In this document: piece by piece, positions 1 to 64,000 of the stretch
Numbering within the stretch: the stretch's first letter is position 1
Layout of the letters: each line of letters starts with the position of its first letter
Assembly (NCBI RefSeq): GCF_900230225.1
Contig: NZ_OCNH01000001.1
Location: 1,550,001-1,614,000 of the forward strand
DNA from: Spirosoma fluviale
GTDB lineage: Bacteria; Bacteroidota; Bacteroidia; Cytophagales; Spirosomataceae
Length of the DNA stretch: 64,000 nt
Reading direction: 5' to 3'
Program-made: the position numbers and the translations under genes
Notes under the pieces: generated by a model
Seen by the model: only the letters and a program-made list of their open reading frames with translations
Told to the model about the DNA's origin: nothing
The model's database searches: none

Positions 1-1134
1 AGCAAAACGGTTAGTCAGTATATCCGCGAAAATAAACTCCAGGTTGTTGGTGACCCCGTCCCTGATCGGGAGAAAGCCGATGCGATCGACTGGGATAACC
101 AATCTGATTTTGCCTTCAGCTATACCTTAGGTCTGGCGTCTGAATTCGATATTGATTTCAGCGACCTGCCAAGTGTTACCCAGTACGAAATTCAGGCTGG
201 CGAAACCGAAATCAACTCAACCATTGCTGATCTGCAACAGCGCTTTCACAACCACGCCCACGGCGAAGAAGTGAACGACGGCGATACCATATACGGCGAA
301 CTGAAGCAGGTTGATGGCCCATTTTCGGCAAAAACTGCTTTCCCAACCAACCAGATGGCCGAAGACGCCAAAGGTCAGTTTGTTGGTAAGAAAAAAGGTG
401 ATGTTGTAACGTTCGTACTGGAGCAGGCTTTCCCCGACGAGAAAGCACGGGCCAACGCAACGGGCGTGAAGAAAGAAGAAGCCGCCGACCTGACGGGTGA
501 GTTTACCTTTGAGGTTGACGACATTACCCGCCATGAGCCCGCTGAACTGAATCAGGAGTTCTTCGATAAAGTTTTGGGTGTTGGCACTGTTTCTGACGAA
601 GAGCAGTTCCGGACCAAAGTAGCCGAAATCATTAAAGGGAATTACGGCCGGGAGTCGGCTCAGTTGCTTCGGTTGGACATCGAGAAAACGCTGATCGACA
701 ACACGCCGATCCTGCTGCCTGATGAGTTCCTGAAGAACTGGCTGCTGGAGGTAAACGAAGGTAAGTTTACCCCCGAGCAGATTGATGAGCAGTACGATGA
801 GTTTACAAAGTCGGTTAAGCTACAGCTTATCAAAAATAAAATTGCCGAGAAAGCCGACATTAACGTTGAGTTCGACGAAGTACTCGCCGTAACGCGTCTG
901 ATGGTTCAGGAGCAGTTTGGTTTCATGGGTGGCGAAGATGAGGAGATGAACAAAACCATCGACCGCATTGCCCGCAATTACCTGATGGATGAGAAAAACA
1001 ATGGTCAGAACTACACCAATACGTTCAACCGGGTGTATGACGACAAAGTAATCGAATATACAAAAACACAAATAACGGTCGTCTCACAGGAGATCACCGT
1101 CGACGAATTCAAAGCCCTGGTTGAGAATCGTTAA
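1..1134 (+). CDS. tig: Trigger factor, 3' part (N-terminus outside window)
   Basis: The frame is open from base 1, so the gene enters from the left edge and only about 377 C-terminal residues are present. Trigger factor is the ribosome-bound chaperone with peptidyl-prolyl isomerase activity. The visible part fits the end of the ribosome-binding domain, a divergent FKBP-like PPIase segment (around FPTNQMAEDAKGQFVGKKKG) and the helical C-terminal chaperone arms. An internal ATG-like start at 271 would cut a domain and is not the real start. A strong hairpin follows, so the gene ends its transcription unit. Family assignment is from overall resemblance; the missing N-terminus prevents checking the ribosome-binding signature. 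Confidence 0.85.
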   Translation, partial: SKTVSQYIRENKLQVVGDPVPDREKADAIDWDNQSDFAFSYTLGLASEFDIDFSDLPSVTQYEIQAGETEINSTIADLQQRFHNHAHGEEVNDGDTIYGELKQVDGPFSAKTAFPTNQMAEDAKGQFVGKKKGDVVTFVLEQAFPDEKARANATGVKKEEAADLTGEFTFEVDDITRHEPAELNQEFFDKVLGVGTVSDEEQFRTKVAEIIKGNYGRESAQLLRLDIEKTLIDNTPILLPDEFLKNWLLEVNEGKFTPEQIDEQYDEFTKSVKLQLIKNKIAEKADINVEFDEVLAVTRLMVQEQFGFMGGEDEEMNKTIDRIARNYLMDEKNNGQNYTNTFNRVYDDKVIEYTKTQITVVSQEITVDEFKALVENR

Positions 1135-1156
1135 GTAAGTGTATGTTTAGTTTTTT

Positions 1157-1191
1157 AGACGGCCCGGTCATTGATCGGGCCGTCTTGTTTT
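1157..1191 (+). terminator. Rho-independent terminator after tig
   Basis: Perfect 10-bp stem AGACGGCCCG / CGGGCCGTCT with a 9-nt loop, followed by TGTTTT, 22 bases after the trigger factor stop codon. The T-rich tail overlaps the left outer arm of the nested palindrome that starts at 1189. Confidence 0.8.
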
Positions 1192-1403
1192 AACGTGAAT
1201 AATGGCCGCGTAGCGGCTTGATGTTTGTAGTAAAAGTGGCCCTCTGCTTCAATGGGCGTGCCGTAGGTACGCGACTCCTACCGATTGTTGCGTACCTACG
1301 GTACGCCCGGTGAAGCAGAGGACCACTTTTACTACAAACATTCCGTACCTAAGGCACTTAAATTGCTGATAGTCAAAGGATATGGTCCGTTATTCACGTT
1401 AAA
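1189..1403. repeat. MITE-like nested inverted repeat (about 215 bp)
   Basis: Two sets of inverted arms are nested. The outer arms, 1189-1207 and 1384-1403, match at 17 of 19 positions with one extra base (core TTTAACGTGAATAA). The inner arms, 1221-1272 and 1290-1341, are 52 bases each and match at 48 positions around a 17-base loop. No open reading frame fits inside. The architecture suggests a miniature transposable element or a mobile intergenic hairpin. No target-site duplication is obvious and no second copy is seen in the window. Confidence 0.6.
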
Positions 1404-1406
1404 CAG

Positions 1407-1433
1407 AGAAGGAGGCCCGCTGGGCCTCCTTCT
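1407..1433 (-). terminator. Hairpin terminator for the 1458-2495 lipoprotein gene
   Basis: Perfect 12-bp stem AGAAGGAGGCCC / GGGCCTCCTTCT with a 3-base loop, 25 bases beyond the stop of the minus-strand lipoprotein gene. On the minus strand it is followed by CTGTTTAA, a weak T tract. Confidence 0.65.
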
Positions 1434-1457
1434 ACTGTGCTCTTATAAGACAATGCG

Positions 1458-2495
1458 CTACTGATACTGAATGTACATAGGCTTGGGCGTTAACGCGAGT
1501 ACTTCGGCGGGCGTCATGATGCGGGAGCCGGGTTTGCGGAAGTCATTATCGTAAAATAGCTTGAAACCGGTGTATTGCACGGGTTCTTTCTGAATGTAGG
1601 CCAGATAAGAGTCCTTCTTGAGTACCGGTGGACCCCAGCCATCCATGTCCATCACAATCTGGACATTTGGATCAAGCTTGATATTTTTATAGTTTTTAAT
1701 CATCCCCTGCGTGAAGCGGTGTACCACCAGAATTTTAGGGGGAAGGTTATTTTCCTTTACGATCTTGCTCAAAAATTTGACCGCCTGGTTAACGTCTGCC
1801 GCATCGTACGACCCAATTTTCGTTCCTGGTTTTGCGCCTGTCACCATCGAAAACTCGGGGTCGATGCCCAAATGGACAAATGGAAGTTTCAGGTATTTGG
1901 TCATGTATTCCATTTCGGGGCCGAGGGGTGCGTGACCCCGCTGAATGTCCAGGAAAACGACCGCTTTATGATCATTACCCCATTTAAGTACTTTCTTGAT
2001 CGTTTTATCGGACATGCGCATTCGGTAGCCACCATCTTTACCAGGTGCGCCCTGGGCCGATGTAGCGACTAAATGAAGAGCAGGTAAAATCGGCGTTTCG
2101 GGGTCAGCTTTCTGCCAGTTTTTGATTTCCTCATCCAGCCGTTTCAGCATTTCATCTTTCGGGTATTTTCCCAAGACACCCATTTTTTTGGAGTGCGGAT
2201 TACCATAGTACGCGAAGATGCGGTATTTGGGAAGCAACGCACCGGCAGGAGGGGCGAAGGTAAGCGAATCGAGGGTAGAGTCGCCGGTAGAAACGGCCCC
2301 GGACGGACGCGATGCCGCAACTGGCCGGGCCGCCGGTGCTTCAGAGGAATCGGTTGGTGTAGTTTTGGCCGGACTCTTGGCGGATGCTTCCTGGGCAATG
2401 TTACCTGTCTTTGACGATTCGTCCTTTGATTGTGTTGAGCAGCTGGTAAGTTGACATAAAGTCAATACTGAAAGCGCAGCTAAAGAAAAGCGCAT
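1458..2495 (-). CDS. Hypothetical secreted lipoprotein
   Basis: The protein has 345 residues and a clear lipoprotein signal: basic start, hydrophobic stretch, lipobox LTSC with the cysteine at residue 19. A low-complexity Ser/Thr/Pro/Ala linker follows (about residues 20-70), typical of surface-exposed Bacteroidota lipoproteins. The rest is a globular domain of about 260 residues with blocks such as RIFAYYGNPHSKKMGVLGKY, VVFLDIQRGHAPLG and IVMDMDGWGPPVLKK. Alternating strand and helix segments with Asp at strand ends (LGIDPEF, VMDMDGW) suggest a TIM-barrel-like, perhaps glycosidase-like fold, but no family was recognised. It is a single-gene unit with its own terminator. Confidence 0.8.
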   Translation of the reverse strand: MRFSLAALSVLTLCQLTSCSTQSKDESSKTGNIAQEASAKSPAKTTPTDSSEAPAARPVAASRPSGAVSTGDSTLDSLTFAPPAGALLPKYRIFAYYGNPHSKKMGVLGKYPKDEMLKRLDEEIKNWQKADPETPILPALHLVATSAQGAPGKDGGYRMRMSDKTIKKVLKWGNDHKAVVFLDIQRGHAPLGPEMEYMTKYLKLPFVHLGIDPEFSMVTGAKPGTKIGSYDAADVNQAVKFLSKIVKENNLPPKILVVHRFTQGMIKNYKNIKLDPNVQIVMDMDGWGPPVLKKDSYLAYIQKEPVQYTGFKLFYDNDFRKPGSRIMTPAEVLALTPKPMYIQYQ

Positions 2496-2598
2496 ACTTT
2501 ATACGATAAATAAGATGTGATTCACAAAAAAAGGGTTACATCCCTAAGAGGAGGAATGCTAACCCTACGGTGCAAGTATAGAGTCTTATTGTAACTTT

Positions 2599-3219
2599 TC
2601 AAAGCATTAATTCACCTAGTCCCTGCCGAATGATGGAAAAGTTATCGTCTGTCGCATCTACAATTGTTGAGGCAACGTTGCCGCCATAGCCACCGTCAAT
2701 GACCATATCGACCTGATTTTGAAATTTCTCGAAAATTAATTCCGGGTCGGTCGAGTATTCGATAATTTCGTCTTCGTCCCGAATAGAGGTGGTAATAATC
2801 GGGTTACCCAACTCATGGACAATCTGGCGGGGAATATCATTATCCGGCACCCGGATACCAACCGTTTTCTTATTGGAGTTCAGGATTTTGGGGACGCTGC
2901 CGGTTGCTTCGAGAATAAACGTAAAAGGGCCGGGCAGTACTTTCTTCATCAGTTTGAAGGCCTGATTACTCAAACGGGCATAATCGGCAATGTGGCTCAG
3001 GTCGTAGCAGATAAAGGAAAAGTCGTTCTTGGCGGGCTTAATTCCTTTAATGCGTGCCACCCGCTCAACGGCCCGCGTATTATGAATATCACAGCCCATC
3101 CCGTAGATGGTATCAGTGGGGTAAATGATAACAGCTCCATCGCGCAGAGCCTTTACAATATGCTCTATACGGCGTGGATCAGGATTTTTTGGGTAAAGCT
3201 TAATGAATTCGGCAGACAT
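2599..3219 (-). CDS. Sua5/YciO/YrdC family protein (threonylcarbamoyl-AMP synthase-like)
   Basis: The protein has 206 residues and carries the YrdC-type signature [16 protein letters not shown], a [18 protein letters not shown] block and the later motifs VGIRVPDN and NPIITTSI. In this superfamily TsaC/Sua5 makes L-threonylcarbamoyl-AMP from Thr, bicarbonate and ATP for the t6A modification of ANN-decoding tRNAs; YciO is a close paralogue of less certain role. Length and the spacing of the basic motif look closer to YciO/TsaC without the Sua5 C-terminal domain. It is cytosolic. Upstream and downstream genes on the same strand are functionally unrelated. Confidence 0.85.
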
Positions 3220-3292
3220 GGTAAGGCGTAATTTATCGTTGACTGTATTTCTCCGCAGTCAGGAAAACCATACTACCTTAACTATAAACGGG

Positions 3293-4324
3293 TTAATCCA
3301 GTTTCGCCGAATGAAGTACCGGACTCCATTTAAGGTAATGCCGGTATAATTTATTGACAGGCAAGTGAAGTTTGCTCAATGCTAAAATTAGGTTACTTTG
3401 CCAGTCGGGTTGTTCAATGTGTTGTAACAGGTCGCCAAACTGAAGCGCTAAATCGAATTGTTCCACATAAAAAGCCTTTCGGATAAATCGCCTGATGCGG
3501 CTGGCCAGTGCCTGAAATTCGTCGGGGGTAACGCACCGCTCGAACGCTTTATGGCAAACGGCCAGTGTTGAGCGCAGCAGGGACGTATCCGTACTGATGA
3601 TCTGGGCTGAGAAGGAACTGGGTAAAAGGCGCTTCTGGGTCAGTACTTCGTCCAGGTAGGCGTAATGATACAACCGGGCCGAACGTACCCAGAAATCGAA
3701 ATCTTCGTAAGCCAGGGTTTCATCGTAGCCACCCAGTTCATTCAGCACATCCCGACGCATCATCATGGTTGGCGTACAGATAAAATAGGATTCCAGAATC
3801 GGCCTGAACACATTGCCGGTTGGTACCGGAGAACAGGCATGACCCTGAGCATCTACGGCATAATGTAGCGCCAGTTCATGGCCACTGCGGTCAATGTAAG
3901 TAGCATTGGAGAACACGACGGCATAAGGACCAGCCAGGTTTTCGAACTGGGCAACCTGTTTCGACAGGCGACCGGGAAGCAATACATCATCGGCCGATAG
4001 GTCGATTACATATCGGCCTTCGGCTAATGCCAATCCCTGATTAAACGCCCGGTTGAGGCCAAGGTTGACCGGGTTCTGAATGAATTGAATGGCTGGATAC
4101 TGTTGGGTAAACTCCGCAATACGCTCGGCCGACCGATCAAAACTACCATTGTCGATGACAATCAGTTCGACGTTCGGGTAGTCCTGATCAACAACCGATT
4201 GCAGCGCCTGATTTACGAAGGAGTGGTGATTATAGCAGGTACAAATAACACTCACCCAGGGCTTGATCTGGTTGAGAAATGGGCTCATTGGTAGGGGAGT
4301 GGATTGCCCGGTAACGGAAACCAT
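3293..4324 (-). CDS. Glycosyltransferase family 2 protein
   Basis: The protein has 343 residues. The GT-A nucleotide-sugar-binding region begins with VSVICTCYNHHSFVNQAL and continues with VELIVIDNGSFDRSAERI. The metal-binding DXD-like motif is in VIDLSADDVLLPGRL, and a later EDFDFWVR resembles the acceptor-side ED motif. There is no membrane segment, so it probably acts on the cytoplasmic face in polysaccharide or glycolipid synthesis; the sugar cannot be told. Two starts are possible, residue 1 or Met13; both keep the domain whole. No other glycan gene adjoins it. Confidence 0.85.
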   Translation of the reverse strand: MVSVTGQSTPLPMSPFLNQIKPWVSVICTCYNHHSFVNQALQSVVDQDYPNVELIVIDNGSFDRSAERIAEFTQQYPAIQFIQNPVNLGLNRAFNQGLALAEGRYVIDLSADDVLLPGRLSKQVAQFENLAGPYAVVFSNATYIDRSGHELALHYAVDAQGHACSPVPTGNVFRPILESYFICTPTMMMRRDVLNELGGYDETLAYEDFDFWVRSARLYHYAYLDEVLTQKRLLPSSFSAQIISTDTSLLRSTLAVCHKAFERCVTPDEFQALASRIRRFIRKAFYVEQFDLALQFGDLLQHIEQPDWQSNLILALSKLHLPVNKLYRHYLKWSPVLHSAKLD

Positions 4325-4499
4325 AAAACGGAAAGCTGGTGCTTTGTGACGTACTGACTAGCCTTGTTTTTAAGGCCGGTTGTTTACCAGTGCAAAGTAA
4401 AGTCTACTTGTGACCGACTTCGTAAATGTTTTTAGTTAACGGGTAAAAAGAAACGGCACGAAGTATAGAGCTTAAATATTGGCACGTTTTTGGCCTGTT

Positions 4500-4529
4500 G
4501 TCAACTAAGCAAGTTTGGTATTAGTTGAC
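4500..4529. promoter_or_regulatory. Inverted repeat in the yihY / glycosyltransferase gap
   Basis: Perfect 9-bp arms GTCAACTAA / TTAGTTGAC flank a 12-base spacer, in the 265-base gap upstream of the glycosyltransferase start and downstream of the YihY stop. No T tract follows on either strand, so an operator is at least as likely as a terminator. The rest of 4325-4589 shows no gene. Confidence 0.3.
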
Positions 4530-4589
4530 TGGAGCGCTAGTCCAATATTGTACAATAACATTTATGGGTTAGGTTTCACAAACGTCATC

Positions 4590-5546
4590 TCAAATTTCAG
4601 GGGTGGCGTTTGTCGTTTTAGCGGCTACATCGGGGCTTTGGTCGCCTTCAAGATCATAGAGGGCTACATTCATTTCAAAGCCCAGAATCAGTAACAGCGA
4701 AATTAAGTTTATCCAGATCATTAAGGCTATCAGGGTGCCGATGGAGCCGTACACTTTGTTATAGGAGCCAAAATTGGAGACATAATAAGAGAAGCCCAGG
4801 GTGGTAAGCACAATCAAAAGTGAAGACGTAACGGCACCGGGCGTAATAAAAACCCACTTCATCCGCACATCCGGACCATATCTATAAATAACGGAAACCG
4901 TCCCGACGAACACGGCGAACACAACAAGATACCGCGTAATGGCCAGTAAATTGATGAAAAGTGCATTGTTGAGCAACCCAAAATGGAGTAAATAGTCGCT
5001 GATAATGCCGCCAATGATTAGTACTACGACGGCTAAAATTAAAGCAAACGCTAGGGTAAACGTCAGGCCAATAGCCACCAGTCTGACTTTGAAAAAGCCT
5101 CGCCTTTCGTCTGAATGATACGAAGAGTTAAATGCCTGCATGAGCGCTACCAGCCCACTCGTGGCCGAGTACAGGGCCAGTAGAAAGCCGAAGGAAAGCA
5201 CCCCACTACGCGGGCGGCTTACAATGTCGCGGATGGTTGTATCAACGCTATTGAACGTGTTGCCGGGCAATACTTCCCGGAAAAAACCCATAATCTGCTC
5301 CTCCAGATCTGGGATGAACGTAATGAACGGGATAAGCGTAAAGAAAAAGATAACCGTTGGAAAAACTGCCAGAATCAGACTATAGGATACAGAAGCTGCC
5401 CGCTCACTGGTGTTGTTATCCGTAATCTGAGCCCACATTTTGGTCAGGAAAAAGTACCAGGTAATTCTGGAGTTGAAAGGGTAATGTTCATTCAGCCAGG
5501 TGCGGATGTTTCTCGACGGCTTACTATTCACTAACTTATCGAACAT
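4590..5546 (-). CDS. YihY/BrkB family inner-membrane protein
   Basis: The protein has 318 residues with about six hydrophobic segments and the family pattern: an N-terminal ERAASVSYSLILAVFPTVIF helix followed by FFTLIPFI, a GVLSFGFLLALYSATSGLVALMQAFN block and the late GSYNKVYGSIGTLIALMIWI segment. YihY (once called RNase BN) proteins are integral inner-membrane proteins of unproven function, possibly transporters. The C-terminal tail is polar and cytoplasmic. The thioesterase gene lies 36 bases upstream on the same strand, followed in turn by mltG, so the three may be co-transcribed. Confidence 0.85.
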   Translation of the reverse strand: MFDKLVNSKPSRNIRTWLNEHYPFNSRITWYFFLTKMWAQITDNNTSERAASVSYSLILAVFPTVIFFFTLIPFITFIPDLEEQIMGFFREVLPGNTFNSVDTTIRDIVSRPRSGVLSFGFLLALYSATSGLVALMQAFNSSYHSDERRGFFKVRLVAIGLTFTLAFALILAVVVLIIGGIISDYLLHFGLLNNALFINLLAITRYLVVFAVFVGTVSVIYRYGPDVRMKWVFITPGAVTSSLLIVLTTLGFSYYVSNFGSYNKVYGSIGTLIALMIWINLISLLLILGFEMNVALYDLEGDQSPDVAAKTTNATPEI

Positions 5547-5582
5547 AGGCTCTAGTGTGCAGTCATTACTTACAGGTTGAAC

Positions 5583-5996
5583 CTACTGCTCAAAAAAAGG
5601 TTTGGCTGCTTCTACTAATTCTGCCGGGGCCGAACACGGTCGGCCGGTTTCGGTACGAACAAAAACGAGGGTGGTCTGGCCCGTATTCAACAACTGGCCA
5701 TCCTGGTTAAAAATTTCGTATGCAAACATCAACCGGGTTTTAGGCATCTGCGGAATCGTAACCCGGATGGTAAGCAGGTCGTCGTATTTAGCTGGCCTGA
5801 TAAATCGGGAGTTCAGGTCATAGACGGGCATCGAAATGCCACTCGCTTCAATCTCTTTGTAGCTTAATCCCAGATTACGCAGGGCTTCGACCCGGCCTAT
5901 TTCATAAAAACGGGCATAGTTACCGTAGTAAACAATGCCCATTTGGTCTGTATCATAGTAACGAACCCGGATGTCTGTAACGTCGTAAGTAATCAT
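5583..5996 (-). CDS. Acyl-CoA thioesterase, hot-dog fold (YbgC/4HBT family)
   Basis: The protein has 137 residues, normal length for a single hot-dog domain. The diagnostic start VRYYDTDQMGIVYYGNYARF carries the catalytic Asp and the helix-start glycine of the 4-hydroxybenzoyl-CoA thioesterase class. RVEALRNLGLSYKE and TGQTTLVFVRTETGRP complete the pattern. These enzymes hydrolyse acyl-CoA or acyl-ACP thioesters in the cytosol; YbgC associates with the Tol-Pal envelope system in proteobacteria, but no tol genes are near. The gene is followed after 36 bases by yihY and preceded by mltG at a 4-base gap, suggesting an envelope-related operon. Confidence 0.85.
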   Translation of the reverse strand: MITYDVTDIRVRYYDTDQMGIVYYGNYARFYEIGRVEALRNLGLSYKEIEASGISMPVYDLNSRFIRPAKYDDLLTIRVTIPQMPKTRLMFAYEIFNQDGQLLNTGQTTLVFVRTETGRPCSAPAELVEAAKPFFEQ

Positions 5997-6000
5997 TGTA

Positions 6001-7038
6001 CTATTTCATGATCTGCATTCGTGTAAGGGCCTGCTGGTACAGGCGGGCGTTGGCCAGGTGTTCGGCCAGTGTCTTGGAGAAGGTGTGATACCCGTTGAAA
6101 CTGGCGTTCACGACAAAATATAGGTAATCATGCTGCTCGGCATTCAGCACGGCATCGATTGTCCCAGGAGCCGGTAGGTTGATCGGCCCTGGAGGCAAAC
6201 CGGCATACCGATACGTGTTGTAAGGCGAATCGACAGTTAGTTGCTTGTTTAACAACCGTCGAATGGTAAAATCACGCAGGGCAAAAATAACCGTTGGGTC
6301 CGCTTCGAGCTTGATGCCGCGCTTCAGTCGGTTGAGGTACACACCCGCTACCCGGGGCTGCTCGTCGCGTTTGTTGGTTTCGGCGGCTACGATGGAGGCC
6401 AGGATCTGAGTTTGGGTTTGGCTAAGTCCCAACTCTTTCGCTTTGGCCTGCCGCTCGGGGTTCCAAAATTTTTTGTATTCGGTACCCATCCGTTCCAGAA
6501 GGGCTTCGGGCTTGATTGTCCAGAAAAATTCGTAGGTGTTTGGTAAAAACAGGCAAACGATGGTGGTGGTGTCGAAGCCAAATTTCTGGCAGGTGGCCGG
6601 GTCGTTGAGCAGTTTGCCCAGTGCGTCGGGGCCAAACTCGAACTTGCTGCCCAGCCGCTGAATCAGGTCGCTTTTCTGACGCATGCTGTTGAACGTTACC
6701 GGCATTGCATCCTGGCTACCGCTACGCAGTTTGACGAGGGCCTCGCGGTTACCCATGCGCGGTTTGATCTCGTAGCGACCCTCTTTGACGCGCTCGGGGT
6801 AGCTCATCATTTTGGCCAGGAACCGGAACGACGTTTCGTCGTTGATGACTTTATGCGTCTTGAGCGTGTCCATGACCGACTCAAATGTAGCGCCCTTTGG
6901 AATAAGCAGCGCAAAGGTTTTATCATTATCCTGAACCAGCAGGTTCGGGCTTCTGAATACCTGCCAGAAGTAAAACGTAAAAGTTGTTAAAAGGATGGAT
7001 ACGGTGAGGAATAGACCGATTTGCAAATTACGAGACAT
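6001..7038 (-). CDS. mltG: Endolytic transglycosylase MltG
   Basis: MltG cuts nascent glycan strands in the periplasm and is thought to set peptidoglycan strand length. The protein (345 residues from the chosen start) has an N-terminal membrane anchor (LQIGLFLTVSILLTTFTFYF), a LysM-like region (LIPKGATFESVMDTLKTH) and the YceG catalytic domain with ILASIVAAETNK holding the catalytic Glu, KLEADPTVIFAL and YRYAGLPPGPI. I start at Met 7038 because the ten residues before it (from 7068) add nothing family-like ahead of a normal N-in anchor. The thioesterase gene follows after 4 bases. Confidence 0.9.
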   Translation of the reverse strand: MSRNLQIGLFLTVSILLTTFTFYFWQVFRSPNLLVQDNDKTFALLIPKGATFESVMDTLKTHKVINDETSFRFLAKMMSYPERVKEGRYEIKPRMGNREALVKLRSGSQDAMPVTFNSMRQKSDLIQRLGSKFEFGPDALGKLLNDPATCQKFGFDTTTIVCLFLPNTYEFFWTIKPEALLERMGTEYKKFWNPERQAKAKELGLSQTQTQILASIVAAETNKRDEQPRVAGVYLNRLKRGIKLEADPTVIFALRDFTIRRLLNKQLTVDSPYNTYRYAGLPPGPINLPAPGTIDAVLNAEQHDYLYFVVNASFNGYHTFSKTLAEHLANARLYQQALTRMQIMK

Positions 7039-7190
7039 AACGAAAATATAATTGATGAATAAAAACACTGGAATGCCGGTGATTAACCTAACTATCGGTT
7101 GTCACCTATTGCCTGTAGTTATTTATTCATTTTGCTTTATTCAGTTTAGATTGCGCAAATTTACGCCAAATCTGAATTAAGCTACTACCC

Positions 7191-7688
7191 ATGACTCGTG
7201 CATTCCTTCTTTTCCTTTCTATTGTTCTGGTTGCTTCCTGTCAGACCCGCGTCGATAGTCCCCGCAGCATGAATCCGGCGGCTGCCACCCGGCAAAAAGC
7301 CATTGACGAAATCCGGGAAGCCGACTATAATTTTAGTGTGCTTTCCGAAAAGCAGGGACTTGCCAAAGCCTTTACAACCTATGCGGCCGACGACGCCATT
7401 AAATTAAATGATGGAGCCGCTCCTACCGTCGGGTTCGATTCCATACGGGTGCAGATGAGCCGAATGCCCGCTAATGGTTCTGTACTGACCTGGCAGGTGC
7501 TTAAAGCCGATGCGGCACAGTCGGGAGAACTGGGCTATACATTTGGCCAGTGGATGCTGACCAGTAAAGACAATGCCGGTAAGCGAAAAACACAGTTCGG
7601 GGTTTACGTAACCGTCTGGAAACGCCAGCGAAACGGGCAGTGGCGGTTTGTACTGGACGGGGGAAACTCTACGCCGGAACCTAAATAA
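7191..7688 (+). CDS. Lipoprotein with SnoaL/DUF4440-like domain
   Basis: The protein has 165 residues with a lipoprotein signal (lipobox VASC, cysteine at residue 17). The mature part has the look of the NTF2-like DUF4440/SnoaL fold: a first helix (AIDEIREADYNFSVLSEKQGLAKAF), YAADDAIKLNDG, and C-terminal strands (YTFGQWML, FGVYVTVWKRQRNGQWRFVLD). This fold binds small molecules, but here the role is unknown. Divergent from mltG with a gap of about 150 bases. A perfect hairpin follows the stop codon. Confidence 0.75.
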   Translation: MTRAFLLFLSIVLVASCQTRVDSPRSMNPAAATRQKAIDEIREADYNFSVLSEKQGLAKAFTTYAADDAIKLNDGAAPTVGFDSIRVQMSRMPANGSVLTWQVLKADAAQSGELGYTFGQWMLTSKDNAGKRKTQFGVYVTVWKRQRNGQWRFVLDGGNSTPEPK

Positions 7689-7696
7689 TGCCCAAC

Positions 7697-7730
7697 AGAC
7701 CCGTAAGGTTTGACAAAACCTTACGGGTCT
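7697..7730 (+). terminator. Perfect hairpin after the 7191-7688 gene
   Basis: A perfect 15-bp stem, AGACCCGTAAGGTTT / AAACCTTACGGGTCT, with a 4-base loop, 8 bases after the stop. It lacks a good T tract (CTCAAAAATG follows), but position and stability fit termination or 3'-end protection. Confidence 0.6.
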
Positions 7731-7750
7731 CTCAAAAATGAATTGTAAAT

Positions 7751-9034
7751 TTGGGCGAACAAAATCAGGTTATTTTGGTCGTTTCCTCTCTTTTCAGGCG
7801 TCGTGCTGCACACGGGCCTTCCCTCTACACATTTTCGTTCTGGTTACTCTGCGTAAGTAACTTTCTGTTCTCTGCCAGTTTTCAGATGATGATTCCCGAA
7901 CTGCCCGGTTATCTCACAAAGCTGGGCGGACAGGAATACATCGGCTGGATTATCGCCTTATTCACTCTTACGGCTGGGGTCTCCCGACCGTTCAGCGGCA
8001 AAATAACGGACACCGTTGGCCGGGTGCCGGTGATGGCGTTCGGGTCGCTGGTTTGTTTTCTGTGTGGCTTCCTGTACCCCTATCTGCTCACAGTGGGTGG
8101 TTTTCTAACACTCCGGCTCATTCACGGCTTCTCAACGGGCACTAAACCCACGGCCACTTCGGCTTATGTAGCGGATATTGTACCGGCTACGCGTCGGGGC
8201 GAGGCTATGGGAACACTGGGGTTGTTTACGGCGATGGGCATGTCATTAGGACCCGCCATTGGTAGCTGGCTGGCCAATGATTACTCCATGAACGTCATGT
8301 TCTGGACTTCTTCAGCCTTTGCCCTGCTATCGATTGGTATTTTGCTGCAAATGACGGAAACGCTGCCCACGCCACAGCCGTTTCGATTTCGGCTGTTACG
8401 GTTGAAAAAAGATGAAATCTTCGATAAAAATGCCCTGCCGCCTTTCCTCGTTTTGTTGCTTCAGTCGTTCTCGTCGGGCGTTATCCTGACGGTTATTTCC
8501 GGCCTGAGCACATCGCTGGGCATTGCCAATAAGGGGTTGTTCTTTACGGTTTATACGGTGGCTTCGCTGGTTGTCCGACTGGTATTCAGCAAATCGTCGG
8601 ATCGGTATGGCCGGTTGCCGGTTCTGTTTATTTCGACGGTTGTACTGGCCGTCTCAATGGTGTTGTTGATCATCACCCAATCGCCGTTTATGTTTTGGGT
8701 GTCGGCCGTTTTCTACGGTATGTCGTGGGGGATGAACTCCCCGACGGTAACGGCCTGGACGGCCGATCTGAGTGATGAAAAAACGCGGGGCCGAGCAATG
8801 GCGACCATGTACATCGCCCTAGAAGCCGGAATTGGACTCGGGGCCGTGGCTGCGGGCTGGTTATTGAACCACATGAGCGGAGAAGCCGGTATCGATGCGT
8901 CGTTTGCGGTATCGGGTGTGCTCGCGCTGGTGGCTGTTACGTATTTGGGCTGGCTTTGGCATCAGCACCGGAAAACCCGCCACCGTCGAATGAATGATGC
9001 CGATGAAGTCGCTTTATTGGACGGTGAGCCCTGA
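7751..9034 (+). CDS. Major facilitator superfamily (MFS) transporter
   Basis: The protein has 427 residues and about 12 hydrophobic segments. The MFS motif between helices 2 and 3 is seen as GVSRPFSGKITDTVGRVPVM and its echo in the second half as KSSDRYGRLPVLFIS. Drug-efflux-type features include LRLIHGFSTGTKPTATSAYV and RRGEAMGTLGLFTAMGMSLG (motif C-like). Substrate unknown. The open frame begins with TTG at 7751; no ATG lies before FQMMIPELPG, which would remove the first helix, so a non-ATG start is likely. The stop overlaps the next start (TGATG), so the pair is translationally coupled. Confidence 0.85.
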   Translation: MGEQNQVILVVSSLFRRRAAHGPSLYTFSFWLLCVSNFLFSASFQMMIPELPGYLTKLGGQEYIGWIIALFTLTAGVSRPFSGKITDTVGRVPVMAFGSLVCFLCGFLYPYLLTVGGFLTLRLIHGFSTGTKPTATSAYVADIVPATRRGEAMGTLGLFTAMGMSLGPAIGSWLANDYSMNVMFWTSSAFALLSIGILLQMTETLPTPQPFRFRLLRLKKDEIFDKNALPPFLVLLLQSFSSGVILTVISGLSTSLGIANKGLFFTVYTVASLVVRLVFSKSSDRYGRLPVLFISTVVLAVSMVLLIITQSPFMFWVSAVFYGMSWGMNSPTVTAWTADLSDEKTRGRAMATMYIALEAGIGLGAVAAGWLLNHMSGEAGIDASFAVSGVLALVAVTYLGWLWHQHRKTRHRRMNDADEVALLDGEP

Positions 9035-9429
9035 TGGAAGACATTGAACCCCGCATCCGTCCGCTGGTCGAAGCCCTGAACGAAACGGGTCTTGTTCGCA
9101 CCTTTTCAAGCTGCGAAGGGCATTTTGGCCCCAAAGAACAGACGCTGGTGGACCGAAATCATGCCGAAGTTCGGTTTGTGCCCGCCGAAGGTGTTACTCA
9201 AGCGGCTGTTGTAAAATTAGTGGGGTCGATCCTGACCCGGTTCAAGTCCCGGCATGGTCTTATTCCCGTAAATGTAACGGCGTTCAAACTTTTCACCCCA
9301 ATTGATGAAGAAACCGTTGAGCAAACGTTTGTCCTCGTGTTGCGCCCATTCAACCGGTTCGATTCGCCTGATCGAAAGCGGGCTGATGTGGACCGGGCTA
9401 TTGAACAGGTTATTCAACTTATACTTTAA
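9034..9429 (+). CDS. Hypothetical protein coupled to the MFS transporter
   Basis: The protein has 131 residues, is soluble, and starts inside the stop codon of the transporter gene. An N-terminal LVRTFSSCEGHFGP block (Cys and His close together) is the most conspicuous motif and resembles the SSC-G motif seen in TYW3-like proteins, but the remainder does not allow an assignment. Strands VTAFKLFTP and TFVLVLRPF suggest a compact alpha/beta fold. Function unknown. Confidence 0.7.
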   Translation: MEDIEPRIRPLVEALNETGLVRTFSSCEGHFGPKEQTLVDRNHAEVRFVPAEGVTQAAVVKLVGSILTRFKSRHGLIPVNVTAFKLFTPIDEETVEQTFVLVLRPFNRFDSPDRKRADVDRAIEQVIQLIL

Positions 9430-9433
9430 TGCT

Positions 9434-9543
9434 GAGCGTCGAACCGTCGATGCGTCGAACCGTCGATGCGTCGAACCGTCCCGGTCGACTATGAAGTGAC
9501 GATATCATTTCAGCCGACCGGGACGGTCGCCGGGCTGACGCTC
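9434..9543. repeat. 16-bp tandem repeat within a long imperfect hairpin
   Basis: The 16-base unit CGTCGAACCGTCGATG occurs twice exactly plus 12 bases of a third copy (9437-9480). Part of the array folds into a hairpin: ACCGTCCCGGTCG at 9475-9487 pairs perfectly with 9515-9527, and outer GAGCGTC (9434-9440) pairs with GACGCTC (9537-9543). It lies between two convergent genes, so it can serve as a bidirectional terminator; the tandem copies are unusual for that. Confidence 0.65.
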
Positions 9544-9547
9544 GGTA

Positions 9548-10933
9548 TTACAAAATGAACTGGCTCAAATCGCGGTTTTTGACCAGGCCGTTCAGCTTTT
9601 CTTCAACCAGCTCTTTGGTCACCACGACATGGGCGTTGGCACCAATTACGTCGGGAATATCGAACATGAAGTCGTTCATCAGGTGGCTCAGAACGGTTTG
9701 CAACCGGCGGGCACCAATATTTTCGACTTCCCCGTTTACTTCGAAGGCGATCCGGGCAATTTCGCGCAGGGCATCATCCTGGAAAGTCAGGCTAACCTCC
9801 TCGGCTTGTAGCATGGCTACATATTGCTTGGTCAGGGCGTTTTTAGGCTCTTTCAGAATCTGGTAAAAATCATCTTCCGACAGGCTCTGCAACTCCACCC
9901 GAATCGGGAAACGGCCCTGCAACTCCGGAATCAGATCGCTGGGTTTGGCTACGTGGAAAGCCCCGGCGGCTACGAACAGGATGTGGTCGGTATGAATAAC
10001 GCCGTACTTGGTATTGACGGCGCTGCCTTCTACAATGGGCAGCAGATCGCGCTGAACGCCTTCCCGACTAACATCCGGGCCGCCACCGCCATTACCCGAA
10101 CGGGCCGAGGCCACCTTGTCGATTTCGTCGATGAAAATAATCCCCGCATCTTCGGCTTTTCGGATGGCTTCTTCCTTTACTTCGTCCATGTCGATGAGCT
10201 TCGCGGCTTCTTCTTCCAGCAGGATTTTGCGGGCTTCGGCAATGCTTACTTTTCGTTTTTTGCCTTTTTTAGGCATCATACCGCCAATCATTTCCTGAAT
10301 GTTCATCATCGACATATCGTCAATAGCGCCACCCATAATACCGATATTGGGCGTTTGGTTTTGCTGCACGTCGATGTCGATTTTGCGATCGTCCATCTCG
10401 CCGGAGCGGATTTTCTCGCGGAACCGTTCGCGGGTGCGTTCGTTCAGTTCGGCGTCGGCATCCTTCTTCTCGTTTTCGAAGCCCATCTGGCCGTTAGTGG
10501 GCTTGACGGGTGGAATCAGAATATCCAGAATGGCATCTTCAACCATCTGCTGGGCTTTCACCTGAACAGCTTCTTTTTTCGCGGCCCGCACCATGTTGAC
10601 GGCCTGCTCGACCAGGTCACGCACCATGCTTTCCACATCGCGGCCTACGTAGCCCACTTCGGTAAACTTGGAAGCTTCGACTTTTATAAAGGGTGCATCG
10701 GCGATTTTGGCCAGTCGACGGGCAATTTCGGTTTTCCCGACGCCCGTGGCACCAATCATCAGAATATTGTTAGGCGTTATTTCGCGCTGCATATCGGCAG
10801 CGCTGTTCATACGACGCCAGCGGTTTCGAAGGGCAATGGCTACGTTGCGTTTTGCATCGTGCTGGCCGATAATGTACTGGTCCAGTTCGGCAACAATTTG
10901 CCGGGGGGTTAGGTCTTTAAGTAATTGGGTCAT
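9548..10933 (-). CDS. hslU: ATP-dependent protease ATPase subunit HslU
   Basis: HslU is the AAA+ unfoldase that feeds the HslV peptidase. From Met 10933 the protein has 461 residues, close to family length, and opens with the typical LTPRQIVAELDQYIIGQ. Walker A is GATGVGKTE (about residues 61-69), then GYVGRDVESMVRDLVEQA, Walker B in GIIFIDEIDK, and the C-terminal sensor-2 segment GARRLQTVLSHLMND that ends near the HslV-contacting tail RDLSQFIL. An in-frame extension to 11053 adds 40 residues without family resemblance, so I reject it. hslV is not adjacent, which is unusual since the two often share an operon. Confidence 0.93.
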   Translation of the reverse strand: MTQLLKDLTPRQIVAELDQYIIGQHDAKRNVAIALRNRWRRMNSAADMQREITPNNILMIGATGVGKTEIARRLAKIADAPFIKVEASKFTEVGYVGRDVESMVRDLVEQAVNMVRAAKKEAVQVKAQQMVEDAILDILIPPVKPTNGQMGFENEKKDADAELNERTRERFREKIRSGEMDDRKIDIDVQQNQTPNIGIMGGAIDDMSMMNIQEMIGGMMPKKGKKRKVSIAEARKILLEEEAAKLIDMDEVKEEAIRKAEDAGIIFIDEIDKVASARSGNGGGGPDVSREGVQRDLLPIVEGSAVNTKYGVIHTDHILFVAAGAFHVAKPSDLIPELQGRFPIRVELQSLSEDDFYQILKEPKNALTKQYVAMLQAEEVSLTFQDDALREIARIAFEVNGEVENIGARRLQTVLSHLMNDFMFDIPDVIGANAHVVVTKELVEEKLNGLVKNRDLSQFIL

Positions 10934-11053
10934 TGAAAAAAAAGAGCAAGTTGAGGGCTCCTCAGGTAAGAAACGCAGGAAATCAGAAAATGGCTCAATG
11001 GGCAGGGTATTTTTGGTACTGGTAACTACTAATGCCTGCGGCTGAACTGACAT

Positions 11054-11410
11054 TCATTCTGAAAATTAGGCTAATTTAAGGTATTATACCAGAAGGCTAA
11101 TTTGTGAATTGGAGCGTATACAGGCTTACTGATGCGACAATACCGGGTAGCAAATCGATCATTCTTAGAAATAACTTAGAAATACCTGCCTCACCAATCA
11201 GTATAACCGACAGCGAGTTGTAAAAAGAGGAGCAGAATGATTCATCGTGAAAAACGACCCGGAATTATATAGGAAACACACAACGTATTTATCCGGTTAC
11301 TATTTGGTCTGCCTTTAGTCCACTCGATCCGTAACACCATTACCGGTATTAACCTCAACAATGCAATTTCCAGCCGTTTTGGGTGGAAAAAACCGATCTC
11401 CTGCTTACCA
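11054..11410. other. Intergenic region hslU / Na+/H+ antiporter
   Basis: Gap of 357 bases between the divergent hslU and antiporter genes (477 bases if the hslU start at 10933 is used). I see no gene, RNA or strong hairpin. It must carry both promoters, but no convincing TAnnTTTG element with a correctly spaced TTG was found by eye. Confidence 0.5.
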
Positions 11411-12676
11411 ATGAATATATTTGACACGGCTACATTACTGATTACTCTGACGGCTACCTTCGCATATCTGAACGTGCGCTTCCTGCGACTACCCGACACA
11501 ATTGGTCTAATGATTGTGTCGATGCTGTTTTCATTGGGTATCATTATTGGGCACATCGTCAGCCCGCAGCGTTTCGATGGCATCTGGGAACTGGTCAGTC
11601 AGCTCGATTATAAAACGCTGGTGCTCGACGTGATGCTGAGTTTTCTACTCTTTGCCGGGGCGCTCCACACCGACACTCAGAAACTCAAATCGGCCTGGGC
11701 AAGCATTACTCTGTTTGCCCTGCTGGGCGTAGCTATTTCAACGGTACTGGTGGCGGGGTTGCTCTATGGCTCCCTCCACCTGATTGGCTTGCCCATTGGT
11801 TTCCTTTACTGCCTGCTGTTCGGGGCACTTATTTCGCCCACCGACCCCATTGCCGTGCTGGGTATTTTAGCCAAAGCAAACGTGCCGAAGGCCACTGAAA
11901 TTAAAATTGTTGGTGAGTCGCTGTTCAACGACGGCGTGGGCGTAGTCATCTTCCTGACGCTGCTGGAGGTGGTTCGGCTGGGTACGGATTCCATCACCGT
12001 GGGGTCGGTGAGCTGGCTCTTTGTCAAAGAAGCGGGGGGCGGGCTGCTGTTGGGCTTACTGGCAGGGTATGGGTTGTACTGGGTGCTGCGCAGCATCGAT
12101 CACTACCAGACAGAAATCATCATTACGCTCACGGCTGTCATGGGCGGCTACTGGCTGGCCAGTTGGCTACACATGTCGGGGCCACTGGCCGTCGTGGTGG
12201 CGGGGTTGTTCATCAGCGACCAAACGCGCAGCACCGCCATGAGCGCGGTCACGCAGGAATACGTCGAAAAATTCTGGGAAACCATCGACATCCTGCTCAA
12301 TGCCCTGCTGTTTGTGCTGATTGGCTCCCGCCTGGTATCACTTTCGTTCGAGTGGGCCTATGTCCCGGCCGGGCTGATAGGCATTGTGATTATGCTGGTG
12401 TCCCGCTACGTAGCCATCCGTCTGCCGCTGATGCTGGCCCGGCGCTGGATACCATCAGATAAAGAGGACCCCCTGATCCTGACCTGGGGTGGATTACGGG
12501 GCGGAATTTCCATTGCCCTGGCCCTGTCGATTCCCGAAACAGTGGCCGAAAAGGATTTATTGGTGTTTATCACGTACACCTGCGTCTTTTTCTCCATTGT
12601 CGTGCAGGGATTGACGCTGGAACGATTTGCCCGGAGGCTCTACGGGACTAAAACAGACGGCGTCGAAAATGTCTAA
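11411..12676 (+). CDS. Cation:proton antiporter, CPA1/NhaP type
   Basis: The protein has 421 residues with about 11-12 transmembrane segments. Diagnostic CPA1 motifs are present: FLLFAGALHTD near helix 3, LISPTDPIAVLGI, and GESLFNDGVGVVIFL, whose Asn-Asp pair belongs to the cation/proton site. WGGLRGGISIALALSIP near the C-terminus is also family-typical. These exchangers expel Na+ (or K+) against H+ at the inner membrane for pH and salt balance. There is no long cytosolic C-terminal domain. The next gene is gnd after 119 bases; no functional link is evident. Confidence 0.9.
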   Translation: MNIFDTATLLITLTATFAYLNVRFLRLPDTIGLMIVSMLFSLGIIIGHIVSPQRFDGIWELVSQLDYKTLVLDVMLSFLLFAGALHTDTQKLKSAWASITLFALLGVAISTVLVAGLLYGSLHLIGLPIGFLYCLLFGALISPTDPIAVLGILAKANVPKATEIKIVGESLFNDGVGVVIFLTLLEVVRLGTDSITVGSVSWLFVKEAGGGLLLGLLAGYGLYWVLRSIDHYQTEIIITLTAVMGGYWLASWLHMSGPLAVVVAGLFISDQTRSTAMSAVTQEYVEKFWETIDILLNALLFVLIGSRLVSLSFEWAYVPAGLIGIVIMLVSRYVAIRLPLMLARRWIPSDKEDPLILTWGGLRGGISIALALSIPETVAEKDLLVFITYTCVFFSIVVQGLTLERFARRLYGTKTDGVENV

Positions 12677-12795
12677 CTTTGCCCACGAGCCACCACAAAC
12701 AAGCGTCCTTCCCACTCATGGACTGGACTGATGACCGTGTAGCCGTCGAGTCAATAAATTAAATTAATTACGTATAAACTGTCTTTTCTCCGACT

Positions 12796-14244
12796 ATGAA
12801 CACCGATTCTCCCGCTGATCAATTCACATTTGGCATGATCGGCCTTGGCACAATGGGTCGCAACCTCTTACTCAATATGGCCGACCACGGATTTGCCGTG
12901 GCTGGTTACGATCAAAATCCGGCCCAGTCGGTGTTGCTGGAAAAAGAAGGGGTTGGCAATAAGGTCAAAGGCTTCACCCAGATTGAGCCATTTGTGGCCA
13001 GCCTCAAAAGTCCCCGGGTTATTATGATGCTGGTACCGGCTGGCAGGATTGTGGATAGCGTAATCGCCGAACTCGTACCCCTGCTCGACAAAGGCGATAT
13101 TATCATTGACGGCGGTAACTCCCATTTCACCGATACGACCCGCCGGGATGCAGAACTGGAGGCAATGGGTCTTCACTTCTTCGGGATGGGTATTTCCGGT
13201 GGAGAGGAAGGCGCACGCCGTGGGCCGAGTATGATGCCAGGGGGCGACAAAACAGCCTATCAGTATGTGAAGCCGGTTCTGGATGCGGTAGCGGCCAGAG
13301 TGAACGGTGATCCCTGCGTTACCTACATCGGGCCCGGTGCGGCCGGGCATTTTGTTAAAATGGTTCATAATGGAATCGAGTACGCTGTTATGCAGCTCAT
13401 CGCCGAGACCTACGAAGTGCTGCGTAAGGGGTTGAAGATGGATAATGAGGCCATCGGTGCTGTTTTTGCCGACTGGAACGCGGGCCGACTTCAATCGTTC
13501 CTGCTGGAAGTAACGAGGGATATTTTCGCATTCCGTGAGCCGGGTACCGATCACCTCCTGCTGGACATGATCAAGGACGAAGCCCGCTCTAAAGGCACCG
13601 GGAAATGGACCTCACAGATTGCCATGGACATGGTTACGCCCATTCCGGCCATTGACAGTTCGGTGGCCATGCGCGACCTCTCCAAATACAAGTCACTACG
13701 GGTTGAAGCCGCCAGTATTTACGGGGATGACATCCAGCCGTTAGCCGTCGATCGGGATGCATTCCTGAAGAGTCTGGAACAGGCTTTCTTCTTTTCCATG
13801 ATTACGACCTACGCTCAGGGTATGCACCTGCTCTCGTCGGCTTCGGTCCAGAATACGTACGATCTGAATCTGGGTGAGATTACCAAAATCTGGCGCGGGG
13901 GCTGTATCATCCGGGCCGCGTTCCTCGAAACGATGTTGCAGGCATACACGGCCAATCCTTCACTGGAACACCTGCTGGTGGCACCTAACGTCACTGATCT
14001 TATCAGGGAAACGCAACCGGGAATTCGTACGGTCGTCTCGTCGGCCATATCGGCGGGTATCGCCTTACCAACCTATGCCGCCACGCTAAGTTATTTCGAC
14101 GCGTTCCGATCGGCGCGTATGCCCTCGAATCTGATTCAGGCTCAGCGCGATTACTTCGGTGCGCATACCTACGAACGGATTGACAAAGAAGGAGTTTTCC
14201 ATACCGAATGGCAGGGCGAGGCATCGGTCAAGCCATTAGGATAA
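12796..14244 (+). CDS. gnd: 6-phosphogluconate dehydrogenase, decarboxylating
   Basis: This enzyme converts 6-phosphogluconate to ribulose 5-phosphate with NADP+ reduction in the oxidative pentose phosphate pathway. The protein has 482 residues, the size of the long homodimeric class. N-terminal Rossmann motif GMIGLGTMGRNLLLN (residues 13-27), GMGISGGEEGARRGPSMMPG, and the active-site GAAGHFVKMVHNGIEYAVMQ with the catalytic Lys and the HxxxE-type arrangement. The C-terminal dimerisation helices are complete. It stands alone, with a strong terminator at 14264. Confidence 0.95.
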   Translation: MNTDSPADQFTFGMIGLGTMGRNLLLNMADHGFAVAGYDQNPAQSVLLEKEGVGNKVKGFTQIEPFVASLKSPRVIMMLVPAGRIVDSVIAELVPLLDKGDIIIDGGNSHFTDTTRRDAELEAMGLHFFGMGISGGEEGARRGPSMMPGGDKTAYQYVKPVLDAVAARVNGDPCVTYIGPGAAGHFVKMVHNGIEYAVMQLIAETYEVLRKGLKMDNEAIGAVFADWNAGRLQSFLLEVTRDIFAFREPGTDHLLLDMIKDEARSKGTGKWTSQIAMDMVTPIPAIDSSVAMRDLSKYKSLRVEAASIYGDDIQPLAVDRDAFLKSLEQAFFFSMITTYAQGMHLLSSASVQNTYDLNLGEITKIWRGGCIIRAAFLETMLQAYTANPSLEHLLVAPNVTDLIRETQPGIRTVVSSAISAGIALPTYAATLSYFDAFRSARMPSNLIQAQRDYFGAHTYERIDKEGVFHTEWQGEASVKPLG

Positions 14245-14257
14245 ACGAATAGTTGCG

Positions 14258-14773
14258 TTACAAAGTCCCTGATACACTTACTGTCGTATCAGGGGCTTTT
14301 CTTTTTGAGTCGTCGTGTCCGGCTGATTGGTGATTCTTTCGTGTTCGGACAAGGCTTGTGTGTTTTAAACTAAAGGAAAACTTTTTTTGATGGACAAAAT
14401 AGAAAAACATAGCTCCGGCGAAATAAGCTACTCCATCATACGCATCGCCAGTGGCATAATCTGAATAACCGGGTACGATCACTTCAAATAAAATGGTTAC
14501 ATAAATAGCTACGAACAGGACAAACGAGAAGGGATAACAATAAGCTTCATCGTGTACAATGGCAAAGCGTGTAACTGTTAAGGCTATATGACAAATAACG
14601 GGCACAAAACAGAAGTCAGTCAGCCAGTCATTAAGAAAAGGCAATGGATAATTCCACAGCCTGAATAAATGAATAGTAACCCAGGCCAACGCATAGCTGA
14701 CAAAATACGCATCGAATAAGCGTCTGGCTACAACATTAACAGGATGGCCCCCACCGACAGAATTGTGGTACAT
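14258..14773 (-). CDS. Small integral membrane protein (putative Mg-citrate transporter-like family)
   Basis: The protein has 171 residues with four hydrophobic stretches in the first 130 residues (VSYALAWVTIHLF, FCFVPVICHIALTVTRF, FSFVLFVAIYVTILFEVIV, GVAYFAGAMFFYFV) and a basic cytoplasmic tail. The segment YPLPFLNDWLTDFCFVPVI resembles Bacteroidota proteins that databases label magnesium citrate secondary transporter; this is memory-based and weak. Its 3' end overlaps the gnd terminator. The start overlaps the end of the 59-residue ORF upstream by 46 bases, so the two may be coupled, or the true start may be further in. Confidence 0.6.
   Translation of the reverse strand: MYHNSVGGGHPVNVVARRLFDAYFVSYALAWVTIHLFRLWNYPLPFLNDWLTDFCFVPVICHIALTVTRFAIVHDEAYCYPFSFVLFVAIYVTILFEVIVPGYSDYATGDAYDGVAYFAGAMFFYFVHQKKFSFSLKHTSLVRTRKNHQSAGHDDSKRKAPDTTVSVSGTL
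14264..14303. terminator. Terminator after gnd
   Basis: A 12-bp stem (AGTCCCTGATAC / GTATCAGGGGCT, one G-T pair) with a 9-base loop, followed by TTTTCTTTTT on the plus strand. It lies inside the 3' end of the convergent membrane-protein gene at 14258-14773, so the last residues of that protein are encoded by the hairpin. Confidence 0.85.
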
Positions 14774-14907
14774 GTGAATAAAACAGCAAAAGAGACTTTT
14801 TTAAACTGGCGTACCGATGGAGAGTCGGTAGACTTAATAGACATTACCGCGTCTCTGACGACCTTATATGTGCTCTGCTTTTCTTGTGCTTCGGGTTGCT
14901 TTTCCAT
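14728..14907 (-). CDS. Small membrane protein, 59 residues
   Basis: A short open frame from ATG at 14907 to TAG at 14728. The product has a charged N-terminal part (MEKQPEAQEKQST start, many Lys/Glu) and a single C-terminal hydrophobic helix (VSFAVLFTCTTILSVGAILL) that ends at the stop, which suggests a tail-anchored membrane protein. It lies directly upstream of, and overlaps, the small membrane protein gene at 14258-14773 on the same strand, so the pair may act together. Function unknown; the composition looks coding, but no homologue is recognised. Confidence 0.55.
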   Translation of the reverse strand: MEKQPEAQEKQSTYKVVRDAVMSIKSTDSPSVRQFKKVSFAVLFTCTTILSVGAILLML

Positions 14908-15015
14908 GGCCTTTTGTAAAGTTCGACTTCTCTACATTACCTTCTTATAACAACCTGAACGCTGGAATGGGGGGCCACCCCCGATTAGAAGAATATTAGA
15001 ATCGTAGCTATACGC

Positions 15016-16107
15016 TTACCGCATCAACCGGTCTAAATCAATTCGTATGGACAACTGACTCGTACCGGCCGTGGGAATAGACGTAAACCGGGCGTAAGTC
15101 AGCTGAAACGCCCGTGCCTGCACCGAGGCTCCGAACGAAATACCTGTTCCGGTAAACGCAGAGCCGCCAATACCGGTTGTTGTTACGTTGCCTTCTGCCC
15201 GTTTCTGATGATTGTAGCCAACCAGCAGATGCACGTTTCGGCTGAGGAACAATTCGGCCCCCACGCTCAGATGCCGGGCTATTTTTTCGGTAACGCTGGT
15301 CGTTTCCGAAATGGGATTACCGCTCAGATCGTAGCGGACGTTAAGGTTCGGGTCGTTATAACTAATATCGAAGCGTTGCAGATGATGGGCCGTAATAGTC
15401 AGCCGAATGGGCGCGTGGCGGGGCTTTAGTGTAACCCCCGCTTGTAAATCGAAAGGCAGATCGGCGTCGGTCGAACCGTAGTTTTTGATCAGATACCCGA
15501 CATTTTTTGCCACCAGCCCAAACGTCAAATCCTGCTTTGGGTGCCGCCACACCCCACCAAGGTCGGCCAGTACGCCAAATGCGGAGTACATCTCGATGGA
15601 TGAACCGACGGCTTTGATGGTAGCGCCGAGGGTAAAATTGCCTTCTGTTCGGGAGTGGGTCACGCTCAGCGCAAAGTCATTGGCCGAAAAGGTGCCGAGT
15701 GCGTTTCCTATGGGGTCGGTCATGTTAAACTGCCCGTAGCTGAGGTATTGCAGCCCAACCGCCCAGTTCGCGTGCCGGTCTGGGCTGGATTGTTTTATGG
15801 GCAAGCCGTACTGAATGGTGTAATATTTGGCCGCAGCCAAGTAAGGCATCAGGCTAATGGAGGCAAGGTTTGGTTTGACCGAATCGGCCAGGGCGGGGTT
15901 GTTGAGGTGATAAGCTCCGTCTGGACTAACGGCGGTAGCGACCTGACCGCCCAGGGCCGCCACGCGGGCATGCGTTGGCAGATCCAGAAACGAAAAGATA
16001 CGCTGCCCACCGAGCGACTGGGCGAAAACGGCCGGTTGAGCCGCAATCAGAAAAAAGGTGATGTAAATGAAAAAACGCAAAGGAGCCAGCGTGATTGTAC
16101 ATGGCAA
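15016..16107 (-). CDS. porQ: Type IX secretion system protein PorQ
   Basis: PorQ is an outer-membrane beta-barrel of the T9SS attachment complex that helps hand cargo to the cell surface. The protein has 363 residues, a signal peptide ending ...QPAVFAQ, and the characteristic N-terminus GGQRIFSFLDLPTHARVAAL followed by GGQVATAVSPDGAYHLNNPA. The rest is a run of amphipathic strands (FGASVQARAFQLTYARF) with a short C-terminal strand, as in PorV/PorQ-type barrels. The two sorting-tail proteins at 25943 and 33763 would be clients of this machine. It is followed on the minus strand only by unrelated genes. Confidence 0.9.
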   Translation of the reverse strand: MPCTITLAPLRFFIYITFFLIAAQPAVFAQSLGGQRIFSFLDLPTHARVAALGGQVATAVSPDGAYHLNNPALADSVKPNLASISLMPYLAAAKYYTIQYGLPIKQSSPDRHANWAVGLQYLSYGQFNMTDPIGNALGTFSANDFALSVTHSRTEGNFTLGATIKAVGSSIEMYSAFGVLADLGGVWRHPKQDLTFGLVAKNVGYLIKNYGSTDADLPFDLQAGVTLKPRHAPIRLTITAHHLQRFDISYNDPNLNVRYDLSGNPISETTSVTEKIARHLSVGAELFLSRNVHLLVGYNHQKRAEGNVTTTGIGGSAFTGTGISFGASVQARAFQLTYARFTSIPTAGTSQLSIRIDLDRLMR

Positions 16108-16135
16108 AGGTCAGAAAAAAAGGAGAATTCCGTGC

Positions 16136-16843
16136 TCATAAGCCAAACCCAATTTTCACGCCAGCCGTCAGGCTGGGTAAGATAGAATTCCCGGCCTGGA
16201 ATCGGCTGGGAATTGGCCCACAGCCACAAATTGACGTGGACGAGTTCGTCTCGGTACTGCCATACCGAAAGCCAACGCCAACATAAAGATCGAGCAGGAC
16301 GCGGCTTAAATGTTGGGGGGCATCAGAGGGTATAGCAATCTGGCGACCCCACTTGACGTGACTGCCCCAGACAAACCGGTTGATGATTTCCTGATTGTTA
16401 GGGAAGTTTGGGTCCGGGTCGTAGAGAACCACATTTTTTGTTGCGTTGATCTGCTTGGCAAATCCCTCGATTGCCAGATAATTACCCAGTGGAAATGAGC
16501 TTTTAATGCGGATGTTTTTTCGGTTGCTGGTGCGGTACCGACCCGTATAATGCCGCCACTCCGACCGAACCCGCCAGATGGACCAGTCGGTAAAGTTTTT
16601 CTTGTCATCGGATGTAATGGCCAGTCCTTTGTGACCAAAGCCAATTTCGCCCTGCACGGCATTCCGTTGACTGATGCGCACTTCCAGACCTACCTGTACG
16701 GTAGCATCGGGATCGAGGAGAAGCGAAAGAGGAGCCAGTTTCAGGATCATCCTCGGAGAGTAGTCATACCGAACAGTCGAGTCCTGAGCCGATGCGGATA
16801 ACGCCAGCAGGAACAGGGGAATAAGGAGTAAACGTTGGCGCAC
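16136..16843 (-). CDS. Secreted outer-surface protein, paralogue of the 16856-17569 gene
   Basis: The protein has 235 residues with a signal peptide (LLLIPLFLLALSASAQ). It shares a common plan with the upstream neighbour: SPRMILKLAPLSLLLDPDATVQ, RNAVQGEIGFG, WRVRSEWRHYTGRYR, ALEGFAK-type and LLDLYVGVGFRYG segments, ending in LTAGVKIGFGL, a typical last beta-strand with an aromatic/hydrophobic end. It is probably an 8- to 10-stranded outer-membrane barrel (DUF3575-like). Together with the neighbour it is a tandem duplication. Cargo or ligand unknown. Confidence 0.75.
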   Translation of the reverse strand: MRQRLLLIPLFLLALSASAQDSTVRYDYSPRMILKLAPLSLLLDPDATVQVGLEVRISQRNAVQGEIGFGHKGLAITSDDKKNFTDWSIWRVRSEWRHYTGRYRTSNRKNIRIKSSFPLGNYLAIEGFAKQINATKNVVLYDPDPNFPNNQEIINRFVWGSHVKWGRQIAIPSDAPQHLSRVLLDLYVGVGFRYGSTETNSSTSICGCGPIPSRFQAGNSILPSLTAGVKIGFGL

Positions 16844-16855
16844 CGAAAAAAGAAG

Positions 16856-17569
16856 TTATCGTTGAGATTTACCAAAGCTGTACGCAACCTTTACGCCCAG
16901 GGTTACGCTCGGAGAAAGACTATTTGTCGGCCGATATACGTCAAAAAACTGACCGCCAACCGGGTGTAGATAACGTATTCCTGAAACGGTTTCGGCAAAG
17001 ACATGCTCGTGGCGAAGACCCAGACCGGCATAAACATCGTACAGGAATCGTGACGGGCTACGCGAATTGTTCTTTCGGCCGAATGCCTGTTGAATCCCCA
17101 TTTTTAAATGCCCGCCAACGACACACTTATGAATCGGGAAGGCAACGGGTTCATCACGCCCGCCCTCGAACGTAGATATAAAGACCGATTTTAGCCCATT
17201 TACGGTCATAAAAAAACCTTCCAATGCCCAATATCTGCCCATTTTTGTTCCCGGCCGCCGGTAAAACCGGAATTCTGATCTCACCCGCCAGGCTTGCCGT
17301 TCATCGAGTTTTCCCTGTTTAAATAACGATAGCCTGTCGAGAGATAGCGGCCCATAACCTGCCTCCACCTGAACCGCCGTTCTGGAAGACAGGAAATACT
17401 CGAGTCCCGGTTGAATCATACTTTCCGTATCGAATAAGGTCAGCGGATTCCACTTGAGTAGCAAACGCCGGGGACGAAACGCCCTTTCCGTGTCCTGAGC
17501 GATCGAATTGACGGAGAATGTCAGCAGGAGAAACAGGAGACGTAACGTCATAAATGATTTAGCTTTCAT
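16856..17569 (-). CDS. Secreted outer-surface protein, paralogue of the 16136-16843 gene
   Basis: The protein has 237 residues from Met 17569, chosen because [18 protein letters not shown] gives a normal signal peptide ending NSIAQ, while the open frame to 17656 adds a 29-residue non-signal leader. [48 protein letters not shown] and [17 protein letters not shown] match the downstream paralogue position by position, and the protein ends [17 protein letters not shown]. Probable small outer-membrane beta-barrel. The gap to the next paralogue is 12 bases, so they are co-transcribed. Confidence 0.75.
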
Positions 17570-17660
17570 TCGTGAATTGAGGATACAATTCGACTTGGAA
17601 CGGTTGGAATCCGTAAGAAAAATTAACTTTGTCCGTCCTTGTTTTTCTACCACCAACAGT

Positions 17661-19247
17661 ATGCCTACTGAAAACCATCTGGAGACTAATCAGCTAGCTA
17701 CACCAACGCTTACTAAAGCCGACGTGCTTAATCAAAAAAATGCCGAAGCCGAACTCGGTGGCGGTCAGAAACGGATTGATAACCAGCACAAAAAAGGAAA
17801 ACTAACCGCTCGCGAACGAATTGCCCTTTTGGTTGACGAAGGCTCGTTCGAAGAAATTGGCAAATTCGTAATGCACCGCACCCGCGACTTCGGGCTGGAC
17901 AAGGAGCATTACTTAGGCGATGGCGTCGTTACCGGCTACGGTACTGTGAACGGGCGTCTGACCTACGTTTTTGCGCAGGACTTTACCGTTTTTGGGGGCG
18001 CACTTTCCGAAACCCACGCCGAAAAAATTTGTAAGCTCATGGATCTGGCCCTGCAAAACGGTGCGCCGATCATTGGGTTGAACGATTCGGGTGGTGCCCG
18101 GATTCAGGAAGGGGTACTTTCCCTGGCAGGTTATGCCGATATATTTTACCGAAACACACGCGCTTCGGGCGTTATTCCACAGCTCTCGGCCGTTATGGGT
18201 CCCTGTGCCGGCGGTGCCGTCTACAGCCCGGCGATCACCGATTTTATTTTCATGGTCGAGAATACGAGCTACATGTTCGTGACCGGCCCTAACGTGGTGA
18301 AAACCGTAACGCACGAAACCGTTACCGCCGAAGAACTGGGGGGAGCCAGTACGCACAGCACCAAATCGGGCGTAACGCATTTCGCGTGCGAGAACGAACT
18401 GGCCTGTATTCAAAGCCTTAAACAACTGCTCAGTTATATTCCGCAGAACTGCGAGGATGAGCCGCCCATGCTGGCTTACGAGTCGGGCGATGAGTCGCGG
18501 CCGGGGCTCAACGCGATCATTCCGGCAAATCCGAACCAGCCGTACGATATGCGGGAGGTGATTGATGAACTGGTCGATGCGGGAAGCTTCATGGAAGTTC
18601 ACAAGAATTTTGCCGAGAATATCGTGGTTGGTTTTGCCCGGATTGGCGGACGTAGTATTGGTGTGGTTGGCAATCAACCGGCGGTGCTGGCGGGCGTTCT
18701 GGATATCAATGCCAGTACGAAAGCGGCCCGGTTCGTTCGTTTCTGCGACTGTTTCAACGTACCGCTTCTGGTGCTCGAAGACGTTCCCGGTTTCCTGCCC
18801 GGCACCGATCAGGAATGGAACGGAATCATCACGAACGGGGCTAAACTACTGTTTGCGTTCTGCGAGGCTACCGTACCGCGCGTTACGGTGATCACGCGAA
18901 AAGCGTATGGCGGGGCATATGACGTAATGAACTCAAAGCACATCGGTGCCGATATGAATTACGCCTGGCCATCGGCCGAGATTGCGGTCATGGGCGCCAG
19001 TGGTGCCGCCGAGATTATCTTCAAGCGGGAAATTGCCGAAGCCGAGGACCCACAGGCCAAGTTGCAGGAGAAAGTGCTGGAATACACCGAAAAGTTTGCG
19101 AATCCGTATCGGGCTGCTAACCGGGGCTACATCGATGAGGTCATCATGCCCGACCAGACCCGTCAGAAACTCATCCGGGCGTTTACGATGCTGGAAAACA
19201 AAGTAGCCACGCTGCCGAAGAAAAAACACGGAAATATTCCGTTGTAA
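17661..19247 (+). CDS. pccB: Acyl-CoA carboxylase beta (carboxyltransferase) subunit, propionyl-CoA carboxylase type
   Basis: The protein has 528 residues from ATG 17661; the earlier in-frame start at 17508 overlaps the divergent gene and adds no family sequence. The crotonase-like N half has [40 protein letters not shown] and [16 protein letters not shown]. The C half has [33 protein letters not shown] and [20 protein letters not shown]. It transfers carboxyl from carboxybiotin to propionyl-CoA (or a related acyl-CoA), giving methylmalonyl-CoA. The alpha (biotin) subunit is not in the window, so the substrate is inferred from the resemblance to PccB. Confidence 0.92.
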
Positions 19248-19252
19248 AAATG

Positions 19253-19298
19253 GGTTCCGCATCTATTGACTGATCAGTTGGTCAATGGATGCGGAACC
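19253..19298. terminator. Hairpin after the carboxylase gene
   Basis: An 18-bp stem (GGTTCCGCATCTATTGAC / GTCAATGGATGCGGAACC, 17 of 18 paired) with a 10-base loop starts 5 bases after the stop. No immediate T tract; the next T-rich stretch is ATTTTTTA 12 bases later. Confidence 0.6.
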
Positions 19299-19338
19299 AA
19301 TTCAAAATCATTTTTTACAGTAATAAGAGTTTTAATCT

Positions 19339-19455
19339 ATGGCCATTCCTTCGCCTAAAAAGCCCGGCAGTTTAGTAAGAACCGTGGTTGTAGGTCTTTT
19401 AATCCTGTTTTTGATCGCGTTGGCGGTAGGTACGCTTACCGTACTGTTTCCCTAA
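19339..19455 (+). CDS. Small single-pass membrane protein, 38 residues
   Basis: A short frame from ATG 19339 to TAA 19455. The product starts MAIPSPKKPGSLVRT, a basic cytoplasmic stretch, and ends with one hydrophobic helix (VVVGLLILFLIALAVGTLTV). The positive-inside arrangement and codon quality speak for a real gene. Its stop overlaps the end of the convergent aminotransferase gene by 4 bases. The function is unknown; it could be a stress or envelope-complex microprotein. Confidence 0.55.
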   Translation: MAIPSPKKPGSLVRTVVVGLLILFLIALAVGTLTVLFP

Positions 19456-20663
19456 AGAACGGGCATCGTTACGTACTCAATCGCTTCTAGAATTACCGAG
19501 CAGGCTTTCCGGATTTCATCATCCGTAATCACAAGTGGAGGGGCTAACCGCATCGAGTTGTTGCAGAACAGGAACCAGTCGGTGATGACACCGCCCATAA
19601 TAGCTCGGTCAATAATGGGCTTTAGTACGTCGAACGAGTCAAATTCAACGGCCAGCATAAGGCCCTTTCCGCGAACCTCCCGGATAGCCGGATGGGTCAG
19701 CAACTGCCGGAATAATTGCCCTTTAGCTTCGGCCTGTTCGTGAAGTTTTTCGGTCTGAATGACCTGCAACGTCGCCAGCGAGGCCGCGCATGAAACCGGG
19801 TGGCCACCAAACGTGGTGATGTGGCCCAGAATGGGGTTATTTCTGAACACGCTCATAATCTCGGCCGAGCTGATGAACGCGCCAATGGGCATTCCGCCCC
19901 CCATCCCTTTGGCACATAGCAAAATATCGGGTACGACGGGTCCAAAGTCCTCAAACGCCCAGAAGGTACCCGTCCGCCCAAATCCCGTTTGAATTTCGTC
20001 GAAGATTAACAACGTACCCGTATCGGTACAGCGCTGCCGAATGGCTTGCAGATAAGCCGCATCAGGCACTCGAACACCCGCTTCACCGCAAACGACTTCC
20101 ATCACAACGGCCGCGGTACGGTCGCTGATCTGGTTAATATCCGGCCAGTTGCCGTGCCGGATGTGCCGGATGTCGGGTAGGAGCGGTCGGTAGTTGCGTT
20201 TAAAATTTTCGTCGCCCGAGAGCGACAAAGCTCCTTGAGTAGAACCGTGATAGGCGTTGAAGCAACTGATAATCTCTGTCCGCCCAGTGTATCGTTTCGC
20301 CAGTTTCATGGCTCCTTCAACGGCTTCGGTGCCCGAGTTGGTGAAGTAAACGGTATTCAGACTGGGCGGCAGCGTTTGGGCCAGGGCCTGAGCCAGCTCC
20401 GTCTGGGGTGTTTGGACGTATTCGCCATACACCATCAGGTGCAGGTACTTGTCCAACTGGTTCTGAATGGCCTGCAGTACGTGCGGGTGCCGATGCCCGA
20501 CATTACTGACGCCAATTCCCGAAATAAGGTCCATATAGACATCGTCCGGCTGCTTCCCAAAAAGATATACGCCTTCTGCCCGCTCAATTTCCAACCCTAA
20601 GGGGAAATCGGAGGTCTGGGCTATATGCTGAAAAAATAGTTGCCGGTTCGTCACCGTATACAT
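19452..20663 (-). CDS. Class III aminotransferase (PLP-dependent)
   Basis: The protein has 403 residues, normal for this fold. The PLP-binding regions are visible: YFTNSGTEAVEGAMKLAKRY, NAYHGSTQGALSLSGD, LLIFDEIQTGFGRTGTFWAF and the catalytic Lys in PDILLCAKGMGGGMPIGAFI. HITTFGGHPVSCAASLATLQ and VRGKGLMLAVEF close it. Such enzymes transfer amino groups to 2-oxoglutarate or similar; candidates are acetylornithine, 4-aminobutyrate or diamine aminotransferases, and the sequence alone does not decide. It is divergent from the 20708 gene with only a 44-base gap. Confidence 0.9.
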   Translation of the reverse strand: MYTVTNRQLFFQHIAQTSDFPLGLEIERAEGVYLFGKQPDDVYMDLISGIGVSNVGHRHPHVLQAIQNQLDKYLHLMVYGEYVQTPQTELAQALAQTLPPSLNTVYFTNSGTEAVEGAMKLAKRYTGRTEIISCFNAYHGSTQGALSLSGDENFKRNYRPLLPDIRHIRHGNWPDINQISDRTAAVVMEVVCGEAGVRVPDAAYLQAIRQRCTDTGTLLIFDEIQTGFGRTGTFWAFEDFGPVVPDILLCAKGMGGGMPIGAFISSAEIMSVFRNNPILGHITTFGGHPVSCAASLATLQVIQTEKLHEQAEAKGQLFRQLLTHPAIREVRGKGLMLAVEFDSFDVLKPIIDRAIMGGVITDWFLFCNNSMRLAPPLVITDDEIRKACSVILEAIEYVTMPVL

Positions 20664-20707
20664 GATAAATTATCAATATTGCTTCCTGATTTTTAACAAC
20701 CACGACC

Positions 20708-21862
20708 ATGAAAACAGTTCTTCTTTTCCTGTTGCTCAGCCCAACTATTTTGCTGGCCCAACTGATAAACGTAACACCACAAGATGTTGAGCGGAAACAA
20801 TCGTACCTGCTTTTTCGGGATGGAACCGTGCTTCGGGGGCGCATTATCCGGCAGGATAGTACGGTCATAACCGTTCAGAAACGAAACGGAGATCGGTCGT
20901 TCGTTGAAGCCGATCAGGTCGTCAGTATCTCGCCCAACCGCCCCGATAGGCCGCCGGGTTCGGGCCTGACCCCCACAACGGTATTTGTACTGAAGGATGG
21001 AACCCGATTTTCCGGGAAGTTTATCCGACGGGATAGCACGATGATCACCGTACGAAAGAGCAACGGCCAACTGACCTATTTCGAGCCGGAATTACTCGCC
21101 CGGGTCGACTCGTCCGGGTCTGATACGGAGGCCGTACTGCTCGCTAACCAGCCGGGTCGTACTTTTTCGAACCGCTTTTCGCCCTGGCTGCTAACGGGCA
21201 ATACGGCGTTCAATGCCGAAAAAGGCCGGTTTTATTATCGCAACACCTTTCTGTTACTCAACGAATTTCAGTACGGCCTGACGCGTAACCTGAGCCTTGG
21301 TGTTAGTATCAATCCGTTTTTCGGGAGTTATTCGCCAAACGATTTTAGCCCAAGAGAAACAGTGCTGGGTGCCACGGTCCGGTTCTCCGGCAAACTCACA
21401 TTTCCCATTGGCGAACAGTTTCGGTTTGGCATCAACACGATCTACCAGCCCCGTCAAAAAGGCTATTACTTTCAACTCGCTCAGCAGCTGACGATTCAGG
21501 GACTTATGTCGTTTGGCGATAGCCAGCGAAATGCCACGCTGGGGTACGGACTGCGCATTTTTCCAGATTATATTTCATCAAATAAAATTCCGGTTATTAC
21601 GGTGGGCGTCATGCACAAAATTTCCCATAACCTGACCTTCCTGAGTGATAACACCTTCTATTTGAATGCTTATTACGGTAATTCCAGTGCCGAACTCTCA
21701 GCGGCTTTGCGTCTCAACCGCAAACGCCACGCCTTCGACCTGGGCGCGTTGGCAACGGTTAGGGCTAATTACATCTACTATGCAAGCTATCCGGCTCAAA
21801 ATCGGACCAGCGTCTATTTTTCGCCCTATATTGGGTATAATTTAATTATCGGCCGTAACTGA
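20708..21862 (+). CDS. Predicted outer-membrane beta-barrel protein with two N-terminal repeats
   Basis: The protein has 384 residues and a signal peptide (LLFLLLSPTILLAQ). Two copies of a short beta motif follow: LFRDGTVLRGRIIRQDSTVI and LKDGTRFSGKFIRRDSTMIT, each ending with an FVEADQVV/FEPELLAR-like strand, about 60 residues apart. The remaining 250 residues are amphipathic strands (ARTFSNRFSPWLLTGNTAFN, RFYYRNTFLLLNEFQYGLTR) ending in VYFSPYIGYNLIIGRN. The paralogue at 21872 has one copy of the repeat. Role unknown; the repeat might sense or bind a surface ligand. Confidence 0.7.
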   Translation: MKTVLLFLLLSPTILLAQLINVTPQDVERKQSYLLFRDGTVLRGRIIRQDSTVITVQKRNGDRSFVEADQVVSISPNRPDRPPGSGLTPTTVFVLKDGTRFSGKFIRRDSTMITVRKSNGQLTYFEPELLARVDSSGSDTEAVLLANQPGRTFSNRFSPWLLTGNTAFNAEKGRFYYRNTFLLLNEFQYGLTRNLSLGVSINPFFGSYSPNDFSPRETVLGATVRFSGKLTFPIGEQFRFGINTIYQPRQKGYYFQLAQQLTIQGLMSFGDSQRNATLGYGLRIFPDYISSNKIPVITVGVMHKISHNLTFLSDNTFYLNAYYGNSSAELSAALRLNRKRHAFDLGALATVRANYIYYASYPAQNRTSVYFSPYIGYNLIIGRN

Positions 21863-21871
21863 TTGCACTTA

Positions 21872-22777
21872 ATGAAACACCTATCTCTGCTTTTCCTGCT
21901 GCTGTTACCCTATTTGGGTTCCGCACAGGATGACTATTACCAACCCAAAAAACAACCGCAGCCTCCTAAACGTACCTATTCGATTGTTCTGAAAGACGGT
22001 ACGCAACTGCGGGGTGAGTTAGTCCGTCAGGATAGTACCGAAGCCATTATTCGAACAACTAATCTGGGTGAAATCCGACTAAAGTCCGAGCAGATCGTCC
22101 GGATCGAGCAAATTGGCACACAGGCCGAAGGTGAAAGTTATCCCAACCTGTTTTCGCAAACTATGCGGTTAGCACCGACGGCTTTTTCGGCCGAGAAGAA
22201 CCGGCTTTATTTTCGAAACTATTTTCTGTATTTCAGTCAGTTTGAGTACGGAATTACGGAGAACTGGAGCGTAGGGACGACCTTCTTTACGTTTTTGCCA
22301 ACGGCGCTCTTCAGCCTGTCAACAAAAGTATCGATCCCCGTCAGCAAACGGGTGCGACTGGGTATTAATGCGCAATATGCTGGTTTAAGCGACGGAGGAC
22401 TGTTTAATGGAAACAGTAGCTCACTGCTGGGGATTGGCTACGTTCAGGGAATCGTGACCACCGGCGACCGGCAGAATAATACGACTTTTGGGTTGGGCTG
22501 GGGCGTGTCGAATGGCGAACTATCTCGCAATGTAGTGGGCACGTTTGGGCTGGTCCGGAAGGTTAGTCCAAAGCTCTCGTTTATCAGTGAAAATTTTGTG
22601 CTGATTGGGCAGGGTAGTCTGGATTTTGCCGGTGTTCTGTCGGCCGGGATTCGCTTTGATCGCCGTCGTCATGCGTTCGATCTGGCGGCTTATGTTCCCC
22701 TTGCCATAGGCTCGGGCGTATCGACGTCGGTACTGTTTATTCCCTATGTTAGCTATCATGTAAGAATTGGCAAATAA
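21872..22777 (+). CDS. Predicted outer-membrane beta-barrel protein, paralogue of the 20708 gene
   Basis: The protein has 301 residues from ATG 21872 (the open frame begins with TTG 21863). Signal peptide LLFLLLLPYLGSAQ, then one repeat VLKDGTQLRGELVRQDSTEA with IRLKSEQIVRIEQ, then a barrel domain (NRLYFRNYFLYFSQFEYGIT, FIPYVSYHVRIGK) matching the upstream gene. The 9-base gap to the upstream stop points to co-transcription and a tandem duplication in which one copy of the N-terminal repeat was gained or lost. Confidence 0.7.
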   Translation: MKHLSLLFLLLLPYLGSAQDDYYQPKKQPQPPKRTYSIVLKDGTQLRGELVRQDSTEAIIRTTNLGEIRLKSEQIVRIEQIGTQAEGESYPNLFSQTMRLAPTAFSAEKNRLYFRNYFLYFSQFEYGITENWSVGTTFFTFLPTALFSLSTKVSIPVSKRVRLGINAQYAGLSDGGLFNGNSSSLLGIGYVQGIVTTGDRQNNTTFGLGWGVSNGELSRNVVGTFGLVRKVSPKLSFISENFVLIGQGSLDFAGVLSAGIRFDRRRHAFDLAAYVPLAIGSGVSTSVLFIPYVSYHVRIGK

Positions 22778-22856
22778 TTTGTTCTACGGGTATTATCTGA
22801 CGGGTTATGCTGATTTACGCTATTTTCGCCGTTATTGTCAGATAAGACATTCCTGT

Positions 22857-22982
22857 ATGCCCGAAAATCCTACCGACTTACCACCGTTTGCCCGCTCGTG
22901 GGCGCAACTATACGCTATTGTAGTCGGCAGTTTAACTGCCGAGATTATTGTGTTTTACCTGCTAATGCGCTGGCTGTCATGA
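22857..22982 (+). CDS. Small membrane protein (41 residues) coupled to a sodium/solute symporter
   Basis: From ATG 22857 the product is 41 residues: a polar start (MPENPTDLPPFARSWAQ) and one hydrophobic helix ending RWLS (LYAIVVGSLTAEIIVFYLLM). The in-frame region back to 22767 overlaps the upstream gene and is not coding-like. The TGA stop overlaps the symporter ATG (ATGA), so translation is coupled. This suggests a small accessory subunit of the transporter, comparable in position to the YhdT/PanF pair of proteobacteria; homology to that is not claimed. Confidence 0.7.
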   Translation: MPENPTDLPPFARSWAQLYAIVVGSLTAEIIVFYLLMRWLS

Positions 22983-24685
22983 GTGTTCTTGACTGGAGTG
23001 TATTGGTTCTAGCGTTAACCGGCATTATTGTCTATGGCCTGGTCAGGAGCCGGGGCAGCCAGAGCATGGACGACTACCTGCTGGCCGGGCAGTCGCTTCC
23101 GTGGTACCATGTAGGGTTGTCGGTGATGGCAACCCAGGCGAGCGCCGTCACGTTTTTATCGGCTCCCGGGCAGGGGTTTACGGACGGGATGCGCTTTGTG
23201 CAATTTTACTTTGGCTTACCCCTGGCCATGGTTGTGCTGTCGATTACGTTTGTTCCCATTTTTCATAAGCTCAAAATTTATACGGCTTACGAATACCTCG
23301 AATCTCGCTTCGACTCCAGGGTACGAACGCTCACTGCCGGGTTATTTTTGCTCCAGCGCGGGCTATCTACTGGCCTGTCGATTTATGCGCCCGCTATTAT
23401 CCTGTCCACTATTCTGGGCTGGAACATCTACTGGACCAATCTGCTCATGGGCGGCATTGTGCTCGTATATACCGTAACGGGTGGTACGAAAGCCATCTCG
23501 TATACGCACCTGCAACAAATGGCCGTTGTGACGTTTGCGATGGCACTGGCCGGGTTCCTGACTGTTAAGATGCTGCCCGAAGGCGTTGGCTTTGTCGATG
23601 CGCTGCACGTAGCGGGCGAAGCGGGGCGTATGAACCTGATCGACCTTAAGTTTGATCCCAACAGCCGTTATAACCTTTGGTCGGGTTTGATCGGTGGCTT
23701 TTTTCTTCAGCTTTCGTACTTCGGCACCGACCAATCGCAGGTGGGACGTTACCTGACGGGCGAGTCGATTGGCCAAAGCCGGTTGGGTTTGTTAATGAAC
23801 GGACTGCTGAAAGTGCCCATGCAGTTTCTGATTCTGCTGGTGGGTGTGCTGGTGTTTGTTTTTTACCAGTACAATCCCTCACCCACGTTTTTTAACAAGC
23901 AGGAAACCGACCGCCTGAAACAAAGCCAGTATGCATCGGCCTACCAACTCGCCGAGATCAAGCACCAGAACCTGACAACCCAGCGGCAGAAGGCAGTATT
24001 GGATATGCAGGTGGCGCTTAAAACCGATAACGAAGCCGGACAGGATGCGGCTGGGAGTGTTCTGCGTGAAACGGATGAAGCCCTGAAAAAAGTGAAAACC
24101 GATGTCACCGATCTAATTAAAAAGAACAACCCGTCGGCAGATACCAATGATGTTAACTACGTTTTTCTACGCTTTGTACTCGATTACCTGCCCCACGGAC
24201 TGATTGGGTTGCTTATTGCGGTAATCTTCAGTGCGTCGATGGGGAGCATCGCTTCGGCCTATAATTCGCTGGCGTCGACTACGGTAGTCGATATTTATAA
24301 ACGACTCATCAAGGCCGATTCAGACGATGCGCATTACCTGAGTGTATCCCGCTGGGCAACGGTAGGCTGGGGCATATTCTGTATTGTGGTCGCCCAGTTT
24401 GCCAATCGGCTGGGCAGCATGATTGAAGCCGTCAATATTCTGGGTTCGCTGTTTTATGGCGTCATTCTGGGCGTTTTTGTGGTCGCCTTTTACGTGAAAT
24501 CCATTGGTGGCCGGGCTACTTTCTGGTCGGCGATCGTCTCCGAAATCCTCGTTGTGATCAGCTGGTATCTGGATTTGACCGCTTTTTTGTGGCTCAATGT
24601 GATCGGCTGTTTGCTGGTGGTGGGCATCGCCTGGATACTACAGAAGTTTAGTCCGCGTCCGGTAGAAACAGACCGTTTGCCCTAG
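22979..24685 (+). CDS. Sodium:solute symporter (SSS family)
   Basis: The protein has 568 residues from ATG 22979; the earlier in-frame start reads through the small upstream gene and is wrong. Family features: SMDDYLLAGQSLPWYHVGLS, ATQASAVTFLSAPGQGFTDG, YTAYEYLESRFDSRVR and the sodium-site stretch QLSYFGTDQSQVGRYLTG, with about 13 transmembrane helices. A hydrophilic, Lys/Glu/Gln-rich insertion of about 90 residues (about 305-395, QLAEIKHQNLTTQRQKAVLD region) predicted as coiled coil separates helices and is typical of some Bacteroidota SSS proteins. Substrate unknown; it may carry sialic acid, glucose or a similar solute with Na+. Confidence 0.88.
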   Translation: MSVLDWSVLVLALTGIIVYGLVRSRGSQSMDDYLLAGQSLPWYHVGLSVMATQASAVTFLSAPGQGFTDGMRFVQFYFGLPLAMVVLSITFVPIFHKLKIYTAYEYLESRFDSRVRTLTAGLFLLQRGLSTGLSIYAPAIILSTILGWNIYWTNLLMGGIVLVYTVTGGTKAISYTHLQQMAVVTFAMALAGFLTVKMLPEGVGFVDALHVAGEAGRMNLIDLKFDPNSRYNLWSGLIGGFFLQLSYFGTDQSQVGRYLTGESIGQSRLGLLMNGLLKVPMQFLILLVGVLVFVFYQYNPSPTFFNKQETDRLKQSQYASAYQLAEIKHQNLTTQRQKAVLDMQVALKTDNEAGQDAAGSVLRETDEALKKVKTDVTDLIKKNNPSADTNDVNYVFLRFVLDYLPHGLIGLLIAVIFSASMGSIASAYNSLASTTVVDIYKRLIKADSDDAHYLSVSRWATVGWGIFCIVVAQFANRLGSMIEAVNILGSLFYGVILGVFVVAFYVKSIGGRATFWSAIVSEILVVISWYLDLTAFLWLNVIGCLLVVGIAWILQKFSPRPVETDRLP

Positions 24686-24758
24686 GCTCGTTTGAGCAAG
24701 ATTTAAAACAGTGTTCGGAGAAGTCTGGTTGTAGAAAAGGCACTCAACTATATTTTCA

Positions 24759-25622
24759 ATGAACATTTTTAGCCTAACAGTTTTTAGTGGGGTTTTACTA
24801 ACACTATCGTCGGCCATGGGGCAAACGAAAAGCACCTCGTCGACCGAATCAGCAAAATCTGTAACCGTCGGACAGGGCGAAGTGGCCCGCTGGGCTGGAA
24901 ACTGTCTTCGGTGTAGTTTCGAGAAACGGGCCTGGGATGCGGTGAATGGCACGTGCTATTATCCGGTAGACATGGATATGGAGCCCGGTCGATATACTAT
25001 TTCCCGTCGGACAACGGGTGGCAAACTGGAATCGGCAACGCTTACCGTAACCGAAACCTCCTGCAAGGAGGAAGACATTAAAAACTTCCCTAAAAAGGAG
25101 TACGTGAATGTATCGTCCCAGAACCAGGCCAGAGCCGCTAAAGAAGCGGCTGTTGTCAATCCGATCATCAGTTACAAAGCAGAGGCTCGTCCGGCGGTTT
25201 TTGATTTGCCCGTGGGCAAACCGGCCAATCCGTTACCGAAAGGAGAGGGGAACTTCGGGGCCTGCCGAACATTTGACGGTCAACCCCGCGATCGGCATAC
25301 CGGACAGGATTACCCAATTGCGGTGGGTAAACCCGTGTTAAGCGTTGGAAATGGTCGGGTAGTGCTGGCCGCTAATCAGTTTTTCAGTGGTAATGCCGTC
25401 TATATCGATCACGGCAATGGATTGATCAGCGAATATTTTCACCTGAAAAGCTACTCGGTAAAGCCTAACCAGACTGTAACTAAAGGCCAAACCATTGGGT
25501 TGACCGGCGAAACAGGCCGGGTAACGGGACCGCATCTGCATCTGGGCGTTCGCTGGCATGGTGCTTGTATCAACCCTGGTTTCCTGCTGATTGATCCGTC
25601 AGATATGCCGGAAGTGCAATAG
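24759..25622 (+). CDS. M23 family metallopeptidase, secreted
   Basis: The protein has 287 residues with an N-terminal signal peptide (FSLTVFSGVLLTLSSAMG). Residues about 30-110 form a cysteine-containing domain (VARWAGNCLRCSFEKRAWDA, ending in an Ig-like stretch). The C-terminal M23 lysostaphin-type domain has DRHTGQDYPIAVGKPV (H-x3-D zinc motif), GNAVYIDHGNGLISEYFHL and the second zinc site GPHLHLGVRWHG. It should cut peptide bridges of peptidoglycan or bind it. A strong terminator follows. No other cell-wall gene adjoins it. Confidence 0.88.
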   Translation: MNIFSLTVFSGVLLTLSSAMGQTKSTSSTESAKSVTVGQGEVARWAGNCLRCSFEKRAWDAVNGTCYYPVDMDMEPGRYTISRRTTGGKLESATLTVTETSCKEEDIKNFPKKEYVNVSSQNQARAAKEAAVVNPIISYKAEARPAVFDLPVGKPANPLPKGEGNFGACRTFDGQPRDRHTGQDYPIAVGKPVLSVGNGRVVLAANQFFSGNAVYIDHGNGLISEYFHLKSYSVKPNQTVTKGQTIGLTGETGRVTGPHLHLGVRWHGACINPGFLLIDPSDMPEVQ

Positions 25623-25644
25623 CCGTCACGGGTCAAAATGCTAT

Positions 25645-25680
25645 AACTGCCTGTATGGATACCTACAGGCAGTTTTTTTA
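25645..25680 (+). terminator. Rho-independent terminator after the M23 peptidase
   Basis: Perfect 11-bp stem AACTGCCTGTA / TACAGGCAGTT with an 8-base loop and a run of T residues at once after it; 22 bases after the stop codon. Confidence 0.9.
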
Positions 25681-25942
25681 TGTACAACTGTGGGGTAGCC
25701 TAGCTTTTTTTTTGGACATGGAAGCGATTTTAGCTTCGACCCTCAGGTTGTCTGTTTTGTGCCTATTTTGTTTATAATCAGCTATATAAGCCGTAATCTC
25801 ACTATTTCTCGAATAACTATTAGTTTGGTAGACTATTTAGCTTTGCTATGTTCTACGGCCATTTTTATTGATCTCGTCTGTGTGCGTCAATGAATCCGGG
25901 CGGTAGATAAAGCTATCATTTCCACAAATCCAAACAAACGTT
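25681..25942 (+). promoter_or_regulatory. Leader region of the CBM3-like gene with candidate -7 element
   Basis: This 262-base gap holds no gene. TAGCTTTG at 25838-25845 fits the Bacteroidota -7 consensus TAnnTTTG, about 97 bases upstream of the ATG at 25943, but no TTG lies at the usual 19-21 base spacing upstream. A long untranslated leader would follow. Confidence 0.3.
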
Positions 25943-27919
25943 ATGCAATCAGTTTTACGCTCAACGAGCCGCATCTGGCTCTGGTGTACGGCCGTCCTCC
26001 TGATGTACGGAGCTACCGCGAAACCCGTTCAACAGAATGGCCCCGCACCGACAATCACTGTTACGCCCTCCTCGCTGACTATTCTTAATTACAGTGAGTA
26101 TGAGGGTCAGTTCCCGGCCACCTATACCGTGTCGGCCAGGGGGTTAACGAATGATCTGGTCATTACCGCTCCGCCTTATTTCCTGCTCAGCGCACAGGGA
26201 AAGACAGGGCCGAGCGTTGCTTTGCAGCTTGTCGATGGGGAGGTACCGCCAACACAGGTTTCGGTCATACTGCTCGCATCGTCGCCCGGCACGTTTACGG
26301 GCGTTGTTACCAATGTCAGTGGCTCCGCTACGGCGACAGTGGCGGTGAGTGGAACGGCCATAACGCAGTCGGTGAGTGTTAGCCCCAATGCTCTGAATCC
26401 TTTCACAACCACAGTCGGGCAACCCTCCGCCAGCCAATCCTACACGGTTACAAGCCGGGGAGGTTTGGCGGTGATTGTAAATGCCCCGGCGGGATTTGAG
26501 ATTCGGACGGGTGGTAATCCGTTTGGCCCATCGCTGGTAATTGGCTCCAGTTTGTCGTATAAGGATACGCAGGTCGATGTCCGGCTGATCGGTTCAACCG
26601 CCGGACCCGTTTCGGGGGTGGTGTCCAACGATACTTATTATCACTCAGCCCACCTTACCTATCCCGTGGCCGTGAGTGGTGTTGTCACACCGGTTTCGGC
26701 ATCCCCATCGCTCAGTGTTCTGCACCGGGACGCTGACTACGGCAACCGAACGGATCAACTTATCCGGCCTTACCTTGCGCTTAGTAACGAAGGAAATACG
26801 GCTATACCGTACAGCCAAATCACCCTGCGGTATTGGTTTACGGCGGAAGGAGCCTCGCCACCAACCGATTTGCAGGTATACTACGCTCAGTTGGGCACGC
26901 AAAATGTCAGGATGAAGTATGTGCCTCTTTCAGAGCCACGTCGGGGAGCATTCGGTTATGTTGAGTACAGTTTCGACGCATCGGCGGGAAGTTTAGCGGC
27001 CAAAAGCCAGTCGGGTCCGATTGAAAATGGTATTCTGAAGCGGGATCGGTCAAACTTCAACGAGTCGGATGATTATTCGTACGCACCAGCGACTACTTTC
27101 ACCCGAAATTCGCACGTGACGGCCTATTTGAATGGGCAACTCATCTGGGGGGAAGAGCCCGCCCTTGTACCGTCGGTGCAGCAGGTTAAGGTCTTTTCTG
27201 CCGCAAAAAATAGCGACTTAACCAGCAGTATCAGTACCGTTCTTGAGATACGAAACGAGGGTAATGTGGCTATTCCCCTGGCGGATTTGACCGTCCGCTA
27301 TTGGTTTACGTCCGAAACGAGCCAGCTTCTCAATAGCTATGTTGACTATGCACAACTGGGGACTCAGACGATTCGGCACAACGTTGTTCGGCTGGCTCAA
27401 CTGGTGGCGGGCGCTGATAGCTACGTTGAACTGGGATTTTCACCGGGATCTGCTTACCTGCAGCCATTAAGCAGTACGGGCCAGATTCTGTTTCGGCTGG
27501 TAAAGCCCGACTTCTCGTTGCTCAATCAGGCAAATGATTATTCTCACGGTTCTGTCAGTCTGGCCGAAAATCCCCGCATCACGGTCTATCGGCAAGGCAC
27601 GTTGATTTATGGTACCGAACCCTCGGGGGGAATGGGTCGTGTGGGTATTCCGGAAAAAACCACGTCATTGCAGGTCAAGCTGCTGGGAAATCCGGTAGAA
27701 AACGAACAATTGCTACTGGAAGCGCGGGGTGCCGAAGGTCTTCCTCTGGTCATGCAGCTAGTTGACCGGCAGGGAGTTTCCTTATTCGAGAAGGAGGTAA
27801 AAGAAGCGGCTGAGATAGAGCGGCAGCAGGTAGAAATGAGTCGGCAACCATCGGGTACATACCTGTTGCGAATACGTACACCGACTCAGGAACAGGTGCT
27901 TAAGGTTATCAAACCATAA
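25943..27919 (+). CDS. Secreted protein with two CBM3-like modules and a T9SS-type C-terminal domain
   Basis: The protein has 658 residues and a signal peptide. Residues about 35-240 form two similar Ig-like units (ITVTPSSLTILN... and VSVSPNALNPFTT... starts). Two family-3 cellulose-binding-like modules follow: one about 260-400 (NEGNTAIPYSQITLRYWFTA, DLQVYYAQLGTQNVRMKY) and one about 410-555 (NEGNVAIPLADLTVRYWFTS, YVDYAQLGTQTIRH). The last 80 residues (VKLLGNPVENEQLLLEARGA to QVLKVIKP) fit the type A T9SS sorting domain that sends cargo to the cell surface. No catalytic domain is present, so it is probably a binding or scaffold protein for polysaccharides. Confidence 0.82.
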   Translation: MQSVLRSTSRIWLWCTAVLLMYGATAKPVQQNGPAPTITVTPSSLTILNYSEYEGQFPATYTVSARGLTNDLVITAPPYFLLSAQGKTGPSVALQLVDGEVPPTQVSVILLASSPGTFTGVVTNVSGSATATVAVSGTAITQSVSVSPNALNPFTTTVGQPSASQSYTVTSRGGLAVIVNAPAGFEIRTGGNPFGPSLVIGSSLSYKDTQVDVRLIGSTAGPVSGVVSNDTYYHSAHLTYPVAVSGVVTPVSASPSLSVLHRDADYGNRTDQLIRPYLALSNEGNTAIPYSQITLRYWFTAEGASPPTDLQVYYAQLGTQNVRMKYVPLSEPRRGAFGYVEYSFDASAGSLAAKSQSGPIENGILKRDRSNFNESDDYSYAPATTFTRNSHVTAYLNGQLIWGEEPALVPSVQQVKVFSAAKNSDLTSSISTVLEIRNEGNVAIPLADLTVRYWFTSETSQLLNSYVDYAQLGTQTIRHNVVRLAQLVAGADSYVELGFSPGSAYLQPLSSTGQILFRLVKPDFSLLNQANDYSHGSVSLAENPRITVYRQGTLIYGTEPSGGMGRVGIPEKTTSLQVKLLGNPVENEQLLLEARGAEGLPLVMQLVDRQGVSLFEKEVKEAAEIERQQVEMSRQPSGTYLLRIRTPTQEQVLKVIKP

Positions 27920-27937
27920 TCTGATTCGTGACAATGA

Positions 27938-27982
27938 GAAACGCCTGCCGGTCTGGTACTTCACCAGACCGGCAGGCGTTTC
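27938..27982. terminator. Perfect bidirectional terminator between the CBM3-like and rhodopsin genes
   Basis: A perfect 20-bp stem (GAAACGCCTGCCGGTCTGGT and its complement) around a 5-base loop, placed between two convergent genes: 19 bases after the CBM3-like stop and 12 bases after the rhodopsin stop. It can end transcription from both sides; T tracts are short. Confidence 0.8.
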
Positions 27983-27994
27983 GATTATAATTGC

Positions 27995-28747
27995 TTAAGC
28001 GTTGACGGCTTTCAGCACTTTCGCTGACTCATTTTTAGTCGATGCAACCGCTGCGCCATACACCACTAAGCCAAAGCCAATTTTGTTGACGGCGTCGCCA
28101 ATGTTGTAAATAAGGTCCAGATTCAGGCCCATGTTGCCTAAGAGACCGCCGGGCATTGCCATGTAGCCAATTGGGTAGATACCCCAGCCAATCAGGACAA
28201 AGTTACGCAGTAACCGGACTGCCTTCGCTACCTCAGGATTGGGTGACTGGTCGGCCACTTGCTTCACACTACCCATGGTTGCTTCATACACGATACCGAT
28301 GTAGCCAAGGGTTGAGATAGCTCCCCAGATAATGGTCCGGGCAGGGTCGATTGACTCACCGATGTAGCCAGTTACGAGCATGAATACAGAGTAACCAACT
28401 AACCGCCATAAGGTAGAGGTTTTGCCTCCGTAGGGCTTGATGAGTAAGTAAAATTCCACACACATGAGTGGTACGGTGAGCGTCCAGTCGATGTAGCGAA
28501 ATTCAGTTGGCGATGTCTTGGTTTCGAGCCATACGCCCCGCATGTAGAAGTAGTGCACCGCAGCAATCATGGTGATTAGCCCGGAGATAAGCAGCGAAGT
28601 TCTCCACTTACCATCAACCTCGCTTCGTTCCATAAAAAAGAAAACCGAAGCAGCAAACATGGACATATAGCCCGTGAAAAATGTAAACCCAATTACGTCG
28701 CCTGGCTGGAGAATTTCCAGTAAAATAGAAGAGATTTGGTTAAGCAT
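27995..28747 (-). CDS. Proteorhodopsin-type light-driven proton pump
   Basis: The protein has 250 residues and seven hydrophobic helices. Helix C reads RYIDWTLTVPLMCVEFYLL and gives the DTE motif of outward proton pumps: Asp87 (acceptor), Thr91, Glu98 (donor). His65 in AAVHYFYMRGVW is the conserved partner of the acceptor. The retinal Schiff-base lysine is Lys222 in NIGDAVNKIGFGLVVYG. The spectral-tuning site (position 105 in the green proteorhodopsin) is Met95, which is expected to give green absorption. Gly142 in WGAIST could belong to the helix E site opened for carotenoid antennae; alignment is needed. The retinal-forming enzyme Blh is encoded upstream with its own terminator between, so both are separately expressed. 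Confidence 0.95.
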   Translation of the reverse strand: MLNQISSILLEILQPGDVIGFTFFTGYMSMFAASVFFFMERSEVDGKWRTSLLISGLITMIAAVHYFYMRGVWLETKTSPTEFRYIDWTLTVPLMCVEFYLLIKPYGGKTSTLWRLVGYSVFMLVTGYIGESIDPARTIIWGAISTLGYIGIVYEATMGSVKQVADQSPNPEVAKAVRLLRNFVLIGWGIYPIGYMAMPGGLLGNMGLNLDLIYNIGDAVNKIGFGLVVYGAAVASTKNESAKVLKAVNA

Positions 28748-28811
28748 AATTGTAGTTAAATGAATGATGAAAGGGAAATGTATAATTAATGCTATAAATT
28801 ATACAACGGCT

Positions 28812-28819
28812 CAAATGTA
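28812..28819 (-). promoter_or_regulatory. Candidate -7 promoter element of the rhodopsin gene
   Basis: On the minus strand TACATTTG fits the Bacteroidota -7 consensus TAnnTTTG, 65 bases upstream of the rhodopsin ATG and downstream of the Blh terminator. No TTG is seen at the standard -33 distance; the surrounding sequence is very AT-rich. Suggested start of transcription near 28805. Confidence 0.4.
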
Positions 28820-28875
28820 TTTTGTTTAACGTTTATAAAAAAGGATTAAACAAAATATATTTTTATTGAAATTAA

Positions 28876-28909
28876 AAAAGCCTTCTACGAGCGTGTAGAA
28901 GGCCTTTTT
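28876..28909. terminator. Rho-independent terminator after blh
   Basis: 9-bp stem GCCTTCTAC / GTAGAAGGC with a 6-base loop, flanked by an A run on the left and a T run on the right, so it works in both directions. It separates blh from the rhodopsin gene on the minus strand. Confidence 0.85.
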
Positions 28910-28955
28910 AGTTTAGGGAAGGGAAAATTTCTCTTTGTAAATTATTGTAAATAAA

Positions 28956-29918
28956 CTATTTACGGAGCAAGTCCAGTTGATGCATGACCTGAATATGGGG
29001 TAATGTTATAGTTGAAAGAAGAATGAACAGGTAGGGGAGTGGGTCAAACAGGGGTATGTAACTCTGCCAGATGCCTGCGCCAGCCATCAAAAACCCAAAA
29101 GCAAGCAACGTGAGGGGTATCGACTGCCGCCAAAGTTTCCAGATTGTTTGGGTAGGTTTACCCGGCCGCTGTAGATAAGACTGGATTATTCCGAACGAAC
29201 TGAGCGAATGCCACCCGCCAAAGTATAGCATAAAGGCAGGAAGTAAAGGAAGCATGTAGGTAAGAAGAAGTACCATGCCTAACCGCGCCAGTCGCCAGCC
29301 ATTGAGCCGCATAGGCTGGTGGCCTAGCGCTAGCATAGCCAGTACAACCGCCAGAGTAGCCCACCCACGGAGCAACGAACCGGCCCCAGCGGCTGCCTCA
29401 CCCCATAAATTCAGTGCCTGGGGGTTGTTTTGAATTATTCTGCCAAGAATAGGCGTGACTTCGGGGGCATGGGTAAGTAAAATAAACGCAACCACAAAAC
29501 CACCGGCCACCAGCCTGATCAAAGACCAGTACCGATCGTCCGGGGCGTTTTCCAGATCCGTTTCACCAAAATGCCAGGCCGAAATCAATAAAAAGATAGT
29601 TAGGCTAAACACGGGGAAGAACACCCAGGCCAGTCCATAGATAGCGATCATGAGCACATATTTCGTTAAAAAACGAGCCAGTGAAAACGGTTGCGCCTGC
29701 CGTATTGTGCGTTCCTGTTCAATAAGGTGATCGAGTGCCCCGTGTGGTATGCCAACCAATAAAAGTAGGCTAATACAAAAGACAAGTTGAAGCCATATTG
29801 GTAAAGGACCCACCCAGTACTGATAACACGCCAGTAGGGTGCCAGCCAGAATAGTTAGCCCGGTAGGCGTACGCTGGATATAACTGCTTAGTTTAGTTAA
29901 CAGGCTAGTAATCATCAT
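28956..29918 (-). CDS. blh: Brp/Blh-family beta-carotene 15,15'-dioxygenase
   Basis: Blh cleaves beta-carotene into two retinal molecules, the chromophore of the neighbouring rhodopsin. The protein has 320 residues with about eight hydrophobic helices. The iron-ligand histidines sit in LLLLVGIPHGALDHLIEQ (His59, His64), AWHFGETD (His116), YFGGWHSLSS (His237) and TLPHIQVMHQL (His308, His313). It is an integral membrane enzyme. The rhodopsin gene follows on the same strand after a terminator. A TetR-like palindrome lies 30 bases upstream of the start codon. No beta-carotene synthesis gene is in the window, so that part must lie elsewhere. Confidence 0.9.
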   Translation of the reverse strand: MMITSLLTKLSSYIQRTPTGLTILAGTLLACYQYWVGPLPIWLQLVFCISLLLLVGIPHGALDHLIEQERTIRQAQPFSLARFLTKYVLMIAIYGLAWVFFPVFSLTIFLLISAWHFGETDLENAPDDRYWSLIRLVAGGFVVAFILLTHAPEVTPILGRIIQNNPQALNLWGEAAAGAGSLLRGWATLAVVLAMLALGHQPMRLNGWRLARLGMVLLLTYMLPLLPAFMLYFGGWHSLSSFGIIQSYLQRPGKPTQTIWKLWRQSIPLTLLAFGFLMAGAGIWQSYIPLFDPLPYLFILLSTITLPHIQVMHQLDLLRK

Positions 29919-29947
29919 GTAACGGTGGTAAAAGGGTTGCTTTGTTA

Positions 29948-29961
29948 ACCGACCAGTCGGT
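29948..29961. promoter_or_regulatory. Palindromic operator candidate upstream of blh (TetR-like)
   Basis: ACCGAC-CA-GTCGGT is a perfect palindrome with 6-base arms and a 2-base centre, 30 bases upstream of the blh start. Short palindromes of this ACCGACC/GGTCGGT type are typical TetR-family operators. No regulator gene lies next to it in the window, so the protein is unknown. Confidence 0.45.
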
Positions 29962-30008
29962 CGGCTGGTTCATATAGTGATAAAAAACGATGAATTTGTT
30001 CAATCAAA

Positions 30009-30060
30009 AGCCCCGAAAGGCGAAGACAATTCAATGTCACTCCGCCTTTCGGGGCTCTTT
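30009..30060. terminator. Terminator after the DUF2911 gene
   Basis: Perfect 14-bp stem AGCCCCGAAAGGCG / CGCCTTTCGGGGCT with a 20-base loop that holds a further small GACA/TGTC pair. On the minus strand TTTTGATTG follows; on the plus strand CTTTA. It lies 52 bases past the stop of the minus-strand gene. Confidence 0.8.
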
Positions 30061-30107
30061 ATACGCAAGGTGAGTGCTATCTTTCACTCACCAGACAGTT
30101 CATCCGC

Positions 30108-31010
30108 TTACGCTTTCTTTTTGCCTTTGCCAGTTTTCATAGCAGGTAGAGCGGGAATCTTGGATTTATACTCCATTACGCTCTTTTCGATGCCCTCCTT
30201 AAAAAATGGAAATACCTGATCGTTTGATGACTGGCCCAGCGCAAGTGCCTTTTCGGCAATTGGCAGCGCGTCTGTATACTTACCCTGTTTAGCCAGAACC
30301 TGCGCCTTGATATACAGGTTGCGGAAGTTTTCCTGTTTGGCAATCGACTTATCGATCCAGCTTAAAGCCTGATCCAGATTACGACCTTTAGACACGTTGT
30401 AACTGGCGGCCGCCTGTAGCACAGCGGCATCGTCGGGCTTCTCGGCCACCGCTTTGTCTACGTTTGCCGCTGCATTGGCGTTGACGTCAACACGCAGATC
30501 TGCCGATGCTTTGGAATTTGCCCACATAAAATTCAATCTGGCTGTACTGTCAGTCAAGTCACCAAAGGCTATTGTAAACGTTTCGATTTTCTCGCTGTTT
30601 TCCATTGGTTTCAAATCGACCCGGAGAACGTCCTGATCCTGCTTATAGGTCGCTTCCGTCACGGATTTATCTTTATTGAAGATCAATGTGAACGCTTCTG
30701 CCGTAGGAATTGACATAATGGCGTAGCTACCGGCGGGTAATGTTTTGCCGTTCACCATTAGGTCTGTTGAGGTTGTAAACAGGGTTGCACTATTGGCACC
30801 AGTACGCCATACCTGACCGGCCGGAACAAACGAGCCCACAAACGGCTCACGGCCTCTAAGGCTGGGACGTGAGTAAGAAACAGTCAGATCGGTCGTGCCG
30901 ACGGTTTGCATGATAGTGGCACCGGGGCTGGGTGAAGGCAGTTTAATTTGAGCGGTGGTCAATTGAGCCGCTAAACACAGTGTAGCGGCTGTTAACGAAA
31001 GTTTGCGCAT
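30108..31010 (-). CDS. DUF2911 domain protein, secreted
   Basis: The protein has 300 residues and a signal peptide ending AQLTTAQ. Residues about 22-165 are the DUF2911 domain common in Bacteroidota: SPGATIMQTVGTTDLTVSYS, RPSLRGREPFVGSFVPAGQV, WRTGANSATLFTTSTDLMVN and LPAGSYAIMSIPT. The remaining part (about 170-285) is helical and TPR-like (NLDQALSWIDKSIAKQENFR, GKYTDALPIAEKALAL), followed by a basic tail KTGKGKKKA. Function is unproven; periplasmic or outer-surface location is likely. Own terminator at 30009. Confidence 0.88.
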   Translation of the reverse strand: MRKLSLTAATLCLAAQLTTAQIKLPSPSPGATIMQTVGTTDLTVSYSRPSLRGREPFVGSFVPAGQVWRTGANSATLFTTSTDLMVNGKTLPAGSYAIMSIPTAEAFTLIFNKDKSVTEATYKQDQDVLRVDLKPMENSEKIETFTIAFGDLTDSTARLNFMWANSKASADLRVDVNANAAANVDKAVAEKPDDAAVLQAAASYNVSKGRNLDQALSWIDKSIAKQENFRNLYIKAQVLAKQGKYTDALPIAEKALALGQSSNDQVFPFFKEGIEKSVMEYKSKIPALPAMKTGKGKKKA

Positions 31011-31075
31011 GATTTTCTATAGACTATTTAAAAAACAGGTCGAAATTGCCACTTTTTTACACAAGAAACCAGCGT

Positions 31076-31612
31076 ATGTACCGAAAACCCCTGCTTTCGT
31101 TGCTTCATCAACATACTCCAGCCGATAAACAGGAACAGGCTATGACAGAGGAGACCATTACCTTCGTTCGGGCAAATCCTGATTGCTTCGATCGGTCATT
31201 ACTTGTTGGGCACATTACAGGCTCCGCCTGGATCTGCAGCCCCGATCGGCAACAGGTACTCCTTATCCACCACAGAAAACTTGACCGTTGGCTGCAACCC
31301 GGTGGTCATGCCGACGGTGATCCCAATGTGGCGGCAGTTGCCTTGCGGGAAGCACAGGAAGAAACCGGGCTTGCCTCGCTACGGCTGCTCTCGGATTCCA
31401 TCTTCGACGTAGATATTCACGAAATTCCTACCCGGAAAGAAGCCCCTGCACACCTGCATTACGACATTCGATTTTGCTTCGAAGCGGACCCTCTCGAACC
31501 GTTTGGTAATTCTGGAGAAATTAAAAATATTCAATGGTTTTCTCTAAAAGATGCCAAAGAACTAGCAAATGAACGCTCCATTTCGCGTATGTTGGAGAAA
31601 AAAGTGCAATAA
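31076..31612 (+). CDS. NUDIX hydrolase
   Basis: The protein has 178 residues from ATG 31076 (the frame also opens at a TTG, 31046). The Nudix box is GGHADGDPNVAAVALREAQE followed by ETGL: the REAQEETGL core that binds Mg2+ is intact, but the usual Glu before the seven-residue spacer is Pro. This variant with GGHADGDP is common in a class of bacterial NUDIX proteins. Substrate probably a nucleoside diphosphate derivative; not determined. It is divergent from the DUF2911 gene. Confidence 0.88.
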   Translation: MYRKPLLSLLHQHTPADKQEQAMTEETITFVRANPDCFDRSLLVGHITGSAWICSPDRQQVLLIHHRKLDRWLQPGGHADGDPNVAAVALREAQEETGLASLRLLSDSIFDVDIHEIPTRKEAPAHLHYDIRFCFEADPLEPFGNSGEIKNIQWFSLKDAKELANERSISRMLEKKVQ

Positions 31613-31636
31613 CTATAAATATAGTAGGCTTTTTTA

Positions 31637-31668
31637 TTGTTTATAGTTTATACGAATTATTAGATTTG
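31637..31668 (+). promoter_or_regulatory. Bacteroidota-type promoter of the 31696 gene
   Basis: TTG at 31637-31639, a 21-base AT-rich spacer, and TAGATTTG at 31661-31668 match the -33 TTG / -7 TAnnTTTG promoter class. The expected start is near 31675, about 20 bases before the ATG at 31696. This supports that ATG rather than the earlier TTG of the open frame. Confidence 0.65.
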
Positions 31669-31695
31669 TTGCACAACAAAACCATAGATATAGCC

Positions 31696-32106
31696 ATGAA
31701 AACCATACTTTCACTGCTTGTTTGCATCAGCCTGTTGGCGATGTCAGGTCAGGCCTATTCGCAGAATGGGGGAGACAAAAAACCACTGAATAACCCGATG
31801 TACTCCACCCACAATTACAAGCATCCGAACATGGCGGCAAAAGCCCGCAGTTGGGAGAACAAAACGGGCGTTGCTGTACAGCAGCCGACGCCTACCGATG
31901 CCCGGTATGCGAACTACAAAAATCAAATGCCAAATGCACAGCCGGTGGGTGGCATAACCGTTGACCATACGCCTGCTGCAAGTCTGGCCGACCGAAACTA
32001 CAAAATCCAGAGGGTGAGTGAGCCGAACGCACCCATGCCCTCGAATGAGTACTATGTTAAGAAACGGAAAAATGCAGATACAACGGATACCAACGTTGGT
32101 AACTAA
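31696..32106 (+). CDS. Small secreted hypothetical protein
   Basis: The protein has 136 residues from ATG 31696 with a signal peptide (TILSLLVCISLLAMSGQAYS). The mature part is hydrophilic and Asn/Pro/Tyr-rich (NPMYSTHNYKHPNMAAKARS, AAQ-free) with no recognised domain, probably disordered and periplasmic or surface-exposed. It has its own promoter and terminator. Confidence 0.75.
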   Translation: MKTILSLLVCISLLAMSGQAYSQNGGDKKPLNNPMYSTHNYKHPNMAAKARSWENKTGVAVQQPTPTDARYANYKNQMPNAQPVGGITVDHTPAASLADRNYKIQRVSEPNAPMPSNEYYVKKRKNADTTDTNVGN

Positions 32107-32123
32107 AGATCTCATTCGACAAT

Positions 32124-32163
32124 AAAACGGGCCAGCTGCATACCAGCTGGCCCGTTTTATTTT
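32124..32163 (+). terminator. Rho-independent terminator after the 31696 gene
   Basis: Perfect 15-bp stem AAAACGGGCCAGCTG / CAGCTGGCCCGTTTT with a 5-base loop, then ATTTTA; 17 bases past the stop. Confidence 0.9.
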
Positions 32164-32372
32164 AGGGGGATATACCTGCTAAATAGTTGATCAGCTGAGG
32201 CCCATGAGTGGAAGTTACTGTGGTCCGTCAAATGCAATCGTTGGTTTGTGCTATGGATGGCTTGGTTTGTCTTTCCATGTCCAATGCAGGTGATATATTT
32301 TTGCAGTGGATTTATACTTGATGTTAGGACTTAACCAACCAGGTATGTACAGTAAACAAAAGCAACCTCGCC

Positions 32373-32747
32373 ATGTCAGCCAATAGCCGTTTACACAGCA
32401 TTTTATATAACAAATGCCCCCGTTGTGGGGAGGGAGATTTCTTTGTTAAGAACAGTGCCTTCACCCGGGACTTTGACGAAATGCATGAGCATTGCCCGCA
32501 TTGTGGGGAAAATTTCATGCCTGAACCCGGCTTTTACTGGGCGTCGATGTTTGTGAGTTATGCGTTTTATACCATTTATACGCTCCTGACATTCTTTATC
32601 GTCGTTCAGGGACTGGGCGTTGACCTCGATTATTATTTGATCGGACTGGTGCCAACGCTGATTGCCCTGACGCCTTACTTCTTTCGGCTCGCCCGCCGAA
32701 CCTGGTTATCCATCTTCATCGCGCCTAAACAAGTATCCCGTTTGTAA
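32373..32747 (+). CDS. DUF983 family membrane protein
   Basis: The protein has 124 residues. The N-terminal zinc ribbon has two Cys pairs, NKCPRCGEGDFF and EHCPHCGENFM, about 30 residues apart, followed by GFYWASMFVSYAFYTIYTLL and a second hydrophobic helix, FIVVQGLGV and LIGLVPTLIALTPYFF. This arrangement is that of DUF983 inner-membrane proteins found in Bacteroidota and alphaproteobacteria; function unknown. The 205-base gap upstream shows no gene. Confidence 0.88.
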   Translation: MSANSRLHSILYNKCPRCGEGDFFVKNSAFTRDFDEMHEHCPHCGENFMPEPGFYWASMFVSYAFYTIYTLLTFFIVVQGLGVDLDYYLIGLVPTLIALTPYFFRLARRTWLSIFIAPKQVSRL

Positions 32748-32832
32748 TGGGTTGTGAACAGAAGCGGTTTCTCGCAGAATTGCCTGAAACCGCTTGTACA
32801 TTTGCGTGATAAACCATGATCCACCGCGAACG

Positions 32833-33738
32833 ATGAAGGTTAAAGTAGGGGTAATTCAGGCAGCACCCGTGTTTTTCGACATTGCCAGAACGATTGACAA
32901 ACTCGAAGCGCTCGTTGTTAACGGTGCCCGGCAAGGGTGCCAGTTCCTGCTTTTTCCGGAGTCGTTTATTCCCGGCTATCCCCGAAAATTTACATTTGGG
33001 GCGGCTATCGGTTTACGAACCGACGCCGGACGTGAACTTTATAAGACATACTGGAAAAACAGCCTGCAACTACCCAGTCCTGAGCTAAAACGCCTGGAGC
33101 AAATTGCCCGCGACAATAGTGTTTATCTGGCCATCGGGGTAACTGAACGGGACACCTTAAACGGGAGTTTGTACTGCACACTCGTCTACATATCCCCGAC
33201 GGAAGGCTATCTGGGAAAACATCAGAAGATCAAACCGACGGGCGTTGAGCGGTTGGTCTGGGCCGAAGGAACCGGCGAAAATTCGATGGGCGTGTTTAGT
33301 ACAGAGATCGGGCGAATGGGCGGGTTGATCTGCTGGGAAAACTACATGCCCCTGGCCCGGATGCGCATTTATCAGCAGGCTCCCCAACTCTATCTGGCCC
33401 CCACCGCCGATGCGCGGCCTACCTGGCCTGCTACGCTTCAGCACATCGCCTGCGAGGGGCGCTGCTTTGTGCTGGGCTGCAATCAGTTTTTCACCCGATC
33501 TGATTATCCAGATGAGTACCAGCCGTTTTTGACGGAGGAAGATGCTACACTGAGCCGGGGCGGGAGTGCCATTGTTTCACCACAGGGCGAGTTTATCGCC
33601 GGTCCGCTCTGGGATGAAGAGGGTGTTTTAACCGCTGAGCTTGATCTGGATGAGGTGCTGAAAAGTAAGCTCGATTTCGATGTGATCGGTCATTACAACC
33701 GGCCTGATCTCTTGCCTTTCCCACCAAAAGCCAGCTAA
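32833..33738 (+). CDS. Nitrilase / carbon-nitrogen hydrolase
   Basis: The protein has 301 residues from ATG 32833 (MKVKVGVIQAAPVFFDIA). The catalytic triad is visible: Glu in LLFPESFIPGYPRKFTFG, Lys in LGKHQKIKPTGVERLVWAEG and Cys in GGLICWENYMPLARMRIY. The CWENYMPLAR signature is that of true nitrilases, which hydrolyse nitriles to carboxylic acids and ammonia, rather than of NAD synthetase or amidase branches. Cytosolic. Substrate unknown; no nitrile pathway gene adjoins it. Confidence 0.9.
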   Translation: MKVKVGVIQAAPVFFDIARTIDKLEALVVNGARQGCQFLLFPESFIPGYPRKFTFGAAIGLRTDAGRELYKTYWKNSLQLPSPELKRLEQIARDNSVYLAIGVTERDTLNGSLYCTLVYISPTEGYLGKHQKIKPTGVERLVWAEGTGENSMGVFSTEIGRMGGLICWENYMPLARMRIYQQAPQLYLAPTADARPTWPATLQHIACEGRCFVLGCNQFFTRSDYPDEYQPFLTEEDATLSRGGSAIVSPQGEFIAGPLWDEEGVLTAELDLDEVLKSKLDFDVIGHYNRPDLLPFPPKAS

Positions 33739-33762
33739 GTCAATAATCACAACAAGCACCCG

Positions 33763-35403
33763 CTATTGTTTCACCAACTTCACGGTCCGTTTTTTATCAC
33801 CCGAAACCAGGGTCATGATGTATAGGCCAGCGGATAAGTTCAGGTACGGTAAGGTAAAGGCAGTTAGTCCGGCCGATGTATACCGGTTCTGCCAGATGAC
33901 GCGTCCTGCCGTATTCGTCAACGTCGCGTCGAGTGGGGTATTAGGAGTAATTTCGCCCCATTGAACACCCAGCGGTTGCGCATCGCTGAATGGATTTGGG
34001 TAAACCAGCAACTGCCCGTATGATTCGGCGAGTACGGATGCGCGCTCAAAGTTCGGGATGCCATAACCCAGCTGGTCATCGGGACTACCAAACTGACTGC
34101 CCGACTGACGAAGCGCATCGGTTACCTGAGCGGCTGTGAGCGCAGGGTGCGCCTGCCAGAAACCCGCTGCCAGACCCGCTACAAGTGGGGTGGCAAACGA
34201 GGTGCCGTTTCCGGAAACGATCTGCCCGCCTGGACTACCCACAATGGTGCCCTGGCCACGGGCAGCCAGATCGGGCTTGACGCGCCCATCGGCCGAGGGG
34301 CCGAACGAACTGAATGAGGCCCGCACACCGGTTTGATTGACGGCACCAATCGCCAGTACGGATGCCGCATCGGATGGAGCGGACAGGTATCGCCAGGCGC
34401 TGCTCCCTTCGTTACCAGCAGCCACCACGACAACCATGCCTGTTTCTGTCGCAATCTGAGCACCACGGGTCGAGAGAGCGGTTTTACCATCCATATTCTG
34501 GTAGGTGTAACTGGTTGTTGCATCATCGAACTGGGTGTAGCCCAGCGACGAGCTGATAACATCCACGCCAATACTATCGGCATATTCGGCCCCTAAAACC
34601 CAGTTCGCTTCTTCGATCTGCTTTTCAGTGGCGGCATCTTCGGTCCGAATCAGAACAAAGGACGCTTTGTAGGCGGTACCGTACAGTTGCTTGTCGGCGG
34701 TGGCGGCAATGGCCGATAAGCAGGAAAGACCGTGCGAATCATCCTCATAGACACTCGTTTCCTTTTTGACGAAGTCATAGGTTGCCAGAACGCGCTTTTC
34801 GTCGAAAAGTGGTTTCAGAAAGCCCACTTTGTTGCCGTTCAGAAAGCCCGCATCCAGAACACCAATCAACATTCCCTCGCCATGATATCCCTGCTGGTGC
34901 ATTTTGTCGGCTCCTAACTGGGTTATCTGCATTTGTGAATTGCCATAATCTAGTGGACTGTCGTTTGTATTACTGACCGAGCTCACTGTTTTGGAGCTAT
35001 ACGTTTGCTTGTCTGCACTGGCGCGGGCGTTGGCCAGTGACCGGCCAAATTCCAGCCCTTTCACGATGGGGAGTCGCTGAACAGTGGCGATCGTGGCGTC
35101 GGTCGCTTCAACCAGTACGGCGTTGAGCCAGCGGGAGGTAAACCAAATTTTGGCCCCGGCCTGCTGAAGTTGCGACACATAAGCCGGATTTACGGGCAGG
35201 TCGCGCTCCAGAATGCTGATGTTCTGCTTCTGCCGACGCAGGATAGACCGTGGTGACAGAAACTGCTCCGGACGGCTTATACTGTAGGGTGAGTTTGTTT
35301 TGTCGCGCAGTAAAACAAGAAACTTCCGGGTCGACTGCCCGAAACCCGTTATCTGACAAAGTAAGAGAACTACTAAAAGATAACTTACCCTATTCCTTTC
35401 CAT
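33763..35403 (-). CDS. Subtilisin-family (S8) serine protease with T9SS sorting domain
   Basis: The protein has 546 residues from Met 35403. Signal peptide YLLVVLLLCQITGFGQ; an N-terminal prodomain of about 130 residues; then the S8 domain with Asp184 (GMLIGVLDAGFLNG), His224 (YEDDSHGLSCLSAIAAT) and Ser402 (GNGTSFATPLVAGL), with Asn in VVVVAAGNEGSSAW. The last 85 residues (LLVYPNPFSDAQPLGVQW to RTVKLVKQ) form a type A T9SS sorting tail, so it should be a secreted or cell-surface protease. The upstream lipoprotein stop overlaps the start by 14 bases, so the two are coupled. Confidence 0.9.
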   Translation of the reverse strand: MERNRVSYLLVVLLLCQITGFGQSTRKFLVLLRDKTNSPYSISRPEQFLSPRSILRRQKQNISILERDLPVNPAYVSQLQQAGAKIWFTSRWLNAVLVEATDATIATVQRLPIVKGLEFGRSLANARASADKQTYSSKTVSSVSNTNDSPLDYGNSQMQITQLGADKMHQQGYHGEGMLIGVLDAGFLNGNKVGFLKPLFDEKRVLATYDFVKKETSVYEDDSHGLSCLSAIAATADKQLYGTAYKASFVLIRTEDAATEKQIEEANWVLGAEYADSIGVDVISSSLGYTQFDDATTSYTYQNMDGKTALSTRGAQIATETGMVVVVAAGNEGSSAWRYLSAPSDAASVLAIGAVNQTGVRASFSSFGPSADGRVKPDLAARGQGTIVGSPGGQIVSGNGTSFATPLVAGLAAGFWQAHPALTAAQVTDALRQSGSQFGSPDDQLGYGIPNFERASVLAESYGQLLVYPNPFSDAQPLGVQWGEITPNTPLDATLTNTAGRVIWQNRYTSAGLTAFTLPYLNLSAGLYIMTLVSGDKKRTVKLVKQ

Positions 35404-36082
35404 ACGTCTGAATGCGATAGATTTGCCGAATACCATAGTCAATCTGGTTTTTGCCTAAACAGGTCGGTAGGTCAGTGCAGAACTGAAGATACGTACGTTC
35501 TTTATAGATCATTCCGATTTGATGAGCGTAGACATCAACACGTTTAGTCTGTCCAATCAGTGTTGAATCATCCTGAGCAACCACCGTTATAGTGCTCCTG
35601 AATTCTTTACCTGATACGCTGAACGGCTGCCCAACGTTGCGTGCCTCGTACCTGTTGGGTTTAAACACGTTATACCGGTTCCCGTTCCAGATCAACCCAT
35701 CACTTGCCGGGTACAAGAGTTTAACAAAATCCTGACCGTTCTCTGTTCGGATTACTTCATTATTAACCAATCGGACCGACCAGATCGAATCGGGTTGCCA
35801 GGGTTGATCATCGCTGATTCGTCGGTAGCGCAGGAGACGGTAAGCCGGTTGACCGGTAACATCGTTGTAAGCCGGACCAATTGTTTCCTTGAGTCGATAC
35901 GTTCGCTGAACAGGAGGGGTATTTCGGGTGTACTGTGTTTCCTGCACGTCGTAGATGGTATACCGCCCAGTCTCTACTGGTATAAAATCATATTCGGGCA
36001 AAATAGACGCGTCCCTTCCCGACCGACAGCCGCCGAAGGCAGTCCAGAGGAGAATGAGCAGAATGCATATCCGGATTGACAT
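35390..36082 (-). CDS. Lipoprotein coupled to the S8 protease
   Basis: The protein has 230 residues from Met 36082 (MSIRICILLILLWTAFGGC); the earlier in-frame Met adds seven residues before the signal. Lipobox AFGGC, then a beta-rich mature domain of about 210 residues (EYDFIPVETGRYTIYDVQET, RLLRYRRISDDQPWQPDS). No family recognised. The 14-base overlap with the protease gene suggests it escorts or inhibits that enzyme. Confidence 0.7.
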   Translation of the reverse strand: MSIRICILLILLWTAFGGCRSGRDASILPEYDFIPVETGRYTIYDVQETQYTRNTPPVQRTYRLKETIGPAYNDVTGQPAYRLLRYRRISDDQPWQPDSIWSVRLVNNEVIRTENGQDFVKLLYPASDGLIWNGNRYNVFKPNRYEARNVGQPFSVSGKEFRSTITVVAQDDSTLIGQTKRVDVYAHQIGMIYKERTYLQFCTDLPTCLGKNQIDYGIRQIYRIQTYGKE

Positions 36083-36171
36083 ACTAGGGAAAGAATTAGT
36101 CAAGATAGGTATCTAGAGACTTTATGCCAAGCACCTGCCTGATTAGGCATCGGTGGGATAGTTTTTCACGG

Positions 36172-36675
36172 TTAGAAAATTCGGTTCCAGGCAAAACGGA
36201 CGATGAGCAGCAATGCGACAAAACCAACAAGAATGTACGTGAAAGGGACGTAGGAAATGGCGTAAATGCGGGTGCGATCGATGAGCCAGAGAAGCCCCAT
36301 AACCGCCGTAACCATCGTCAGGAAGTTGGATAACTTACCGAAGGCCGGAATGTAGTTGAACGGCAGCTTCCGCTTAATGAGCACAAGGGTGGCTACCATC
36401 GTTAAAATGGGCAGCACCTGCAACGCCAGGTTCATATCCCAGATGCTCTGGCGCTCGAACAGAAAAAGATAGATATTCAGAGTGAGGGCAAACATGCCCG
36501 GTATACAGGCGATGTAGGCCAGGACGGCGTAGACATACCGCCATTTCCAGATTTCTTCGGCCGTTTCGCCCGACCAGAGATTAATTAAAAATGCTCCTGT
36601 AGGAATAGCCATCAGGAGCAAAAACAGAAGTATCGGCTGGCCGGATAAGGTCTCAAATACATCTCGAAGTGTCAT
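36172..36675 (-). CDS. Hypothetical inner-membrane protein
   Basis: The protein has 167 residues with five hydrophobic segments (ILLFLLLMAIPTGAFLINLW, YVYAVLAYIACIPGMFALTL, ALQVLPILTMVATLVLI, FLTMVTAVMGLLWLID, YILVGFVALLLIVRFAW). No family recognised. A 92-base inverted repeat lies just upstream. Confidence 0.7.
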   Translation of the reverse strand: MTLRDVFETLSGQPILLFLLLMAIPTGAFLINLWSGETAEEIWKWRYVYAVLAYIACIPGMFALTLNIYLFLFERQSIWDMNLALQVLPILTMVATLVLIKRKLPFNYIPAFGKLSNFLTMVTAVMGLLWLIDRTRIYAISYVPFTYILVGFVALLLIVRFAWNRIF

Positions 36676-36701
36676 GGCGATAGTTGGTCTAAGCAGGCAA
36701 T

Positions 36702-36793
36702 AGAAAGGTGTACGTGATCAAGTGTAGCACACACATACCTCAAAGTTAGGCATAATGCACACTACTTTTTGACTTGATTACGTACACCTTTCT
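36702..36793. repeat. Inverted repeat with 22-bp arms and 48-base loop
   Basis: Arms 36702-36723 and 36772-36793 match at 21 of 22 positions (core AGAAAGGTGTACGT). The loop has further complementary bits (GTGTAG / CTAC). It lies between the stop of the actin-fold gene (36826) and the start of the membrane protein gene (36675), and could be a terminator, an mRNA stabiliser, or a remnant of a mobile element. Confidence 0.6.
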
Positions 36794-36825
36794 GTTATCT
36801 TAGTCAACCGCCCAGGTCAGTAACG

Positions 36826-37872
36826 CTACTTAAGCGTCAACAGATAGCCGATTGTGAAGTTGGCGTCCCAGTCGAAAATGAACTGATTACAGCCGGTTGC
36901 CTCCGCAATGGATCGGTAAATATTGAGCCCTGCTTTAGACTTTGCGTTCTCCAGTTTATAGGCCGAGGGAGCATCCAGAACCGTATAACGCTCTTTATCT
37001 TTCCGAACGGCTTTGGCCAGTTCGAAAGGAACACCGCCAATGATGAAGCAGGTTTTACGATGGTCGGAAGGGACTTGCTTGGCTTTGGCTTTTACCTCTG
37101 TGGTAACAGTTTCATCGCTGGTGTTATTCTGGAAATATTTCGCTCCATACGTTTCTACTGCCTTGGTAGAGCCCCCTTCTTTCCAGGATATTTTCGTATT
37201 GCCAGACCCAATGTCGACCACGAATGAATTCTCGTCAAATTCGGCGGGGAGCACAGCCTTTAAGGCCAGCGAACCTTCCTGCTCGGGGGTAACAATGTTC
37301 ACTACGTAATTCAGCGACTTCAGTACTTTAATGATTTTGGGTGTTCCCTCGGCCTTCACGGCCCCCGAACTCACTACAAATTGAATATCGCGCCCGCCAA
37401 CCCCGAAATCCAGCATTTTGCCGATATAACTTTTCAGGCCCGTTCGGATGTCTTCGTCCGTTGCCATATTTTCCATGACAAGGCTGTTGTTGAACTCGGC
37501 TTTTTCGAGTTTCCAGCGCTTCTGGTCGTCAATCCGGACAACGAAGGAGTTAAATCCACTTGCCCCTAATTCAACAACGCCCTTAAGCTTCCCATTTTGC
37601 GGCTCAGGAGCCGTGTAGCTAAACGACTGGCGGGGTTGATCGCTGGCTTCACTCTCCGACGAAGTCGAAGAGGATGCACTCGACTCTTCAACTACGCCTT
37701 CGGCTGTTTTGTCGTCGGCACGGGGCAGCGTTCCCGATTCAGCGTATTCTTTATCCTTCGGCGAGAGTTTTCGCAGGGCTTCATTGCCGCCAAAATAACG
37801 GAAAGCGAAGAAAGCAGCGGCCAGGATCAGGGCCGTAATAAGCAGCCGACCGGCTACGGTTAAGCGTTGCAT
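36826..37872 (-). CDS. Membrane-anchored protein with actin/Ppx-GppA-like fold
   Basis: The protein has 348 residues. An N-terminal transmembrane anchor (LLITALILAAAFFAFRYF) and a Ser/Glu-rich linker (about 40-85) are followed by what looks like an ASKHA fold: phosphate-1-like GVVELGASGFNSFVVRIDD (about 98-116), phosphate-2-like FVVDIGSGNTKISW (217-230) and an adenosine-type CFIIGGVPFELAKAV (275-289). EQEGSLALKAVLP resembles the Ppx/GppA region. It may bind ATP or hydrolyse polyphosphate or (p)ppGpp-like ligands. Third gene of a three-gene unit with two coiled-coil proteins. Confidence 0.6.
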   Translation of the reverse strand: MQRLTVAGRLLITALILAAAFFAFRYFGGNEALRKLSPKDKEYAESGTLPRADDKTAEGVVEESSASSSTSSESEASDQPRQSFSYTAPEPQNGKLKGVVELGASGFNSFVVRIDDQKRWKLEKAEFNNSLVMENMATDEDIRTGLKSYIGKMLDFGVGGRDIQFVVSSGAVKAEGTPKIIKVLKSLNYVVNIVTPEQEGSLALKAVLPAEFDENSFVVDIGSGNTKISWKEGGSTKAVETYGAKYFQNNTSDETVTTEVKAKAKQVPSDHRKTCFIIGGVPFELAKAVRKDKERYTVLDAPSAYKLENAKSKAGLNIYRSIAEATGCNQFIFDWDANFTIGYLLTLK

Positions 37873-37886
37873 AGGAAATTAATTTT

Positions 37887-37952
37887 GAATGAGTGATTGA
37901 GCGAATGCTTGAATTAAAGCGGATGAGTGGCTATTCGCTCAATCACTCATTC
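37887..37952 (-). promoter_or_regulatory. Perfect 20-bp inverted repeat between two cluster genes
   Basis: GAATGAGTGATTGAGCGAAT at 37887-37906 is perfectly complementary to 37933-37952, around a 26-base loop, with further partial copies of the GAGCGAAT half. It ends 14 bases upstream of the start codon at 37872, so it could be a terminator/attenuator or a translation control element inside the operon. Confidence 0.55.
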
Positions 37953-37971
37953 GCTCATTGAAAATTTACGA

Positions 37972-38985
37972 TTAGTCAAGCAAATTTTTATACCCGGCGT
38001 CTTTCTGTGGAGCAGGGCCAAGGTTGATGGGCTGGGCCGGAGCATCCAACTGTACCATCCTGAACTCGCCTTTGTTGTAAGCCTCCAGCAAGGCCTCGCC
38101 TTTGTCGGAGAGGATGCCGTTCTGGATGTCCACGCCGTTGATAAAGTCCATTGAAAGGTCCATGGCCCGTTTCATCTCGCCGAGTTTCATGCTCATGTCG
38201 TCCTGAATGTATTCCATCGACTGGTCGAAATAGAATTTCTTGTCCGGATCGCCTTTAAAGATGCTCACGGCTGTTTTTAGCGCATTCGAACTGTCTTTAA
38301 CAATTTGGTATTCGGTTTCTTTGAGCCGGACCTTGATTTCGGTTTCCTTGATAATGTAGTCGGCACTCTGGTTAACCTTTTCCATGAACGCCAGCACGTT
38401 TTTCATGTTCCGCTGGAGAGGCAGTAGCTTTTCGTTCATTTCCTGTAGACCAGCCCCTTCAATTGTTGCCAGTTGAGCCGTTTCGCGCATACCGGGCTTG
38501 TCGCTCAGCGAGTTGGCCTTGTTGGCTTCGGCAAACTTCTGCTTGATGGCTTCGTTATTCTCGTTAATCTTTTTGTTCAGTTTCACCAGCTGCCCGGCCA
38601 GGATATTGATCTGGCCCTGCATTTTCTCCCGCTTTTCTTTCAAATCCTGAATGTAGATTTTCATGATCGCGATGGGGTTTAGCTGGATAACTGTACCCGT
38701 AATACTCCGCATCAGCGACTTGAACAGGAAGAACACCGCCGTCCGAACATCTTTGCTCGTGAACAGGAAAATAAGCACCCCTAGCGCACCCAGCAGAAGC
38801 GACAGTTCGAGGATATTTGACGTAACACGAATCAGGAATTCAATGATTCGATTGAAGTAGACCAGGCCAAAACCGGCCATACCGGCCAGCACAATCATGC
38901 CCAGAACACCTTCGGGGCGGCTCCAGAATGAACGCTTTTCTGCGTCTGCACTGCCGCCAAGTTGGGAAAAATCAGGAGTTGCCAT
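37972..38985 (-). CDS. Membrane protein with long coiled coil (cluster gene 2)
   Basis: The protein has 337 residues. Two hydrophobic segments near the N-terminus (LGMIVLAGMAGFGLVYFNRI and ILELSLLLGALGVLIFLF) are followed by a cytoplasmic coiled coil (about 105-245: IYIQDLKEKREKMQGQINIL, NENNEAIKQKFAEANKAN, VNQSADYIIKETEIKVRLKE). The helical pattern recalls PspA/Vipp1 (ESCRT-III-like) or TerY-associated proteins, but no homology is established. The C-terminal tail is Pro/Gln-rich and ends DAGYKNLLD. Second gene of a cluster with the coiled-coil gene upstream (115-base gap) and the actin-fold gene downstream. Confidence 0.65.
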   Translation of the reverse strand: MATPDFSQLGGSADAEKRSFWSRPEGVLGMIVLAGMAGFGLVYFNRIIEFLIRVTSNILELSLLLGALGVLIFLFTSKDVRTAVFFLFKSLMRSITGTVIQLNPIAIMKIYIQDLKEKREKMQGQINILAGQLVKLNKKINENNEAIKQKFAEANKANSLSDKPGMRETAQLATIEGAGLQEMNEKLLPLQRNMKNVLAFMEKVNQSADYIIKETEIKVRLKETEYQIVKDSSNALKTAVSIFKGDPDKKFYFDQSMEYIQDDMSMKLGEMKRAMDLSMDFINGVDIQNGILSDKGEALLEAYNKGEFRMVQLDAPAQPINLGPAPQKDAGYKNLLD

Positions 38986-39100
38986 GTAAGGATTTACGAT
39001 TTTGGAAATATAAGTTGGACTTACAAAATGGGTAATTATGGGTTAACGGTGGCTCTGAACAAAGCAGTGTACAGTGTCCTCGTCCTTCGTATTTTGTAAA

Positions 39101-39808
39101 TCATTTCAGGTATTGCGCCATTTTGGCAATGTCGTCTTTAATTTGGTTCACAAAGTGTGCAAACGTATTCTCGTAATTCTGCCGGTTTTGGGTGATTTTG
39201 GTACTTTGTTCCAAGATTTCACCGGTAATGGCCGTCAGGCGGTTTGTGTTGGCATCAATCTGTTTCTGAATCTCAACCAACTGCTTTGCCAGCGCATTGT
39301 TTTCCGTTTGCAGTCGTTTTTCTTCGTTTTGCAGACCGCCCACTCGTTCAGCCAACGCGTTTTCTACGCTCTTGCTGAACCCCTCCCGGTCTTTGTTCAG
39401 CGCCGAAATATACCCATTCGCGGTGTTATTCAGTATGTTTGGGTCGCTGCCCCCCCCGAGGGCTTTGAAACTCGCCCAGGCCGCCTGAAACTGTTTGTCT
39501 TCGGGTAATCCCAGATTGCTCAGACTCCGGAGGGTTTCGCGAAATTCAAAATAGTCGGGACCGGGTGGATTATTCTGCGCCAGCACATCGGCAAAATGCT
39601 CGGCAAATTTCGAGTCTATCGCTCCGGTCGTACCAACATTGGCACTAGCCACTGTTGGTGCCGATGGAGTAATTGGCGAACCCGTAACGGGTGGCGAAGG
39701 GCGGGGAGCGGCCGGTGCCGGTGGTGTTCCTGTAGCAATAGCGGGCTCTTCTTCTTTAACGAAGAATCCCAGAATTTTACGACCAAGTGATTTATCAGGT
39801 TCTGCCAT
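39101..39808 (-). CDS. Soluble coiled-coil protein (cluster gene 1)
   Basis: The protein has 235 residues from Met 39808 (the earlier Met adds eight residues). It has a short basic start (MAEPDKSLGRKILGFFVKEE), a Pro/Ala/Thr linker (about 20-60), a helical globular part (FAEHFADVLAQNNPPGPDYF) and a strong C-terminal coiled coil (about 150-235: NEEKRLQTENNALAKQLVEI, QIDANTNRLTAITGEILEQS). No family recognised. It heads the three-gene unit leading to the membrane coiled-coil and actin-fold proteins. Confidence 0.65.
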   Translation of the reverse strand: MAEPDKSLGRKILGFFVKEEEPAIATGTPPAPAAPRPSPPVTGSPITPSAPTVASANVGTTGAIDSKFAEHFADVLAQNNPPGPDYFEFRETLRSLSNLGLPEDKQFQAAWASFKALGGGSDPNILNNTANGYISALNKDREGFSKSVENALAERVGGLQNEEKRLQTENNALAKQLVEIQKQIDANTNRLTAITGEILEQSTKITQNRQNYENTFAHFVNQIKDDIAKMAQYLK

Positions 39809-40055
39809 AGTTGTCTGTTGTTTCGGGGTCACCCGATGGTGGGATGCCCGTTCGTTGAAAGACTGAGCAATGTTACGAGGTTCCCCCCATTCCTACAATA
39901 GCGGATTTGGCCGAACGGTTACGGGACTTGACAAAATGCTACAGGGAATGACGGTTTATTAGCCACACTTGTAGGTTACGTGTTGTTGAAGGCACTTTTC
40001 CCGGTTTGTCATGCCGTCATCGAACAGAAAGCCGGAAGTCGGTGCCTGGTATGGA

Positions 40056-40733
40056 TTATTCCACCACCCATTTTTCCATCCGTTCCTTAAATGTAGCCAC
40101 TTTAGGTTCCGAAACGAGGTGAATGTACATGTTATACGGGTTATGGCGGTAATAATCCTGATGGTACACTTCGGCAGGGTAGAAGACCGTGAAAGGCACA
40201 ACTTGTGTAACAACCCGGCCCTGGTGGTGCCCTGACGCGTTTTCCAGCTGAATGGCCGCGCTGATACGGGCTTTTTCGCCCAGGGTTCGGTAGAAAATGG
40301 CCGATCGATAGTGTTTGCCAATATCAGGCCCCTGCCGATTGAGCTGCGTTGCATCATGACCGGCAAAGAACGCATCCAGCAGAACGTCGTACGAAATAAC
40401 CGCCGGGTTATAGTAAACCTGTACGGCTTCGGCATGACCGGTTTGGTCGGTGCCCACCTGCTCGTAGGTTGGGAAGGCAAGGTCACCACCGGCGTAGCCC
40501 GAAACAACGGCCCGAATGCCCTTCAATAATTGCATTTCCTCCTGAACGGCCCAAAAACAGCCGCCCGCAAATGTGGCCACGGCTTCACCCGGTTGCAAAG
40601 CCGGAAGCTTTGCGGGATTAATGTCGATAACCGTGCTGGCTTTCGATTCATCCGTCTTCTGTCGACAGGCCGGCAAGACAATTGTACCGATAATCAGCCA
40701 TCCGGCCAGCAGCAGAAACGTTTTTCGAGTCAT
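40056..40733 (-). CDS. msrA: Peptide methionine sulfoxide reductase MsrA, lipoprotein form
   Basis: The protein has 225 residues from Met 40733. A lipoprotein signal (LLLAGWLIIGTIVLPAC) precedes the MsrA domain with the catalytic Cys in ATFAGGCFWAVQEEMQLL, GYAGGDLAFPTYEQVGTDQT, GHAEAVQVYYNP and FPAEVYHQDYYRHNPYN. MsrA reduces methionine-S-sulfoxide using thioredoxin or another reductant. The lipobox places it in the envelope, so it would repair exported proteins, in the manner of MsrPQ-like quality control. The start at 40778 would add a non-signal leader. Confidence 0.9.
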   Translation of the reverse strand: MTRKTFLLLAGWLIIGTIVLPACRQKTDESKASTVIDINPAKLPALQPGEAVATFAGGCFWAVQEEMQLLKGIRAVVSGYAGGDLAFPTYEQVGTDQTGHAEAVQVYYNPAVISYDVLLDAFFAGHDATQLNRQGPDIGKHYRSAIFYRTLGEKARISAAIQLENASGHHQGRVVTQVVPFTVFYPAEVYHQDYYRHNPYNMYIHLVSEPKVATFKERMEKWVVE

Positions 40734-40804
40734 CGTAGTGAGCGTGTGTTTATCTTTGTGTGTATTGACCGTATCCATCCATTATTGACTAATCATTACG
40801 CCTT

Positions 40805-41401
40805 ATGTCGCTTACGACCTTAGGTCTCGAACTTCCTACCGACCCGCGCTGGGTCGACATTGCCAGCATGAATATCGGAGAAATTCTGGTCGATCATGCC
40901 TGGTGTGAGCAAAAAGCCGCGTCGTCCTGCATATCGCTCATTGTTATGTACACCCATAAAGTGGAGTTGGTGGAGGTGCTTACCCCCATTGTTGCCGAAG
41001 AATGGGGACACTTTCAGCGGGTATTGAAAGAACTGCGCAAGCGAAACATTCCGCTGGGACGGCAGCGCAAAGACGACTACGTAAATGAACTACGGTCGCG
41101 GGTGCGCCGGTCCATTGGTGACCAGCACGAGCAGATGATGGATAACCTGCTCATCAACGCCCTGATCGAAGCCCGGAGCTGTGAGCGTTTCAAACTCCTT
41201 TCGGAACACATCGCCGACGAGAGCTTACGAACGTTTTATCGGGAACTGATGATTTCGGAAGCCGGACATTACCGCACCTTTATCGAACTGGCGGAAACCT
41301 ACTTGCCCGCCAGCCGCGTTCGGGAGCGCTGGAAAGAATTTCTGGCCGTAGAAGCCGATATTATGGCCACTATGGCTGTTCGGGGAGATCGCATGCATTG
41401 A
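40805..41401 (+). CDS. miaE: tRNA-(ms2io6A) hydroxylase MiaE family
   Basis: The protein has 198 residues with a helical di-iron fold. Iron-site signatures are LVDHAWCEQKAAS, VAEEWGHFQRVLKELRKRN, LIEARSCERFKLLSEH and SEAGHYRTFIELAE, spaced as in MiaE. MiaE hydroxylates the isopentenyl group of ms2i6A37 in tRNAs reading UNN codons. The tRNA substrate depends on MiaA and MiaB, which are not in the window. A monofunctional tRNA-modification gene standing alone here; divergent from msrA with a 71-base gap. Confidence 0.9.
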   Translation: MSLTTLGLELPTDPRWVDIASMNIGEILVDHAWCEQKAASSCISLIVMYTHKVELVEVLTPIVAEEWGHFQRVLKELRKRNIPLGRQRKDDYVNELRSRVRRSIGDQHEQMMDNLLINALIEARSCERFKLLSEHIADESLRTFYRELMISEAGHYRTFIELAETYLPASRVRERWKEFLAVEADIMATMAVRGDRMH

Positions 41402-41489
41402 AGAGTTGGCCAATGAAAGGGCTGGTCAGTGAATGACAAGTTGTATCTTTACTGTTCGGCTAAACAAGAATCCGACTCGCCGACCAATA

Positions 41490-44400
41490 ATGACTTTTCT
41501 TCAACAAACTGCCCAACGCATTTTTGACGCCCACGGTCCCAGCTTAAACGACGTTTGGGTGATCCTGCCTACCCGCCGGGCTGTATCGACGTTTCTGGAT
41601 GAGTTGGCAACTCTTTCTGACAGGCCCTTTCTGGCTCCCCACGCGCTTGCTGTCGATGATTTTATCACCCAGGCGGCTGGTGTTCAGTTGATCGATTCGG
41701 TTAGTTTACTCTTTGAATTATACGACGTTTTTAAGGAAATTGACCCGCTGGTCGAGTTTGAGCAATTTATCGGCTGGGCGTCGATCCTGCTTTCTGACTT
41801 TGACCGTATCGATCAATACCTCGTCAATCCCCACGAGTTATTCAGTTACCTGACAGCCGCCAAAGCCCTTGAACGCTGGCAGGTCGACATGCCTTCATCC
41901 GCAAAGCCAATTGTCGAAACGGCCGGTACGACCCGGTACTTCAAACTGTTCGAGAATATACATACGGCTTATCATGCCCTGCACCAACGACTGAATGAGC
42001 AGCGACTGGCGTATCGGGGAATGGCCTACCGATTACTGGCGGAGCAGGTTGAGCCGTTGATTCGGGACAATTTGGCCTATGAGCGGGTTTATTTCGTGGG
42101 GTTCAATGCTCTCAGTAAAGCAGAAGAGCACATTATCCGGGTGCTGGTCGATGCCAGAAAAGCTGAACTGATCTGGGATGCCGACCAATATTACATGAAC
42201 GACAGGCGGCAGGAAGCGGGCGAGTTTTTGCGACGATACAAAGACAATGGCTGGCTTTTTTCAAAGCAAAACCACGCTGATCTGGCTCAGGTATCCAACA
42301 ACCTACTTGGTTCCGAAAAAAATATTCGCGTCGTTGGGGTGCCTAATGCCAGCATGCAAACCAAAGTAGCCGGTAAGATTTATAGTGAATGGCAGCGGGC
42401 CGATAGCCTTGGGCAACGGGATGCCGCAACGCCCCAGCCAAAGACCGCCATCGTTCTGGCCGACGAAACGCTTCTGGTACCTGTCTTATATGCGCTGGAT
42501 GAAAACGTGACCGATCTGAACGTTACCATGGGTCTGTCCCTGCGTTCGTCGCTGTTGTTTACGCTGGTCGATACATTGTTTGAGATGCAGCGGACCGTCC
42601 ACGAGTTTCGGACCAAAGACGGGCGTGACCTCAAAATTCCCAAATTTCACCATCGCCACGTGGTGAAGCTACTCAACCACCCGTTTCTGAAGCAGTACGA
42701 GCGTATTCGGGCCCTGATGTGGCCGGGCGATGTCCTGCCAACCGGCGAAGTTTTACCGCCCGAGCCGCTCTTCCAGTGGATTGCCAAAGAGATTGTGAAA
42801 AATCAGCGGGTGTACCTGACCGAGCGGGAGATGCTGGAGTTAGGGCAGGATGACCCCCTTGTGCGCGTGCTGTTCAGACGGTGGCCCAATGAGGAGCCGA
42901 TGAAAGCCATTCGCACGTTTTACGACCTGATCGAATTGCTGCGCGACGTGTACCGCACCAGTCAGGATGCCATCGAGATCGAGTACCTCTATCTTTTCTT
43001 CACCCTGCTGAAACAACTCGAAGCAACGTTAGACCGGCAGGGAGAAGGAGCGCAGGGTGCTGGTCGCGGAAAGCCGGTACTCAGGGCACGAAACAGCCGA
43101 CAGGGGAGTGCTGTTACCACAGAAGCGGCTTTCCCGCAACCCATGCTCGATACGCCCGACCCGTCGGCAGCCGTTACCGTGCGCAGCCTGAAACAGTTTT
43201 TATATGAGCTGATTCGGCAAACGAGCATTCCATTTACCAGCGAAGGAAAGAGCCAGTTGCAGATCATGGGGATGCTCGAAACGCGGGCTCTGGATTTCGA
43301 ACGGGTCATTATCCTGTCGGTGAACGAAGGAATTCTGCCGCAGTCCCGAAAACTAAACTCGCTTATTCCGTTCGATATAGCCGCTGACGAGAACATAAAA
43401 CTGCCAACCTACAGCGAACAGGAAGCTGTTATGGCGTACCACTTTTACCGGCTGCTACAACGGGCCAGCGAAGTTGTGCTACTTTACACGACCTCGACAG
43501 ATGCCTATGGGAACAGCAAAGGGGAGCCAAGTCGCTTTATTCGCCAACTGGAACATGAGTTGGTGCCCCGCTCCAATGGGCTGGTCAGGATGAGTTACCC
43601 AAGCGTACGCTTTGGCCGGACAAGCGAGACAAAGGAAACAAATCTAGCGGAGCTGAGCGTACCAAAAACCGAATCGGTACAGAATGATTTAATTACCCTG
43701 CTCACGACAAAAGGGTTATATCCTTCATACCTGAATCAGTTTGTAAGCTGTTCCATGCGGTTCTATTTCAGCCGGATTGTGAACATCAGTGAGGAAGAAG
43801 ACATCGAAGAGAAAATGGGAGCTGCTGAGTTCGGGAGCTGGCTGCACAAAGTGATGGAGCGGCTGGACCTGGAGTACCGTTTGAAAGCCCTGCCTATTGA
43901 CGAGTCGATCATTAAATCGCTGCTCGAAGAAGAGTTTGCCAGCTCCAACAAAGGCCGGGTAATTGAGTCGGGGATGAACCTGCTGCTGTACGATCTGGCA
44001 CAGAAACTCATGCTCGATTTTCAGAAGCAGCAGAATGCGCTTCCCGGACTAACCGTTATCGGGACGGAGCAAACTCTCGAAACCTATCTGACCGTAACCA
44101 TTGATGGCCGTGGTCCCATTAAAGTGCGGATAGCGGGTAAAGTGGACCGTATTGAACGATTCGGCGATCAAATCCGAATTGTCGATTATAAAACCGGCAA
44201 AGTTGATTTGCCTGAAAAAACGCCCAAAGACCTGGTTGAAAAACTGCTGAACGACGGGAAGGAAGATAAGATGCGACAACTGTGGCTATATCGGTATCTC
44301 GCCCTAAAAAATATAAGTGAACACGGAGGCTTACCCCGCGACCGGGCTAAAAAGGATATTTTTAATGCCGATGGTATGCCCGTTGAAGCGGGTTTTTACT

Positions 44401-44603
44401 CGTTTCGGGATGTAAACGGTGGTTTTAAAACGAACCCTGTTCGCTTTGGTGAGAACGACAGCCCGAATCAATACATCGAAGACTCGGAGGATTTACTGCG
44501 CCAACTGATTCAACAACTGCTCGATCCCAGTCAACCGTTCAAAAAGACCGATCAGATTGAAACCTGCCAGTTTTGTGATTATAAGGGTATCTGTGGACGG
44601 TAA
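41490..44603 (+). CDS. AddB-like PD-(D/E)XK nuclease with iron-sulfur cluster
   Basis: The protein has 1037 residues from ATG 41490. The N half resembles a degenerate helicase domain as in AddB (VILPTRRAVSTFLDEL, QLQIMGMLETRALDFERVII, SVNEGILPQSRKLNSLIPFD). The C-terminal nuclease domain has AGKVDRIERFGDQIRIVDYK then TGK (about 880-904). Cysteines in FVSCSMRFYF and in the C-terminal CQFCDYKGIC probably bind a 4Fe-4S cluster, as in AddB and Cas4. AddAB processes DNA double-strand ends for recombination; no addA is adjacent, although an AddA-type helicase may lie elsewhere. Confidence 0.8.
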   Translation: MTFLQQTAQRIFDAHGPSLNDVWVILPTRRAVSTFLDELATLSDRPFLAPHALAVDDFITQAAGVQLIDSVSLLFELYDVFKEIDPLVEFEQFIGWASILLSDFDRIDQYLVNPHELFSYLTAAKALERWQVDMPSSAKPIVETAGTTRYFKLFENIHTAYHALHQRLNEQRLAYRGMAYRLLAEQVEPLIRDNLAYERVYFVGFNALSKAEEHIIRVLVDARKAELIWDADQYYMNDRRQEAGEFLRRYKDNGWLFSKQNHADLAQVSNNLLGSEKNIRVVGVPNASMQTKVAGKIYSEWQRADSLGQRDAATPQPKTAIVLADETLLVPVLYALDENVTDLNVTMGLSLRSSLLFTLVDTLFEMQRTVHEFRTKDGRDLKIPKFHHRHVVKLLNHPFLKQYERIRALMWPGDVLPTGEVLPPEPLFQWIAKEIVKNQRVYLTEREMLELGQDDPLVRVLFRRWPNEEPMKAIRTFYDLIELLRDVYRTSQDAIEIEYLYLFFTLLKQLEATLDRQGEGAQGAGRGKPVLRARNSRQGSAVTTEAAFPQPMLDTPDPSAAVTVRSLKQFLYELIRQTSIPFTSEGKSQLQIMGMLETRALDFERVIILSVNEGILPQSRKLNSLIPFDIAADENIKLPTYSEQEAVMAYHFYRLLQRASEVVLLYTTSTDAYGNSKGEPSRFIRQLEHELVPRSNGLVRMSYPSVRFGRTSETKETNLAELSVPKTESVQNDLITLLTTKGLYPSYLNQFVSCSMRFYFSRIVNISEEEDIEEKMGAAEFGSWLHKVMERLDLEYRLKALPIDESIIKSLLEEEFASSNKGRVIESGMNLLLYDLAQKLMLDFQKQQNALPGLTVIGTEQTLETYLTVTIDGRGPIKVRIAGKVDRIERFGDQIRIVDYKTGKVDLPEKTPKDLVEKLLNDGKEDKMRQLWLYRYLALKNISEHGGLPRDRAKKDIFNADGMPVEAGFYSFRDVNGGFKTNPVRFGENDSPNQYIEDSEDLLRQLIQQLLDPSQPFKKTDQIETCQFCDYKGICGR

Positions 44604-44688
44604 ATAGGCGGTTTCTTGTCCACAAAGCTACTTTTTCTGGTATTCTTCAAAAGAGATAAAGCTACTGGTTCGTGTTTTAGGTAAAAAG

Positions 44689-44726
44689 AAAAAACGCCCT
44701 CAATCCTCAGGGAGAAGGCGTTTTTT
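44689..44726 (+). terminator. Rho-independent terminator after the AddB-like gene
   Basis: AAAAAACGCC / GGCGTTTTTT stem with a 12-base interior including CCCT/AGGG pairs, then GCTG. It lies 86 bases past the stop and probably marks the last chromosomal transcription unit before the mobile element. Confidence 0.75.
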
Positions 44727-44919
44727 GCTGTATTTTGAATACAACCTGAACTCCGTTTAATGGCTTCATTGTCGCTTCCAGTCTCAGTAAATCTCGGTTC
44801 TGACGCAACCAGCGCACTTTTTGTTTAACTTTGTCAACCCGCCAATCGACTCCAAACGACGGATTTGGGGGGGGTGTTGTACCAAATGTTGTACGAAAAT
44901 TAATTCGCTAATTTCCCTG
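44727..44919. other. Junction region, probable left end of the mobile element
   Basis: Gap between the chromosomal terminator and the integrase start. It has a short GTTGTAC direct repeat (near 44876 and 44890) and a G-run. The left attachment site should lie here or just before, but the core cannot be defined without the right end, which is beyond the window. No tRNA gene is adjacent. Confidence 0.4.
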
Positions 44920-46275
44920 ATGGGTACTGTTTCTATCGTTCTTCACGGTGCGGCTCGCGGTGACGGCAAGTATCCGCTTCGCATTCGGGTCGGTCAAAAC
45001 CGGAAATATTCTTACGAGACACAATGTTATGTGAAAAAGGGTCACTTCAACGAGGGGGCCAGTCAACTCTATTCCTACGAGCCGGACTATCTGCGCTTAA
45101 ATAAGCTTATCCGTAAGCGTTATGCCGAAGTGGTCGAGTTGGTGGAGTTCTATGATGAAAAGGGATGGCCCTATACTTCTCAGGACATACTGGCCATTGA
45201 TTACCCGATCTGGAAATCAAGTCAGGAGAAAAGTAAACAGATTGCTCAAGACTCGGTACCGGGGGGCTTTATCGCCTTCATTCGAGAAGTGGTCATTCCG
45301 TACTGGCAAACCAAGAAGAACCTCAGCAACGCGGAGAAATACCAACTGGAAGCGGACGTATTCGAGGAATACTTGGCTACGCTCAAACCCATGCGCGTGG
45401 ATGTACCGATGGCCGACTTCAACAATGCTTTGATCGAGGGTTATTTCAGCTATCTGCGGACTAAAAAGAAACCCTGCAAGAAAGATTCTACCCTAAAGCG
45501 CCGACTGGCTCAGATTGACGCGGTGCTGCGTTTTGCTCACGAGAAGAAAGGGGTAATCTCCAGTATTCCCAATCTGGAAATTGACCTGAACATTCTCAAG
45601 GCCAACAAACCCAAGCTGACCAAAGATCAGATTGAGTTACTGGAGAACTACGAGTGGGATTTGGTTAACATACCGCCCAAACATCAGCAAAAGGGTATAG
45701 CCAGTCTGCGGAGGTCGGTACAGACCTTTCTACTGCAGTACTATTTATTCGGGGCGCGAATTGGGGATGTGTTGCTGTTGACCAACAGTTCGGTTATCAC
45801 CCAGAAGGGAAGGCCGGTGCGGGTGGAATACTACCAGCAGAAAGGCCGTAAGAAGGCAGGAAAGAAGCTGATGAGTATTAATGTCAATCCCAGGTTAATG
45901 GCGATCCTGACCGAGTACTGGAATCCTGAGAAGCCCAATGATTTCCTGTTGCCGTGGATGGCTGGCAGGTATGAGCATGACTTCACCATTTCGGAGGAAG
46001 AACGGGCCTACAATCTGAAGAAGGCGGTTCACGATGCGACCAGTCTAGTGAACATTCGACTGAAGGCGGCCTGTGACTGGATAGGGCTGGATGTACCAAC
46101 GCTGGCCAGCCATTCAGCTCGTCACAGCTTCGCCCAACGGGCCAAGAAAAAAGGCAAGTCGATTGAGTGGATAAAGGAAACGTTGGGACACAGCACCTAC
46201 GACATTACTGCACATTATCTGGCTGATCTGGACTCGGAGGAACTGAACCAGAATATGGCCGATGTGTACGATTAG
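44920..46275 (+). CDS. Tyrosine recombinase / phage-type integrase
   Basis: The protein has 451 residues from ATG 44920; the longer frame from TTG 44821 adds a Cys-rich leader that looks non-coding. It has an arm-binding N-terminal domain, a SAM-like core-binding domain (FEEYLATLKPMRVDVPMADF) and the catalytic domain with Arg280 (FGARIGDVLLL), His398/Arg401 (HSARHSFAQRA), His424 (LGHSTYD) and Tyr433 (ITAHYLAD). This is the phage/ICE integrase class of Bacteroidota. It sits at the left edge of the element, next to an apparently undisturbed chromosomal gene. A perfect palindrome overlaps the stop codon. Confidence 0.93.
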   Translation: MGTVSIVLHGAARGDGKYPLRIRVGQNRKYSYETQCYVKKGHFNEGASQLYSYEPDYLRLNKLIRKRYAEVVELVEFYDEKGWPYTSQDILAIDYPIWKSSQEKSKQIAQDSVPGGFIAFIREVVIPYWQTKKNLSNAEKYQLEADVFEEYLATLKPMRVDVPMADFNNALIEGYFSYLRTKKKPCKKDSTLKRRLAQIDAVLRFAHEKKGVISSIPNLEIDLNILKANKPKLTKDQIELLENYEWDLVNIPPKHQQKGIASLRRSVQTFLLQYYLFGARIGDVLLLTNSSVITQKGRPVRVEYYQQKGRKKAGKKLMSINVNPRLMAILTEYWNPEKPNDFLLPWMAGRYEHDFTISEEERAYNLKKAVHDATSLVNIRLKAACDWIGLDVPTLASHSARHSFAQRAKKKGKSIEWIKETLGHSTYDITAHYLADLDSEELNQNMADVYD

Positions 46276-46306
46276 GTAAGGGGGTTACGTAACCCCCTTA
46301 CCTAAT
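46271..46306. repeat. Perfect 36-bp palindrome overlapping the integrase stop
   Basis: ATTAGGTAAGGGGGTTAC and its exact complement join directly, giving 18-bp arms with no spacer. It contains the TAG stop codon of the integrase. It could be a terminator, though zero loop and lack of a T tract make that imperfect, or a recombination or protein-binding site. The rest of 46307-46449 shows no gene. Confidence 0.8.
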
Positions 46307-46449
46307 CTTCATGGGGGGGCTTTTTGCCATTCTGATTCCATAATCTTATAGCCACACTTCGGATAGTCGTGAATGTAGGTGTGCCAGGGGGCGGTATGTT
46401 TTACTTTTGCTGCTGGCAACATGAGCAGATGATCTGCTCAGTGTGTAAC

Positions 46450-46893
46450 TTAGGTTCTGGCTCGTTTGACATACATACGGTTGGTTAGCATGAGTAGCAA
46501 AAGGTTCTTCCATTCCTGATCGGAGTCCGGAAAGTTTTTGATAACGTCAATACCCTCCTGCGTTTCCCATGTATCGCAGACCGACACCCGCAACCCATCA
46601 TCGGCTAGGCTATGATGGGCTAAACGGCCTTCTGTGGGCTTCAATCCCAAGGAATGAAGCTCGCAGAGTCCTTGCCTGTTCTGGAAGGTACATCCCAATT
46701 TTTGGTCGAATTTTGGGGTGATGGCCGAGTGAAGACGTTCGGTTTTCTGGTCGGTGTATATCGTCAGTTGCAATTGGTCCTGATACCCTCTCTGAATGAG
46801 GCTAATGGCCTCCTTTGGCGTGGGAAAGCAGGGCGAGGTTCTGCACATCATCTTGCAGGTCGCGCAGGAACAGTTTGATTCATTACGATTCAT
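46450..46893 (-). CDS. Cys-rich hypothetical protein of the mobile element
   Basis: The protein has 147 residues with an N-terminal cysteine cluster (Cys8, 10, 13, 17, 22: SCATCKMMCRTSPCFPTPKE), a zinc- or Fe-S-binding pattern seen in small proteins of Bacteroidota mobile elements. The rest (YQDQLQLTIYTDQKTERLHS, LCELHSLGLKPTEGRLAHHS) is unassigned. Last gene of the long minus-strand run of the element. Confidence 0.65.
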   Translation of the reverse strand: MNRNESNCSCATCKMMCRTSPCFPTPKEAISLIQRGYQDQLQLTIYTDQKTERLHSAITPKFDQKLGCTFQNRQGLCELHSLGLKPTEGRLAHHSLADDGLRVSVCDTWETQEGIDVIKNFPDSDQEWKNLLLLMLTNRMYVKRART

Positions 46894-46904
46894 AAAATGC
46901 GCGT

Positions 46905-47447
46905 TTAAAACCAGTTTAGAGAAAGGAATTTCGACCAGACATCTTCCTTCGGCTTTGGCGGCTCTGGCTTGCCCAGAATGGCGTTGGCGATGGTCTGGGG
47001 CTTGTAGCCGAAGGCGTAAGCGATTTCGTGGTCAACTTCATCCACATCCAGTTCAAGGTCGGTGCGGTTGTGCTCGCGCAGAATCTGGTTGACTTCTTCG
47101 ACCCATGCCAGAAAGGCGATGCGGTGGGGCGTGAGAGGGCGGGGTGGGACTTTTGCGAACATAAAAAAGCCCCAGATTGGGGCCGAGTTGGATTGATCTA
47201 TGGGTTTGACAATAACAGGTATTGAATCGGGTGGGGCGGGTGTGCCTTCATGCATGGCCAGTACGGTTCTGGCCATAGCCATATCCGTGTTCAGCAGGTC
47301 AATGGCTCCGGCAGTGCCGGGGCGGTTAAGTGCCGCATGGGCGTGGTGTACGGTCAACTCCCGCTCGATGATCTCAATAATCTGATAGAGTTCCCGGAAC
47401 TGGCCCTGAAAGGTGATTCGTGAGAACTGGACAAAAATGGATGGCAT
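46905..47447 (-). CDS. Hypothetical protein of the mobile element
   Basis: The protein has 180 residues, soluble, mostly helical, with a patch KPIDQSNSAPIWGFFMFAKV and a Pro-rich C-terminal stretch (GKPEPPKPKEDVWSKFL). EVNQILREHNRTDLELDVDE is acidic. No family recognised. The downstream Cys-rich gene follows after 11 bases. Confidence 0.55.
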   Translation of the reverse strand: MPSIFVQFSRITFQGQFRELYQIIEIIERELTVHHAHAALNRPGTAGAIDLLNTDMAMARTVLAMHEGTPAPPDSIPVIVKPIDQSNSAPIWGFFMFAKVPPRPLTPHRIAFLAWVEEVNQILREHNRTDLELDVDEVDHEIAYAFGYKPQTIANAILGKPEPPKPKEDVWSKFLSLNWF

Positions 47448-47449
47448 GA

Positions 47450-47632
47450 CTAGGTATGATTTGGTGTCTTGGGGGTAAGGCTCCAGTAGAGAGCATAGGT
47501 CTTGTTCTCCAGAACGATGATTCGCTGTTTGACGAACAGCGGCTGGGGCGATCCTGCCGGAATGGTGGTGAACAGCTTCCCGGAAGGAGAAAACAGGTCG
47601 GTTCGTGTTCCGTGGGCATCACAGACACGCAC
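47450..47632 (-). CDS. Small hypothetical protein, 60 residues (GTG start) of the mobile element
   Basis: A frame from GTG 47632 to TAG 47450 giving DLFSPSGKLFTTIPAGSPQP, then LFVKQRIIVLENKTYALYWS. The same frame continues upstream without a stop as far as 47686, where the TAA of the upstream gene (47684) lies in frame, so the product could be longer by non-ATG start (SLYNLFNSLTAVRVCDAHG) or be a readthrough tail. A competing frame at 47374-47628 is not protein-like. Function unknown. Confidence 0.45.
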   Translation of the reverse strand: MRVCDAHGTRTDLFSPSGKLFTTIPAGSPQPLFVKQRIIVLENKTYALYWSLTPKTPNHT

Positions 47633-47683
47633 AGCAGTCAGGCTGTTAAAGAGGTTATACAGCGATTTTATGGCGTTCTTAGG

Positions 47684-48151
47684 TTATTGGGTGGCCTTTA
47701 TCAATTTTTCGTGCAAGTCATTCCAGTAGCGTTCGCGCTCGGCATAGTATTCAGCGGTAGGGACATCCACACCCTGTTTGGGGAATTGGGCGAAGTCAGG
47801 AATAAGCATGGATGCGTGGTCAGGCTTGTCGATACCGATGGGCTGGCCGTTGAGGTCGATCAGCAGGATAGGGTTCTGGGTGCGTCCGTACTGAAGCCGT
47901 CGGCGCTTGAGTGTTTCGACTTCATCGGGCGGTAGAATCATGTCGGCCCCGGTGTAGTAGTAGCCAATGTCGCGAAATTTGCCTTTGGGGAAAATCGAAT
48001 CGGGATAACAGACCTGGGCGTAGGAACCATCTGTCGTCAGGCACCACTGCGTACCATAAGTTGATCGGGGCGTGACCACGTACAAGCGTCTGCCGTTTAC
48101 TTTGGGGTCGAATCGGTACTCGATTTCTGACCCAATAGGTAATTGTTTCAT
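47684..48151 (-). CDS. Hypothetical protein of the mobile element
   Basis: The protein has 155 residues from Met 48151, chosen because MKQLPIGSEIEYRFDPKVNG is a sensible N-terminus and a repeated leader motif (48165-48180) ends 13 bases before it. It has beta-rich YVVTPRSTYGTQWCLTTDGS and an acidic C-terminal helix (YYAERERYWNDLHEKLIKA). Function unknown. Confidence 0.6.
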   Translation of the reverse strand: MKQLPIGSEIEYRFDPKVNGRRLYVVTPRSTYGTQWCLTTDGSYAQVCYPDSIFPKGKFRDIGYYYTGADMILPPDEVETLKRRRLQYGRTQNPILLIDLNGQPIGIDKPDHASMLIPDFAQFPKQGVDVPTAEYYAERERYWNDLHEKLIKATQ

Positions 48152-48164
48152 ATTAGTTATATAT

Positions 48165-48180
48165 GAAAGATTAGATATGG
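48165..48180 (-). promoter_or_regulatory. Leader motif copy 1 of the mobile element
   Basis: On the plus strand GAAAGATTAGATATGG; with the following GTGGGGCA it matches the copy at 49036 at 18 of 22 positions. It lies 13 bases upstream of the start codon at 48151. See the other copies at 49036, 58204 and 58840. Confidence 0.45.
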
Positions 48181-48210
48181 TGGGGCACACGTATGGGCCC
48201 TATTGGATGT

Positions 48211-48453
48211 TTAGTCAGGCGAACAGAAGCGGATTGTTTTCTTCTTCTTTTTTGGTGTTAGTCGTCGGGCCAGTTCGGCTTCGATGGCTTCCAGATAGAG
48301 TTTAGCGAACTTGCGATCCCAATCACCAGTCGGTTTTCGGATTCGACTCTTCTTGTCCTCCCGGTCGATCTTGAAGTATTTGGTTTCTAAACGGCGGTAG
48401 TTTTCGCTGATGTTGTGAAAGTCTGCCAACGTTCTGGTAAGTAGGATAGCCAT
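48211..48453 (-). CDS. Hypothetical basic protein, 80 residues
   Basis: Rich in Lys and Arg (IDREDKKSRIRKPTGDWDRK, TPKKKKKTIRF); helix-rich. Possibly binds nucleic acid. No family recognised. Confidence 0.5.
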   Translation of the reverse strand: MAILLTRTLADFHNISENYRRLETKYFKIDREDKKSRIRKPTGDWDRKFAKLYLEAIEAELARRLTPKKKKKTIRFCSPD

Positions 48454-48472
48454 TTTGAATCGTGTTTACAGG

Positions 48473-48814
48473 TTAAAATAAAGACTGAATGAGGGTCGCT
48501 TTTTTAAAGGATTCAATGCCTTTGCGCATGGCTTTGTACTCGGCTCGATGGCCAAATCGGTTGCATACGCGCAACAGGCAATCAAGGCCATATTCCAACG
48601 CGTGTTCCCGGTTTTTATGAGGTGCGTGGTTCAGGGAGGCTCCGCACATTTGGGAGCAGCCTTCTACCTGATAATCGTGTCCAACGGCCCATCGTCCGGT
48701 GGGGGTTCGGGCCAGTCGAATCACAGCATAAATGCGCCGGGACTGGTGATAGACAACAACGACTTCGGGGTTCTGACAAACGCCGTTGTGATTGAAGGTA
48801 AAGGGGGTATTCAT
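48473..48814 (-). CDS. Hypothetical protein, paralogue of the 53160-53507 gene, LF-ending C-terminus
   Basis: The protein has 113 residues. The segment VVVVYHQSRRIYAVIRLART, then WAVGHDYQVEGCSQMCGA and NREHALEYGLDCLLRVC resemble the corresponding parts of the 115-residue protein at 53160-53507 (VVFHKDRTPLDTHAEIRLAQ, WAYGYDLTTHHSGSGCSANP, SKDEAIRQALAHIEKRT). Both end in a hydrophobic LF-containing tail, here TLIQSLF. Overlaps the upstream gene by 4 bases (ATGA), so translationally coupled. Confidence 0.55.
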   Translation of the reverse strand: MNTPFTFNHNGVCQNPEVVVVYHQSRRIYAVIRLARTPTGRWAVGHDYQVEGCSQMCGASLNHAPHKNREHALEYGLDCLLRVCNRFGHRAEYKAMRKGIESFKKATLIQSLF

Positions 48815-48993
48815 AGCAAATTGAATTGAGTCCCTGCGGGAATGGTTACCGGCTTTTCCAGATAGGTAATGGCAGTCTGAACGCAGTCATGGCAGATACG
48901 GAACCATTTGACGACTACTGGCTTGGTATTGGCTGGTTTGTCGGGTGGCAGGATGATCCTGGGTTTTCCGCCAAACAGGTCTAACTGTATCAT
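48811..48993 (-). CDS. Small protein with N-terminal QLDLF motif and Cys pair
   Basis: The protein has 60 residues. It starts MIQLDLFGGKPRIILPPDKP, where QLDLF is exactly the canonical sliding-clamp-binding pentapeptide (QL[SD]LF). A CxxC-like RICHDC follows. The repeated leader motif at 49036 lies 42 bases upstream. Probably a clamp-interacting adaptor, by inference only. Confidence 0.55.
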   Translation of the reverse strand: MIQLDLFGGKPRIILPPDKPANTKPVVVKWFRICHDCVQTAITYLEKPVTIPAGTQFNLL

Positions 48994-49035
48994 GCTAGTC
49001 GATTCACATTATGTTGTCCGAAGTGTATAGAAAAG

Positions 49036-49051
49036 TAAAGATTAGCTACTG
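49036..49051 (-). promoter_or_regulatory. Leader motif copy 2 of the mobile element
   Basis: Plus strand TAAAGATTAGCTACTG followed by TGGGGCA; 22-base alignment with the copy at 48165 has 18 matches. On the minus strand it reads CAGTAGCTAATCTTTA and precedes the gene at 48811-48993. Confidence 0.4.
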
Positions 49052-49061
49052 TGGGGCATAG

Positions 49062-49277
49062 TTAAGCCATCGCGCGTTGGATGGCCTTAAGGTCGTGTTT
49101 GTGAGGCTCCTGTCCTTCAAGGGCTTTCGCGACGATTTCCAGCGCAAATTCCAGTGCTTGCGTGTTGCTGGCGAAACCTTTGGCTTTACGAATGGTGCTG
49201 ATCTGCTTTTTGGTAATCAGGGAAAGCCGGAAGGGCGTTAATTTCTTGGCTACTTTGGGTTCTGCTTTGGTTTCCAT
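49062..49277 (-). CDS. Small basic protein after PRTRC ThiF
   Basis: The protein has 71 residues with a basic, helical pattern (KKLTPFRLSLITKKQISTIR, NTQALEFALEIVAKALEGQE) that resembles ribbon-helix-helix or other small DNA-binding proteins. The start overlaps the stop of the ThiF gene by one base (TAATG), so it is coupled to the PRTRC cassette. Confidence 0.55.
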   Translation of the reverse strand: METKAEPKVAKKLTPFRLSLITKKQISTIRKAKGFASNTQALEFALEIVAKALEGQEPHKHDLKAIQRAMA

Positions 49278-50074
49278 TAGACTTTAATTGGGTTGGCTCG
49301 GAAGTCCGAGAGGTTGAGAAAAAATCCCCGATTATGGGTTCTGCCTTCACGGAACAGAGTCCATAACAGTTTGCATCCCATCTGGGCAATGGTCGAATTT
49401 ATGAACAAGTCCTGTTTTCGTAATGCTTCCGCAACCGAACAGCTTGGCGTGTCGTCGTCAGCTTCACTACTGGCCAGTACTCCGCCGAACTCGTCGGTGA
49501 TGAAGGGCAGTTCGGTAACGGTGGCAAACTGCTCGGAGGTTGGCTGTTTAAGGGGGCCAACTGTTGCCAGTATAAGCTGTCCTGAGTTCTTGGCGTTGCC
49601 GAAGTCCATCCAGTAGCTGGCCTGAGAACGGCTAAAATTGCGCTCTCTGGCTTTCAGACACACCTTCAAAATATCAGCGATCTCAAAACGGGCGGCTACC
49701 GAATCTACACAGCTAATCATCAGGCTGGCTTCCCGGTTGTCTTTGGTCACGGTCTGTTTGGTGTAGCGCATGGGTTTGGCTTTCCAGTTGGTGCCAAAGA
49801 ATCGATTCACGCGGTTGATCAGGACGGTGGCCTTGTTGTGGCCTAGTTCTGCCTCCGCAAATAGCTGGCGGCCTAAATTGGCTTCGGACACAACATCATC
49901 ATCCCAAAGGGTTACGTGCAATCCTGGATGGCCCAACTCGATCAGGGCGTGGTTCATTCGGGCAAGGCCCGTAATAACCTGTGAACCCGTTCCACCGGCA
50001 CCGATGAGGTAAACCGTCAGGGGATTTTGGGGATTCAAAAACGATTTGTCGGTATAGTGGATGCGCTGGTTCAT
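49277..50074 (-). CDS. PRTRC system ThiF-family (E1-like) protein
   Basis: The protein has 265 residues. The E1/ThiF/MoeB nucleotide-binding loop is VYLIGAGGTGSQVITGL (GAGGTG at 25-30), and LHVTLWDDDVVSEANLGRQL shows the adenylation-loop pattern D-x-D-x-V-x-x-x-NL-x-RQ. SCVDSVAARFEIADIL and DDTPSCSVAEALRKQDLF (Cys212) follow; the latter sits where E1s carry the catalytic cysteine loop. E1-like proteins activate the C-terminus of a ubiquitin-like or sulfur-carrier protein by adenylation. In PRTRC cassettes it acts with proteins B, C, E and F. Overlaps the B gene by 4 bases. Confidence 0.88.
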   Translation of the reverse strand: MNQRIHYTDKSFLNPQNPLTVYLIGAGGTGSQVITGLARMNHALIELGHPGLHVTLWDDDVVSEANLGRQLFAEAELGHNKATVLINRVNRFFGTNWKAKPMRYTKQTVTKDNREASLMISCVDSVAARFEIADILKVCLKARERNFSRSQASYWMDFGNAKNSGQLILATVGPLKQPTSEQFATVTELPFITDEFGGVLASSEADDDTPSCSVAEALRKQDLFINSTIAQMGCKLLWTLFREGRTHNRGFFLNLSDFRANPIKV

Positions 50075-50838
50075 CGGATGAGGTCTTTTACTTTGTAGGA
50101 AGTGGCTTTGAGTACAGATGCAGGAAACGGCTCCTGGCTGGCGATCTGGTTTTGCCAGAACAAAACGATGTTGCCGTTGATGGGTGATTCGCGGATGGTA
50201 TGGGAGAAATAGCTATTAAAGAAATAGCTTTCCCATGCGCTCATGAAGTTCTCCAGTGATGCGCTTCGCTTGATGCGAACGTTGACGCTACCCATACAAA
50301 CGGGGCCGTGTCCGTACACGTTGAAAAACGGTGCCTGGAACATGGGCGTGTCGGCGGTGGGCTTCTCGTCGGTGGGCAGGGCGAACAGGGTTAGTCCGGT
50401 TTTGCTGGCCTTCCAGATAAGGGCGGGAACATGTGCCTCTCCTGATGGAATGGTCAAACTTTCAACGAACAGCAGCTTTCGTGTGGTGGCTGGCGTGTAC
50501 CAGATGGCTTTCCCGGCATCGGGCGTAGGGTCGATGTAGAGAACGTTGGCGGGAAGCAATCCCGTTGGTTTGAGAAAGGCGGTCTTTTCCGAGTGGGCGT
50601 TATAGAGTGTTTTGGATAGGACGATGGCTTCGCGGTTGCTTAAGGGGTGTGCGTTGATCAGCTTGCGGCTTTTTTGGTCGATGTCGAAAGATTCCACATA
50701 CAGGGCTTGGCTCCAGGCATCGTTGCGGGTCTGAGTTGCCCGCATATGACGGTAGGTGACGAGCGCATTAGTTGGTACATACACATCGTTCAGTTCGTCG
50801 GTAATTTTATTGATCGTCTTCTTGGTTGTCGTCGTCAT
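50071..50838 (-). CDS. PRTRC system protein B (E2-like)
   Basis: The protein has 255 residues. The segment FFNVYGHGPVCMGSVNVRIK (about 171-190) matches the E2 ubiquitin-conjugating pattern, in which a late asparagine and G-x-V/I-C precede a hydrophobic run. Cys181 is the only cysteine of the protein and is the candidate catalytic residue. From memory PRTRC B belongs to a prokaryotic E2-like family; this is family knowledge, not shown here. N-terminal 100 residues carry VTYRHMRATQTRNDAWSQAL and LLPANVLYIDPTPDAGKAIW. The start overlaps the F gene by 32 bases; the stop overlaps the ThiF start. Confidence 0.78.
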   Translation of the reverse strand: MTTTTKKTINKITDELNDVYVPTNALVTYRHMRATQTRNDAWSQALYVESFDIDQKSRKLINAHPLSNREAIVLSKTLYNAHSEKTAFLKPTGLLPANVLYIDPTPDAGKAIWYTPATTRKLLFVESLTIPSGEAHVPALIWKASKTGLTLFALPTDEKPTADTPMFQAPFFNVYGHGPVCMGSVNVRIKRSASLENFMSAWESYFFNSYFSHTIRESPINGNIVLFWQNQIASQEPFPASVLKATSYKVKDLIR

Positions 50839-51775
50839 TGGTCAGAAAGTAAAGAAAGTCGTTGAGGATAGAAAGCAGGGTACAGTCGAAATTAATGTCT
50901 TTGGTCGTCGGTGGAGTCGGGCTGTCAAACAGGGCCGTACTTCGGGGTTCGTCAATGGCCGATGCGTTTGCGAACTCGCATTGGTTGAACGTCTGGATGG
51001 TCTGCTGAATAAATTCGTTGTCCTCCCAGATAAAGGTTAGATACTGGTCGATGGTGATAAGTCCCTCGAAATACTCGTCCTCGTCTATCTCGTCGCTAAA
51101 CTGGTGTCCGAGTGCCTGATTAATTTTGCGGTCGGGATAGCGAAGGTAAAGGGCATGAATTTTTCTGATCTCAGCCTTTAGCTTTTCTTCTCTGGGGGTC
51201 GCGGGTTGAAAGCGGTCAAGTCGGCGCGTCCATGCGTTCAGTTGTTTATTCCAGTCAAGCTGCCTTTTTATCCGGTTGCCCTGCTCTATGGCTGTTTTTA
51301 GTTCATCGGCCATTTCCTGCGGGGCATTCGGTTCCATTTCTTCCTCGTCCATTTCGTACAGATAGTGTTCCATCGACCAGTCGTATTGATGGGCCATCCA
51401 GCCGCTTTCGGTGAAGTAGTCGATACCGACGATTCGATACAGATAGGCATACGTTGAGGTCAGCAAATCAGCCAGTGCATACTTTCCAGCCTGTCGGAAG
51501 TCTTGGATCGGCTTTACCGGAATGTACCACAAGTGTAGGGCGGTGTCGTAGGTATGGGTCAGATAGAGTGATGCGCTGGTGTCGTCGGTTTCCACTACAT
51601 CAACCTGATAGTTACCGAGTGAGATTTTATCCAACTCGTCGGCAATGCGTTCCATTTGCCAATGAATGTTAAGCGGGTAGGGGAGGTCGGTGTCAACGTG
51701 CGGAAAGTCGTAGTAATCGCACAAATAGGAAAGGGACTTAAAAAAGTCCCTTTCCCGATTCTCCCGGTTCCGCAT
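50807..51775 (-). CDS. PRTRC system protein F
   Basis: The protein has 322 residues from ATG 51775. I prefer this to the frame start at 51934, because residues before it overlap the 59-residue upstream gene and look Arg-rich and frame-shifted (SDRRVSRAVEPTARRGQRQG). Helical regions DFFKSLSYLCDYYDFPHVDT and PIQDFRQAGKYALADLLTST lead to a very acidic segment (MDEEEMEPNAPQEMADELKT). From memory F is another E2-like PRTRC family; motif support is weak here. The C-terminal tail overlaps the B start. Confidence 0.6.
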   Translation of the reverse strand: MRNRENRERDFFKSLSYLCDYYDFPHVDTDLPYPLNIHWQMERIADELDKISLGNYQVDVVETDDTSASLYLTHTYDTALHLWYIPVKPIQDFRQAGKYALADLLTSTYAYLYRIVGIDYFTESGWMAHQYDWSMEHYLYEMDEEEMEPNAPQEMADELKTAIEQGNRIKRQLDWNKQLNAWTRRLDRFQPATPREEKLKAEIRKIHALYLRYPDRKINQALGHQFSDEIDEDEYFEGLITIDQYLTFIWEDNEFIQQTIQTFNQCEFANASAIDEPRSTALFDSPTPPTTKDINFDCTLLSILNDFLYFLTNDDDNQEDDQ

Positions 51776-51810
51776 AGCCTCTGGGCCTACCAACGGTTCG
51801 AACTGATGAT

Positions 51811-51990
51811 TTAGAAAATCATCGGCAACTCCTGTAGCGGTACGCTTCGCTTGCGGTTTGCCTTGACGTTGGCCGCGTCGGGCAGTCGGTTCAACTGCTC
51901 GTGAAACCCGGCGATCTGATACGATAGCTTCCATTGTTTGTCAGAATAATTGGGGTCTATTTGGCGGAGGGTGCGGGTCGCTGGCTTCAT
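51811..51990 (-). CDS. Small PRTRC-cassette protein (59 residues)
   Basis: From ATG 51990 to TAA 51811: MKPATRTLRQIDPNYSDKQW, QIAGFHEQLNRLPDAANVKA and SVPLQELPMIF look like genuine protein. It begins one base after the stop of protein C and overlaps any longer F start. Function unknown. Confidence 0.6.
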   Translation of the reverse strand: MKPATRTLRQIDPNYSDKQWKLSYQIAGFHEQLNRLPDAANVKANRKRSVPLQELPMIF

Positions 51991-51991
51991 G

Positions 51992-52210
51992 TTATCCTTT
52001 GGTGCCCAATGTCGTGGTAAATTTGTATTCCAGCTTGTCATTGTTCCAGTCCGGTCCCTGAATTTTGGCCGTTGTCAGGGCGGGGTAGGTGTTGGCGTAA
52101 AAATTAAGAACAGCTTCGGGGCTGAAGGATGGGTTGGGGTCGGTAAGTACAACATCCTGGCCGTTTTCTTTGAGCGTAAATGTGCGGGTGGCTTCGGTGG
52201 CGACTAACAT
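51992..52210 (-). CDS. PRTRC system protein C (ubiquitin-like candidate)
   Basis: The protein has 72 residues: ATRTFTLKENGQDVVLTDPN, PSFSPEAVLNFYANTYPALT, and an ending TLGTKG. The first half, with KENGQDVVLTDPNPSFSPEA, is typical of PRTRC C. The C-terminal residue is Gly72, as needed for E1 activation of a ubiquitin-like protein. From memory PRTRC C is assigned to a prokaryotic ubiquitin-like family. It lies between E and the small 59-residue gene, in the PRTRC order E-C-x-F-B-ThiF. Confidence 0.78.
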   Translation of the reverse strand: MLVATEATRTFTLKENGQDVVLTDPNPSFSPEAVLNFYANTYPALTTAKIQGPDWNNDKLEYKFTTTLGTKG

Positions 52211-52254
52211 AGGTATTGTGCGTTTTACAGGTTTACAGATTGATTAAATGAAGA

Positions 52255-52791
52255 TTAGGCGAACAGGGAAATAGTGCCTCCGTTCAGTTGTTCTACGAGT
52301 TCATCCCGGCGATTGCGGATGGTTTCGGCTTGCTCCGGGTGCTTCTCTGCGTCAGGCAGGGCGGCAATGGCTTCGCGGTACTTTTTCTTCCCGGCAAGGT
52401 CTTCTACTTTGGTCATGGCGGCTTCGTATGCCTTCTGTTCGGCTGACTTGCCTTTTTCGGCCTCCTCTCTTTCCTTCTTGACTTTCTCAGCTTTGGCCTT
52501 CTCTGCCGCAGAATTGGCATTGGCTTTCTCAACTGATTTCAGGTGAGCTTCCATGTTGACCTGTAGCCCCGAAACCTTCTGCATGGGGGCAGTAATGTGG
52601 TCAAAGAAACCTTCGTCCAAATCGGTGGGCGTTCCCCGAAGTAGGAGCGGAGCAATAGCACTAGCGGCTTTGTCTCCATTGGCCGCATTATCCAGTAACA
52701 GACTTACGCTAAGTTCTCCTTTGACGTTGGTGATGACCATTTTCAGGTTTCCGACTAAGTTGAGGTCTGCGAGTTGAGTGAAAAAATCCAT
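52255..52791 (-). CDS. PRTRC system protein E, C-terminus with LF motif
   Basis: The protein has 178 residues. N-terminal beta-rich domain MDFFTQLADLNLVGNLKMVI, LSVSLLLDNAANGDKAASAI, then GTPTDLDEGFFDHITAPMQK, an alanine/lysine/glutamate-rich coiled coil (about 100-150, KAEKVKKEREEAEKGKSAEQ) and a helical end (EQAETIRNRRDELVEQLNGG). It ends GTISLFA, near the QL[SD]LF sliding-clamp motif. Its leader region (52824-52865) carries the repeated terminator cassette. Confidence 0.65.
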   Translation of the reverse strand: MDFFTQLADLNLVGNLKMVITNVKGELSVSLLLDNAANGDKAASAIAPLLLRGTPTDLDEGFFDHITAPMQKVSGLQVNMEAHLKSVEKANANSAAEKAKAEKVKKEREEAEKGKSAEQKAYEAAMTKVEDLAGKKKYREAIAALPDAEKHPEQAETIRNRRDELVEQLNGGTISLFA

Positions 52792-52823
52792 TGGTATATT
52801 TGATTTGAGGGTAAATCAATTAG

Positions 52824-52865
52824 TTTGTACTGCCAAAAGCCCATACCAACGAATCGGTACGGGCT
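52824..52865 (-). terminator. Repeated terminator/leader cassette, copy 1
   Basis: Stem AGCCCATACC / GGTACGGGCT (52838-52847 and 52856-52865; one mismatch) after the 52873 gene stop, followed on the minus strand by TTTTGGCAGTACAAAC. Copies at 53936, 56126 and 57402 are almost identical. Confidence 0.75.
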
Positions 52866-52872
52866 GGCTTAG

Positions 52873-53160
52873 TTAGATAAATCGGAATCCTCCGGTGGGT
52901 AGCTTTTGCAGGGGGCTGTAGCTGTCGCCGTTGAGGATGAGTACATCGGCGAATAGCTTGTTTCGGGGTTCGTTCTGGTCGGTGTGCTGGCGAATCAGTC
53001 CACCGAGATAGTCAAGTCTGAATACTTCCCATGTCTGTACGTAAAAGCCGTACATATTCAGGGCATCAACAATCAGGCTTTCGCGTTTGGGCTTGTTCTC
53101 GTCCAATACGCGCAGGGGGCCTCCATAGATAGGGTTGTAGTCGGTCGTGTTGCGTAGCAT
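52873..53160 (-). CDS. Hypothetical protein of the mobile element, 95 residues
   Basis: MLRNTTDYNPIYGGPLRVLD, VDALNMYGFYVQTWEVFRLD and LLFADVLILNGDSYSPLQKL-like blocks suggest a small alpha/beta fold. The ATG shares its A with the TAA of the upstream gene (TAATG). Unknown function. Confidence 0.6.
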   Translation of the reverse strand: MLRNTTDYNPIYGGPLRVLDENKPKRESLIVDALNMYGFYVQTWEVFRLDYLGGLIRQHTDQNEPRNKLFADVLILNGDSYSPLQKLPTGGFRFI

Positions 53161-53507
53161 TAGCAGAACAGGCTTAATTGGTTGATGGATGCGCTGTAGT
53201 TTCGAATAGCCAGATTCAGCGTCCGGTATTCGGCTGAATTTTCATCGTTGGGCCGTTGGCCTTCGCTTGCCGTTCGCTTCTCGATGTGAGCTAATGCCTG
53301 ACGGATGGCTTCGTCTTTGGAGGGGTATAGGCTTCTGCCGTTAGGGTTGGCAGAGCAGCCACTACCGGAATGATGGGTGGTCAGGTCGTACCCATACGCC
53401 CAATATCCGGAAGTAGCGTTTTGCGCTAACCGAATCTCGGCATGGGTATCTAATGGAGTGCGGTCTTTATGGAATACCACAATTATTTCTTTCTTATACT
53501 GGTTCAT
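53160..53507 (-). CDS. Hypothetical protein with C-terminal QLSLF, paralogue of the 48473 gene
   Basis: The protein has 115 residues from Met 53507. It ends ASINQLSLFC, with an exact QLSLF sliding-clamp-binding pentapeptide one residue from the C-terminus. Overall plan as in the 48473-48814 protein (EIIVVFHKDRTPLDTHAEIR, GYDLTTHHSGSGCSANPNGR). It may tether an activity to the beta clamp; this is inference from the motif. Confidence 0.6.
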   Translation of the reverse strand: MNQYKKEIIVVFHKDRTPLDTHAEIRLAQNATSGYWAYGYDLTTHHSGSGCSANPNGRSLYPSKDEAIRQALAHIEKRTASEGQRPNDENSAEYRTLNLAIRNYSASINQLSLFC

Positions 53508-53508
53508 G

Positions 53509-53718
53509 TTAGCGAGTTGGATTTTGATAAAAAATGGCGGTGCCGATAGCGTCACTATAATTGCTTTTTATACGTACTGATATCTTGTCTCCCCCTAAAT
53601 GATTGGGGGAATACTCCATTATATGAAACTCCAGTGTGGAGGATAGCGAAGTATCGTGTTTGCGTTGGGCTTTTGCCTGACGTACAATTTTTTCGAGTTG
53701 CTGAATCGTGATGTCCAT
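53509..53718 (-). CDS. Hypothetical small protein of the mobile element
   Basis: 69 residues from ATG 53718: MDITIQQLEKIVRQAKAQRK, HIMEYSPNHLGGDKISVRIK. Charged, probably soluble; the frame to 53841 overlaps the upstream gene and is unlikely. Unknown function. Confidence 0.5.
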   Translation of the reverse strand: MDITIQQLEKIVRQAKAQRKHDTSLSSTLEFHIMEYSPNHLGGDKISVRIKSNYSDAIGTAIFYQNPTR

Positions 53719-53719
53719 G

Positions 53720-53926
53720 TTAGATGTTGCGATAGCGGCTAACCTGAGAAACCAAATGCTGAACAGTGCCAAATGCGGCAATACGGGGTGCGTTGACGGT
53801 AGCGATACCGTTCTTGTAGGCCCAGACCGCCAAACAGGCATCTGAACGGTTTGCGCTGGCGATGCGCTGAATTGTCACCACTAGATTAGGGTAACGCGTA
53901 ACTACCTCGGTAATAGACGATTTCAT
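53720..53926 (-). CDS. Hypothetical small protein of the mobile element
   Basis: 68 residues: MKSSITEVVTRYPNLVVTIQ, RIASANRSDACLAVWAYKNG. It follows the repeated leader cassette at 53936-53988. Unknown function. Confidence 0.55.
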   Translation of the reverse strand: MKSSITEVVTRYPNLVVTIQRIASANRSDACLAVWAYKNGIATVNAPRIAAFGTVQHLVSQVSRYRNI

Positions 53927-53935
53927 TCTGTTCTG

Positions 53936-53988
53936 TTTTTATATGGTTTGTACTGCCAAAAGCCCGTACCAACGAATCAGTACGGGCT
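53936..53988 (-). terminator. Repeated terminator/leader cassette, copy 2
   Basis: Stem AGCCCGTAC / GTACGGGCT (53961-53969 and 53980-53988), then on the minus strand TTTTGGCAGTACAAAC, CATATAAAAACAG and the start codon of the 53926 gene. Near-identical to copies 1, 3 and 4. Confidence 0.8.
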
Positions 53989-54013
53989 AACGGGCATGGG
54001 TATAGGTAAGGTC

Positions 54014-54625
54014 TTAGGCTTCCTCTGGAATGGCCCATTGGGCGAGTTGGGCTTCGAGTTGTGCTTTTTGGGTGGCTTCCCGTTCGGCTACGGCTTGGGG
54101 TGCGTAACTGCCAATCTTGAACAGCCAGTCTGCCACGTGTTTGGCGTTGTCGGTAAGTTGGCGTTGCCATAAGCCTACTGAGGGTGCCCATTTGAAGCCG
54201 TTTTCCTTTAGTAGCCGAATCATCTTTGGCTCTGGCTTCTGGTTAAAATCAACTTGTAATCGTTCGTCGGTGTAGTTGTAGATAACCTTCCCTCCATCGA
54301 AGTCGATTTCCTTATCTTCTCCGTCTGCAGCTTGGGCTTCGGCCACCCGTTTGGTGAGTTCTTCGATTCGCTTTTTGGTGTTGCGAATCGTGGCTCCGTT
54401 GTTAGTGATTTCCCAACTAGGATGAGGTTGTTTGTTGTAGTCCTCCTTATAGGTTTCAATCTTTCGGATTTGGTCGCTGTCAAGTCCGGCTTGGATTAAA
54501 GCCCTGCTGTCCTTCCCTGCCTTAATCCATTTTTTATAGGTCGTATTTGTTGCCTTCATTCGTGCCTGTAAGGCTTCTAGGTTCTGTAACTTGGCTTCCT
54601 GTGACTTGATTTCTAAAGTTGACAT
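54014..54625 (-). CDS. Mobile-element protein with coiled coil and GFKW motif
   Basis: The protein has 203 residues from Met 54625 (MSTLEIKSQEAKLQNLEALQ). A coiled-coil N half is followed by a conserved block: IDFDGGKVIYNYTDERLQVD, then MIRLLKENGFKWAPSVGLWQ and RQLTDNAKHVADWL. The GFKWxPSxxxWQRxLT pattern is shared with DUF3560-like and other plasmid/phage proteins. Function unproven. Confidence 0.65.
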   Translation of the reverse strand: MSTLEIKSQEAKLQNLEALQARMKATNTTYKKWIKAGKDSRALIQAGLDSDQIRKIETYKEDYNKQPHPSWEITNNGATIRNTKKRIEELTKRVAEAQAADGEDKEIDFDGGKVIYNYTDERLQVDFNQKPEPKMIRLLKENGFKWAPSVGLWQRQLTDNAKHVADWLFKIGSYAPQAVAEREATQKAQLEAQLAQWAIPEEA

Positions 54626-54783
54626 AATCTGTTTGGTTATGAGGGGAGAAAAGGATAAACTCATTATAGTAGGACGCATCAGGCATTTGTAAATGCCGTA
54701 ATCAGCAAGGGAATGGCTACAAACAGGATGCGCCAAACAAAAATCTTCTGTGCTGGCTTTGTGGGTTTATTTGATCTTGTTGA

Positions 54784-55023
54784 TTATGATCGGAAAGAAT
54801 TGATGTGGGAAAACTTGGTTCTGCGTCCGTTTCGGATGGCTCTCCGTTGATGGCGTTCGGCCAGTAGCCGTTCTGCGATGTAGTCAAGAACAATAATCAG
54901 GCAAAGCAGGAGCAGACCGCCTACGAAGATGTAGTTACCCGCACTGCGGTGCTGGTCGTGAATTTGATTGGAGCCGTAAATGGCGGTGGCAAAAGATGCC
55001 AGAAAGCAAAACGCGTGAGTCAT
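54784..55023 (-). CDS. Small membrane protein, 79 residues
   Basis: Two hydrophobic segments (FCFLASFATAIYGSNQ and YIFVGGLLLLCLIIVLDYI) and a basic C-terminal tail (RLLAERHQRRAIRNGRRTK). Unknown function. A palindrome GGCATTT-GT-AAATGCC lies downstream at 54682-54697. Confidence 0.5.
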   Translation of the reverse strand: MTHAFCFLASFATAIYGSNQIHDQHRSAGNYIFVGGLLLLCLIIVLDYIAERLLAERHQRRAIRNGRRTKFSHINSFRS

Positions 55024-55034
55024 ACGAGTTGAGG

Positions 55035-55298
55035 CTATTGGAAAGATTCTAAGAATCGAATCCGGTACATGAGGTTGCAGACAGCGTATAGGTCAATCTT
55101 CCGTGTGTCGCATACATCAAAAGCCTGTTCCATCAGGCTATCGCGCAAACTGGCTTCCTCTGGGGTGTAGGTAGCATTCTTTTCTTTGTCGATGTAGTCC
55201 TCGAATGGGTCGTCGGGGTGAAAACATACCCGCTCTACATCATATAAATGGCCGATGAACTGTAGAACATCGGCCATTGTCAATATCTGCTCTGGCAT
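55035..55298 (-). CDS. Hypothetical acidic protein, 87 residues
   Basis: MPEQILTMADVLQFIGHLYD, DPFEDYIDKEKNATYTPEEA; negatively charged, helical. Unknown function; possible DNA mimic or adaptor, without evidence. Confidence 0.5.
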   Translation of the reverse strand: MPEQILTMADVLQFIGHLYDVERVCFHPDDPFEDYIDKEKNATYTPEEASLRDSLMEQAFDVCDTRKIDLYAVCNLMYRIRFLESFQ

Positions 55299-55303
55299 GG
55301 CTT

Positions 55304-55510
55304 CTAGTGGATATATCCGAGTAGGGTACCGTCACAGCTACATTCTCCGATGTATTCCAGCTTACCGACATTGTAGTGGAAGTCGGTGGTGAGGGTGTCA
55401 ATTACGTTGTTGTTATAGCGAACGATAACCTGCCGTTTGGGGCGTTTCTGGCTTACTTTATGGGTCTGACAGGAAACCATGAGCAATACGAGCGTGAGTA
55501 GATTCTTCAT
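55304..55510 (-). CDS. Small lipoprotein, 68 residues
   Basis: Signal with lipobox LMVSC (Cys14), then basic RPKRQVIVRYNNNVIDTLTT and ECSCDGTLLGYIH with two further cysteines. Exported lipoproteins in phage elements can be superinfection-exclusion factors; here that is only a possibility. Confidence 0.55.
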   Translation of the reverse strand: MKNLLTLVLLMVSCQTHKVSQKRPKRQVIVRYNNNVIDTLTTDFHYNVGKLEYIGECSCDGTLLGYIH

Positions 55511-55529
55511 GTTTTATATGGTAAGAAAA

Positions 55530-55551
55530 AGCCCCGGACGATGCCGGGGCT
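55530..55551 (-). terminator. Rho-independent terminator after the 55560 gene
   Basis: Perfect 8-bp stem AGCCCCGG / CCGGGGCT with a 6-base loop; on the minus strand TTTTTC follows, then CTTACCATATAAAACATG leading into the 55510 gene. Confidence 0.8.
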
Positions 55552-55559
55552 ATGGGTGG

Positions 55560-56114
55560 TTAGTCAATGATCGCGTTGCAAAACTGTTCCCGGAACTCCT
55601 TATAGGCAGTCAGCCAAGCAGTGAGTTCATACCCTACCGCAAAGCCGCGTCCACTGTCTAATATATCTTCGTGCTGGCGGTCGAACTTAACGTGTGGGGC
55701 TAATTCCTGCATGGCTCCTGTGATTTGCTCTATGGTATCAAAAAACAGCACTTCGGTATGGCTTACCCAAGGTTTGGGGAACATATGGGTTGGCGTAAAC
55801 AGAAAGGGGATGTCTCTTTTGTCCATGTATTTTTCCAGGATCGGGAAGATTACCTTCCGGTTTATCGGCTCGGTAATGTCTTCGTAGAGTTGATTGGAGC
55901 GTTTTACCATCTCCTTACTGTAGGAGCGCAAATGCTGCGTTTGTTTGGCTAATTCCTGAAGCTTCGGGTGTTGGTCTTTGAACTCTGAAATACCCAACAT
56001 TTGCTGAATGTAGTCGGTGGTGTTGGCCGCGCAAATGTCCTCGTTCATGCGGATGTAGCCGGGCCGTGTCTTACCAATCTCAATGACTGCTGAGGTCAAT
56101 TCTGTGCGATTCAT
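55560..56114 (-). CDS. Hypothetical protein of the mobile element
   Basis: 184 residues, soluble, with helical regions LTSAVIEIGKTRPGYIRMNE, HLRSYSKEMVKRSNQLYEDI and the block VLFFDTIEQITGAMQELAPH. No family recognised. Leader cassette copy 3 lies directly upstream. Confidence 0.6.
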   Translation of the reverse strand: MNRTELTSAVIEIGKTRPGYIRMNEDICAANTTDYIQQMLGISEFKDQHPKLQELAKQTQHLRSYSKEMVKRSNQLYEDITEPINRKVIFPILEKYMDKRDIPFLFTPTHMFPKPWVSHTEVLFFDTIEQITGAMQELAPHVKFDRQHEDILDSGRGFAVGYELTAWLTAYKEFREQFCNAIID

Positions 56115-56125
56115 ATTGTGCTATG

Positions 56126-56178
56126 TTTCTATATGGTTTGTACTGCCAAAAGCCCGTACCAACGAATCGGTACGGGCT
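56126..56178 (-). terminator. Repeated terminator/leader cassette, copy 3
   Basis: Perfect 10-bp stem AGCCCGTACC / GGTACGGGCT (56151-56160 and 56169-56178), then on the minus strand TTTTGGCAGTACAAACC and ATATAGAAACATAGC before the 56114 start codon. Confidence 0.85.
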
Positions 56179-56184
56179 GGCTGT

Positions 56185-57390
56185 CTATTCATCAATGGCG
56201 TTGTTAAACAGAATAGCGGAAACTTGGGGCTTATCCAGCTTGATAGCTCGTTCCACTACCTTCCGACCTTCTTTGTAGTCGCGGTCGTCGTACTGTGTTT
56301 CTGCGTAGTAATCAAGAACAACCGCTGTTGTTCCTGATAGAATATACCTTGCATCACCTGACCAAATGGTATCGTCATACCTTACTTCGTATGCATCGGT
56401 GCTGAGTACAGTTGTTGCTCCCCCTCCGCCCAAAATGGCTAGTATGGTTGTTGGTTCGTCGGTCTGTGCTTCCTGCTGTTGGGTTACCCAGTTCTCAAAC
56501 TTTGAGAACCATTCGTAGATATTATATTCCCCGACTATCATCCCGTTTGATACGGCTATGTCAAAGGGGCCGTAAACACCATTGAATTGCATAGTGATAC
56601 AATGACGGGTGTTCTCTGTCGTCTTGTAATGCGTGTAAACTGAACCTGCCAATGTGGTTAGGTTCGTGGCTACTAGCTTTGCATATGTATAGAAGTGTTC
56701 GCTATCGTTAAGGTAACTTTCTATTATCTCTCCTGCCAATTCGTTGAGGCTAACGGGTTGTTCTGTCGGCTCGTCTACCCAATAGGCGATATGGAAGTCT
56801 GCAAATGCCTTTTCGCTGTCGAATAGCTTACTGTTGTTAGGGATATGAACGGAAAACTGTTTTATGTCCTTGTTGCCTGTTCCATCGAAGAAAATTTTAA
56901 GCTCGTTTGTCTTTGGAATGTATTTCCAGCTATCAAACATGATGGTGTTCTCGTTATCGCCTATAGATATGTTGTGAAATGCATCAGCCAGTGCATAAGC
57001 GAACTTATCAAATGCGGTATACTGTGCGGTCGCTGATTCGATAATGTCTTCGTTGGCCATAAATAAGGCGGGTGCTATGTCGATACCCCTCACATATTTA
57101 TGGAAGTCGGCGTATACCTGCCGATAATTGAACGGCTTATCTTCATCATCAATCAGGAAGGTAAACGCACATTTGTAGTCAGATGAATTGACAAATGTTA
57201 GGGCTACTGTGTTTGTGCCGCCAAGATTGGTTGTCCAATTACCCAAGAACATAGCTGAATGGTCTTGGTTGAGGAGTTGGGTCAGGTGCGCTTTCATCTG
57301 GTCAATGAAGGGCTGAGTAACTGCGTTTAATTCTTCGTTGAACGACTTAACTAATTGGTGATTCGTGAAAAAATACGCTGTTGGATTCAT
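56185..57390 (-). CDS. Hypothetical protein of the mobile element (401 residues)
   Basis: From Met 57390 (MNPTAYFFTNHQLVKSFNEE); the upstream in-frame extension is a translation of the leader cassette. Repeated blocks suggest two related halves: FTFLIDDEDKPFNYRQVYAD and TYAKLVATNLTTLAGSVYTH, plus a C-terminal KVVERAIKLDKPQVSAILFN. Low complexity in Asn/Thr/Asp. Unknown function; largest protein of the minus-strand operon. Confidence 0.6.
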   Translation of the reverse strand: MNPTAYFFTNHQLVKSFNEELNAVTQPFIDQMKAHLTQLLNQDHSAMFLGNWTTNLGGTNTVALTFVNSSDYKCAFTFLIDDEDKPFNYRQVYADFHKYVRGIDIAPALFMANEDIIESATAQYTAFDKFAYALADAFHNISIGDNENTIMFDSWKYIPKTNELKIFFDGTGNKDIKQFSVHIPNNSKLFDSEKAFADFHIAYWVDEPTEQPVSLNELAGEIIESYLNDSEHFYTYAKLVATNLTTLAGSVYTHYKTTENTRHCITMQFNGVYGPFDIAVSNGMIVGEYNIYEWFSKFENWVTQQQEAQTDEPTTILAILGGGGATTVLSTDAYEVRYDDTIWSGDARYILSGTTAVVLDYYAETQYDDRDYKEGRKVVERAIKLDKPQVSAILFNNAIDE

Positions 57391-57401
57391 TGTCTTGTCT
57401 G

Positions 57402-57454
57402 TTTTTATATGGTTTGTACTGCCAAAAGCCCGTACCGATTCATTGGTACGGGCT
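57402..57454 (-). terminator. Repeated terminator/leader cassette, copy 4
   Basis: Perfect 10-bp stem AGCCCGTACC / GGTACGGGCT (57427-57436 and 57445-57454) with loop GATTCATT, then on the minus strand TTTTGGCAGTACAAACC and ATATAAAAACAGACAAGAC before the 57390 start. Confidence 0.85.
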
Positions 57455-57461
57455 GGCTTCA

Positions 57462-57797
57462 TTAATAGTCGTCGCCGGTTTCTTCTAAATGAATCTCCGT
57501 TATCTCTACGTCCTGTTCATTACCGATGAATCCAAAGGTTTCGCGGATAACTAGGATAGCTTTTTCTTCGATGTCTGATTCATCAATGCAGCCGTACATA
57601 ATGAACAGGGTTGCAAACGTTCCCCTGCCTGTGATACCGTTCTCGTCGTCGTTGACGGTGTATTCGATGTTGTCAATCCTCCCTTCTTCGTGGCTGATCC
57701 CGTCCGTTTTCAGAATACCTTCTACAAATGGTAAATCTTTGATATTGCCGATGAGGAAGTTGATTTCGGCTCTGGTTTCTTCGTTGCTGGTTCGCAT
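57462..57797 (-). CDS. Hypothetical acidic protein of the mobile element
   Basis: 111 residues, acidic (GISHEEGRIDNIEYTVNDDE, ETHLEETGDDY-like end), with GRGTFATLFIMYGCIDESDI. Unknown function. Possible Ig-like or beta-sandwich protein. Confidence 0.55.
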   Translation of the reverse strand: MRTSNEETRAEINFLIGNIKDLPFVEGILKTDGISHEEGRIDNIEYTVNDDENGITGRGTFATLFIMYGCIDESDIEEKAILVIRETFGFIGNEQDVEITEIHLEETGDDY

Positions 57798-57825
57798 GAC
57801 TTTGTTTTTATATGGTATAAAAAAT

Positions 57826-57849
57826 GCCTGACTCGCTATCGAATCAGGC
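57826..57849 (-). terminator. Rho-independent terminator overlapping the end of the 57844 gene
   Basis: Stem GCCTGACTCG / CGAATCAGGC with one mismatch and a CTAT loop; on the minus strand TTTTTTATACC follows. The stop codon of the 57844 gene lies within the stem. Confidence 0.75.
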
Positions 57850-58035
57850 TTGTTGAGGTTTGTATTTCTTGAGCTTCTCGGTTAGTCGGAAATACCGTAT
57901 CCTGACCGTCTTAGGCGTTGGCTTTGCGGTGTCGTCTAACTTTCGCATATAAGCCTGTAATTCTTCGATGCCATATTGACAATCGGTCGCATCTGTGCAA
58001 TTCTTGGCGATTGTGTAGCAGGATAAGGACTTCAT
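57844..58035 (-). CDS. Small hypothetical protein of the mobile element
   Basis: 63 residues, MKSLSCYTIAKNCTDATDCQ, basic C-terminus RYFRLTEKLKKYKPQQA; three cysteines in the first 19 residues. Overlaps the upstream gene by 4 bases. Confidence 0.5.
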   Translation of the reverse strand: MKSLSCYTIAKNCTDATDCQYGIEELQAYMRKLDDTAKPTPKTVRIRYFRLTEKLKKYKPQQA

Positions 58036-58196
58036 TTCTCATTGCGGTTTACAATCAGAGAGAAAATGAACGGTAGGCTCATGCTGGCGGTAAACCCAAC
58101 ATTGAACGGTGTGTCGTGACCGCTATCGACCAGACAAAGAATCATGATGAGGACTAGAGCGATACTGACAAGACAAACAAACTGTAGTGGTTTCAT
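58032..58196 (-). CDS. Small membrane protein, 54 residues
   Basis: From Met 58196: MKPLQFVCLVSIALVLIMIL and a second hydrophobic stretch FTASMSLPFIFSLIVNRN. The longer frame to 58238 overlaps the leader motif at 58204 and is unlikely. Two-helix membrane protein; might be a holin-like or entry-exclusion factor, without evidence. Confidence 0.55.
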   Translation of the reverse strand: MKPLQFVCLVSIALVLIMILCLVDSGHDTPFNVGFTASMSLPFIFSLIVNRNEK

Positions 58197-58203
58197 ATAA
58201 TAG

Positions 58204-58219
58204 TAAAGATTATATATTG
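58204..58219 (-). promoter_or_regulatory. Leader motif copy 3 of the mobile element
   Basis: Plus strand TAAAGATTATATATTG, identical to the copy at 58840-58855 upstream of the putative RNA. On the minus strand TTGGCAGTACCAATATATAATC joins it to the GGCAGTAC leader of the cassettes. Confidence 0.5.
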
Positions 58220-58239
58220 GTACTGCCAACAAATTCATA

Positions 58240-58770
58240 GCTTACAGACCGTAAGCTATTTCGTTCATTCTGGAACTCGTCAGATATGCTGATTGCATAT
58301 TATAGCTTCACAAATAGCCTTCCCGGTAGGATTGTCACAGTGGTTTCTATAGGGTTCTCGTGCCGTTCGTGAACTAACTCGTAGTTCGGTGTTCGCTATA
58401 GTCCCGTTCTGGGTCGTACCTTCCAGCTATTTGCTTGATGAGGTTTGTCTATGTCCCGAATTGTGTTTCCGTCTTAGGGATTCACTCGTAGAGGGTTTTA
58501 TGCTAACCTAACTCATCCGCTTCCGTGCGTCGCCGATAAAAGGAGTCTTTCATGTACTTGCTCCTATGGGAATCTTACCCTCGATTAATAGCCCCTGTTT
58601 GTTTTACCCTTCTCACTCTCCGATGAGGTTTGGTAGTCGTGCGGTTATGAGCGCGTATCCGCAATCTGGTGTATGTGGCAAACTCTAAAAGGATTCGAGA
58701 AATGGGGTTAAAGTGTTACTCATGCGCGGGAAGGGTAACTTTTGTTACCGCCTTATCTCTCCCGCTTTGT
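58240..58770 (-). ncRNA. Putative large structured RNA of the mobile element (about 530 nt)
   Basis: No ORF of 60 residues or more exists here on either strand, and the block is bounded by a promoter-like region and a terminator-like hairpin, both on the minus strand. Near the 5' end, GCGGGA pairs with TCCCGC and the inner GGTAAC pairs with GTTACC around AAAA. Further along, AGGAG pairs with CTCCT and ATATGC with GCATAT. At the 3' end, ATAGCTTAC pairs with GTAAGCTAT around GGTCT. TATATTTG at 58776-58783 on the minus strand fits TAnnTTTG just before the block. The size and phage context recall GOLLD and ROOL RNAs, but identity is not claimed. Confidence 0.5.
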
Positions 58771-58775
58771 TGATA

Positions 58776-58855
58776 CAAATATATATAATATTGTATACAC
58801 ATTATATATACAATTTAAAAGTTCTTTGAAAGTTTATATTAAAGATTATATATTG
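58776..58855 (-). promoter_or_regulatory. Candidate promoter of the putative RNA
   Basis: On the minus strand TATATTTG (58776-58783) fits the -7 consensus, and leader motif copy 4 (TAAAGATTATATATTG, 58840-58855) lies upstream in an extremely AT-rich stretch. No TTG at exactly 19-21 bases from the -7. Confidence 0.4.
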
Positions 58856-58956
58856 ATGGATAGGCGCGATTAATATTTGAAAAATACAATTTCAATCTAT
58901 TTCGTTGAGGTTCGTATGATCGCGCTAAATAAGGCTCGTAAATGCGTTGTAAGGCG

Positions 58957-59175
58957 TTATTTGCCTGTCTGCCTGTGAATGTATTCGCGTGTGTATTTCG
59001 TGGCTTCTGGGCCTATAGAATTGCACCACAAAACAGCCTGTTGGATGGGTCTTAAACAGCCTGTTGGATTCGCATAGATTTCGGGGAGAATATCGGTCAA
59101 CACTGCCTCCACTGGCTGATAACAGAACATTTTGGGTCGATCAACTGATTTTTCGCGTTTTTTGCTGGCTGTCAA
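58957..59175 (-). CDS. Small hypothetical protein of the mobile element
   Basis: 72 residues: basic start MTASKKREKSVDRPKMFCYQ, then PVEAVLTDILPEIYANPTGC and SIGPEATKYTREYIHRQ. Helical, soluble; unknown function. Confidence 0.45.
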   Translation of the reverse strand: MTASKKREKSVDRPKMFCYQPVEAVLTDILPEIYANPTGCLRPIQQAVLWCNSIGPEATKYTREYIHRQTGK

Positions 59176-59217
59176 TCACTAATCTCATTCCGTACACCTG
59201 CAATAGATATTCTGCCG

Positions 59218-59556
59218 ATGGACTATAACCGTGTAAATCCTTACAAAACGTCTGTAAGCTGCTTACAAGCTACGATGTACCGACCAGACGAATACAAGCT
59301 CAATCAACTCCTGACGACCGTTACACCAATGGCTTTGCGGGTGTTGTTCTTCGCGCTGGCTACTGTCAGTCCTGACGGCTCGGTAGAGTTGCGGCCAGTG
59401 GCGATGACCAGACAATTCCAGACTGACGCATCGTTCATCGGTCGCGCTGTTCGTGAGCTGGTAAAATACAAAATGCTGGCGCGTAAAAATCGCTTCGAGT
59501 TCTGGCTCTCTCCGGCTATCGCATCACCGATTACCTTCCAAGTTCCTCAGCGATAA
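59218..59556 (+). CDS. Winged-helix-like DNA-binding protein, possible replication or regulatory factor
   Basis: The protein has 112 residues. The segment LTTVTPMALRVLFFALATVS, SFIGRAVRELVKYKMLARK and NRFEFWLSPAIASPITF has the helix-helix-helix-strand look of winged-helix plasmid initiators of the RepL type (TPxAxRVLxxL). It is the first plus-strand gene before the portal module and precedes an AT-rich, GTAC-rich gap. The role as initiator or as switch repressor is open. Confidence 0.5.
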   Translation: MDYNRVNPYKTSVSCLQATMYRPDEYKLNQLLTTVTPMALRVLFFALATVSPDGSVELRPVAMTRQFQTDASFIGRAVRELVKYKMLARKNRFEFWLSPAIASPITFQVPQR

Positions 59557-60044
59557 TTCTCAACCCGCTCAGAATCGTTTGTACGGTCAGATGTACGGGA
59601 AATTTTGTACAGACAATTCTCAGGCGTTATAGGATTGTCAAACAGCACCCCATCAGCCTGTTCCCGACTCACAACCCATACTAATACCAGAATCATCGGT
59701 GCCAGACCAGTTTCCTAAAAGCAAATTGTCAAAACCGGATAGCCAAACCCATCAGGCAATTCCCGTCACCCGATTCCAGACCATTCCCGAAAACAGCCGG
59801 GGGGTGGAAAAAAATGGCCGCGACCCCCGCCCCGCGCGCGCCGGTAGTCCCACATATCGCTTGTAACCGTATTTTTTTCCAAAACCTGGGGGGTATTTTT
59901 TTGCCGGGGGCGTTTTCATCTGTCGGTAAAGGTGGAAAAATCCTATATATCTTTTGACGTTTATGGATAAGTGCTTGTTGATAAATATATAATTGTTCAT
60001 ATTTGAGTGTATATTAACAATTATTCATTTGTCAGGCAATTACG
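59557..60044. other. Gene-free region before the portal gene, possible origin or control region
   Basis: 488 bases without a supported gene. Features seen: three GTAC words in TTTGTACGGTCAGATGTACG and the following TTTTGTACAGAC (about 59578-59620), CAGGCAATT at about 59753 and again before the portal start, a GC-rich block (CCCCGCCCCGCGCGCGCCGG) with G-runs at about 59800-59900, and an AT-rich stretch 59930-60035. It may hold promoters for the phage module, an origin, or both. Confidence 0.4.
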
Positions 60045-62555
60045 ATGTACGGATCGGGTGGCGATGCCTCAGCGCAGTACGCGCATAACTGGGAGTTAGC
60101 CAAACAGGAAGCGTTCAGTTTGAATCGCAGCCAGGCTAGGACTAAGGAAGTTTCAGTACCGGTAATTCTTTGGGACGATAAATATTACAAACAGCCGAAA
60201 AAGCTAATTGACCTGTTTCGCCGGGTCAGTGATTTTCAGCTGTTCAATCCTCATCTGCTCTGGGCGTTTGACAATCCCAATCAGGAATATCTGTTTGATA
60301 TCGTCGACGGAAAGCTGAGGATGGATGATTACTACCTGGCCGATAATCTCTTCGGGGATGTTGGACCGGTACCGACGAAGGATAACAATTTCTTCCATGG
60401 TGCCAAGTCGGCGCTGATGGGCCAGGTGCTGTCTCACGCGTTTCAGTTTGCGGTCAAGAACCTCAACACAAAATTCGCTCAGGAAGCGATTGCCGAACAG
60501 TCAAGGGCAGGGGCAAAGGTGCTAACGCAGGGATTAATTGAAGCGGCTGGCGACCGTGGAATGAATCTGGACTTTGCCCGCAACAAGAAGATACCTCTGC
60601 CCAAGAATGCCAATGACCTCTTGCAGTACATGAACTTGCAGGAACAGGTCGAATCCACGATGCACAAGCTGTTGATGCATACGGATTATCAGCACTCGTT
60701 TCAGGATGTGGGGGCAGCAGCTTTCGGCCATAAGTTCGCGGTTAACGCACAGTTCGGATTCCTCGACGTAGTAAACGGGGAGTTGATACCAAAGGCCTAT
60801 CACCCTGACCAGGTACGCTACATGGCTACAAAGCGGGTCGAAACCTTTGAAGATCCTAACGTACTGGCGGCATCGGTCATGGACTATATGCAGCCTACCG
60901 AACTGATGAACCATTTCGGAGTGGGTCTACAGACCGGAACGGGTATACAGGGGATTATCAACTACATTGATTCGGTTACCAAAGTGGGCCGTAACATTGG
61001 GTATAACCTCGACGGAAACTACTGGAATGATCAGGGTGTCGGCGGCTGGGGTCTGGGCAGTGAGTTGGATAACCTGAAGATACAGGGCTATACCCAAAAG
61101 CAAATTAACTGGATGAACCGCTGTTTTTATCCGGTGATCCGGAGTGCGGGGGGATTGTTGATGAACATCCTTGTTCAGCGCAATTTCGTTAAGGTCATCC
61201 ATCAGGACCGCTTCAAGGTCGAAAAAGCGGAGGGCGAAAGCTGGCGGCCCGCTACTGATCGGGAACTTAAGTACTGGCAGGAAACCAATTTCGACCGGAG
61301 CGTACATCTTCGGTTTGTGCCGGTCGATGAGGAAAAGAAAGAAAACCTAAGCCGGGCAAACGTCAAAGTCTACAACCGGGTAAAGCTGTGGCAGTTCGAC
61401 CGTATCGGTCACGATACATTTATCAACGTTGGGCCCTATCAGTACCAGCCTGACCCCAACGGGGAAAACAAAGGCTACGTTGGTATGCCCATCAAGGCGC
61501 AAATCAGCTACGATAAGAGCATGGCCAAGCTGGGGGAAAATGACGCGATCCGCGTGAACGTCCTCTACAAAGCCATTGACGAATACCTGATCAATATGGG
61601 TATTTCGGAAGCCATCATTGTCGATGATGCCCAGGAAGGCGAACCGCTGGAATACCTCTACAACGTTAAGAAGTCCGGGATAGTCCGCTATGACTCTACG
61701 CTGATGCAGCCCAATAATCAGGCTCAGCAGCAGCATTTACGGACCATCAAGCTATCCAATCACACAGAAGAACTTCGGGTCGCCTTTGAGTTGGTTCGGC
61801 TTATCACGACGGGTTATGAATCCCGGATGGGTCTTTCTCCTCAGGTACAGGGCGTATCAGAACGCTATGAAGGGCTTAAGGAAACCCAGCTTAACATTGC
61901 CAATCAGGCACTGTTGCTGACTAAGTGCCTGCGCGAACATACCCTGTTCATAAATCAGCTCTTGCAGGGCTCGGCTGATATTCTCAAACAGCTTCACGCG
62001 CGGGATGGGCAAATGAACGTGGTGCTGACCGATGGGGAACGGCATTTACTCTACCTGACCCGCAAACTGGCACTGGCAGATTTTGATATCAAACTTGAAT
62101 CCGGTCAGATTATCGAAAACCGGCTCAAACTCATTCAGGGTATTCTATCCAGTATGGCCGCTTCCGGCGGTGCCAAAGAGGGCGGGGCACTTCTGGAAGC
62201 AAGTCTGACCAACTCCCCGGCGGAAGCAATGGCAATCTACCGCCGATTGAACGAGCAGATTGAGAAAGCCCAGAAGGAATCTCAGGAAATGCAGCAGGCT
62301 ATCGCTCAGCAGAACGCACAGATTCAGCTACAGAAGATTCAGCTTGAACTTGAAAAAGAGAAGGAGATCACCAAACGCACGATCATCGTCCAGGACATGA
62401 AAAACAAGGCAGCCGCCGATAAGACCGACGCTGACGGCATGAAGGACGATATCGAACGTACAAACCAGCGTGAACAAATGGTGCTCGATGCCGCGCTGGA
62501 AGCCCAGCTAGCCAGTAGCCAGCCTCAACAACAGGGGCAACCTCAACTCGCATAA
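60045..62555 (+). CDS. Probable phage portal protein
   Basis: The protein has 836 residues. The N-terminal region is helical; the middle has an alpha/beta core (FVKVIHQDRFKVEKAEGESW, TDRELKYWQETNFDRSVHLR). The stretch ESRMGLSPQVQGVSERYEGL followed by KETQLNIANQALLLTKCL and a Gln-rich, Lys/Glu-rich coiled coil (about 720-836, QIQLQKIQLELEKEKEITKR) looks like the crown end of portal proteins of large tailed phages, including crAss-like phages of Bacteroidota. Portal proteins form the DNA entry channel of the capsid. The assignment rests on overall pattern, not a known signature. Confidence 0.55.
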   Translation: MYGSGGDASAQYAHNWELAKQEAFSLNRSQARTKEVSVPVILWDDKYYKQPKKLIDLFRRVSDFQLFNPHLLWAFDNPNQEYLFDIVDGKLRMDDYYLADNLFGDVGPVPTKDNNFFHGAKSALMGQVLSHAFQFAVKNLNTKFAQEAIAEQSRAGAKVLTQGLIEAAGDRGMNLDFARNKKIPLPKNANDLLQYMNLQEQVESTMHKLLMHTDYQHSFQDVGAAAFGHKFAVNAQFGFLDVVNGELIPKAYHPDQVRYMATKRVETFEDPNVLAASVMDYMQPTELMNHFGVGLQTGTGIQGIINYIDSVTKVGRNIGYNLDGNYWNDQGVGGWGLGSELDNLKIQGYTQKQINWMNRCFYPVIRSAGGLLMNILVQRNFVKVIHQDRFKVEKAEGESWRPATDRELKYWQETNFDRSVHLRFVPVDEEKKENLSRANVKVYNRVKLWQFDRIGHDTFINVGPYQYQPDPNGENKGYVGMPIKAQISYDKSMAKLGENDAIRVNVLYKAIDEYLINMGISEAIIVDDAQEGEPLEYLYNVKKSGIVRYDSTLMQPNNQAQQQHLRTIKLSNHTEELRVAFELVRLITTGYESRMGLSPQVQGVSERYEGLKETQLNIANQALLLTKCLREHTLFINQLLQGSADILKQLHARDGQMNVVLTDGERHLLYLTRKLALADFDIKLESGQIIENRLKLIQGILSSMAASGGAKEGGALLEASLTNSPAEAMAIYRRLNEQIEKAQKESQEMQQAIAQQNAQIQLQKIQLELEKEKEITKRTIIVQDMKNKAAADKTDADGMKDDIERTNQREQMVLDAALEAQLASSQPQQQGQPQLA

Positions 62556-62564
62556 TCAAAACCA

Positions 62565-63197
62565 ATGTATATGAATACCATACTTGTAAAAGCCGTAGGC
62601 TACCGTGATGGTAACGCAGAAGTAAAAATCATTCGACCCGGGTTCGATCGGGAAATCATGAGCCCGTTTCGTGGGAAACGTCTTGACCGGATTGAGTTAA
62701 CGGTTAGTGCCGATACGCTCGCTGATATGGCAACGCTGGGCGACGTGTTAAGCCCTGAGAATGTAGATAAATTCAGCCACCACGTTCGCGACTGCCTGAC
62801 AAAAGATAATTCAGTTGGTCAGGTCAGAACGCGAAATTTCGAATACTCGGGCATTGACGAGGTAGCGACAAAGCCGCGCGCTTTGTTTGATACGCGCCGA
62901 ATACCGATGGAAGTATTCAAAACCGAAAAGCCCCAGTTCTCCGAACTCGAACTGGAAGTGATTCGCATGGCATTATCGGAGTTGGCTTTTCACAATAAAG
63001 GTTTCCTAACTCCCATTAAGCCCTTTGATGGACACCGGGGACCCGTACCTGCGGCAGTAGCGATGATTCAGGCGGTGATCGGAGAATTACAGAATAAGTT
63101 GGGAAAGGGTTGCGCTGCTCCGAAAGAATACGAACCGGCACCCAGCCCGGTGAACCCGGCTGATTTGTACCGGGGCGATGAGTCCATGACCGAGTAA
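62565..63197 (+). CDS. Hypothetical phage structural-module protein
   Basis: 210 residues; MNTILVKAVGYRDGNAEVKI, LDRIELTVSADTLADMATLG, and a helical C half (IRMALSELAFHNKGFLTPIK). It follows the portal gene by 9 bases and ends at a strong terminator. Function unknown; it could be a head or head-completion protein. Confidence 0.55.
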   Translation: MYMNTILVKAVGYRDGNAEVKIIRPGFDREIMSPFRGKRLDRIELTVSADTLADMATLGDVLSPENVDKFSHHVRDCLTKDNSVGQVRTRNFEYSGIDEVATKPRALFDTRRIPMEVFKTEKPQFSELELEVIRMALSELAFHNKGFLTPIKPFDGHRGPVPAAVAMIQAVIGELQNKLGKGCAAPKEYEPAPSPVNPADLYRGDESMTE

Positions 63198-63204
63198 TTA
63201 CCCT

Positions 63205-63244
63205 GCCCCAAAAAACGCCGATACTGCCTTGGCGTTTTTTGGGC
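63205..63244 (+). terminator. Rho-independent terminator in the phage module
   Basis: CCCAAAAAACGCC / GGCGTTTTTTGGG perfect 13-bp stem with an 11-base loop, followed by CGTC; on the minus strand the A run would also work as a T tract. It lies 9 bases past the 62565 gene stop. Confidence 0.85.
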
Positions 63245-63260
63245 GTCACTTCACGAATAC

Positions 63261-63800
63261 ATGCACATTTTCTATACGCCTGAGCATGGCTTCTCCTGGC
63301 TTCAAACCTTGCTGGGCCGCGACAAAATAAAGGCTGTTCACGATCAGCGCGGGGATGCCGGGGTTTATTACGTGCTGGCTTTTGGGCTGGCTATTTCCCC
63401 TCACAGTTACGAGTTCGAAGAGGATAAACGGGATCAGCTGGTTATTGACGAACTAAAAGTCCGTAAGCTGGGAGAGGGAAAAAGCAAAGGTAAATTCGCT
63501 CCTGGCTTCTATAAGGATTCCATCTGCCAGCAAGCCATCGAACAGGCCAACGAAATGATTTGTACGCCAAGCATGGTCTACAAACTTGAATTAAAACGTC
63601 GGCAGCGGGGCTACGAAAAACAACTCTCGTCGGATGCCTTTTCCAAAGACCCCGATAAACGTGCCAAAGACCTCACGGCCGATACAGCCGCCTTTAAACT
63701 CATTACGGCTTACAGAGCCGAAGAAAGGCTGGAAGAAGTGCATATCAACAAAATGATCAGTCAAACCGGATTGCTGAGCTTGGAAGAACTATTTGATTAA
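63261..63800 (+). CDS. Hypothetical phage-module protein
   Basis: 179 residues; aromatic start MHIFYTPEHGFSWLQTLLGR, a basic middle (KRRQRGYEKQLSSDAFSKD) and acidic end (LTADTAAFKLITAYRAEERL). Helical; no family recognised. Own transcription unit after a terminator. Confidence 0.5.
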   Translation: MHIFYTPEHGFSWLQTLLGRDKIKAVHDQRGDAGVYYVLAFGLAISPHSYEFEEDKRDQLVIDELKVRKLGEGKSKGKFAPGFYKDSICQQAIEQANEMICTPSMVYKLELKRRQRGYEKQLSSDAFSKDPDKRAKDLTADTAAFKLITAYRAEERLEEVHINKMISQTGLLSLEELFD

Positions 63801-63813
63801 TTATCTCCCAAAG

Positions 63814-64000
63814 ATGAACCCCCTATTTGATTCACCCGGTACGCTGGGTCGATGGAAACGGCAGCATGGCGTAGGTAAAGCCACGCCAAACGTGGAGAAA
63901 GTGCCCTCGTATATTCTCCGTAGTCAACTCAAACGTCGCTTAATCGACCAGAAGGATACCATTATGCCCCTGCTCAAAGAAGCGGCACCACATAAATACA
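63814..64000 (+). CDS. Partial ORF, runs off the right edge
   Basis: ATG 63814 opens a frame through the end of the window: MNPLFDSPGTLGRWKRQHGV, then KATPNVEKVPSYILRSQL and a basic, helical continuation. It follows the previous gene after 13 bases. Only 62 residues are visible; function cannot be told. Confidence 0.5.
   Translation, partial: MNPLFDSPGTLGRWKRQHGVGKATPNVEKVPSYILRSQLKRRLIDQKDTIMPLLKEAAPHKY

Follow-up and report, generated by a model that had tools for sequence, protein, structure and literature searches.

A JAB-less PRTRC cassette for probable ubiquitin-like conjugation in a Spirosoma fluviale prophage and its possible link to the sliding clamp

Operon type 6d, defined by Iyer, Burroughs and Aravind (2006, PMC1779556), is the closest described counterpart of the locus reported here. 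In the parts of that paper devoted to it, type 6d comprises a ubiquitin-like (Ubl) protein ending in Gly, an E1-like protein, an E2-like protein with a Cys and a downstream His, and a further helical protein, and Bacteroides already appears in the table row for 6d. These components recur in the window, a 64,000-nucleotide stretch of Spirosoma fluviale DNA to which all coordinates below refer. Unlike type 6d as presented there, the window's cassette is prophage-borne, has no JAB, encodes a tail-less modifier C and carries, in the position of protein F, a protein not detectably related to plasmid F proteins. The isolated Burkholderia phage BgVeeders33 (OK665841) also bears E, C, B and ThiF, but it adds PRTRC A (JAB), a true PRTRC F and a 62-residue C tail; its E, C, F, B, A and ThiF all score above NCBIfam cut-offs. 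The cassette proteins of BgVeeders33, ThiF excepted, are annotated as hypothetical. The Bil system (BilABCD) likewise unites a Ubl, an E1 and an E2, according to the available text of PMC11354881, but it is a host defense system built from different families, and the window lacks the JAB. In the CBASS Cap2/Cap3 system, E1 and E2 are fused and there is no separate Ubl, unlike the window. Among solved structures, the closest E1 relatives of ThiF are Cap2 and Uba6/Uba1. PADLOC matched ThiF weakly, to generic E1-E2/BilD entries, and matched none of the other nine proteins, B, C and E among them.

The five genes of the cassette are all present where a sequence-only reading of the window had placed them, on the minus strand and in the reading order E, C, F, B, ThiF (52791 to 49277). 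PRTRC E (52255..52791), which ends in TISLFA, matches TIGR03741 with 46 bits (cut-off 38) and PF19556 at 1.5e-51. PRTRC C (51992..52210), the ubiquitin-like modifier, ends in GTKG without a tail and is assigned by TIGR03738 (69 bits, cut-off 46) and by Pfam Prok_Ub (7.9e-24). PRTRC B (50071..50838) belongs to E2 family D (Pfam Prok-E2_D, PF14460, 3.3e-33) and reaches 111 bits against TIGR03737 (PRTRC_B), under the cut-off of 131. PRTRC ThiF (49277..50074), the E1-like protein, exceeds the TIGR03736 cut-off of 145 with 266 bits. By their coordinates, ThiF and B overlap by 4 bp, and B and the F-position gene by 32 bp. A genome search found B, C and an over-cut-off ThiF in single copy in the 7.8-Mb genome. 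The cassette is a member of the PRTRC group, type 6d in the scheme of Iyer 2006, in a JAB-less Bacteroidota form. The remaining protein (50807..51934) had been read as protein F, and here position and family name part ways. A protein conserved in Bacteroidota does occupy the position of F, but NCBIfam has no family for it at E 0.01 and Pfam none above cut-off, its model (mean pLDDT 78.4) has no significant Foldseek match, and a 28-row alignment compared with four plasmid and phage F proteins gave an hhalign probability of 0.2%, a weak test with four rows on the F side. The label 'F' for this gene rests on position.

Alignments reveal a strict preservation of the catalytic residues. In ThiF, the adenylation pattern proposed from the sequence is borne out: G25-x-GGTG, D58, D60, N66, R69 and Q70 are invariant in 21 aligned sequences, the window's included, as is Cys212, the candidate thioester cysteine. 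The single Cys181 that had been singled out in B is invariant in 23 close sequences and in 13 divergent ones, whereas His213 downstream of it is invariant in the close set and not in the divergent one. The Gly that ends C is invariant in 25 aligned sequences. Profile evidence places C in the beta-grasp family through Prok_Ub, and low-scoring E2 enzymes are the structures closest to the predicted model of B. Searches of the C profile against solved structures returned no relative at E 1, and the B profile returned three chance matches and no relative. The proposed logic of an E1, an E2 and a modifier therefore stands by profile for ThiF and C, and for B through its Prok-E2_D assignment and these low-scoring structural neighbors; of the three outcomes named beforehand as counter-evidence, none appeared. 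From the families and the conserved residues we infer a thioester relay ending in conjugation, and the cassette proteins are likely to carry out such conjugation.

The cassette lies between a tyrosine integrase and a phage portal gene, as first described, and the surrounding element now has boundaries. A 67-bp attL-like repeat (44684..44750) has a perfect direct copy at 147163-147229, beyond the window; a search to 122 kb had found no partner, which appeared once the range was extended. The integrase (44821..46275, plus strand; Phage_integrase PF00589, 8.7e-10) sits just within the repeat, and the portal protein (60045..62555, plus strand) matches phrog_6547 at 1.6e-7. Beyond the window follow a virion structural protein (65368-69321), a 5,180-residue protein (75624-91166) and a large terminase (113740-115767). 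Further matches between the repeats are a weak one to a tail protein (5e-5) and others to an endolysin, a DNA methyltransferase-type protein, a DnaB helicase, a replication initiation protein and a repressor. Because the perfect repeat encloses integrase, portal, terminase and other phage genes, the element is, judged by its ends and gene content, a prophage of about 102.5 kb. No tRNA was found within the window. No relative of the portal turned up in 50,697 phage records, within the sensitivity of that search, nor in the viral scan or in three PRTRC viral records; the terminase had weak matches in 10 phage records, from uncultured gut phages and Bacteroides phages.

The sequence-only reading had also remarked on the missing JAB protease, ParB and PRTRC D, which it took as peculiar to this element. 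The lack of JAB extends to the whole genome, where Prok-JAB (PF14464) and JAB (PF01398) found no match while their controls matched. The profiles PRTRC_A (TIGR03735) and PRTRC_D (TIGR03739) also had no genome match, but their controls gave none either, which leaves both profiles uninformative. PRTRC_ParB (TIGR03734) found a single below-cut-off ParB in the genome (C4:13634), outside the prophage. The supposed peculiarity itself found no support. Among chromosomal Bacteroidota loci, obtained by searching genomes, one per species, with B and keeping the best 80 of 399 places, B, ThiF and the F-position protein are present in 80, C in 79, E in 78 and JAB in none, and two annotated Bacteroidota plasmids carry the same JAB-less E-C-F-B-ThiF order. 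Among the Bacteroidota loci surveyed, a cassette without JAB is thus the norm. Since it is missing both from this genome and from 80/80 chromosomal Bacteroidota loci, JAB was treated as not required for this branch of type 6d.

The cassette recurs on other mobile elements. A tblastn search with B found it in 230 of 72,556 plasmid records, and a protein search yielded 1,095 scored homologues, the organisms named among the 120 matches listed being Bacteroidota. Viral scans with B alone found no relative. A ThiF alignment recovered 92 IMG/VR contigs; in the 80 kept, B is present in 80, C in 76, E in 71 and JAB in 23. A second viral set, chosen with a JAB alignment (127 contigs, 80 kept), shares at least seven contigs with the first. 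Virus-classed contigs thus often bear the cassette. Phage status is shown for some of these contigs only, since Terminase_6N occurs in 12 of the 40 tried out of the 80 (8 above cut-off). Three of its carriers, L113 (shown as L017), L114 and L115, stand closer to the window on the ThiF tree than any other viral rows. Each of the pairs L015/L118, L016/L117 and L017/L113 is one contig under two labels and was counted once.

Comparison across these collections reveals a pattern at the end of C. The tail table holds 173 loci that were not chosen for JAB and in which C was found with its stop codon, three duplicate contigs having been removed; it includes near-copies and possible overlap between collections, and JAB was sought within the fetched stretches, up to 10 kb per side. 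In JAB-bearing loci, C continues for 3-100 residues after G-x-K-G in 30/32, the two without a tail being sphingomonad plasmids (L104, L110). No tail occurs in the 141 JAB-less loci: 137 stop exactly at KG, and the remaining four end, also without a tail, in GTKA, GTLG, GQLG and GQLG. The converse does not hold. In the JAB-chosen viral set, where C went unrecognized in 13/80, the 67 with C divide into 47 with a tail, 19 without and one unreadable, so JAB does not imply a tail. All of 10 aligned A proteins share the JAMM residues E99, H146, H148, S156 and D159 (first-row numbering). A ThiF tree with 97 rows requires three changes of JAB and four of the tail, which gives two independent JAB/tail pairs on starred branches (three on all), with the tail agreeing in 1.8/2 on average. 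With just two or three independent contrasts, and with kinship explaining much, no significance can be claimed for the link. As a description, a tail found only together with JAB is well supported. Because the tail is confined to JAB-bearing loci, the JAB protein looks like a maturase of C, and in Bil a JAB processes the Ubl before activation (available text of PMC11354881).

The neighboring genes point to replication and recombination. A gene for the DNA polymerase III beta clamp is present in 24/80 viral contigs of the ThiF-found set, and also in L014; by Pfam, the clamp of L158 passes all three cut-offs and that of L014 one of three, and the clamp of L115 falls just under the NCBIfam cut-off. 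In 17/24, clamp and E share a strand, and 2-108 bp separate the clamp stop from the downstream start of E (start estimated). In four more (L127, L133, L143 and L155), the end of the clamp is where an E frame or a gene of the E family begins; in three, the clamp lies elsewhere in the contig, and in L014 it overlaps the end of ThiF. The clamp label requires 13 changes on the ThiF tree for 23/97 rows, so the clamp-bearing rows are not one clade. As a lower bound for the background, 94 of the 50,697 phage records contain a relative of the one clamp used as query. No clamp was found in the 23 JAB-bearing contigs of the ThiF-found set or in the 80 chromosomal Bacteroidota loci, and one was found in the 80 contigs of the JAB-chosen set. 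The same chromosomal loci contain SSB in 70/80 and DUF932 in 71/80, and Rad52 adjoins the cassette in L017 and L014. DUF932 was considered as an annealing protein, but none of the papers listed by a literature search dealt with this. In the window's prophage itself, the clamp, SSB, Rad52 and DUF932 profiles have no match; therefore, a replication hub here would be either the clamp of the host or the helicase that the phage encodes. Among the functional guesses made earlier from the sequence, tagging of replication proteins fits these neighborhoods best.

Short peptides resembling clamp-binding motifs were sought in the same material, the consensus being taken from PMC13254535 and used only in the form Q[LIVA]x[LM]F. 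This motif is enriched close to the JAB-less viral cassettes: it occurs in 16/379 ORFs lying no more than 2 kb away (200 shuffles: mean 4.0, maximum 11), in 9/831 ORFs further away (shuffled mean 8.0), in 3/292 inside these cassettes (3.1) and in 1/166 near JAB-bearing ones (1.0). In the prophage, Qx[SDT][LM]F is found in 3/119 ORFs, compared with 0/60 in the flanks. One is a putative gene (48811..48993, minus strand) whose 60-residue product starts MIQLDLFGG, another encodes 131 residues ending in NQLSLFC (53160..53555, minus strand), and the third lies at 69326-71629. Within E, a looser [STDN][LMI]F past residue 105 is present in 60/74 JAB-less proteins (shuffled mean 5.6, maximum 14) and in 28/64 JAB-bearing ones (mean 0.9, maximum 6); for comparison, it is found in 127/526 viral ORFs of 150-260 residues, E included. 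It stands within three residues of the stop in 26/64 JAB-bearing and 14/74 JAB-less E proteins. Many JAB-bearing E proteins end in TLDLF, others in DMY, SLW or otherwise. The Gln-first motif of the clamp consensus is present in 11/74 JAB-less E proteins (mean 1.0, maximum 5) and in 0/64 JAB-bearing ones. The strict clamp motif is thus not general in E. E clearly keeps a short [ST]-L-F-like peptide at or near its C-terminus despite a variable tail, a conservation for which homology alone could account. That this peptide binds the clamp is a guess; a similar picture would arise from an acidic tip of the SSB type or from a contact between parts of the cassette.

With about a one-in-three probability, we propose that a temperate phage here carries a stripped-down PRTRC conjugation system that tags clamp-bound or ssDNA-bound replication and recombination proteins, with E as adaptor. 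ThiF would adenylate the C-terminal Gly of C, which would pass, perhaps via Cys212 of ThiF, to Cys181 of B, and B would transfer it to a target protein. C would be encoded in its mature form (GTKG), so that the cycle could begin without a JAB, and tags may remain attached. E would dock the machinery through its C-terminal hydrophobic peptide on a replication hub, most likely the sliding clamp, where replication and recombination proteins bound to the clamp or to ssDNA would be tagged. The target of tagging is a guess, and both its identity and the clamp docking are speculative. In eukaryotes, PCNA is ubiquitylated and SUMOylated, so that Ubl tagging takes place at a sliding clamp, and PCNA-bound factors are tagged as well. 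The proposed likeness to PRTRC is one of working only, between unrelated systems, with the clamp as a hypothetical target. A more general form, in which phages and other mobile elements possess a Ubl system organized on the sliding clamp that tags replication proteins bound to the clamp or to ssDNA, or the clamp itself, while the element replicates, is possible but doubtful.

Other uses of the same machinery have to be weighed. The prophage might tag host defense proteins or those of incoming phages, as Bil does on the host side, and so serve counter-defense or superinfection exclusion. The cassette does sit in a phage, and bacterial Ubl conjugation blocks phage assembly (Hoer 2024, as cited in the available text of PMC12660748), but the same cassette occurs on plasmids and, in chromosomal Bacteroidota loci, beside SSB and DUF932, and the PADLOC matches are confined to weak E1 hits; we regard this reading as rather unlikely. 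Somewhat improbable, too, is a maintenance aid that would help mobile elements replicate or partition by tagging ParB-like or initiator proteins. In its favor is the ParB-type gene listed upstream of E in 12/12 plasmid stretches examined outside Bacteroidota. The two annotated Bacteroidota plasmids, however, list no ParB in their stretches near the cassette, the prophage has no PRTRC ParB, and partition matters less to a phage that is integrated in a chromosome.

Two further explanations would do without conjugation in this prophage. C could act as a sulfur carrier or as a protein of cofactor type, with ThiF and B forming a carrier pathway in which nothing is conjugated, a reading to which the below-cut-off matches of ThiF to the ThiF and MoeB families lend some color. 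It is quite improbable in view of the invariant Cys of B and of the constant presence of this E2-family protein, in 80/80 viral contigs (found with ThiF) and 80/80 chromosomal loci (found with B). That the cassette is a decayed passenger, intact by chance and no longer working here, would agree with the absence of the JAB and ParB of many relatives; against this stand open frames, invariant catalytic residues, overlapping genes, 48-64% identity to relatives and the abundance of JAB-less relatives, and we consider it very improbable. The proposed tagging of replication and recombination proteins is the reading retained.

Judging by listed titles and abstract openings, none of the papers searched deals with PRTRC function or with Ubl tagging of a bacterial clamp. 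The term PRTRC is present in 10 papers of that literature, and in one of them, PMC10434189, it occurs in expression tables; the available text of a jumbo-phage review (PMC7824862) has the word ubiquitin twice and neither E1-like nor E2-like. Three points are new as far as searched: how often phages carry the cassette, the way tail and JAB go together, and the linkage to the clamp. The tail/JAB pattern suggests a concrete and testable maturase role for the JAB protein, and the clamp linkage supplies, for a system that lacks an explanation, a specific hypothesis of what is targeted. That hypothesis, if true, would mean that ubiquitin-like tagging at sliding clamps exists in phages and bacteria, in parallel with the tagging of PCNA.

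The PRTRC C protein, the ubiquitin-like modifier of the system, varies at its C-terminus among virus contigs that also encode the JAB protein (PRTRC A). Across the C genes of L166-L190 and L193-L260, the tail that follows the KG is in many cases as long as 57-100 residues, and these tails fall into several sequence types that are mutually unrelated. A divergent group of JAB-bearing contigs (L261-L272, ≤181 kb) encodes JAB, the E2-like protein B and the E1-like ThiF; no recognised C was found in this group, and one member, L270, also yields a match to the DNA polymerase III beta sliding clamp.

Burkholderia phage BgVeeders33 carries a complete PRTRC set in the order E-C-F-B-A-ThiF (L010:16252-20738), the genes of which, ThiF excepted, are labelled hypothetical proteins in its record. 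Upstream of E, most of the chromosomal Bacteroidota loci (L018-L097) encode a DUF932 protein (71/80) and an SSB (70/80). Downstream of these loci, inspection by eye frequently revealed conjugation-like genes.

The Spirosoma prophage extends beyond the window, and its further features are given in window coordinates. Flanked by structural genes, a single open frame of 5,180 residues (75624-91166; stretches L003/L004) contains segments that by eye resemble a methylase and a helicase, a make-up akin to that of giant polyvalent phage proteins. A type I restriction-modification set also appears to be present in the prophage (129950-136200; stretch L111), of which only the methyltransferase-like gene was checked.

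In three viral contigs, the gene directly preceding the clamp gene (L115:5820-6194, L116:4934-5464 and L138:5657-6301) encodes QLSLF, QYNLF or a terminal QLQLF. These products are possible clamp partners, encoded in one run with the clamp and PRTRC genes.
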